A DNA stretch of 32,202 nucleotides from Alphaproteobacteria bacterium (GTDB lineage Bacteria > Pseudomonadota > Alphaproteobacteria > Micavibrionales > UBA2020), in contig JAUXOC010000095.1 of assembly GCA_030682495.1 (NCBI GenBank), positions 1-32,202 on the forward strand, in the 5' to 3' direction. Position numbers and translations under genes: made by a program. Positions within the stretch are counted from its first letter, which is position 1, and each line of letters begins with the position of its first letter. Below are positions 1 to 32,202 of the stretch, piece after piece. The notes under the pieces were generated by a model. It ran no database searches. It had not been told where the DNA came from and was given only the letters and a program-made list of their open reading frames with translations.

Positions 1-64
1 AAGGATTCGTCTTTTTATACCAGATTTGGCCACAGAGGGAAACGCGCCAAAATAGCCTGAAAAC

Positions 65-241
65 AAAGTTTGGCGATTATCCCGTTGAAGTACGTACCGC
101 GTCATACCGGCGCAGGCCGGTATCCAGTGCGCGCAGCGCCAGGTATAGATCAAGGCCTTTCGGCCTTGGGCTGGATACCGGCCTGCGCCGGTATGACAAA
201 AAAGTAGAATGCGTACTTCAACGGGATAATCGCCTAAAGTT
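65..241. mobile_element. MITE-like nested inverted-repeat element
   Basis: A 165-bp element (71-235) is bounded by inverted arms of 23 perfectly matched bases (72-94 against 212-234). Inside lies a second perfect inverted repeat of 27 bp (101-127 against 171-197), and at the centre a small hairpin (151-157 against 162-168). The element is flanked by a direct repeat AAAGTT at 65-70 and 236-241, which looks like a target-site duplication. There is no reading frame for a transposase. It lies three bases beyond the stop codon of the leftward hydrolase gene, so a transcript of that gene would read into it and fold strongly. Seen: the repeats. Inferred: a non-autonomous transposable element or REP/BIME-type unit; it may also serve as a 3' mRNA hairpin. 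Confidence 0.75.
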
Positions 242-243
242 AT

Positions 244-906
244 TTAGCGCGACGGGCGACGCGGCGGCCGTTTGGGCAGCGGAGCGTCTTTTTTGAAATC
301 GCTAATGTCTTCGAGCAGGTCGAGCGCATTGACAAAATGCACGCCGCGCTTTTCCATCTTTTCGAGCTGCTCGGCTGTTTTGTTGCGGTCGTTGTCGTTA
401 TCATTGCCGGTGAGATCACGCAGCAAGACGACTTCGAACCCGTGGTCGCGCGCATCCATCACGGTTTTGAAGACGCAGGCGTTGAGATTAAATCCGCAGG
501 CAATCAGCGTTTTACGTTTGTCGGCCTTGAGGATTTTTTTGATATCGCTGCCACGGAAAGCGCTGTCGTGGTCTTTGGCGATCAGCTTGTCATCGGGATT
601 GGGGCGGAAAATATAAAAGTCGATGTCTTCCGGCTTTTTTTCAAAGTCCGAAAAATAAACCACATAGGCAGGCAGGCCCGCAGCGCGAAAGGCGGGGATC
701 AGGCTATTGATACGGCGCGTGACTTGCTGCGTTTCGCGGTTGCCGCGGCCTTGTGCGGGGTCGGCAAATTCTTTTTGCACATCAATCACCAGCAGCGCGG
801 CATCGCCTTTGGCGATGTCGAGTTTGATTTTTGTTTCTGCCTGCACTTCGGGCTGGAAGAAATCCAGCACGCGCTTCAGCTTGGCTTTGAAAATATCGAT
901 ATCCAT
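244..906 (-). CDS. Isochorismatase-family cysteine hydrolase
   Basis: A 220-residue protein of the isochorismatase-like fold, whose members hydrolyse amides or enol ethers (nicotinamidase, isochorismatase, N-carbamoyl hydrolases). The triad is visible: Asp42 in LLVIDVQKEF, Lys111 in the segment before DSAFRGS, and Cys144 in GFNLNACVFKTV, followed by the usual helix and strand (DARDHGFEVVLLRD). The first 30 residues are an unconserved-looking extension, and the tail ends in a basic, proline-rich stretch (KRPPRRPSR). The ATG at 906 is preferred because GGGG lies six bases upstream; a TTG two codons earlier would sit directly on that site. A good promoter lies just upstream. The substrate cannot be read from the sequence, and no siderophore genes are nearby. 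Confidence 0.88.
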   Translation of the reverse strand: MDIDIFKAKLKRVLDFFQPEVQAETKIKLDIAKGDAALLVIDVQKEFADPAQGRGNRETQQVTRRINSLIPAFRAAGLPAYVVYFSDFEKKPEDIDFYIFRPNPDDKLIAKDHDSAFRGSDIKKILKADKRKTLIACGFNLNACVFKTVMDARDHGFEVVLLRDLTGNDNDNDRNKTAEQLEKMEKRGVHFVNALDLLEDISDFKKDAPLPKRPPRRPSR

Positions 907-929
907 GAACAACCCCGGTCAGGGTTTAA

Positions 930-958
930 GTTATAATATTCGCTTTGCCATAAGTCAA
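930..958 (-). promoter_or_regulatory. Sigma70-type promoter of the isochorismatase-family gene
   Basis: On the minus strand TTGACT is followed after exactly 17 bases by TATAAC (-35 at 953-958, -10 at 930-935). Five of six bases match consensus in each box. The predicted start near 923 leaves a leader of about 17 bases that contains the GGGG ribosome-binding site. This is one of the best promoter matches in the window. Confidence 0.65.
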
Positions 959-1004
959 TTGCGCTGAGAGTAGGCGCGATTTAACGGCAAGGCATTGATT
1001 TAAT

Positions 1005-1769
1005 TTATAATTTATTGCCGATATGAATTGCCGCAATCCCGCCGGAGAGGGAAATGACCTGTACCTGCTCGAATCCGGCAGCTTCCAGCCTGCGTTTCAG
1101 CTGGTTTCTGGTCGGGAACTGGCGGATGCTTTCGGCAAGGTATTGATAGCTGCCTCGGTCTTTGGCCACGATCTCGCCCATCGCGGGCAGGATGCTGAAG
1201 GAATAGCGGTCGTAGAGCTTGCGCAACAGCGGGTCGCTGACCTGACTGAATTCAAGGCAAAAGAACTGTCCGCCCGGGCGCAGCACGCGAAAGGCTTCCG
1301 CGAGCGCATCGTCGATATGCGTGACGTTGCGCAGGCCGAATGAAATCGAATAAAGATCAAAGCTGCTATCGTCAAACGGCAGGTCTTCGGCATTGGCCTC
1401 CACCCAGTCAAAGCCGCGCACATAACCGCGGTCCAGCGCGCGTTTGCGGCCGACTTTCAGCATTTCGCCGTTAAGGTCGGAAACGGTGATGGTGGCATCA
1501 GCACCGGCTTTTTCACGGTAACGGAAGGCGATATCGCCCGTGCCGCCCGCAACATCGAGAAGTTTTTTATGGGCGGCGGGGCGCATCATGCGGACGAAAC
1601 GGTTTTTCCACAAACGGTGGATACCGGCTGACATCAGGTCGTTCATCAGGTCATAGCGGTCGGCGACCGAGTCAAAGACGCCAATCACCCGCCGCGTTTT
1701 CTCGCGCGGATCGACCTGTTCAAACCCGAACCAGCGGGATTCTTTGTTGGGGGATGATTTTTCGCTCAT
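1005..1769 (-). CDS. ubiE: Ubiquinone/menaquinone C-methyltransferase UbiE
   Basis: SAM-dependent C-methyltransferase of the quinone ring (demethylmenaquinone or 2-polyprenyl-6-methoxy-1,4-benzoquinol). It has 254 residues, the normal family length. The family signature around residues 32-55 (FDSVADRYDLMNDLMSAGI, then HRLWK) is intact. The SAM-binding loop LDVAGGTGDIA is at 71-81. The later signature with ISFGLRNV, RVLRPGG and LEFSQ is present, and the protein ends in the typical IHIGNKL. The start is the first ATG, behind a weak AAAAGG site and a promoter at 1793-1821. It is divergent from murJ. The window also holds ubiK, which encodes an accessory factor of ubiquinone synthesis. Confidence 0.97.
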   Translation of the reverse strand: MSEKSSPNKESRWFGFEQVDPREKTRRVIGVFDSVADRYDLMNDLMSAGIHRLWKNRFVRMMRPAAHKKLLDVAGGTGDIAFRYREKAGADATITVSDLNGEMLKVGRKRALDRGYVRGFDWVEANAEDLPFDDSSFDLYSISFGLRNVTHIDDALAEAFRVLRPGGQFFCLEFSQVSDPLLRKLYDRYSFSILPAMGEIVAKDRGSYQYLAESIRQFPTRNQLKRRLEAAGFEQVQVISLSGGIAAIHIGNKL

Positions 1770-1792
1770 GTCGGCTGCCTTTTCTACCTTCT

Positions 1793-1821
1793 GTTATGTT
1801 CCTGCGGCGCCGAATTGGCAA
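1793..1821 (-). promoter_or_regulatory. Sigma70-type promoter of ubiE
   Basis: On the minus strand TTGCCA (1816-1821) is followed after 17 bases by CATAAC (1793-1798). Five and four of six bases match consensus. The predicted start near 1786 gives a leader of about 17 bases, the same layout as at the neighbouring hydrolase gene. Confidence 0.5.
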
Positions 1822-1837
1822 GTCTTTCGCAGCGAAT

Positions 1838-1857
1838 TTTGCGATTTTTATCGCAAA
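1838..1857. repeat. Perfect 8-bp inverted repeat between ubiE and murJ
   Basis: TTTGCGAT (1838-1845) and ATCGCAAA (1850-1857) form a perfect inverted repeat with a four-base centre. It lies just upstream of the ubiE -35 box, in the 176-bp region shared with divergent murJ. Position and symmetry fit a dimeric regulator's operator, but there is no U-run, so it is not a typical terminator. The function is inferred only. Confidence 0.4.
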
Positions 1858-1945
1858 TCGGGCGGGGCGCGGTAAAAAATTGGTTCGGGCTTCAATTTGC
1901 GGCTATCCTGATCTAATGTAACGCCAAACCAGTAAAGGCGGCAGC

Positions 1946-3544
1946 GTGTCTTTTTTCAAATCAGTCGTAACCGTGGGGGGCCTGACGCTTGGCAGCCGCA
2001 TTCTCGGCTTTATCCGCGATATTCTGACGGCCGCCGTCTTGGGTGCAGGGCCGATTGCCGATGCGTTTTTCGTTGCGCTGAAGCTGCCGAATTTTTTCAG
2101 ACGCATCACGGCGGAAGGGGCGTTCAGCGTCTCCTTCGTGCCGATGTTCTCCGGCATGCTGGCGGAAGGCGGGGAGGAAGGGCGGCGCGAAGCCGTCAAA
2201 TTCGCGCAAGAAGCGCAGGCGGTGATGCTCGCGGTTTTGATCCCCTTCACCGCGCTGATGCTGCTCTTGATGCCGTGGGTTTTGCATGTTATCGCCCCGG
2301 GTTTTGGCAGCACCCCACAGCGTTATGATCTGGCGCTTGAAATGTCGCGCGTGACCTTCCCGTATATTTTGTTGATGTCGTTGACGGCCTTGCTGGGCGG
2401 CGTGATGAATTCGTTTGACCGCTTCGGGCCTTTTGCGGCGGCGCCGATGTTGTTCAACCTTGCTTTGATTTTCGCGATGTTCTGTTTCACGCCGTTTACC
2501 GATACGGCGGGGCATGCGCTGGCCTGGGGCGTGATGCTGGCCGGTGTGTTACAGCTGGCATGGCTGTTTTACGCCACGCGGCGGCTGGGGATCATGCTCA
2601 AATGGCAGCGTCCGCGCCTGACACCGCATATCCGCAAACTGTTCCGCAAGATGGGGCCGGGGGTTTTCGGGGCGGGCATCGCGCAGATCAATCTGTTTAT
2701 CGATATGGTGTTGGCATCACTGTTGCCGGTGGGGGCGATTTCTTATTTGTATTACGCCGACCGCTTGTACCAGTTGCCGCTCAGCGTCATTGGGATTGCG
2801 ATTGGTACGGCGCTTCTGCCCATGCTCGCCCGCGCGCTGAAGGCGGAGGAGCCGGAAACCGCCAAACGCCTTTTCAACAAAGGTATCGAGATCAGCCTGC
2901 TGCTGGCTTTGCCCGCAACGGTGGCCTTTCTGGTGATCGGCGATACGATTGTTAATGTTTTGTTCGTGCGCGGTGCCTTTGGCGAAAATGATGGCCTGCA
3001 GGCGGGGTATGTGCTGATGGCCTATACGCTGGGGCTGCCGGCTTTTATCGTCAGCCGTGTTTTCAGCACGGTCTTTTTTGCGCATGGCGATACGGCCACG
3101 CCGGTGAAATACGCGGTGGTGTGCGCCGTGATGAATACGCTTTTGGCCATTGCCCTGTTGCAATATTTCCAGCATGTCGGCATCGCGCTGGCAACAGGGC
3201 TGACGGCATGGGTCAATCTGGTCTTGCTGATGCGCGGATTGCGTAAAAGAAAAATGGCCTCCTTTGCCGAACGTTCTGTAAAGAGGACGCTGACGATCTT
3301 CGGCGCATCTCTGGCGATGGGAGTGGTTATTTTTGCGCAAGAATATTGGCTGATGCCATATTTTATGGATAGGGGCGAGGTTTGGCGTCTATCCGCGCTG
3401 GCGGGGCTGGTCTTTTCGGGGGCAGGCGTTTACGGGGGCATCCTTTATGTTTCCGGTATTTTAACGCGGCAAATGGTGAAAGACCTATTCCCAAAACGCA
3501 AAAAACAGGACACAATTGAGGACGTCCAGCAGTTTGGACAGTAG
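1946..3544 (+). CDS. murJ: Lipid II flippase MurJ
   Basis: Polytopic inner-membrane protein of the MATE-like MOP superfamily that flips the peptidoglycan precursor lipid II to the periplasmic side. It has 532 residues, typical length, with about 14 hydrophobic segments. The conserved N-terminus is clear: SRILGFIRD near residue 18, then ADAFFVALKLPNFFRR and the EGAFSVSFVP stretch. The start codon is GTG at 1946, supported by AAAGG seven bases upstream and by the family's usual N-terminus; no nearby in-frame ATG keeps the first helix whole. It is the first gene of a tight rightward trio (gaps of 12 and 14 bases). A poor promoter match, TTGGTT-18-TATCCT at 1880-1909, may serve it. Confidence 0.96.
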   Translation: MSFFKSVVTVGGLTLGSRILGFIRDILTAAVLGAGPIADAFFVALKLPNFFRRITAEGAFSVSFVPMFSGMLAEGGEEGRREAVKFAQEAQAVMLAVLIPFTALMLLLMPWVLHVIAPGFGSTPQRYDLALEMSRVTFPYILLMSLTALLGGVMNSFDRFGPFAAAPMLFNLALIFAMFCFTPFTDTAGHALAWGVMLAGVLQLAWLFYATRRLGIMLKWQRPRLTPHIRKLFRKMGPGVFGAGIAQINLFIDMVLASLLPVGAISYLYYADRLYQLPLSVIGIAIGTALLPMLARALKAEEPETAKRLFNKGIEISLLLALPATVAFLVIGDTIVNVLFVRGAFGENDGLQAGYVLMAYTLGLPAFIVSRVFSTVFFAHGDTATPVKYAVVCAVMNTLLAIALLQYFQHVGIALATGLTAWVNLVLLMRGLRKRKMASFAERSVKRTLTIFGASLAMGVVIFAQEYWLMPYFMDRGEVWRLSALAGLVFSGAGVYGGILYVSGILTRQMVKDLFPKRKKQDTIEDVQQFGQ

Positions 3545-3556
3545 AGGAGTTTTAGA

Positions 3557-4261
3557 ATGCGTCATATGTTCCGCGCCGCCGTGGTCGCAGCCGCTCTGGT
3601 CATTGGTTTTAGCCCGATGGCCAAGGCAGATACCTTCGTCTGGAAAGACGCGCCGCACGGCTATACGATTTCTTTCCCCGACAGCTGGACGATGCAAACG
3701 GGTGACAGCCCGTCGACGCGTATCCGCATCGCAGGTCCGCTGGCAGAAGAAATCCCGACCTGCCGCCTGCAAGTGCAGGCCGATGGCCGCCTTAAAATTT
3801 ACCCCAAGCGCCTGACCGACGAAGCGGTTGTGAACACGTTCGCGCAGGATTATTGGGAAAAAGAAACCGGCCAGTATCTTGATGCCGAAATTACCGCTTA
3901 CTATTCCCCCGCCAGCCTTGGCGACAAGGGTGATGCCACGGCCATTCAGGTTGCCTTCAAGCAGCTGGATCAAAAAGGCAACCCGATCAATATGCACGGT
4001 GTGATGATTTCCAGCATGTATGGCGGCAAGCGTTATGTCGGCAGCTGCTCTTCGCGCGCCGAAAGCTATAACCGCTGGGCGGGTTTGTTTATGAGCATTC
4101 TCGACTCCGTGCAGTTCGATGACCGCTATCATCCGTTCCCGACGGGCTACTACCGTAACTTCCTGATGGACGAGAAACTGCATTTGCCGCGCGTCAAACC
4201 CGGCATTATCAGCAGCAAGAACAGAGTGTTCTTCGGCAAAGACTTCGTGATGAACAAATAA
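3557..4261 (+). CDS. Secreted protein of unknown function
   Basis: A 234-residue protein that I do not recognise as a named family. Residues 1-24 are a signal peptide ending AKA before D25. The mature part opens with HGYTISFPDSW and has a late helix-like stretch (LFMSILDSVQF, 177-187). This layout resembles the broad PsbP/DcrB-like fold of small periplasmic proteins, but that is a loose impression. Two cysteines remain in the mature part (C69 and C164) and could form a disulfide. The ribosome-binding site GAGGAG is strong and well spaced for the first ATG; a second ATG three codons on is possible. It sits 12 bases after murJ and 14 before the NDUFAF6-like gene, so co-transcription is likely. 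Confidence 0.8.
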   Translation: MRHMFRAAVVAAALVIGFSPMAKADTFVWKDAPHGYTISFPDSWTMQTGDSPSTRIRIAGPLAEEIPTCRLQVQADGRLKIYPKRLTDEAVVNTFAQDYWEKETGQYLDAEITAYYSPASLGDKGDATAIQVAFKQLDQKGNPINMHGVMISSMYGGKRYVGSCSSRAESYNRWAGLFMSILDSVQFDDRYHPFPTGYYRNFLMDEKLHLPRVKPGIISSKNRVFFGKDFVMNK

Positions 4262-4275
4262 TTCTTTCAGCGCAG

Positions 4276-5073
4276 ATGACGTCACTGTCTTATTGTGGAG
4301 AAATGGTCCGGAAACATGATCCGGACCGTTTTCTTTTGAGCCTCTACGAACCCGCTGACCGGCGGGAGGCGCTGTTCGCGCTTTATGCCTTCAACCATGA
4401 AATCGCCAAAACGCGCGAGGTTGTTACCGAAACGCAGCTCGGGCTTATCCGCCTGCAATGGTGGCGCGATGCGCTTTCGGGCTATTACGAACGCGGCGAT
4501 GTCCTTAAACATCAGGTGCTGGAGCCGTTATGTGCCGCAATTCAGGCGCATGATCTGCCGCGCGAAGATTTTGACAACCTGATCTATGCGCGTGAATTTG
4601 ATCTGGAAGACCGGCTGCCCGCCAATCTGGAGGGCATGGTCAAATATGCCGAATATACAAACGCACCGTTGATCTCCCTTGCGCTCAAAGTTCTGGGGCA
4701 AACGGCAACGCCGGAACAGGTGCAGGCGGTTGCCGCAGCTTATGGGCTGACCGGTCTTTTGCGCGCGGCGCCAGTCCATTTGCGCCAGCACAGATGTTAT
4801 CTGCCCGAAGATTTAATCCACCGGCAGGAAATGTCGGTTTACGATCTCTATGACGGCAGCGCGATCCAAAAATTGCCGCCCGTGACACGCGCCGTCTGGC
4901 AGGAAGCCGACCGCCAGTTGCAAAGCCTGCATGCCGCGCCCAAACCGCTGCGGCGCATGGCAAAGCTGACGCGGCTTTATCTGGCGCAGATCAAGCGGTC
5001 GGATTTTGACGTTTTTTCGTCCAAGCTCTCCGTACCGCCGCTGCTGCGGGAAATAAGAATTTTATTTAGCTGA
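4276..5073 (+). CDS. NDUFAF6-like protein of the squalene/phytoene synthase superfamily
   Basis: A 265-residue all-helical protein of the squalene/phytoene synthase superfamily. The closest resemblance I can recall is the mitochondrial complex I assembly factor NDUFAF6 (C8orf38): AFNHEIAKTREVV at 38-50, GLIRLQWWRDAL at 56-67, AREFDLEDR at 105-113, YAEYTNAPLISLALKVLG at 124-141 and LRAAPVHL at 162-169. Both aspartate-rich DxxxD motifs needed for prenyl-diphosphate binding are missing: the first site reads FNHEIAKTREVV and the second APVHLRQHRCYLPED. It is therefore unlikely to make phytoene, and no carotenoid or hopanoid genes are near. The ATG at 4276 is preferred over one at 4303 because homologues begin with a YC...VR.HDPDRF stretch. 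Its stop overlaps the convergent neighbour by 8 bases. Confidence 0.85.
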   Translation: MTSLSYCGEMVRKHDPDRFLLSLYEPADRREALFALYAFNHEIAKTREVVTETQLGLIRLQWWRDALSGYYERGDVLKHQVLEPLCAAIQAHDLPREDFDNLIYAREFDLEDRLPANLEGMVKYAEYTNAPLISLALKVLGQTATPEQVQAVAAAYGLTGLLRAAPVHLRQHRCYLPEDLIHRQEMSVYDLYDGSAIQKLPPVTRAVWQEADRQLQSLHAAPKPLRRMAKLTRLYLAQIKRSDFDVFSSKLSVPPLLREIRILFS

Positions 5074-5662
5074 TTTTTTGTGCCGCTTGCGCCGTGGGCG
5101 ACAGGTTTTCGGGCAGCGGAACGTTTGTTTTTTCGTAGATGTAAACGGGCGTATTATAGACGCCGCCGACTATTGACTGTTCGCGCGGCAGCCAGTGCGG
5201 CATGTAGAAAGTCGAGCTGACAATCTCCGCGCCGTTTTTCAATTCCCGGTGCAGTTTTGGCTCCAACTGCGCCATATGCGGATTTGATAAATAGCAAAGA
5301 ACGACATCAACATCATGCATGTCGTTTTCAAAGAAATTCTTTTTGACGAAGCGCAGGTTTTTGAGGCGCGGGTGCAGCATCTTGCGGCATTTGGAAAAAA
5401 GAAGCGGCATCAGCGATCCTTCAAATCCGATCACCTGCGCATCCGGATAACGCGTCGCCGCCGCCATCGCCACACCGCCCCAGCCGGAGCCCAGCTCTGC
5501 GATGACTTTTGGCGAAGCTTGGTGGATGCCGTCGATCATGACTTTGCGCGTCGATGCCGCGGTCGGCATCGGACAGGCTTTCATGCTGCGCTGGTAATAT
5601 TCATTAAAAGCGACAACCGCGATAAGCCCGAGGGTGATAAAAGCATAGAAAAACGTCAGCAT
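5066..5662 (-). CDS. Membrane-anchored FAM173-like SAM methyltransferase
   Basis: A 198-residue protein with an N-terminal transmembrane helix (about 2-19) followed by a class I SAM-binding domain. The glycine-rich loop is AELGSGWGG (55-63) and the strand-2 acidic residue is in IGFEGS. A later segment, CYLSNPHMAQLEPKL (123-137), ends near STFYMPHWLP. This order (anchor, PMPT motif, short SAM domain, PHW near the end) matches the FAM173/ATPSCKMT protein lysine methyltransferases, which in mitochondria modify ATP synthase c subunit or ADP/ATP carrier. The target here is unknown. The ATG at 5662 is chosen because GGAAGG sits seven bases upstream; a TTG nine codons earlier lacks a site. It is the last gene of a long leftward run. 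Confidence 0.72.
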   Translation of the reverse strand: MLTFFYAFITLGLIAVVAFNEYYQRSMKACPMPTAASTRKVMIDGIHQASPKVIAELGSGWGGVAMAAATRYPDAQVIGFEGSLMPLLFSKCRKMLHPRLKNLRFVKKNFFENDMHDVDVVLCYLSNPHMAQLEPKLHRELKNGAEIVSSTFYMPHWLPREQSIVGGVYNTPVYIYEKTNVPLPENLSPTAQAAQKIS

Positions 5663-5752
5663 CAAAAAGCCTTCCGGAAGGCGTACCAAAACATATTTTT
5701 TATTCTAGCATCCAAATCCATAGGCTTTGGTTAAAGTTTGGGCATGCTTCGG

Positions 5753-7177
5753 TTAAGCTGCTGATTTGTCGGGTGAAACCCATTTTTCAAAATCGGCCAG
5801 CGCACGGTGGCTCATGGCTTTTTTGCGGTCTTTGCTGTCGACTTTCTTTTTGCCGGCTTGCAGCAGCGCCGCCTCGTCAATCGGCGGGAAAAGGCCGAAA
5901 TTGACATTCATCGGCTGGAAGGTGTCGGCATTCGCGCCGGTGGTGATGTGGTTGAGCAATGCGCCCATCGCCGTTGTCGGTGGCGGCACTTCGGGCGTGC
6001 GCCCCAGCACTTCGGCAGCGGCGAAACGTCCGGCCATCAACCCGACGGCAGCGCTTTCGACATAGCCTTCGCAGCCGGTGATCTGCCCTGCAAAGCGCAG
6101 GCGCGGCATGGCCTTAAGCCGCAGCGTGGCGTCGAGCAGTTTGGGGCTGTTGATAAACGTGTTGCGGTGAATGCCCCCGAGGCGGGCAAATTCGGCATTC
6201 TCCAGCCCCGGAATCATCCGGAAGATACGCTGCTGTTCGCCGTATTTCAGCTTGGTTTGAAACCCGACCATATTATAAAGCGTGCCCAGTGCGTTATCCT
6301 GCCGCAGCTGCACCACCGCCCAAGGCCGCGGGAATTCGGTCGCGCGCGGGTTTATCAGGCCGATGGCTTTCATCGGCCCCCAGCGCAGCGTATCCGCGCC
6401 ACGATCTGCCATGACTTCAATCGGCAGGCAGCCTTCGAAATAGGGCGTGTTCTTTTCCCATTCCTTGAATTCGGTTTTTTCAGCGGCGCGCAGGGCTTCG
6501 ATAAATTCGTAATACTCTTTTTTCTCCATCGGGCAGTTGATGTAATCCTTGCCCGTGCCGCCGGCGCCTACAGGGGCGGGGGTGTAATCTTCGCCTTTGG
6601 CATCGGGGCCTGCCTTGTCGTAGCGGGATTGATACCATGCGATGTCGAAATTGATACTTTCGGTGAAAACAATCGGCGCGATCGCATCGAAAAAAGCCAG
6701 ATGGTCTTCGTTCGTTAGTTTACCAATTGCTTCACTGAGGGCGGGAGAGGTCAGGGGGCCGGTGGCGACAATCACGCTGTCCCAGTCGGCGGGCGGCAGG
6801 CCGTCGACTTCGCCCCGTTCAATGCTGATATTTGCATGTGCGCTCAGGCGCGCGGTGACTTCTGCAGAAAAGGCGTCGCGGTCAACGGCAAGCGCGGAGC
6901 CTGCGGGCACTTTGTGTTTATCGCCCGCCGACATGATGATGGAATGGGCACGGCGCATTTCGGCATGCAGCAGGCCGACGGCGTTGCTTTCCCAATCGTC
7001 GGAGCGGAAGGAATTGGAACAGACCAGCTCGGCGAAGTTATCCGTATGGTGCGCATCGGTTTTTTTGACAGGGCGCATTTCATGCAGCACGACTTTAACG
7101 CCGGCTTCGGCCAGTTGCCATGCCGCTTCCGATCCGGCCATGCCGCCACCGATGATATGTACGGTCTTGCTGCTCAT
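5753..7177 (-). CDS. trmFO: tRNA m5U54 methyltransferase TrmFO (folate/FAD-dependent)
   Basis: Flavoprotein that makes 5-methyluridine at position 54 of tRNA using methylenetetrahydrofolate and FADH2, in place of SAM-dependent TrmA. It has 474 residues. The FAD-binding glycine motif is [12 protein letters not shown] at 8-19. Other family marks are LHEMRP at 31-36, the catalytic-type cysteine C53 in [10 protein letters not shown], and C215 in [22 protein letters not shown] and the late [17 protein letters not shown] stretch are also present. The start ATG has GGAGAG about ten bases upstream. The gene begins seven bases after the stop of the HExxH protein, so it is probably co-transcribed with it. 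Confidence 0.97.
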
Positions 7178-7184
7178 GGTTTTT

Positions 7185-7904
7185 TTACTCTCCGTCCTGT
7201 TGAAAACGCGGAAACTGTTCCGGGCAGAGCGCGGTGTCGCGCATGTAATTTTCGTATGAATCTATTTCAGCATGTTTTTTGCGCCGCTCGGCCATCATTT
7301 GCGCATGCAGCGGCTGGATACTGGCGGCAATCTCTCCGGCCAGTCTGGTGTATTCGGCTTCGATCTGTTGTGCGGGGACAGGGCCGAGGGGGCGCATCCC
7401 GCTGACGGCTTTTTCAAGTGCCTTGCGCACCTTGTCCGCATGGTCTTCGAGGATTTTAATATCGGTTTTCTCATGGCGTTTTTCGTGCGCCATGGTGGCG
7501 CTGTAGCGGCAGCCCATCAGCCGGAAATCTTCGGCGATATAAATCGTGTTTTCATAGGTTATGGTATAGTTGAAAGCCTGCGGCATGATGCAGGACATGC
7601 CGTCCTTGCTGTCGCGGCGCAGATAGGGCATCTGATAGCCCGTGCGCAGGTTGCTGCTGTTCAGCCCGCCGACCATCCAATGTGCTTCGGTGGCAAAGGC
7701 ATTGGCGCTGTCCGGCGTGTTTTCGACCTGTCGCATCTGCGCGGTCAAGGATTGCGACGTGACCTTTTTTTCAACCGGATTTTGCTTGTGCTCGAACTCT
7801 ACGCTGACTTTCACCGGTGCAGCAGGCGGGCATAGGCCGGCGGGCGCAGAGACCAGCATGATGGCGGCGGCAAGAGCGCCGGAGATATCGGCTCCGAAGA
7901 TCAT
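7185..7904 (-). CDS. Secreted protein with an HExxH motif, possible metallopeptidase
   Basis: A 239-residue protein of no family that I can name with confidence. It has an N-terminal hydrophobic signal segment (about 5-24). After a region with paired cysteines (C105 and C132) comes [11 protein letters not shown], where H140-E141-K142-R143-H144 is an exact HExxH zinc-metallopeptidase signature. Downstream H155 or an acidic residue could be the third ligand. The layout recalls the predicted secreted Zn-dependent proteases of the DUF922 type, but I see no decisive similarity. The C-terminal third is helical and charged. The ATG at 7904 is preferred: AAGGAG lies ten bases upstream, whereas the ATG at 7913 almost touches that site. 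It sits between an L,D-transpeptidase-fold gene and trmFO. Confidence 0.72.
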
Positions 7905-7928
7905 CTCAGGCATTCTCCTTGCGCTGCA

Positions 7929-8477
7929 TCACGGCTGGATGATGATAGGGGTTCTATCGGCAATGAGTTCCCACATTTCTTTCATCTCGCGGTCGGTGAC
8001 AGCGATGCAGCCGTTTGTCCAGTCAGACTTGGTATTGTATTTCCACCACATCCAGCCTTTGCCGTTCGGCATGCCATGAATAAAAATATCGCCGCCCGGA
8101 CGCTGGCCGCGTTTTTTGGCTTCGGCGCGGTCTTTGGTGCTCGGGTAATTGATACGCAGCGAAAGATGAAAATCACTATTCGGGTTGCGCGTATCGATCA
8201 TATAGCGGCCTTCGGGCGTGCGGTTGTCGCCCTCATGTTGTTTGTGACCAATCGGGTTTTTGCCCAGCGCGATGCGATAGCTGCGCACGATATTGCCGTA
8301 TTTGTCACGCAGCTCCATCCGCCGCTCGCTTTTGAAAACGATAACTTCGGCAACCGCCTGCGGTTGCGGCGCCATACCGGGCGGCGGCTTCAGGCTTTCC
8401 GCGCTGCGCAGCGGCATCAGCGTCAGGCACAGCAGGGCGGATATGAAAATAAAGATATATTTGGCTTTGTCGATCAT
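7929..8477 (-). CDS. L,D-transpeptidase (YkuD-fold) protein
   Basis: A 182-residue exported protein with a YkuD catalytic domain. An N-terminal signal or anchor segment spans about 5-26. GDNRTPEGRY at 83-92, IFIHG with H134, and SDWTNGCIAVTD with the nucleophile C157 are all present. The closest architecture is the YafK/ErfK type (COG3034), which contains transpeptidases and also hydrolases that cut amino-acid or lipoprotein links to peptidoglycan. It acts in the periplasm. Which of these reactions it performs cannot be told from the sequence. No LysM or peptidoglycan-binding repeat is fused to it. It lies in the leftward run with the HExxH protein 24 bases downstream. Confidence 0.9.
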   Translation of the reverse strand: MIDKAKYIFIFISALLCLTLMPLRSAESLKPPPGMAPQPQAVAEVIVFKSERRMELRDKYGNIVRSYRIALGKNPIGHKQHEGDNRTPEGRYMIDTRNPNSDFHLSLRINYPSTKDRAEAKKRGQRPGGDIFIHGMPNGKGWMWWKYNTKSDWTNGCIAVTDREMKEMWELIADRTPIIIQP

Positions 8478-8538
8478 GCCGACAGAATACCGTCATTTGC
8501 CAAAAAATAAACCGGATTCAGCAAACTGCCGGCGGTTT

Positions 8539-9132
8539 TCAGGCGGTCTGTACGGCGGTGGCCAATCTCAACCGCCTGCGTAATAAAAACAGCGCCATAG
8601 CCCCGTTGCTGGCGACCAGAACGGCGGGGTATAGCCATGTGGCCATGGTGTAATTTTCAATTGCCAGTAAGGTCAACAGCGCGCCGAGGGAGCCGAGGCT
8701 GTAGCTGAGGGCTGATTCCGACTGCGGTTTGCTCCATGATTTACGGATGGTCGGCAGATAGCCGGCAGTATCAATCACGCAAACCAGTATGACCGACCAC
8801 AGCGGTGTTTTGGTGAGTATCCAGAGCGGGATGGCAGAGAGCGCGACGATCAGCGTGATCCAGTCCCCGCGGGTAATATTTTTTTCACCGCGAAACAGGC
8901 TGATGCCAACCAGCACAAAGCAGGTCAAGGCGCCAAAGCCGCGCGCCCAAGACCCTGCGCCCGCGCCCTCGGCAAATTGCGCCGCAAAGCCAATCGATGA
9001 AATCACGCCCCAGATAAACCACGAAAAAGCATGCGGCTGCGTTTTTCCCTGCCAGATGCTGCGGAAATAGGTAAGCCGCGAGACGATCATGGCGGCGACG
9101 GAAAGAAGCCCGAAAAGGGCAGCGGTGGTCAT
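8539..9132 (-). CDS. PQ-loop-like integral membrane protein with two repeats
   Basis: A 197-residue protein with about six hydrophobic segments and no signal peptide. Two stretches resemble each other and PQ-loop/SWEET half-domains: YFRSIWQGKTQPHAFSWFIW (22-41) and YLPTIRKSWSKPQSESALSY (125-144). Each places a helix, a basic turn with a PxxxSxS/W-like motif and another helix in the same order. This suggests a duplicated transporter of the MtN3/PQ-loop type, but the substrate is unknown and the call rests on motif shape. The start ATG is preceded by GGAAAGAAG about ten bases upstream. It lies 32 bases after serA in the same direction. Confidence 0.68.
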   Translation of the reverse strand: MTTAALFGLLSVAAMIVSRLTYFRSIWQGKTQPHAFSWFIWGVISSIGFAAQFAEGAGAGSWARGFGALTCFVLVGISLFRGEKNITRGDWITLIVALSAIPLWILTKTPLWSVILVCVIDTAGYLPTIRKSWSKPQSESALSYSLGSLGALLTLLAIENYTMATWLYPAVLVASNGAMALFLLRRRLRLATAVQTA

Positions 9133-9164
9133 GGGGGGCGGACTTCTTTCCGGCTTTGCCTTGT

Positions 9165-10754
9165 TTAAAAACGCAGGACAGTGACGCGTTCGACCTGTTC
9201 GAGCGCATCGATACCGTCGATAATTTTCGCATCCACCGTTGTATCAACCGAAATCAGGGCAATTGCCTTATTCTGCCCCGGAATACGGCCAAGGTTGAAA
9301 TCTGCGATATTCACATGGGCGTTACCGAGCAGCGTCCCCACCGCACCGATCAGGCCGGGTTTGTCGAGGTTCTGGATAAACAGCATTTCGCCTTCCAGCT
9401 GCGCTTCGATCGGCACGTTGTCAACGGCGACAAGGCGCGGCTGTTCGCCACCGAAAATCGTACCGGCCACGACATGCGTACCTGATTTTCCGGTGACGGT
9501 GACGCGCACCAGCGTCAGGAAGTCCTTGCTCTTGTCGCGCTTGGTTTCGGCAATCGTGATGCCGCGTTCTTTGGCGCGGGCAGGGGCGGAGACGATGTTC
9601 ACCCCTTCCATCGACGGTTTCAAAAAGCCCGACAACACCAGTGCAGTGAGGGGGCGGGTATTGAGCGTGGCGACGAGGCCTTCGTATTCAATCTGGATTT
9701 CCTGCGTGTCTTCGCTGGCCAGTTGCCCCGCAAAACTGCCGAGCTGTTCGGCCAGTTTCATATAGGGTTTCAGCTTCGGCGCGTCTTCCGCGCTGACCGA
9801 AGGCATATTGACCGCATTGGCAACCGCGCCTTGCAAAAGGAAATCGGCCATTTGTTCGGCCACTTGCAGGGCGACGTTTTCCTGTGCCTCTACCGTTGAT
9901 GCGCCAAGGTGCGGGGTGCAAATCACGTTTTCATGGCCAAACAGCGGGTTTACCTTGGCCGGTTCTTCTTCGAAGACATCCAGCGCCGCGCCGCCGACAT
10001 GGCCGCTGTCGAGCGCTTCTTTCAGATCGGTCTCGACAATCAAGCCGCCGCGCGCGCAGTTGATAAGGCGCACGCCTTTTTTCATTTTCGCCATGGCGGC
10101 CTTGTTGATGATGCCGCGGGTGCTGTCGGTCATCGGCGTGTGCAGGGTAATAAAATCAGCGCGGGTGAAGACGTCTTCGAGTTCAACTTTTTCAACGCCC
10201 AGTTCCACGGCGCGGTCGGCAGACAGGAAGGGGTCAAAGGCGATGACTTTCATCTTCAAGCCCACAGCGCGGTCAGCGACAATCGCGCCGATATTGCCGC
10301 AGCCGATAACGCCGAGCGTTTTGCCAAACAATTCCTGCCCCATAAATTTCGTTTTTTCCCATTTGCCTGCATGGGTCGATGCATTGGCCTGCGGGATTTG
10401 CCGCGCCAGTGCCATCAGCATCGCAATTGTATGTTCGGCGGTGGTGATCGAATTGCCAAAGGGGGTGTTCATGACCACAACGCCGGTGGCGGTTGCAGCG
10501 GGGACATCGACGTTATCAACCCCAATACCGGCACGGCCGATGACCTTCAGGCTTTTCGCGCCCTTCAAAATTTCAGCGGTGACTTTGGTCGAAGAGCGGA
10601 TGGCGAGGCCATCGATATCGTTCAGCGCCGCGATAAGTTCTTCGGGCTTCAAGTCGGTTTTGACGATCACATCGACGCCGCGGTTTTTAAAAATCGCTTC
10701 GGCCTGCGGGCTCATTTTATCGCTGATAAGCACTCTGGGTTTGTTGGCGGTCAT
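9165..10754 (-). CDS. serA: D-3-phosphoglycerate dehydrogenase
   Basis: First enzyme of the phosphorylated serine pathway, oxidising 3-phosphoglycerate to 3-phosphohydroxypyruvate with NAD. It has 529 residues, the long form with an intervening domain and a C-terminal ACT domain. Visible marks are the NAD loop GVIGCGNIG (148-156), NCARGG with catalytic R235, and CTPHLGAST with H282. The ACT domain lies around 455-529, where serine feedback is usual in this family. The start is ATG 10754, with GAGGAG nine bases upstream; the reading frame extends 15 codons further but without a site. A promoter is at 10803-10831. With serC and serB nearby, the full route from glycolysis to serine lies in this window. 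Confidence 0.97.
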   Translation of the reverse strand: MTANKPRVLISDKMSPQAEAIFKNRGVDVIVKTDLKPEELIAALNDIDGLAIRSSTKVTAEILKGAKSLKVIGRAGIGVDNVDVPAATATGVVVMNTPFGNSITTAEHTIAMLMALARQIPQANASTHAGKWEKTKFMGQELFGKTLGVIGCGNIGAIVADRAVGLKMKVIAFDPFLSADRAVELGVEKVELEDVFTRADFITLHTPMTDSTRGIINKAAMAKMKKGVRLINCARGGLIVETDLKEALDSGHVGGAALDVFEEEPAKVNPLFGHENVICTPHLGASTVEAQENVALQVAEQMADFLLQGAVANAVNMPSVSAEDAPKLKPYMKLAEQLGSFAGQLASEDTQEIQIEYEGLVATLNTRPLTALVLSGFLKPSMEGVNIVSAPARAKERGITIAETKRDKSKDFLTLVRVTVTGKSGTHVVAGTIFGGEQPRLVAVDNVPIEAQLEGEMLFIQNLDKPGLIGAVGTLLGNAHVNIADFNLGRIPGQNKAIALISVDTTVDAKIIDGIDALEQVERVTVLRF

Positions 10755-10802
10755 GGGTTCACACTCCTCGTTGCGGGACTTTTTTGTTATTTGCTGCACA
10801 GC

Positions 10803-10831
10803 AGTATAGCGCGGGTTTCAAACGGCGTAAA
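10803..10831 (-). promoter_or_regulatory. Sigma70-type promoter of serA
   Basis: On the minus strand TTTACG (10826-10831) is followed after 17 bases by TATACT (10803-10808). Four and five of six bases match consensus. The predicted start near 10796 gives a leader of about 42 bases ending in the strong GAGGAG site of serA. Confidence 0.55.
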
Positions 10832-10881
10832 AGGGCGAAACACTTTCCGCAAAGGTTTTTGGTATCCGGCGCTGTTTTTTA

Positions 10882-10910
10882 TTGACGGGCGCTCAAATAT
10901 GGGGTACATT
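10882..10910 (+). promoter_or_regulatory. Sigma70-type promoter of the two-repeat protein
   Basis: TTGACG (10882-10887) and TACATT (10905-10910) are 17 bases apart on the plus strand. Five and four of six bases match consensus. The predicted start near 10917 leaves a leader of about 29 bases that includes AAGGG five bases before the ATG at 10946. Confidence 0.5.
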
Positions 10911-10945
10911 TATACCATACAGACATTCAGACCGAAAGGGATGCC

Positions 10946-11584
10946 ATGACGCCGCAGACGACGCCAGACATCACACCGCCGCCCTTCCTTGTTGAAGGGG
11001 CGACCGTACGCTTTGACGCCACACAGAAGCCCTCCAAGGGGCATGAGCTGGACTGGCGGCTGCCAGAGGCGGAAAAGAACGACTGGGAGGTCACGCGCGT
11101 TAAAACCGACCAGCGCCGCTTTGACGACGCCCCGCAGCTCTACGTCCAGTTGCGCAGCATTGGGCGGATGGCAGGTCTGGCTTTTATGACCATACCCTAC
11201 GACCCCGCCACCATGCAGGTGACACCGCCGCCGCCCAAGCCGCCGAAACCGCAAATTATATTTCCCGAGCCGGGATCCGAAGTTTACATCCGCGAAAGCG
11301 ATGATCCATCACGGCCCTCCTTCCGTGACGGCTTGTGGGAGGTGCGTAACGCCTTTCACAAGGCCGCGGAGGATGGCCGCGGAGAACAACAGGAATTGCG
11401 TCTGGTACTGGAAAGCTTAGAGCGCAAGAACAAGCAATTTATGCAGGTCACTTTCAATGCGGCAACCATGAAGCCGGTGATGCCTGCCCATATCGAAAAC
11501 AGCGATTTGTCTCATATAGAGACCAAGCGCGATGTCGATCTTTTTCAACCCCTCAGCATCAGAAAACGAAACGTGGCGCCATAA
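10946..11584 (+). CDS. Uncharacterised protein with two tandem repeats
   Basis: A 212-residue soluble-looking protein with no signal peptide, no cysteine and no family that I recognise. It holds two copies of one unit, about 17-92 and 109-178, joined by a proline-rich linker (93-107, including PPPPKPPKP). Both copies carry WEV followed by a charged stretch, then a hydrophobic strand and F-M ... ATM (47-90 and 131-175). AAGGG sits five bases before the ATG, and a promoter lies upstream. It is inserted between serA and serC and transcribed against both. That context does not reveal a role; regulation of serine synthesis would be only a guess. Confidence 0.75.
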   Translation: MTPQTTPDITPPPFLVEGATVRFDATQKPSKGHELDWRLPEAEKNDWEVTRVKTDQRRFDDAPQLYVQLRSIGRMAGLAFMTIPYDPATMQVTPPPPKPPKPQIIFPEPGSEVYIRESDDPSRPSFRDGLWEVRNAFHKAAEDGRGEQQELRLVLESLERKNKQFMQVTFNAATMKPVMPAHIENSDLSHIETKRDVDLFQPLSIRKRNVAP

Positions 11585-11621
11585 AACGCCGCGTTTACGC
11601 TTGTTCCGGTGAGCCACAAGC

Positions 11622-12797
11622 CTATGCCGCTTTAGCCTGCTGTTCCGCTTTGACCGCGCGGTAGGCATAGTCGATCCACGGCAGCACGGCTTCGATGTCG
11701 GACGTTTCAACCGTCGCGCCGCCCCACAGGCGGAAAGACGGCGGCGCGTCGCGGTGGTTGGCGACTTCAAAGGCGATGCCTTCTTTATCCAGCATGCTTT
11801 CGACGGATTTAATCACTTTGTTTTGTGCGCTGTCGTCGAGGCTGCCCAGCCACGGATCCACCACCTTGAAGCAGATCGAGGTATTGGAGCGGATATCCGG
11901 AGTGGCGGGTAGAAATTCCGCCCAATCTGTTTTTTCAATCCATTTTTCAACGGCGGCAAGATTGGCGCGGGTACGCTTGAGCAGCGCGGGCAGACCGCCC
12001 AGTTTTTCCGCCCAGTTCAGGGCATCAAGGCAGTCTTCGACCGCAAGCATCGACGGCGTGTTCATGGTTTTTCCTTCAAACGGCTCGTCAAAAAGTTTGC
12101 CGCCTTTGGTCAGGCGGAAAATTTTCGGCATCGGCCATGGCGGCGTATAGCTTTCAAGGCGTTCGACCGCGCGGGGGGACAGTGCCAGCATACCGTGTGC
12201 GGCTTCACCGCCCAGCACCTTTTGCCACGACCATGTGACGACATCCAGCTTATCCCACGGCATATCCATGGCAAAGACGGCGGAGGTGGCATCGCAGATC
12301 ATCAGGCCTTTACGATCAGGCTTGATCCAGTCGGCGTTTGGTACTTTGACGCCCGATGTCGTGCCGTTCCATGTGAACACAACGTCGCGGTCGGTATCGA
12401 CCTTGGACAGGTCAACAATCTCGCCGAAGGGAGCCTCGAAGGTGCGTACGTCGGAGAGTTTCAATTGCTTGGTGATATCGACAATCCATGTCTTGCCGAA
12501 GACTTCCCAGCCCAGTGCATCAACGCCGCGCGCGCCGAGCAGTGACCACATCGACATTTCCATCGCGCCGGTATCGGAGGCGGGGACGAGCGCCAGTTTC
12601 CAGTCTGCGGGCATGCCGAGGATGGATTTGGATTTTTCAATCACCTCCACAATCCTTTTGACGCCAACAGGCGCGCGGTGGGAGCGGCCAGACAGAACGC
12701 CGGAGAGTGCGGAGACCGACCAGCCGGGGCGCTTGGCACAGGGGCCGGAAGAAAAATTCGGATTGGCGGGTTTGGTCGTCGGACGTTGCAGCGTCAT
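11622..12797 (-). CDS. serC: Phosphoserine aminotransferase
   Basis: PLP enzyme of the second serine step, converting 3-phosphohydroxypyruvate and glutamate to phosphoserine; it also serves pyridoxal phosphate synthesis in many bacteria. It has 391 residues and follows the alphaproteobacterial/methanogen-type subfamily rather than the shorter E. coli form. N-terminal [13 protein letters not shown] (13-25), SHRAP (39-43), [10 protein letters not shown] (141-150), the cofactor aspartate in ICDATSA (D169) and the Schiff-base lysine K193 in [10 protein letters not shown] are present. The start is the ATG at 12797 behind a weak AGAAGAG. It is divergent from serB, with overlapping promoters between them. 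Confidence 0.96.
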
Positions 12798-12836
12798 GGC
12801 GTGCTCTTCTTTTATATGAGGGGTTGAAATGTTCTA

Positions 12837-12866
12837 TTGTTGTTTTGGCCGTGCCGGGGATATTAT
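12837..12866 (+). promoter_or_regulatory. Candidate promoter of serB, overlapping that of serC
   Basis: TATTAT (12861-12866) is a five-of-six -10 box. The best -35 is the weak TTGTTG (12837-12842), 18 bases upstream. The predicted start near 12873 leaves a leader of about 32 bases with AGGA before the serB ATG. The -10 box shares bases with the serC -10 box. Confidence 0.35.
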
Positions 12867-12890
12867 TCTCCGGACTATAAACCGCGTCAA
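12862..12890 (-). promoter_or_regulatory. Sigma70-type promoter of serC
   Basis: On the minus strand TTGACG (12885-12890) is followed after exactly 17 bases by AATAAT (12862-12867), five of six matches in each box. The predicted start lies near 12855, giving a leader of about 58 bases before serC. Its -10 box coincides with that proposed for serB on the other strand. Confidence 0.6.
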
Positions 12891-12904
12891 CGGATTTCAG
12901 GAAA

Positions 12905-13804
12905 ATGGCCACAGAAACAGTTATTACCATTGTCGCGGGCGATAGCGGCGGCCTGACCGCCGCGCACGAAAGCCGGCTGGCGGCCGAGGTCAAAAGCATC
13001 GGCGTGGACAGTTTGCGCGCTGACTGGCTGGGGGATGGATGCGCCCTTGACCTGATCCTGAGCGGGAATAATACCGAACTGGCATCCCGCCTGCGCCAAA
13101 AATTACAAAATTTTGGTCCTTTTGATATTTTTATTCAACCTCTCGACGAGAACCGCCGCAAGGGGCTCTTGCTGGCCGATATGGACGCGACGATGGTGGA
13201 GGGCGAAACACTGGACGATCTGGCGGCGCACCTGAACCTCAAAGACAAAATCGCCCCCATCACGGCGCAGGCCATGCGCGGGGAGATCGATTTTGCCGAG
13301 GCCTTGAAAATGCGAGTCGGGCTACTCAAAGGCCTGCCAGTTTCGGCGCTGTTCGAAACGCTGGACGGCCTGCACTATTCAAAAGGCGCGCAGACGTTGG
13401 TGAAAACCATGAACCGTTTCGACGCTAAATGCGTTTTGATTTCGGGCGGGTTTGATATTTTTACGCGCCATGTCGCGGGTGTGCTGGGGTTTTACCGCAA
13501 TATCGGCAATCGCCTTGGCATTCAAGACGACAAGTTGACGGGCGATGTCGAGCTGCCGATTGTCGATAAAGACACCAAGCGCCGTACACTGGCCGAAGAG
13601 GCGCAAAAGCTGAACCTGCCGCCCGCGCGCACCATGGCCGTGGGGGACGGCGCCAACGATATCCCGATGCTGCAAGCCGCAGGCGTCGGCGTTGGTTATT
13701 TTGGCAAGCCTGCGGTGCAGGAAGCCACGCCGCATCAGGTGCGCCATAGCGACCTGACGGCGCTGTTGTATATGCAGGGATACCGCAAAAACTTTTTCGC
13801 GTGA
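12905..13804 (+). CDS. serB: Phosphoserine phosphatase
   Basis: HAD-family phosphatase that releases serine from phosphoserine, the last step of the pathway. It has 299 residues. An N-terminal region of about 80 residues looks like the ACT-like domain common in SerB. The catalytic domain has motif I ADMDATM, with nucleophile D92 and acid D94. It also has EGETLDDLA, motif II LISGGFDIF at 178-186, and motif III AVGDGANDIPML at 245-256. Motif I carries Ala where most SerB proteins have Ser (DMDST), a minor change outside the catalytic residues. The ATG has AGGA very close upstream. A strong terminator follows the stop. Confidence 0.95.
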   Translation: MATETVITIVAGDSGGLTAAHESRLAAEVKSIGVDSLRADWLGDGCALDLILSGNNTELASRLRQKLQNFGPFDIFIQPLDENRRKGLLLADMDATMVEGETLDDLAAHLNLKDKIAPITAQAMRGEIDFAEALKMRVGLLKGLPVSALFETLDGLHYSKGAQTLVKTMNRFDAKCVLISGGFDIFTRHVAGVLGFYRNIGNRLGIQDDKLTGDVELPIVDKDTKRRTLAEEAQKLNLPPARTMAVGDGANDIPMLQAAGVGVGYFGKPAVQEATPHQVRHSDLTALLYMQGYRKNFFA

Positions 13805-13819
13805 GATATCAGACAAAAT

Positions 13820-13853
13820 AAAAAAAGCCGGCTGTCGTATGCCGGCTTTTTTT
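13820..13853. terminator. Bidirectional intrinsic terminator between serB and ydbL
   Basis: A stem AGCCGGC (13826-13832) pairs with GCCGGCT (13841-13847) around an eight-base loop. It is flanked by A-runs on the left and T-runs on the right, so it works as an intrinsic terminator in both directions. It sits 16 bases after the serB stop and about 20 bases after the stop of the convergent ydbL. Confidence 0.92.
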
Positions 13854-13873
13854 GTTGAGGGGGCGATGCCAGA

Positions 13874-14209
13874 TTATTTTTTCTGCCAGCCGCCGCCTGC
13901 GCTTTGGATGTATTCGCCTGGTGCAGCGCCATCGATCAGTTTTTTACCGGCGAAGGCCTGAACATTTGACAGCTCTGTTCCGCGTTTTTCGGCTATGCCT
14001 TTGTACTTTTCGATACGTTCGGCATTGGTGGTTTCGACCAGTGTGCGCAGTTCAGGCGTGGGGCTGGCGACGATGCCGAGCAGACCGTCCTGACGCTCGC
14101 CGACAAGACCTTGCGTTTTTGCGCCTTGAACGTCTATCGCAAAGGCGAGCGGAACGGCCACAACCATCATGACCGCGAAGCTGAGGATTTTTGCAATCGT
14201 ATTTTTCAT
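13874..14209 (-). CDS. ydbL: YdbL-family periplasmic protein (DUF1318)
   Basis: A 111-residue exported protein with a signal peptide ending AFA before I25. The mature part matches the DUF1318 pattern: GLVGERQDGLLGIV (34-47), a segment with LVETTNAERIEKYKGIAEKRG, and AGKKLIDGAAPGEYIQ. In E. coli the homologous gene follows ydbH and ynbE, and the same order is seen here. The protein probably acts in the periplasm as a partner or regulator of the YdbH-YnbE bridge; its exact role is not readable from the sequence. It is the last gene of the operon, 30 bases after ynbE and just ahead of the terminator. Confidence 0.88.
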   Translation of the reverse strand: MKNTIAKILSFAVMMVVAVPLAFAIDVQGAKTQGLVGERQDGLLGIVASPTPELRTLVETTNAERIEKYKGIAEKRGTELSNVQAFAGKKLIDGAAPGEYIQSAGGGWQKK

Positions 14210-14239
14210 CCGTGTATATCCTTGAATGAGGTGATGTGG

Positions 14240-14479
14240 TTATTTCTTCAGGCCGAACAATTCGGGATCTTCCGCGAACATGTCTTCGAGGTCTTTTTCG
14301 ATTTTGATGCGGACTTCCTGTTCGATCTTGATATTCATATTGATCTCGATCGGTTTGTCAGGTGCTTGTACCTTGACGGTGGGGGAACAGGCGCCAAGCG
14401 CCAAAACCATCCCGAGCCCGAAAATCATCGGGGTGAGGGCAACACGGTTGAATTCATTTTTTTGCATTGTTTTTCTCAT
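14240..14479 (-). CDS. ynbE: YnbE-family outer-membrane lipoprotein
   Basis: A 79-residue lipoprotein. A lipobox LGAC ends at C31, followed by SPTVKVQAPDKPIEINMNI and a beta-rich, charged C-terminus typical of YnbE. In E. coli YnbE is an outer-membrane lipoprotein that meets YdbH to complete a bridge across the periplasm. Its start lies inside the end of ydbH: the ATG at 14479 overlaps ydbH by 26 bases, with GGAAGAG directly before it. A second ATG four codons later (14467) is also possible. The overlap suggests translational coupling and fixed stoichiometry. Confidence 0.88.
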   Translation of the reverse strand: MRKTMQKNEFNRVALTPMIFGLGMVLALGACSPTVKVQAPDKPIEINMNIKIEQEVRIKIEKDLEDMFAEDPELFGLKK

Positions 14480-16964
14480 ACTCTTCCAGTTGTTTGCGGA
14501 TGCTGTCCGGTATCTGGCTGCTGCCCGGTGAATATCTTAGGATATTTTCGAGCGGCCCTTCCACATTTAAATTCAAGCTGACGGGATAGCCATTGTAAAA
14601 CTCCGGATTATTACCTTTGACCGAGATGCCGATCTTCTGGTTTTTGCCCAAAGTGCCGTCGAGGGTAAGTTTGAGAGACTCAAACTCGAATGCCTTGAGC
14701 GCGACCTGCAGATCGACCATCTGCTTCTGCGTATTGTCACGTAGGAAGGCGGGCATATCCTGCGGACTATAACGAATATTTCCCGAACCCTTTGATTCCA
14801 ATACGCCATTTTCGATGGTGACCTCGCCGTTATCGATCCGCAGCGGCAGAATGCCGTCAACCGTGCCGTCAGCGGTCAGCCCGTCCATCGGGGCGATTTT
14901 GAAGAGGGATGACAGTTGCAAGTCTTTTGCCGTCAGCGTGATGTTGTCGGCGCTCAGATTGTCCAGTTTGACCGTAAAGGGGCTGGAGGTGATTTTGCCT
15001 TCGGCCAGTGTCCATTCGGCTTCGTGCAGTGTAAAGCGGTTTTGCGCATCAAGGCTGGCGACGACCAGACCGGCGCTGAGCGGCAGGCCGACGTTGACGC
15101 TGCCCACGGCAAGGCGCTGCTCTTTCATTGTCAGGGGCAGCAGACTGTCAAACTTCACGACGCCGCTGACGTTGTTGATGATATTGCCCTCGACGTTGCC
15201 GGTAACATCGCGCAGGAAGATTTCGCCCTTCGATGTTGTCGTCCAGGCGTTTTTGCCTTTCTGCCAGCCGAAAGCCGCGGTCATTCCGATGGTGCCGGTC
15301 ACATCCTGCACATAGGTGGCGGAGAGCGGGAAAATATCTTTGAGGCTGTAAACACCAGTGCGCAATGTCGTCTGCGGCATGGAAAGATCAAGTCTGCCCT
15401 TTTGCGCGGGCAGGTCATGCTGTCCTGCTATATTCACGGTCAGCAGACCGTTTTTTTCCGTCAGGTCGGCTTTGAAATTGAACAACCCTTTGCCGGCGGC
15501 CGCTGTTTTGACGTCTGCGCTCAGACGCACAGGCACGAAGGCGGGCGGTTTTTGAGTATGGGCAATTTCAACGGCGGTCAGCGTTGCGCGCAGATCGGGC
15601 TGTTCACCGGCAAATCCGGCGGTGAGCTCCACCGCGAGGCCTTTGATGGCCGCATGCGGTGTGATGGTATCCAACCCGCCAAATTGCAGCGCCAATTGCT
15701 TTTCCGCGGCCTGCCAGCTGATGGTGGCGGGCTTGTTTTTTTGCGCAGGGATATGCAGTGACAGCGGCTTTGTATCCAGCGGTAAAAAGACGCCTTTGAC
15801 CGTGACGGGTTTATCCGCCGCCTGCAAAACTGTTTTTTGCGCTACAGGGTCGTGTGCGATAGAGAATGTCGCGGCCGCCTCTACGCCCCGCATCAATCCG
15901 GGCAGGGAAAGGTTTTGCGCCGCAAGGTCAAGCCCGCCACTGACGTCTTGCCATTCAAGCCATCCTGCGTTGCGCGGCTTGGCGGCGGAAATTTTTATGT
16001 GCGCCTGTCCGCGCCCTTTCAGATCGTTCACGCCAAGTGCATCGAGGTTTTTGAGTTTTGCCTCCAGCGTTGCTGCGAGTTTGTCGGTGTCCGGCGCGCT
16101 GCGGTCAAGGCGGATCTCGCCGGTCAGCTCGCCCGAGTCATCCATGCCTTGCGCTTGTACCAGAACCTCACTTTTTTCGGGCGTGATGGCAGCCGTCAGT
16201 GTCAGGCCTTGCAGCGGCAGGTCATATAGTTTGAGGGAACCGGCGGAGAGCTGCGCATTGATTGTCGGCCACAGCTTGCCTGCCAAAGCTTCGGGCGTCA
16301 GATCAAACGCCAGCCATCCCGCGCCGCGGCGCAGGGCGAGGGGGGGCTCCGGCATGTCCAGCCGCCCTTCGGCAATATCTGTATGTACAGATAGCGCGCC
16401 GGTCGCTTTGACGGCTTTGACCGTGATTTGGCCGGCAGCCTTGAGGCTTTCGCCCGTCGCCTGATAATCGCCGCTGAGTTGGTATTCTTCGCCACGGTCA
16501 ACAAGGTTGCCGGAAAAGACGACAGGCACACCCTCGGCAAACGGTACGAAAGTGCGAACATTACGAAAAACAATTTCGCGCACATGCAGGTCGAGCGGTG
16601 CGGGCAGTGCAAAACCTGCCGAGGGGGATTCTTTTTCCGTATCGTTTGATGCGGGCAGGCTGACCATCACATTGTCGATCACAAGCTTGGTCAGTCGTTT
16701 ATCCAGAATATCGTCGAGCGTTGCATAAGCTTCGATACGGCCAATTGTTATGTCCGTTCCGCCGACGTTTATGCGGATGTTTTCAAAAAAACTGCCAGCG
16801 GGGGTAATGCGTGCCTGTTCGATGCTGCTGCCCGGCGCCGCCATGCGCAGCGCACGTTCAGAAATGAATTGAAAGCCAATCCATATGCCGATGATTAAAA
16901 TCAAAAAAATAGATGTAGAGGTTCCGAGCGTCCACAGGCAGATCTTTTTTGTTTTTGAAGCCAT
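14454..16964 (-). CDS. ydbH: YdbH, AsmA-like intermembrane lipid-transport protein
   Basis: An 836-residue inner-membrane-anchored protein with one N-terminal transmembrane helix (about 9-31) and a very long, beta-rich periplasmic part of alternating hydrophobic strands. That is the layout of AsmA-like bridge proteins. E. coli YdbH (about 880 residues) is partly redundant with TamB and YhdP in moving phospholipids to the outer membrane. The identity rests on this layout, the C-terminal YSPQDMPAFLRDN and ALKAFEFESLKLTLDGTLG segments, and above all on the following ynbE and ydbL. No clear ribosome-binding site precedes the ATG. It is divergent from yajC, about 146 bases away. Confidence 0.88.
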   Translation of the reverse strand: MASKTKKICLWTLGTSTSIFLILIIGIWIGFQFISERALRMAAPGSSIEQARITPAGSFFENIRINVGGTDITIGRIEAYATLDDILDKRLTKLVIDNVMVSLPASNDTEKESPSAGFALPAPLDLHVREIVFRNVRTFVPFAEGVPVVFSGNLVDRGEEYQLSGDYQATGESLKAAGQITVKAVKATGALSVHTDIAEGRLDMPEPPLALRRGAGWLAFDLTPEALAGKLWPTINAQLSAGSLKLYDLPLQGLTLTAAITPEKSEVLVQAQGMDDSGELTGEIRLDRSAPDTDKLAATLEAKLKNLDALGVNDLKGRGQAHIKISAAKPRNAGWLEWQDVSGGLDLAAQNLSLPGLMRGVEAAATFSIAHDPVAQKTVLQAADKPVTVKGVFLPLDTKPLSLHIPAQKNKPATISWQAAEKQLALQFGGLDTITPHAAIKGLAVELTAGFAGEQPDLRATLTAVEIAHTQKPPAFVPVRLSADVKTAAAGKGLFNFKADLTEKNGLLTVNIAGQHDLPAQKGRLDLSMPQTTLRTGVYSLKDIFPLSATYVQDVTGTIGMTAAFGWQKGKNAWTTTSKGEIFLRDVTGNVEGNIINNVSGVVKFDSLLPLTMKEQRLAVGSVNVGLPLSAGLVVASLDAQNRFTLHEAEWTLAEGKITSSPFTVKLDNLSADNITLTAKDLQLSSLFKIAPMDGLTADGTVDGILPLRIDNGEVTIENGVLESKGSGNIRYSPQDMPAFLRDNTQKQMVDLQVALKAFEFESLKLTLDGTLGKNQKIGISVKGNNPEFYNGYPVSLNLNVEGPLENILRYSPGSSQIPDSIRKQLEEYEKNNAKK

Positions 16965-16987
16965 GGAGTGTTTTTCACGGGGGCTGG

Positions 16988-17016
16988 TTGACCGCCGGCG
17001 GCGGTGCTTTTGTATT
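16988..17016 (+). promoter_or_regulatory. Candidate promoter of yajC-secD-secF
   Basis: TTGACC (16988-16993) and TGTATT (17011-17016) are 17 bases apart; five and four of six bases match consensus. The leader would be about 90 bases. A second, weaker option is TTGTTT (17025-17030) with TATAGG 19 bases on, so the exact start is uncertain. Confidence 0.35.
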
Positions 17017-17110
17017 GTTTTCTATTGTTTTTTCGCGCCCGATCAGCAATATAGGCGCACGATAAAAACAACAGTCCAGACATCTTAAGAGTTCCAAGGA
17101 GTAAAGCAAC

Positions 17111-17488
17111 ATGTTCATTTCCCCCGCCTTCGCCCAGACTGCCACCGATACCGCCGAGGCTACGGGCGGGCCGAGTCTGCTGGTTTCCATGGCGCCGCTG
17201 GTGCTGATCTTTGTTGTATTTTACTTCATCGTCATTCGCCCGCAAAACCGCCGCATCATTGAACACCGCAAGATGGTCAACAACCTCACTAAGGGTGATA
17301 AGGTTGTGACCGGCGGCGGCCTGCATGCCACGGTTAAAAAACTGGTCGGCGAAGAAGACGTCGTGCTGGATCTCGGCGGTGGCGTCGAAGTGACCGCCAT
17401 GCGCCACAGCCTGATGCTGGTGCGTGACAGCGCCGCAGCCAAAGCGGCTGCCGCCGTCAAAAACGGCAACGACAAGATCGCCAAATAA
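17111..17488 (+). CDS. yajC: Preprotein translocase subunit YajC
   Basis: Small inner-membrane partner of SecDF in protein export. It has 125 residues with one transmembrane helix (about 26-46) followed by the signature FYFIVIRPQNRR. A conserved small beta domain follows (LTKGDKVVTGGGLHATV and VTAMRHSLML), then an alanine/lysine-rich tail. AAGGAG lies about ten bases before the ATG. It is the first gene of yajC-secD-secF, with 58 bases to secD. Confidence 0.97.
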   Translation: MFISPAFAQTATDTAEATGGPSLLVSMAPLVLIFVVFYFIVIRPQNRRIIEHRKMVNNLTKGDKVVTGGGLHATVKKLVGEEDVVLDLGGGVEVTAMRHSLMLVRDSAAAKAAAAVKNGNDKIAK

Positions 17489-17546
17489 TCTCGCAACCGC
17501 CGACTGGCGGCTTCCCGCAAACCGCGCCCGAACAGGACAAGTGGAT

Positions 17547-19115
17547 ATGCTTTATATTGATAAATGGAAGATCATTCTGACCGCGCTGCTTTGCGTGCTG
17601 GGGGTGGCCTATGCCGTGCCAAACCTGCTGTCCGAAGAGCGTCAGGCCTGGATGCAAAACACTTTGCCGCATTGGATGCCGGGCAAAACGGTCAGCCTCG
17701 GGCTCGACCTTCAGGGCGGCTCGCATATTCTTCTTGAGGCAGACACGGCAACTGTGATTGCCGAGCGTATGGACGCTATGGTCGATGCCGCGCGCAAGGA
17801 ATTGGCGACAGCCAAGATTGGCTACCTCGACCTGACGGCGAAGAAGAACGGCATTTCGTTCCGGCTGCGTGATCTCGATAAAGACCGCGCGGCGGCCTAT
17901 AAAATCGCCAATAATCTCGCAGAAGGCCTCGACATACAGATTGCGCCCGATGGCACGTTAAGTGCCAATATGACAGAGTCCGGCGTAACCGCGCTCAAGA
18001 CCCAGATCGTCAACCAGTCGATCGAGATTATCCGTCGCCGCGTCGATGAAACCGGCACCAAAGAACCCGTCATCCAGCGTCAGGGTACGGACCGCATCGT
18101 CCTGCAAATGCCGGGCGTGGATAACCCCGAAGAAATCAAATCGCGTCTGCGCGAAACGGCCAAGATGACATTCCATCTGCCCGACCCCGATGCAACACCG
18201 ACCAGTCGCCCCGGCCCGCTGTCGATGCGTCTGCCGTTGAAGGACAACCCGGGTGCCACGTTGGTCTTGCGCAAGCGGATCATCATTAGCGGCGAAATGC
18301 TGGTGAATGCGCAGGCGACCTTTGATGAAAATCAGCGTCCCGCGGTATCGTTCAAATTTGACAGTATCGGCACGAAACGTTTTTGTGACGTTTCACGCGA
18401 AAACATCGGCAAGCAATTCGCCATTGTGCTGGATGGCAGCATCATCAGCGCGCCCGTGATCCAGAGCGCGATTTGCGGCGGTAGCGGCATTATCACCGGC
18501 AGCTTTACGTCGCAGGAAACGACGGAGCTTGCGCTGCTGCTGCGTTCCGGCGCGCTGCCCGCAGCGTTGAAAGTGATCGAAGAACGCAGCGTCGGCCCGA
18601 CCCTCGGCTCTGACTCTGTCGAAGCAGGCAAAAAGGCGACAATGTACGGCTTTGCGATTGTCTGCGTCCTGATGGTTGCGTTCTATGGCATGTTTGGCAT
18701 GTTCGCGAATGTTGCGCTGATCTTTAACGTCGCGTTTATCTTTGCCCTCTTGTCGCTCTTTCAGGCAACGCTGACGCTGCCCGGTATCGCCGGCATTATC
18801 CTGACAATTGGTATGGCGGTCGATGCCAACGTTCTGATTTACGAACGCATCCGCGAAGAGCTGCGCAATGGCCGCAGCGTCCTGTCTGCAATTGATACCG
18901 GATATAAACAGGCAATGTCGACGATTGTGGATTCGAACCTGACGACACTGATCGTTGCGCTGATCCTGTTTTCTTTCGGTACCGGCCCCGTCAAGGGCTT
19001 TGCGGTGGCGATGAGTATCGGGATCATTACCTCGATGTTCTCTGCCATCATGATTACACGTCTGATTATCATCATATGGCTGCGCAAGGCGCGTCCATCC
19101 ACCCTCGTGCTTTAA
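17547..19115 (+). CDS. secD: Protein translocase subunit SecD
   Basis: Proton-driven RND-family subunit that pulls exported proteins out of SecYEG on the periplasmic side. It has 522 residues: a first transmembrane helix (about 9-26), GLDLQGGSH (52-60), a large periplasmic P1 domain with IIRRRVDETGTKEP, and then five helices with GMAVDANVLIYERIREE and a late FGTGPVKGFA segment. The ATG at 17547 gives the usual N-terminus (MLYIDKWK); the frame stays open upstream into yajC but without a sensible start. It is followed after 27 bases by secF. Confidence 0.97.
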   Translation: MLYIDKWKIILTALLCVLGVAYAVPNLLSEERQAWMQNTLPHWMPGKTVSLGLDLQGGSHILLEADTATVIAERMDAMVDAARKELATAKIGYLDLTAKKNGISFRLRDLDKDRAAAYKIANNLAEGLDIQIAPDGTLSANMTESGVTALKTQIVNQSIEIIRRRVDETGTKEPVIQRQGTDRIVLQMPGVDNPEEIKSRLRETAKMTFHLPDPDATPTSRPGPLSMRLPLKDNPGATLVLRKRIIISGEMLVNAQATFDENQRPAVSFKFDSIGTKRFCDVSRENIGKQFAIVLDGSIISAPVIQSAICGGSGIITGSFTSQETTELALLLRSGALPAALKVIEERSVGPTLGSDSVEAGKKATMYGFAIVCVLMVAFYGMFGMFANVALIFNVAFIFALLSLFQATLTLPGIAGIILTIGMAVDANVLIYERIREELRNGRSVLSAIDTGYKQAMSTIVDSNLTTLIVALILFSFGTGPVKGFAVAMSIGIITSMFSAIMITRLIIIIWLRKARPSTLVL

Positions 19116-19142
19116 AACGATACGAAAAAGGTAGTTTACGCC

Positions 19143-20084
19143 ATGGCTTTCCGTCTCCGTCTGTTCAAGGACGATACCCGTATAGATTTTATGAGCTTTC
19201 ACAAGACCGGTCTGTTTCTGGCCGTGCTTGTGGTTGCCGCCACTTGCTTTTTTATGGCGACGCGGGGGCTTAATTTCGGCATCGATTTCACGGGTGGTAT
19301 CTTGATGGAAGTGCGCGTGCCCGCAGGCACCAAGGTCGAAGAAGTCCGTGCACAGCTGGGCAACCTGACGGCGGGGCGTCCGTCCATTCAGGAATTCGGC
19401 GAAGACACGCTGATGATTAAAATTCCCGGACGCGAAGCGGATACCGAAACCCAAAAGCAGATTTATGCCGAAGTCTCGGCCGCGATGGGCGACAAAGCCG
19501 AATTCCGCCGCACCGAATATGTCGGCCCACAGGTCGGCAAAGAGCTGATTATGACGGGTATAAAGGCTTTCCTGTATTCCATGATCGGTATCATGATTTA
19601 TATCTGGGCGCGCTATGAATGGCAGTTTGGCATCGCCGGCGTCGCTTCGCTCGCGCATGACGTGATTGCGACCATACTGTTTTTCATTTTGACGGGCATC
19701 GAATTCGACCTGTCGACTGTGGCGGCCATTTTGCTGGTGGCGGGTTATTCGGTGAACGATACCGTGATTGTTTTTGACCGCATCCGTGAAAAGATGCGCA
19801 AATTCAGAAAAATGCCGCTGGCCGATGTGATTAACCTTGCCATCAATCAAACCATGTCGCGTACGCTGCTGACCAGTTCGACCACGCTTGTGGTCATGTC
19901 GGTTCTGGCGATCTTCGGCGGAGCGGCCATTCAGGGCTTTATCTATGCGATGATTCTGGGCATCATTATCGGTACATTTTCATCGATTTATGTCGCCGCG
20001 CCGCTGCTGCTTTATATGCATGTCCGTGCCGAAACGCTCGGCAGCGACGCTGAAGCCGAAACACCTGCGGTGGAAAAAGCCTGA
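19143..20084 (+). CDS. secF: Protein translocase subunit SecF
   Basis: Partner of SecD in the SecDF complex, with six transmembrane helices. It has 313 residues. The first helix spans about 22-40, then GIDFTGGILMEV (46-57), the periplasmic segment with VGPQVGKEL, and the helix 4-5 region SVNDTVIVFDRIRE. The C-terminus is short and acidic. AAGG lies upstream of the ATG. The stop is 15 bases from that of the convergent deacetylase-like gene, and no strong hairpin terminator is visible there. Confidence 0.97.
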   Translation: MAFRLRLFKDDTRIDFMSFHKTGLFLAVLVVAATCFFMATRGLNFGIDFTGGILMEVRVPAGTKVEEVRAQLGNLTAGRPSIQEFGEDTLMIKIPGREADTETQKQIYAEVSAAMGDKAEFRRTEYVGPQVGKELIMTGIKAFLYSMIGIMIYIWARYEWQFGIAGVASLAHDVIATILFFILTGIEFDLSTVAAILLVAGYSVNDTVIVFDRIREKMRKFRKMPLADVINLAINQTMSRTLLTSSTTLVVMSVLAIFGGAAIQGFIYAMILGIIIGTFSSIYVAAPLLLYMHVRAETLGSDAEAETPAVEKA

Positions 20085-20099
20085 TATAAACAAGGTCAA

Positions 20100-21233
20100 T
20101 TATTCCGGCTGTTCGGCGGGTTCTGATTGCGCCGCTTCGTCGTCGGCATAATCCGCCAACACCAGTTGCATACCGAACCAGCGCCAGCTTTGCGGCTGAC
20201 CGGGGATGACGGTATCGTCAGGCATGGTGCAGTTGACGCGGGTGCGGCGTTCTTCCAGCATACGGTCGAGACGGATTTCAATGCGGTTGCCGCCCGGCTT
20301 GACAATATCCGCCTTGCCGATACCGGAGATGAAGCAAGACAGTTTGCCGATGTCTTTGATTTCCGGCGTGACGGTAAAGCCGATCGCCGGCGGGTTTTCG
20401 CTGACAATCATGCTGTCGGGAATCACATCGCCAACGGGCAGGGGAAGGGCATTTGCCGTGAGCATGAAACGTTCGATATCGCCAAAAGAATCCGTCATGA
20501 TAAATCGCGGCAGGGACATAAAATCAGCCTGTCCATAGGCAACGCCGGACTGCTGGCCGAAGGCCGCTTCAAAATTATATCCTGACAGCTGTTTGCGCAG
20601 TTCCACCGAATACTCCCCATAGGGATATGAAAAAAAGGCGGGATCTTCGCCGAATTCCGCGCGGTAGCGGCTGATGGCGCGGTTGATGAGCGCGGCGTTT
20701 TCTTCCGCCGGACGCTGCGCCATCTGTGCATAGCTTGCAGGCAGGATGCCCAGATCGGCGAGCTTGTTTTTGCGCAGCGCTTTCAGCTCTTTCCAGCTCA
20801 TGTGCGAAGGCTGGTTATTGTCTGCCATGTCGCTGGCATAAAAAAGCGTGAAGGGCAGGCCGGCCTGCTGGAGAAGGGGCACGGCATTTTGCAGCGTGGA
20901 TTTATATCCGCCCTCAAACGTGATCGCCACAGCGCGCTGCGGCAGCGCTTCGCCAGCCTTCAGCGCTTTGATAATCGTTCTGAGCGGCAGGACGGTATAG
21001 CCTTCCGTTTTCAGCTCTCTGATATGTTCCTGAAACTGGTCGGTGGAAATGCTGCTTTGGGGCAGGTTTTCTTCGCCCACGCGCTGATAGACGAAGATGA
21101 CAGCGCTTGATGCATCTGCGGAAATGCCGGCAGCGGCGGCGGGCGCAAAGACGCCCAGCACGAGCCCTATCCCGAACAGCGTGCACAAACCGCTGTACAA
21201 AACACCACAATTATGTTTTTGAATAGTAAGCAT
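20100..21233 (-). CDS. Polysaccharide-deacetylase-like protein with degenerate metal motifs
   Basis: A 377-residue exported protein with a signal peptide (about 1-35, ending AAAAG). The NodB-like fold is recognisable: VIFVYQRVG (45-53) in place of the first strand motif, [14 protein letters not shown] (101-114) at the catalytic motif, [13 protein letters not shown], and FSYPYGEYS (201-209). However, the TFDDG motif has become TFEGG (E107, G108), and the metal-binding HxxxH is absent, the equivalent stretch reading [13 protein letters not shown]. It is therefore unlikely to be a metal-dependent deacetylase and may bind glycan without cutting it. The C-terminal 130 residues form a separate, beta-looking region with two cysteines. 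No clear ribosome-binding site precedes the ATG. Confidence 0.8.
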
Positions 21234-21271
21234 CTTTTCGTCTGACCACTGTTACGGGAGCATATATTAGC

Positions 21272-21865
21272 ATGACCGCCGAGGTATTAACAGAGCACGC
21301 TTTGGACGTCCTTTTTCGCACCGCGCGCACCGCAAACGCCTGGCTTGACAAGCCTGTTCCCGCTGAAAAGCTGCAGCAGATATACGACCTGATGAAATTC
21401 GGCCCGACCAGCGCCAACGGCTGTCCGCTGCGCATCGTTTTTGTGCAAAGTCCGGAAGCCAAGGCGCGGCTGAAACCCTGCCTGCTCGAAATGAATGTCG
21501 ACAAAACCATGGCCGCACCCGCCGTGGCGATTTTTGCGATGGACATGCGCTTTCACGAACATCTGCCGTTTCTGTTTCCGCATACGGATGCGAAATCGTG
21601 GTTCGACGGCAACGATGCGCTGATCGCCGAAACCGCATTTCGCAACAGCAGTTTGCAGGCCGCTTATTTTATCATCGCCGCGCGCGCGCTGGGGCTGGAC
21701 TGCGGGCCGATGTCGGGATTTGATGCGGCCAAGGTCAATGCCGCATTTTTTGCCGATGGCCGGTTCAAGGTAAATTTTATCTGCAACCTCGGCTATGGCG
21801 ATCACAGTAAAACGTTCGCACGCGGTCCGCGTCTGTCGTTCGATCAGGCCGCAGAGATTGTGTAA
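21272..21865 (+). CDS. RutE-like nitroreductase (malonic semialdehyde reductase type)
   Basis: FMN-dependent nitroreductase-family enzyme of 197 residues. It carries the RutE/HadB subgroup marks: [15 protein letters not shown] (15-29), [13 protein letters not shown] (40-52), [37 protein letters not shown] and DCGPMSGFD. RutE reduces malonic semialdehyde to 3-hydroxypropionate in uracil breakdown. No other rut gene is in the window, so the physiological substrate may differ and I give no symbol. GGGAG sits about eleven bases before the ATG. It diverges from the deacetylase-like gene across only 38 bases and is followed after six bases by tsaB. Confidence 0.87.
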
Positions 21866-21871
21866 TTTGCC

Positions 21872-22537
21872 ATGAAATGCCTCGCCGTTAATACCGCCAA
21901 TACTGTTCTTTCCGTCGCCCTGTGTGACGGTGCAGAGGTGCTGTACTACTTTGAAACGCCGGAAACGCGGGATCAGGGTAATGTGCTGCTCGGCCACGCC
22001 AGACAAGCGCTTGAAACGGCGGGAATCGGCTATGACGGGCTGGATTTGATGGCCGTGGTGACGGGGCCGGGAAGCTTTACCGGAATCCGCATTGGTCTTG
22101 CGGGCATGCGCGGCCTTGCCATGGCGGCCGACAAGCCGCTGGTGGGTCTGAGCAGTTTCGATCTTTTTGCCGAAACCGGCGATGGTGAAATCAATATCGT
22201 GGCGGTCGAGGCCTGGCGCGAAGAACTTTATTTTCAAATCGCCGGACAACCGCCGGTCAACCAAAGTCCTGCTGTTTTTGCAGAGGGCGTCAAAAAACAT
22301 ACAAAGCCGCTCGTCATTTCCGGCGATGCCGCGCATAAGCTGGCGCCCTTTCTGCCAGCGGCACGCGTGGTTACGCCGCCTGCGGATGCACGCCAGCTGG
22401 CGCAGAAAGCCATGCAGCTTTATGCGCAGGACGCTCAGGCGGCTGCAAAACGGCCAGCACCCTTTTATTTGCGCCCTGCCGATGTTACGCTTTCGGCAGC
22501 GCAAAACCGCAGCATCGAAGGACAGGACAAGCCATGA
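21872..22537 (+). CDS. tsaB: tRNA t6A biosynthesis protein TsaB
   Basis: Partner of TsaD and TsaE in forming threonylcarbamoyladenosine at A37 of tRNAs reading ANN codons. It has 221 residues of the ASKHA fold: LAVNTANTVLSVAL at the N-terminus, VVTGPGSFTGIRIGLAG (67-83) as the family signature, and a C-terminal FYLRPADVT as usual. It lacks the metal-binding histidines of TsaD, as expected. The ATG follows the previous stop after six bases, without a strong ribosome-binding site. The stop overlaps the next ATG by four bases, coupling it to the MucR-like regulator. Confidence 0.95.
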   Translation: MKCLAVNTANTVLSVALCDGAEVLYYFETPETRDQGNVLLGHARQALETAGIGYDGLDLMAVVTGPGSFTGIRIGLAGMRGLAMAADKPLVGLSSFDLFAETGDGEINIVAVEAWREELYFQIAGQPPVNQSPAVFAEGVKKHTKPLVISGDAAHKLAPFLPAARVVTPPADARQLAQKAMQLYAQDAQAAAKRPAPFYLRPADVTLSAAQNRSIEGQDKP

Positions 22538-22953
22538 CCAGCGATATCAAACATCTCAAATCAGATTTGCTGGGGCATACGGCGCAGATCGTTTCCGCTT
22601 ATGTCGCGCGGCATGACGTACATGACTTGTCCGCGCTGATCCGGCAGGTGCATAAAACACTTGCTGCGATCGAGCAGGAAAGCCACGCTGCACCCGCCGC
22701 GACAAGCGGTGCGCAGCAGCCCGCCGTACCAGTCAAAAAATCGGTGATGCCGGATTATATTGTCTGCCTCGAAGACGGCAAAAAACTGAAAATGCTGAAG
22801 CGTTATCTCAAAACCGCCTATGGCATGTCGCCGGAACAATACCGCGAGAAATGGAACCTGCCGCCCGATTACCCGATGGTCGCGCCGAATTACGCCGAAA
22901 AACGCAGCCACCTCGCCAAAGAAAGCGGGCTGGGCAACAATCGCCGGAAATAG
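22534..22953 (+). CDS. MucR/Ros-family DNA-binding regulator lacking zinc-ligand histidines
   Basis: A 139-residue protein of the Ros/MucR family, which binds AT-rich DNA in alphaproteobacteria. An N-terminal helical oligomerisation region and a linker (about 50-68) precede the DNA-binding domain: PDYIVCLEDGKKLKMLKRYL (73-92), then YGMSPEQYREKW and PPDYPMVAPNYA. Ros coordinates zinc with C-x2-C-x9-H-x3-H, MucR with C-x2-D-x9-H-x3-H. Here the positions are C78, D81, Y91 and A95, so both histidines are gone. Zinc-free members of this family are known in Mesorhizobium (the Ml proteins), so the fold may still work. It is coupled to tsaB by an ATGA overlap. Confidence 0.9.
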   Translation: MTSDIKHLKSDLLGHTAQIVSAYVARHDVHDLSALIRQVHKTLAAIEQESHAAPAATSGAQQPAVPVKKSVMPDYIVCLEDGKKLKMLKRYLKTAYGMSPEQYREKWNLPPDYPMVAPNYAEKRSHLAKESGLGNNRRK

Positions 22954-22956
22954 TTT

Positions 22957-23748
22957 TTAGCGGGATAATTCTTCCGCCCGTTGTGCGGCGGCGGCGAGTG
23001 CTTCGTCGAAGAGGGCTTGCATGCCGCCTGCATCGCGCATCAAAACAGCCAGCGCGGCAGCGGTTGTGCCGCCGGGGCTGGTGACGTTCTCGCGCAAGCT
23101 TGCGGCGGAGGTATCGGGGGTTTCGCGCGCCAGTGCGGCGCTGCCGATAACGGTCTGGCGCGCAAGCCGTGCGGCCATGGCCGGATCAAGCCCTATTTTT
23201 TCGCCAGCGGCGGCCATGGCTTCGATCAGCAAAAAAACATAGGCGGGGCCGCTGCCCGACAGGGCGGTCACAGGGTCCAGCAGTCTTTCTTGCGGCACCC
23301 AGACAAAATCACCCACGGCAGAAAGCAAATCCTGAGCCTGCTTTTTCTGCGCATCATTCACGAATGCATTCGCACAGGCAACCGTCATGCCTTGGCCGAT
23401 GGCGGCGGGGGTATTGGGCATGGCACGTACAATCGCCGCATCCGTGCCGAGGTGGCTTTCAAAAAACGATATCGGCTTGCCCGCGGCAATAGAAATAAAG
23501 AGCGCGCCCTGTGCCGCAAAGCGTTTATAGGCGGCCGTCATATCGGGCAGCACCTGTGGCTTGACGGCAAAGATGATGACATCGGGTTTGCAGTTATCCG
23601 GTAGGTCGTCCAGCGTGTGGACATGCGGCACGGCGGCGTCGATGGCCGCAGGTTCGATGACATGGATTTCTGTGCAGAGTTTTAGATCGATCCAGCGCGT
23701 CAGCAGCGCCTGTCCCATCTTGCCGCAGCCGACCAGAAGTAGGTTCAT
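22957..23748 (-). CDS. proC: Pyrroline-5-carboxylate reductase
   Basis: Last enzyme of proline synthesis, reducing pyrroline-5-carboxylate with NAD(P)H. It has 263 residues. The N-terminal Rossmann motif is LLVGCGKMGQALL (4-16), with VKPQVLPD and VRAMPNTPAAIGQG in the middle. The C-terminal dimerisation domain has ALSGSGPAYVFLLIEAM and the signature VTSPGGTTAAAL. Its ATG is nine bases after the ybjN stop; a small hairpin (23753-23757 against 23762-23766) spans that stop. It is the third gene of ubiK-ybjN-proC. Confidence 0.97.
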   Translation of the reverse strand: MNLLLVGCGKMGQALLTRWIDLKLCTEIHVIEPAAIDAAVPHVHTLDDLPDNCKPDVIIFAVKPQVLPDMTAAYKRFAAQGALFISIAAGKPISFFESHLGTDAAIVRAMPNTPAAIGQGMTVACANAFVNDAQKKQAQDLLSAVGDFVWVPQERLLDPVTALSGSGPAYVFLLIEAMAAAGEKIGLDPAMAARLARQTVIGSAALARETPDTSAASLRENVTSPGGTTAAALAVLMRDAGGMQALFDEALAAAAQRAEELSR

Positions 23749-23757
23749 GGCTGAAGC

Positions 23758-24264
23758 TTAGGCTTCGCCAACCGTATCAAAGACGGCGGCGCTGAGGTTG
23801 TCTTGCAGGCGTACATCGCCCGACTGTACCAGCTGGAACGTGGTATAAAAACGGTTGCATTCCGACATGGCGATATCGACAACATCGTGCACCGTATCAA
23901 TCGCGATGCCTGAAGGGATCATGCGGAGCAGCAGCGTATGGCGGAAGGTCGGGAACTGACCTTTGTTCGACAGGTCAAAGTGGCCGAGCCACATATTCTG
24001 GTTGATCTGCTCCAGCGTGCGGCAGGCCATTTCGAAATGTTCGTCCGAGATTTCGACGGGCATAGAGCAAGACAGCAGCAGAGCAGAGAATTCATCTTGC
24101 CATTCCAACCACAGCTCCAGCGGGCCGTGCTGGCCCGGCATGGTCATGACCATAAAGTCCTCGTCCGTGCGGGTGAAGTTCCAGCCTTTGGAGCGGGAGA
24201 GTTCTTCGACCATATCCAGCGGGTTGTTGTCATCATGCGCAAGTTCAAACGGGGAGCCGATCAT
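23758..24264 (-). CDS. YbjN domain-containing protein
   Basis: A 168-residue cytosolic protein of the YbjN/DUF1790 family, which shares the fold of type III secretion chaperones and is thought to act as a chaperone or stress factor. The alphaproteobacterial form is recognisable by NPLDMVEELSRSKGW (14-28), the ELWLEW strand, NQNMWLGHFD and the long C-terminal helix with CNRFYTTFQLV. Its ATG overlaps the ubiK stop by four bases (ATGA), so the two are translationally coupled. The client is unknown. Confidence 0.88.
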   Translation of the reverse strand: MIGSPFELAHDDNNPLDMVEELSRSKGWNFTRTDEDFMVMTMPGQHGPLELWLEWQDEFSALLLSCSMPVEISDEHFEMACRTLEQINQNMWLGHFDLSNKGQFPTFRHTLLLRMIPSGIAIDTVHDVVDIAMSECNRFYTTFQLVQSGDVRLQDNLSAAVFDTVGEA

Positions 24265-24632
24265 TTCTTTGCTGCTTTCTTTTTCGTTGTCGTCTTTTTT
24301 GTCGCGGGCTTTTTGGCGGCGGCAGATTTGCCGCTTTTGCCTTTGGCCGGTTGTTTCTTTTTGCCTTCAAGGGCGTCCAGGCGCGCTTCAAGTTCTTCGG
24401 TACGGGCGCGGGCGCGGGTGGCGAGTGCTTCGACGCGGTCGAATTCGGCGCGGGTGACAAGGTCGGTCTCGGCGAGGATCTGATCGACGCGCTGTTTGAC
24501 CATGCCTTTGATCTGGTGACGGACTTCGCTGAACGAGCCCAGCGCGCCGGTGGCCATACGTGCCATGTCGTCAAAGAATTTCAGGCTATCGAGATCGAGC
24601 CCTTTTTTCAGTTTCTCGCGCGCACTTCTCAT
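24261..24632 (-). CDS. ubiK: UbiK/BMFP-family ubiquinone accessory factor
   Basis: A 123-residue protein of the BMFP family. In enterobacteria UbiK forms coiled-coil trimers that support ubiquinone synthesis, probably by bringing UbiJ and lipids to the Ubi complex. Here an N-terminal amphipathic helix is followed by a coiled coil (VTRAEFDRVEALATRARART), which is typical. The tail after about residue 92 is long and made almost only of Lys, Ala, Thr and Pro. The ATG at 24632 is chosen because GAGG lies six bases upstream; earlier ATG codons lack a site. It begins the leftward ubiK-ybjN-proC group and is divergent from lgt. Confidence 0.9.
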   Translation of the reverse strand: MRSAREKLKKGLDLDSLKFFDDMARMATGALGSFSEVRHQIKGMVKQRVDQILAETDLVTRAEFDRVEALATRARARTEELEARLDALEGKKKQPAKGKSGKSAAAKKPATKKTTTKKKAAKK

Positions 24633-24768
24633 AATCCACCTCTTGTGGTTCATGTGGTAACATGTCCGAAGCCAAAAAAGCAATAAAAAAGCATGGCTTT
24701 AGCTGTCGGGCAGGGCTATAAAATAGCTGAAAATTCAAAAAGAAGCCACCTAAAGTAAGTAAATTATC

Positions 24769-25599
24769 ATGACCGGCCTGCCTTTCCCCGAGATTGACCC
24801 TGTGGCCCTGAGCCTCGGCCCCATTCTGATCCGTTGGTACGCCTTGGCCTATCTGGCGGGTTTTATGGGCGGCTGGTTCTATGGCGGCTGGCTGGCCGAA
24901 CATGACCGTGACCGCCGCCCCAGCCGCGAAGACATCGACAATATTTTGCCCTGGATGGTGCTGGGGGTGATCCTTGGTGGGCGTATCGGGTATGTGCTGT
25001 TTTATAATTTCCCCGAATACGCGGCGCATCCGATGAGTATCTTCAAGGTCTGGGAAGGTGGCATGTCTTTCCACGGCGGGCTTGCGGGGGTTGTGATTGT
25101 CATTCTGGCGTTTTGCCGCCACTATAAAATCAATCCCCTGGCGATGGGTGATATTGTTGCGACTGCAGCTCCGATAGGGCTTTTCTTTGGCCGTATCGCC
25201 AATTTTGTTAACGGTGAATTGTTCGGACGTATCACAGATGTGCCTTGGGCGGTGAATTTCCCTGCGGGCGGCGGGCTGCCGCGCCACCCCAGCCAGCTTT
25301 ACGAAGCCTTCCTCGAAGGATTGGTGCTTTTCGTTATCCTGTTTTTGATGTCACGCAATGCACGTATCCGTCGCATGCATGGCGTTTTATTCGGCACGCT
25401 CTTGGTCGGATACGGCACAGCGCGTTTTCTGGTTGAATTCGTCCGCGAGCCGGATCCACAGCTTGGTTTGTTCCTTGAATATTTCTCAATGGGGCAGTTT
25501 CTGTGCCTGCCGATGATTGCGGCGGGGGTTCTTGTCATCCAATATGCCCGGAAAAAAGATGCAAAAATCAACAGCGCAAACAAACAGTCTCAAGCCTGA
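24769..25599 (+). CDS. lgt: Prolipoprotein diacylglyceryl transferase
   Basis: Inner-membrane enzyme that puts diacylglycerol from phosphatidylglycerol on the lipobox cysteine of prolipoproteins such as the YnbE-like protein in this window. It has 276 residues with seven membrane segments. SFHGGLAG with H102 and the Lgt signature GRIANFVNGELFG (141-153) with R142 are intact, as is the HPSQLYEAFLEG segment. The ribosome-binding site is weak. A good -10-like TATAAA is at 24717-24722 without a matching -35. The end of the gene overlaps the start of the following methyltransferase gene by about 41 bases. Confidence 0.97.
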   Translation: MTGLPFPEIDPVALSLGPILIRWYALAYLAGFMGGWFYGGWLAEHDRDRRPSREDIDNILPWMVLGVILGGRIGYVLFYNFPEYAAHPMSIFKVWEGGMSFHGGLAGVVIVILAFCRHYKINPLAMGDIVATAAPIGLFFGRIANFVNGELFGRITDVPWAVNFPAGGGLPRHPSQLYEAFLEGLVLFVILFLMSRNARIRRMHGVLFGTLLVGYGTARFLVEFVREPDPQLGLFLEYFSMGQFLCLPMIAAGVLVIQYARKKDAKINSANKQSQA

Positions 25600-26671
25600 C
25601 GCGGGCGCTATTGCTGCGCATATCCGTGATGGCGGCGGCATCAGCCTTGCCGAATATATGCGGAGAGCCGCGAGCGCTTATTATGCAGGCGCCACGCCTT
25701 TTGGTCGTACGGGTGATTTTACAACCGCGCCGGAAATCAGCCAGCTGTTTGGCGAGATGATCGGTCTTTGGTGCGCCGATTTGTGGATGCAGGCCGGCAA
25801 ACCCGCGCGTGTCATGCTGGCCGAACTGGGGCCGGGGCGGGGCACGCTGATGGCGGATATCCTGCGTACGGCGCGCAACTGGCCCGAATTCCATGCGGCC
25901 TTGTCGGTGCATCTGGTCGAGGCCAGCCCGCAGCTGCGCGCGGTGCAGGCGACGGCGCTGGGGGATGCTGTCTGTGCATGGCATGACGATGTGGCAGGTT
26001 TACCGCGCGGCGATTTCAGTCTGATCCTTGCCAATGAGTTTTTCGATGCCCTGCCGATACGCCAGTTCATCCGCCGTGGCGGTGTGTGGCGGGAGCGTTT
26101 CGTGGTCTGGGATGCCGCCGAAGAAGCGCTGGCCTTTGATTGCCGCGCAGCGCCGGATACGGCGGCATATATCCCCGCGCACCTCAGCGAAGCGCCCGAG
26201 GGCAGTATTTTCGAGGCCAGCCCGCAAAGCACTGCGATAGCCGCGCAGATGGCCGCGCATATCGCAGAAAGCGGCGGGGCTTGCCTTGCGATAGATTACG
26301 GACATATCAAAACTGCGGCGGGTGATACTTTGCAGGCGGTCAGTAAGCATCAATATGCCGATGTGCTCGAAAATCCGGGCGGGCAGGATATTACGGCGCA
26401 TGTGGATTTTGACGCACTGAGGCTTGCGGCGGCGGGGCAGACAGAGGTTTTTCCGGCCCTCACGCAGGGGCAGTTTTTGAATGCGCTTGGTATCGGTATG
26501 CGCGCGCAAAAACTGGCCGATCAGGCGTCCACGCAGCAGCAGGCGCAAATTCCGCTGGATGTGCACCGCCTGACCGCGCCATCGGCCATGGGTGATTTGT
26601 TCAAGGTTTTATGCTGGGTGCAAAAAGGCAGCGGCTTGATCCCCGCAGGTTTCGGCAAAGGGGAAGGGTAA
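25559..26671 (+). CDS. MidA/NDUFAF7-like SAM-dependent methyltransferase
   Basis: A 370-residue class I methyltransferase of the COG1565 family. Marks are SLAEYMRRA (29-37), GDFTTAPEISQLFGEMIG (52-69), AELGPGRGTLMADILR (88-103) and LANEFFDALPIRQF. The mitochondrial homologue NDUFAF7 (MidA in Dictyostelium) dimethylates an arginine of complex I subunit NDUFS2, and the bacterial protein may act on NuoD; that target is inferred. The start is uncertain: ATG codons at 25517, 25544 and 25559 all lie within lgt, and 25559 gives the most family-like N-terminus. The stop TAA shares its last base with the ATG of pgeF. Confidence 0.88.
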   Translation: MQKSTAQTNSLKPDAGAIAAHIRDGGGISLAEYMRRAASAYYAGATPFGRTGDFTTAPEISQLFGEMIGLWCADLWMQAGKPARVMLAELGPGRGTLMADILRTARNWPEFHAALSVHLVEASPQLRAVQATALGDAVCAWHDDVAGLPRGDFSLILANEFFDALPIRQFIRRGGVWRERFVVWDAAEEALAFDCRAAPDTAAYIPAHLSEAPEGSIFEASPQSTAIAAQMAAHIAESGGACLAIDYGHIKTAAGDTLQAVSKHQYADVLENPGGQDITAHVDFDALRLAAAGQTEVFPALTQGQFLNALGIGMRAQKLADQASTQQQAQIPLDVHRLTAPSAMGDLFKVLCWVQKGSGLIPAGFGKGEG

Positions 26672-27438
26672 TGCGTTTTCTGACGACCGATCTTGAGAAA
26701 ATCAAATATCTGCGGCACGGCTTTTTTACCCGTATCGGCGGCGCCAGTGACGGGGTCTTTAGCGGTATGAACTGCGCTTTTTCATCCGGCGACAATCCGG
26801 ACATCATTGCCATGAACCGCGCCAAGGTCGCGGAGGCTCTGGACATTGCGCCTGAAAACCTGCTGACGCTCAAACAAGTGCACAGCGCGCGGGTTGTCAC
26901 GGTATCGCAGGGCTGGACGCATGAAACGGCACCACAGGCCGATGCGCTGGTGACAGACCGCAAAGGCCTTGCGCTTGGCATCCTCACGGCGGATTGTGCG
27001 CCCGTGTTGCTGGCCGATACAAAAAACAAAATCATCGGCGCAGCGCATGCGGGTTGGAAAGGCGCGATTGGCGGTGTGCTGGAATCAACGATTGCGGCGA
27101 TGGAAAAGCTTGGCGCAGTACGCAATCATATTGTAGCCGCGATTGGCCCCTGCATCGGCCCGCAATCTTATGAAGTTGGCGCGGATTTCAAAGTGCCGTT
27201 TATCGAACAAAACGCCGATAACGAGTTGTTTTTTCGCCCCGCAGAAAAAGACGGGCATTTGATTTTCGATCTGCCTGCCTATACGGCGCAGCGTCTGCGT
27301 TTGGCGGGGATCGGCGCGGTCTATGACACGCGGCAAGACACGCTGCCGAACGAGGCAGCCTTTTTCAGCTATCGCCGTACGTGCCAGCGCGGTGAAAAAG
27401 ATTACGGGCGGCAAATCTCCGCCATCGTTATCCGCTAG
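26671..27438 (+). CDS. pgeF: PgeF/YfiH-family protein (multicopper-oxidase-like fold)
   Basis: A 255-residue protein of the YfiH/DUF152 family, named laccase-domain or polyphenol oxidase in databases. E. coli PgeF removes wrongly inserted serine-containing muropeptide precursors, and other members are reported to act on purine nucleosides. The zinc ligands are present: H71 in LKQVHSARVV, C109 in LTADCAPVLL and H126 in AAHAGWKGA. GPCIGPQSYEVG follows. The ATG at 26671 overlaps the preceding stop by one base and has AAGGGG-type sites upstream; upstream in-frame ATG codons lie inside the methyltransferase gene. It closes the lgt-midA-pgeF group. Confidence 0.93.
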   Translation: MRFLTTDLEKIKYLRHGFFTRIGGASDGVFSGMNCAFSSGDNPDIIAMNRAKVAEALDIAPENLLTLKQVHSARVVTVSQGWTHETAPQADALVTDRKGLALGILTADCAPVLLADTKNKIIGAAHAGWKGAIGGVLESTIAAMEKLGAVRNHIVAAIGPCIGPQSYEVGADFKVPFIEQNADNELFFRPAEKDGHLIFDLPAYTAQRLRLAGIGAVYDTRQDTLPNEAAFFSYRRTCQRGEKDYGRQISAIVIR

Positions 27439-27447
27439 AAATTAAAA

Positions 27448-28002
27448 TCAGGAAGGTTTGCCGAGGCGCGATTTGATATTCGGCGGCTTGCCCAGCGTGA
27501 TGTCGCTTTGCGTCGTGGAGGAACGCTGTGCTTCGGCGGCCTGAATAACCTCTGCCGTTTCCAGCATAAAGAACGAGAAGTCGGTATAGTTCTTGCGGAT
27601 GTTGGTATAGTGTTCCGAAGTGACGTTGTTGTGTTTCTCGTAAGCTTCCAGCACACGCACCATCTCTAGCGTTGCATCGACAACACGCTGCGATGCGCCT
27701 TGCGGCATAAAGGCGCTGTTTTCAGGCGCGGCAAGGGGGCGGAAGACGCCGTAAAGGCTTTCAAGTGTCGAGGGGGAATACATGCTCATTTGCGGCAGCG
27801 ATTTGACGATTTTTTCCATCCGGTCAATCGCGGCATCCAGCATTGTGCCGGTCAGCTGCTGTTTCTGCTCCGGCGTTTCGGTTTTGTGACGCATCAGCAG
27901 AAGGTATTTGGCGACGGTCATTTGCCAATTGCCTTCGCCCGCCCCAACGTTGGCGGCGGTCTGGTTGAATTCCTGAGCAAGCTTTGTAAATTGATCTGGC
28001 AT
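27448..28002 (-). CDS. Uncharacterised helical protein
   Basis: A 184-residue protein of no family that I recognise. It has no signal peptide, no transmembrane segment and no cysteine, and is predicted from composition to be mostly alpha-helical. The region 47-70 is an amphipathic helix (QKQQLTGTMLDAAIDRMEKI), and 103-160 is a second long helical part with LEMVRVLEAYEKH and a YT-rich segment. The C-terminus is polar and disordered-looking. No ribosome-binding site is evident before the ATG. It is convergent with pgeF (nine bases between stops) and divergent from prs. The context gives no clear clue to function. Confidence 0.72.
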   Translation of the reverse strand: MPDQFTKLAQEFNQTAANVGAGEGNWQMTVAKYLLLMRHKTETPEQKQQLTGTMLDAAIDRMEKIVKSLPQMSMYSPSTLESLYGVFRPLAAPENSAFMPQGASQRVVDATLEMVRVLEAYEKHNNVTSEHYTNIRKNYTDFSFFMLETAEVIQAAEAQRSSTTQSDITLGKPPNIKSRLGKPS

Positions 28003-28027
28003 AGAGGAACGTTATCAAACCCGAGTC

Positions 28028-28057
28028 TTTATGTCAATTTGCAAGTTTCTTCGTCAA
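28028..28057 (-). promoter_or_regulatory. Candidate promoter of the uncharacterised helical protein
   Basis: On the minus strand TTGACG (28052-28057) is followed after 18 bases by CATAAA (28028-28033); five and four of six bases match consensus. A perfect TTGACA at 28032-28037 overlaps it but has only GATAAC 15 bases on. The gene starts at 28002. Confidence 0.35.
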
Positions 28058-28149
28058 AAAACGCCCGCAAAGCCTATCTATTTGCGATTTGAAACAGTAA
28101 GATCATCGCCGGTTTTGACGCCAACAGCGACAACAGGACGGAACGCACC

Positions 28150-29106
28150 ATGAAGCTTATTTCCTGCACCAGCAACCAGCCGCTCGCCGAGGCGATTTCC
28201 GCCTATCTGGGCATCCCGCTGACCGAGGCGAACGTGAAGCGCTTCGCCGATCAGGAAATCTTCCTGGAAATTCTCGACAACGTGCGCGGCGAAGATGTGT
28301 TCGTCATCCAGCCCACGTCCTATCCCGCCAACGACCACCTGATGGAACTGCTCATCATGATCGACGCGCTGAAGCGCGGGTCGGCCCGCCGCATCACCGC
28401 GGTCATGCCGTATTTCGGTTATGCGCGGCAAGACCGCAAGACCACGGCGCGCTCGCCCATCTCCTCCAAGCTGGTCGCAAACCTCATCACTACCGCAGGC
28501 GCCGACCGCGTCCTGACGATGGATCTGCACGCCGGACAAATTCAGGGTTTCTTTGATATTCCGGTTGATAACCTTTTTGCAGGCACGCCGGTTTTTGTGC
28601 CTTACATCCAGAAAGTCTGCAAGGTTGATAACCTCACCATCGTTTCGCCCGATGTGGGCGGTGTGGTGCGCGCGCGCGCCTTTGCCAAGCGTCTGGACGA
28701 TGCGGGTCTTGCCATCATCGACAAACGCCGCGAAAAAGCAGGTATTTCCGAAGTGATGCATGTGATTGGCGAAGTCGCAGGCCGCGACTGCATCCTGATC
28801 GACGATATGGTTGATTCCGCAGGCACGATCTGCAATGCCGCCAGCGCGCTGATCGAACATGGCGCGGCATCGGTGCGCGCGATCGCATCGCACGGTGTTT
28901 TCTCCGGCAGCGCGGTGGAGCGGATCGAAAAATCGCCGATGACAGAAATGCTGGTTACCGACAGCATCAAGGCAACCGATAAAATCAGAGCCTGCGCGAA
29001 AATAAAATACCTGACCGTCGCGCCGCTGTTCGGCGAGGCGATCTTGCGCATCAGCGAAGAGCGCTCGGTTTCTTCTCTCTTTGATACCGTTCCGGTCAGC
29101 GCGTAA
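28150..29106 (+). CDS. prs: Ribose-phosphate pyrophosphokinase
   Basis: Makes PRPP from ribose 5-phosphate and ATP for nucleotide, histidine and tryptophan synthesis. It has 318 residues, normal length. [12 protein letters not shown] (31-42), [10 protein letters not shown] with the ATP-site residues, the catalytic flexible-loop region, [18 protein letters not shown] and the PRPP loop [14 protein letters not shown] are all intact. The ATG is preceded by an AGGACGGAA stretch. Codon choice differs between the two halves: up to about 28540 third positions are strongly G/C and lysine is AAG only, and after that AAA and T-ending codons become common. Confidence 0.97.
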
Positions 29107-29109
29107 ATT

Positions 29110-29478
29110 TTACGGCTGCGGTTTTTGGGCTTTCGCGGCTTCGCGGCGGGGAATAACCCGCATATTCACATCTGCGACCAGCCAATCGGTGACTTTACCG
29201 GCCAGTACGCCGACGGTTTTACCCGCAATCGCGGCGCCGCCGATGATAAAGGCCGTTGCCGCAACCGGCATGGCTGCGGGCAGGGCGATGGCGGCGGCGG
29301 TAAAGACGGCGCTCAGGAATATCCCGCGCTCGACAATCCGGCCACCGTTGTCCAGATTGGCCGTGTTGTAAATGGCGCGGTTGATTTCGGACGGCCCCAG
29401 AAACGGGCGGCCGAGAAGGTAGCCCAGCGTGGGTTGAATGCTGGATTTCTTGCCGAGCCAGTTGAAAAGCTCTTTCAT
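29110..29478 (-). CDS. Small uncharacterised membrane protein
   Basis: A 122-residue protein that I do not recognise. The N-terminal third is polar (LGRPFLGPSEINRAIYNTAN), followed by two hydrophobic, alanine/glycine-rich segments (about 54-74 and 76-98) that could form a membrane hairpin. The end is basic (VIPRREAAKAQKPQP). The ATG at 29478 is chosen because AGGA lies about five bases upstream; the frame extends 28 codons further but without a site. It converges with prs, with three bases between stops. Upstream (29525-29544) a 10-bp sequence, CATATCTGGC, occurs twice in tandem. Confidence 0.68.
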   Translation of the reverse strand: MKELFNWLGKKSSIQPTLGYLLGRPFLGPSEINRAIYNTANLDNGGRIVERGIFLSAVFTAAAIALPAAMPVAATAFIIGGAAIAGKTVGVLAGKVTDWLVADVNMRVIPRREAAKAQKPQP

Positions 29479-29654
29479 ATGCGTCCTGCCTTGATAATGT
29501 TTCAAGCAATAATATTGGTCAGCCCATATCTGGCCATATCTGGCGGCGGCTGTAAACCGCATATGTATATCGCTGATAATATTGTAAAATTTAGCTGCCG
29601 CACCGTGGCGGACGACAGAGGCGGCGCTGGCTGCGCCCAGAATTCATAATTCGC

Positions 29655-29684
29655 TTGATTTTTCAGCCGTATTGGCATTATATA
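29655..29684 (+). promoter_or_regulatory. Candidate promoter of rplY-pth-ychF
   Basis: TTGATT (29655-29660) and TATATA (29679-29684) are 18 bases apart; four of six bases match in each box. The predicted start near 29691 gives a leader of about 70 bases, in which CCCCTGG and GGAGGCTGAG could form a weak hairpin. The rest of the 282-base gap to the leftward gene shows only the 10-bp tandem repeat. Confidence 0.4.
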
Positions 29685-29760
29685 CCCCGTTCCTGAAGCA
29701 GCACCCCTGGAGGCTGAGCGGGAGCAGATAAAACAAACCGAAACAAAAGGATACGATATC

Positions 29761-30447
29761 ATGGCACAAACCAAAACAACGCTTGCGGCAGAAGCACGCG
29801 CGAAGGCCGGTAAGGGGGCCGCCCGTGCAGTACGTCGCGAAGGTAAAGTTCCAGCCGTTATTTACGGCGACAACAAAGAGCCCGTGTTGATTGCGATCAA
29901 CGAACGCGTTCTGCTCAAGGAACTGAGCAACAAACAATTTTTTACGCACCTGTGCGACCTGACCGTCGAGGGCAAAACCGTTCTGGTTCTGCCGCGCGAT
30001 GTGCAGTTGCACCCCGTGAATGATCGTCCGGAACATGCTGACTTCCTGCGCGTTTCTGAAAAGACGATGATCCGCGTCAATGTACCGGTGCGCGTGACGA
30101 ACGAAAAAGCATCGCCTGGCCTTATCAAAGGCGGCGTGATTAACCTCGTTCACCATGAAATCGAAGTCCATTGCAAAGCAACCGATATCCCCGAAGAATT
30201 TATCATGGATATTGGCGGCCTTGAACTCGGTGGCTCGCTGAGCATTGAAAACCTCAAACTGCCCAAAAGCGTTGTACCGACGCTGGATGGCGACTTCACC
30301 ATCGTCTCCGTCGTGGCACCGACCGCCATGAAGGCAGAGGTTGAAGCACCCGTTGCTGCGGCTGCCGTACCTGCTGCGGCTGCGGCACCCGCTGCGGCTG
30401 CTGGTAAAGCTGCTGCACCGGCGAAAGCCGCTCCGGCGAAGAAGTAA
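29761..30447 (+). CDS. rplY: 50S ribosomal protein L25 (Ctc form)
   Basis: Ribosomal protein that binds 5S rRNA. It has 228 residues, the long two-domain form. The N-terminal L25 domain (about 1-95) has ARAKAGKGAARAVRREGKVP and AVIYGDNKEPV. The TL5/Ctc C-terminal domain (about 98-190) has GLIKGGVINLVHHEIEVHC and FIMDIGGLELGGSLS. After about 190 the protein ends in a low-complexity Ala/Pro/Lys tail, common in alphaproteobacteria. AAAGGA precedes the ATG. It begins the rplY-pth-ychF group, with 26 bases to pth. Confidence 0.96.
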   Translation: MAQTKTTLAAEARAKAGKGAARAVRREGKVPAVIYGDNKEPVLIAINERVLLKELSNKQFFTHLCDLTVEGKTVLVLPRDVQLHPVNDRPEHADFLRVSEKTMIRVNVPVRVTNEKASPGLIKGGVINLVHHEIEVHCKATDIPEEFIMDIGGLELGGSLSIENLKLPKSVVPTLDGDFTIVSVVAPTAMKAEVEAPVAAAAVPAAAAAPAAAAGKAAAPAKAAPAKK

Positions 30448-30473
30448 CCTTCTTTTAGGGACGGTGGGCTGGT

Positions 30474-31097
30474 ATGTGGCTGTTTGTCGGATTAGGCAAT
30501 CCTGGCCAAAAATATCAGCATAACCGTCACAATATCGGATTTATGGCGATGGACGTTCTTGTCCATCGCCATAATTTTTCCGACTGGACGAAAAAGTTTC
30601 AGGGCGAGATGTCGACCGGCACGCTGGAGGGGGAAAAGATCATCGTCCTCAAGCCGCAGACCTTTATGAACCTGTCAGGCCAATCGGTACAAGCGGCGGC
30701 AGCGTTTTACAAAGTGCCGCCGGAAAACGTCGTCGTGTTCTATGACGAGCTGGATCTGCTGCCCGGCAAACTGCGCGTTAAAAAAGCGGGCGGCAGCGGC
30801 GGGCATAACGGTATCAAGTCCATCGACAGCCATCTGGGACAGGATTACTGGCGCGTGCGCCTTGGCATCGGGCATCCGGGCGACAAGGATATGGTCAGCA
30901 ACTACGTGCTGGGTGATTTCGCCAAAGCGGATCGCGCAGGACTGGAGAAGATGCTCGACGCACTGGCAGATCACGCGCCGCGCCTTGCCGCGGGCGATAT
31001 GGACGGGTATATGAGCAAGGTGGCGCAAGCACTGCAGCCGCCGCGCGAAGTAAAAGACAAAGATCATCAGGACAAAAAAGTACAGAAGGAAAAATAA
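30474..31097 (+). CDS. pth: Peptidyl-tRNA hydrolase
   Basis: Recycles peptidyl-tRNAs that fall off ribosomes by cutting the ester link. It has 207 residues, a little over the usual 190 because of a charged Lys/Asp-rich tail ([17 protein letters not shown]). The N-terminus [12 protein letters not shown], the catalytic histidine H19 in NRHNIGF, the [10 protein letters not shown] segment, the catalytic aspartate in [10 protein letters not shown] and [11 protein letters not shown] are present. The ATG has GGTGGG upstream. It is followed after two bases by ychF. Confidence 0.97.
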
Positions 31098-31099
31098 CC

Positions 31100-32202
31100 A
31101 TGGGTTTCAATTGCGGTATCGTCGGTCTGCCCAACGTCGGCAAATCCACGCTGTTCAACGCGCTTACCGCGACGGCGGCGGCGCAGGCGGCGAATTATCC
31201 TTTCTGCACTATCGAGCCGAACGTGGGGCGCGTTGCCGTTCCCGATACGCGCCTTGATACCATCGCCAAAATCGGCAAATCGCAAAGCATCGTGCCGACG
31301 CAGCTGGAATTCGTCGATATCGCCGGCCTTGTGCGCGGCGCCTCGAAGGGGGAGGGGCTCGGCAACCAGTTCCTCGCCAATATCCGCGAAACGGACGCCG
31401 TGCTGCATGTGCTGCGCTGCTTTGAAGACGAAAACGTCACCCACGTCGAAGGCGGCGTTGACCCGATCCGCGACAAGGAAATCATCGATACCGAACTGAT
31501 GATTGCCGACATGGAAAGCCTTGAAAAGCGCATCGACCCGCTGCGCAAAAAAGCCAAGGGCGGCGATAAAGACTCCGCACTGATGGTCGAAGTGATCGAA
31601 CGCGCTCTGGTCGAGCTGCGCGAAGGCCGCCCCGCGCGCATCGTCAAGCGCGACAACGAAGATCAGGAACGCGCCTTCCAGATGCTGCAACTGCTGACCG
31701 CCAAGCCGGTTTTGTATGTCTGCAACGTGCTGGAAAGCGACGTCGAAAAAGGCAACAAACATACCGAACGCGTGGCCGCAATGGCCAAGGCCGAAGGCGC
31801 GGGCTATGTCATCATCTGCGCCGCGATCGAGGCGGAAATCGCCCAGCTCGGCACGGATGAAGAGAAAATGGAATTCCTCTCCACCATGGGGCTGGATGAG
31901 CCGGGGCTGAACCGCGTGATCCGCGCGGGATACCAGCTGCTCGGCCTTATCACCTTCTTCACCGTCGGCCCGAAAGAAGCGCGCGCATGGACGGTGCGTA
32001 AACTCTCCAAAGCGCCGCAGGCCGCAGGCGCCATCCATACCGATTTCGAACGCGGCTTTATCCGCGCCGAAACCATCGACTTCGGTGATTTCGTCACCCT
32101 CGGCGGCGAAACCGCCGCGAAAGAAGCCGGCAAAATGCGCTCGGAAGGCAAAGAATACATCGTGAAAGACGGCGATATTATGCTGTTCAGGTTTAACGTT
32201 TA
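31100..32202 (+). CDS. ychF: Redox-regulated ATPase/GTPase YchF (OLA1 homologue)
   Basis: Obg-family P-loop NTPase that binds ribosomes and is linked to stress control. The P-loop GLPNVGKST (9-17), the G3-type DIAGL, and NVLE (the NxxE motif that gives ATP preference in this family) are visible. A coiled-coil insert is followed by the C-terminal TGS domain, with TFFTVGPKEARAWTV and ending GDIMLFRFNV. All 367 residues are present. The window ends on TA, so only the last base of the stop codon is missing. AAGGA lies nine bases before the ATG. It is two bases after pth. Confidence 0.97.
   Translation, partial: MGFNCGIVGLPNVGKSTLFNALTATAAAQAANYPFCTIEPNVGRVAVPDTRLDTIAKIGKSQSIVPTQLEFVDIAGLVRGASKGEGLGNQFLANIRETDAVLHVLRCFEDENVTHVEGGVDPIRDKEIIDTELMIADMESLEKRIDPLRKKAKGGDKDSALMVEVIERALVELREGRPARIVKRDNEDQERAFQMLQLLTAKPVLYVCNVLESDVEKGNKHTERVAAMAKAEGAGYVIICAAIEAEIAQLGTDEEKMEFLSTMGLDEPGLNRVIRAGYQLLGLITFFTVGPKEARAWTVRKLSKAPQAAGAIHTDFERGFIRAETIDFGDFVTLGGETAAKEAGKMRSEGKEYIVKDGDIMLFRFNV

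Follow-up and report, generated by a model that had tools for sequence, protein, structure and literature searches.

A probable IS1595-ended MITE with a CGTC-1-type REP dimer as cargo in an alphaproteobacterial genome

Close to one end of an alphaproteobacterial contig, several inverted repeats lie one inside the other between short direct repeats, which raises the question whether they make up a mobile element and, if so, which enzyme moves it and where the palindromes at its core come from. The whole stretch of DNA analysed, referred to as the window, spans 32,202 nucleotides and is contig C74 of G000, the window's genome (2.52 Mb in 109 contigs, 99% complete). For comparison we used two congeners, G001 and G002, and a relative from the same family, G010. 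Bases 1–141 of the window also form, without any difference, the end of contig C34, from which the left neighbouring gene was read. The element measures 163 bp (72–234), is without protein-coding content and sits between the 3' end of an isochorismatase-domain gene and the 5' side of a dUTPase gene; it would belong to the 3' untranslated region of the former. Its parts and neighbours are:

Start 25 bases before the window (on C34), minus strand: dUTPase gene, left neighbour
64–71, no strand: left target duplication CAAAGTTT, 8 bp, equal to the right copy at 6 of 8 positions
72–94, plus strand: left terminal inverted repeat (TIR) GGCGATTATCCCGTTGAAGTACG, 23 bp, IS1595-type end
95–100, no strand: left linker TACCGC, short
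101–127, plus strand: left CGTC-1-type REP with tag (C)GTC, 8-bp stem ATACCGGC/GCCGGTAT, loop GCAG and tail CCAG
128–170, no strand: spacer between the two REPs, containing two small hairpins
About 128–140: spacer hairpin 1, GCGC-type
151–157/162–168: spacer hairpin 2, CAAGGCC/GGCCTTG, a perfect central 7-bp stem
171–197, minus strand: right CGTC-1-type REP, inverted
198–211, no strand: right linker AAAAAAGTAGAATG, long, also present in other copies
212–234, minus strand: right TIR, 23 bp
235–242, no strand: right target duplication TAAAGTTA, 8 bp
244–912, minus strand: isochorismatase-domain gene, the stop codon of which (244–246) adjoins the right duplication

The nested inverted repeat described in the original prediction is real: the outer arms (72–94/212–234) are perfect over 23 bp, the inner arms (101–127/171–197) over 27 bp and the central arms over 7 bp. 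The linkers flanking the REP dimer are unequal (95–100 vs 198–211). As a single strand the element folds at −122.1 kcal/mol in comparison to a mean of −54.4 for shuffled sequences (z −14.7), with none of 200 shuffles reaching so low a value. The whole 32-kb window has just three inverted pairs that are 16 nt or longer and lie within 400 nt, two of which are the arms of the element. Fold and scarcity of inverted pairs both argue that the structure is not due to chance. Farther along the window we noticed a terminator-like inverted repeat at 13817–13856 (arms of 16 nt, loop of 8 nt), which follows an ORF at 12905–13804. No Rfam family came close to its gathering score; matches to Ms1 and to two microRNA models lay far below and were attributed to chance similarity of hairpins.

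We determined the number of copies by searching G000 with the TIR pattern allowing up to three mismatches. This gave 30 matches (0 for the reversed control pattern), which represent 18 loci once arms were paired and duplicates at contig ends were merged (C34=C74 and C52=C12, merged by us), so that copies with conserved outer arms are found genome-wide as had been expected. Thirteen of the loci have both arms; these copies span 86–186 bp and contain no transposase gene. Together with C45c, which was found by BLAST, they form the set of 14 two-armed copies in which target duplications were counted. Kept out of this count were copies truncated at contig ends (C38, C109, C81) and copies with eroded arms (C8a, C80, C38a, C11, C103, C27b, C85a). 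One copy (L034, about 1501–1660; C56:5097–5258 in G000) is enclosed by another inverted repeat, AACCGCGAATGGACGCGGATAAACGCGAAT and its near-complement, which is missing at that locus in both congeners and is possibly a second mobile repeat.

Element boundaries were fixed from the arms, independently of the flanking repeats. With a duplication length of 8 bp, 94 of 112 positions match over the 14 copies; permuted partners match at a mean of 60.0 positions and none of 100,000 permutations reached 94. A copy's own flanks agree at 7 or 8 of 8 positions in 9/14 pairs in comparison to 8/182 cross pairs. The score is 8/8 in six copies, 7/8 in three and 6/8 in three including the window copy, and the duplication fails in two (C105, 3/8; C45c, 4/8), so 12 of 14 copies are flanked by their own direct repeat at 6/8 or better. 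Position by position, the 8 bases beside the GG..CC ends match in 9–12 of 13 copies, and the bases immediately beyond match in 0/13 on either side. Targets are AT-rich, the perfect duplications being AACGGTTA, TATATTTA, TTATTTTA, TAAAAGAA, AAAATTTA and AAACTTAA. In the window, the AAAGTT repeats at 65–70 and 236–241 had been read as a 6-bp target duplication; the duplication holds, the length does not, as these are the inner 6 bp of CAAAGTTT/TAAAGTTA. The right AAAGTT indeed ends two bases before a stop codon, with bases 242–243 as the sole gap to the isochorismatase-like gene.

We also looked for empty sites by searching the flanks of 4 of 13 prepared loci (C74, C56, C105, C45a) in G001 and G002. 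All four loci are present in both congeners and the element is absent from each of them, as the original prediction had anticipated for relatives. For C74 and C45a the congener alignment runs across the junction; at C45a the congeners read TAATTTTA where G000 has TTATTTTA twice. Because the intergenic region of the congeners is shorter at C105 and C56, the exact footprint is unreadable there. Shared TIRs in dispersed copies, a target duplication, small size without a transposase and empty sites, four features by which a MITE is recognized, are therefore found here.

The exact 20-base end motif had no match among 84,980 other public genomes (own genome excluded), thus no close autonomous parent was found. 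A relaxed 19-base motif occurs at 72 loci in public genomes. An inverted partner is located 0.6–2.8 kb away at 12 of them when up to three mismatches are allowed and at 9 with up to two (0 for the reversed pattern at up to two); viral contigs gave four matches. Two of the partnered loci, L142 and L176, show no duplication (0/8 and 2/8) and were left out of the Pfam set. When the ten TIR-bounded elements of this set were searched with Pfam and NCBIfam, all ten were found to encode an IS1595-family transposase (NF033547 10/10, PF12760 10/10, PF12762 9/10, the exception containing an assembly gap). A perfect 8-bp duplication flanks nine of them and the remaining one scores 6/8; 8-bp duplications are stated for the IS1595 family in the accessible part of an earlier paper (PMC8101967). 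MITE and IS1595 ends have GGYGATTATCCCNTTGA in common and differ in the following base: IS ends mostly read GGYGATTATCCCCTTGAC and MITE ends GGYGATTATCCCNTTGAAG (TTGAC vs TTGAA). IS1595 transposases are present in 33 of 142 genomes of the window's order, and two elements of this order, L196 and L200, have ends of the MITE kind (in each, one end has 1 and the other 3 mismatches out of 17) together with perfect 8-bp duplications.

Beside the transposase, the full IS1595-type elements carry, as passenger genes, at least one extra ORF of 158–427 aa (L133, L135, L138, L139, L141, L148, L154, L162 and L163; also L132). Seven of these ORFs were searched and had no Pfam match; among eight ORFs analyzed with PADLOC there was one weak match, PDC-M14B in L139 (E 1.8e-4).

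A transposase with matching ends, as called for by the original prediction, was thus detected, but in genomes other than G000. Although the G000 assembly is 99% complete, IS1595 transposases (PF12762) were detected in none of G000, G001 and G002, which counts against an IS1595 driver and suggests that the parent has been lost, is unassembled or resides in another strain. G010 was considered as a source: it has five IS1595 matches, and the three checked for inverted repeats (L090–L092) are without MITE-type ends, two of them ending in GGGGCTGT-type repeats. G010 also holds lone TIR-like GGTGATTATCCC[AT]TTGATGTA motifs following AT-rich sequence (L088:1501-1523 and L089:1501-1523). These have no inverted partner on their contigs, which leaves G010 parentage unsupported. 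The copies with their own duplications, the empty sites and the IS1595 elements with matching ends support the MITE reading, and the ends point to an IS1595 transposase as the enzyme that probably moves the element.

Within this shell each inner arm is itself a tagged palindrome, composed of (C)GTC, ATACCGGC, GCAG, GCCGGTAT and CCAG. Bases 100–127 and 171–198 agree with the description of CGTC-1 REPs: a CGTC or TGTC tag, an 8-bp stem starting with AT, a 4-base loop and a CCA tail. The CGTC-1 family has been reported from the alphaproteobacterium Micavibrio, and the accessible text of the same paper describes CGTC REPs as having no dedicated transposase and as possibly moved by a wide range of transposases (PMC3733652). 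At up to two mismatches G000 contains 48 REP matches (including contig-end duplicates) and the two congeners contain 35 and 20; across the family, 12 of 17 genomes, with G000 among them, have such matches. Dimers of the same spacer type also occur shell-less: C79b and C86b in G000 have no detectable arms, nor have 5 of the 6 congener dimers examined. For other CGTC dimers of relatives 17 regions were fetched, 16 of which contain the dimer. Of these 16, 14 lack an outer inverted repeat above chance level and two have one (p 0.0 and 0.03), which argues against shells being the rule for REP dimers in relatives. As had been proposed, one repeat family is indeed nested in another, with REP dimers both inside the TIR shell and free-standing.

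Most likely an IS1595-type MITE took up a REP dimer, which then spread along with it. We prefer capture over birth inside the MITE because similar dimers occur shell-less in G000 and in the congeners. Birth inside the MITE, with shell-less dimers being old copies that have eroded ends, seems doubtful to us, although a gradient of arm erosion does exist in G000 (C11, C80, C38a, C27b, C85a, borderline C103, and C48). Likewise, a dimer in G002 (C106) has a right flank similar to the MITE linker (p 0.013), which would fit a loss of the shell, and the accessible text on QMITE2 shows its authors taking REP-only copies as truncated MITEs (PMC5896051). However, the end motif is absent from the congeners at up to two mismatches, yet these hold the 35 and 20 REP matches; the shell-less majority among the further dimers of relatives speaks against it as well, as does the frequent occurrence in the family of REP types that differ in sequence. 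Capture of the dimer is therefore the reading we follow below.

Two further explanations were considered. An inverted REP pair with a spacer resembles REPINs, which favors a REPIN- or BIME-like array moved by a RAYT (Y1 transposase) with the outer arms as part of the REP system. We consider this highly improbable: a Y1 transposase (PF01797) was found in none of G000, G001 and G002, no CGTC REP occurs in the flanks fetched for the eight Y1 loci of the family, and 8-bp duplications and GG..CC ends are not known as traits of Y1 enzymes. The very stable fold, the perfect 23-bp arms and the location of at least four copies between convergent genes (C56, C61, C105 and C45b, judged from open reading frames) would also suit a selected RNA element, a terminator or mRNA-stabilising hairpin at the 3' end of the isochorismatase-like gene. 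Such a role appears unlikely, since copies adjoin unrelated genes, relatives keep the same genes without the element, and a position at gene ends is also left by purifying selection on a transposon. An RNA role and MITE identity are not mutually exclusive.

Taken together, the element is very probably a non-autonomous IS1595-ended MITE with a pre-existing CGTC-1 REP dimer as cargo. An IS1595 DDE transposase supplied in trans would cut at the GG..CC ends and insert the element into an AT-rich 8-bp target, which would thereby be duplicated. The cargo would be a prior inverted CGTC-1 REP dimer (GTCATACCGGC-loop-GCCGGTATCCAG, spacer and inverse) rather than what is left of a transposase gene, and in this lineage would have spread together with the MITE shell. 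Once inserted, the element may have its palindromic core inverted or collapsed to a single hairpin.

The copies indeed differ in their cores. Judged by the unequal linkers, 4 of 12 armed dimers (C56, C105, C11, C38a) have the opposite orientation, which is what recombination between inverted REPs would produce. Armed copies C27, C86 and C45c have a single 26-bp hairpin instead of the dimer, and armed copies C45a, C45b, C70 and C79 a hairpin with a new tip. At an orthologous site of the two congeners with nearly identical flanks (L075:1440-1680 and L079:1432-1592), G002 C106 contains the dimer and G001 C81 a single 26-bp hairpin. This is the same kind of difference as among the copies. As to the tips, a longer REP hairpin with a AGCATGCTTTGCATGCGGGGCATGCT-type tip in place of the 4-base loop was noted in L033, L046, L053 and L058, and the same type of tip in the left REP of L035 and the right REPs of L020 and L258; it looks as if hairpin tips had been swapped.

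The perfect arms of the window copy had been taken to suggest recent movement. This was not confirmed: C74 is the only one of 14 copies with perfect 23-bp arms and its duplication has two mismatches, while copies with perfect duplications have 1–12 arm mismatches. Because the C74 duplication has decayed (6/8), its perfect arms are no sign of recency and are better explained by correction between the arms or by a symmetric source copy. In 11 ungapped copies (C27, C79 and C37 were dropped for gaps) the arms differ by a mean of 3.45 mismatches within a copy in comparison to 4.25 when permuted, with 1,967 of 100,000 permutations as low, which hints weakly at arm correction within copies.

One may speculate that the system forms a hitchhiking cycle, in which an IS1595-type MITE takes up a REP dimer, amplifies it, then loses its ends and seeds free-standing CGTC REPs; we hold this to be possible rather than probable. 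If so, the window element would be the captured stage of the cycle and a concrete case of the suggestion, made in the accessible text of PMC3733652, that CGTC elements could be mobilised by other transposases. For the spread of CGTC REPs, described there as without dedicated transposase, the element family offers a specific, testable route: a REP dimer carried in a transposon shell whose transposase family can be named. The copies further represent a natural series of rearranged palindromes at defined sites, comprising dimer, inverted core, single hairpin and new tip.

REP-carrying MITEs as such are already known, and the nearest precedent is QMITE2 of Coxiella burnetii; an IS1595-type MITE that contains a CGTC REP dimer has no report in the literature searched, which was partly accessible and left subscription journals mostly outside. 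According to the accessible text (PMC5896051), QMITE2 resembles our element in being a 150–190-bp MITE with TIRs and a REP inside, in being flanked by direct repeats (7–9 bp in section 8, 7–11 nt in the abstract) and in having shorter REP-only copies in the same genome. It differs by its GTAG REP and its gammaproteobacterial host, and that text names no driver. Our element, in contrast, has a CGTC-1 dimer, IS1595-type ends and fixed 8-bp duplications, and its shell-less dimers are also found in congeners without such ends. With the IS1595 family it shares ends starting with GGYGATTATCCC and 8-bp duplications, but it contains no transposase gene and is 86–186 bp long in comparison to 1.8–2.7 kb. 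The CGTC-1 dimers of H. neapolitanus lie inside 41-bp palindromes that are treated as target palindromes in the accessible text of PMC3733652. CGTC-1 REPs as described there have the CGTC tag, the 8-bp AT-starting stem, the 4-base loop, the CCA tail and the inverted dimers of our core, whereas here the dimer would move inside a transposon.
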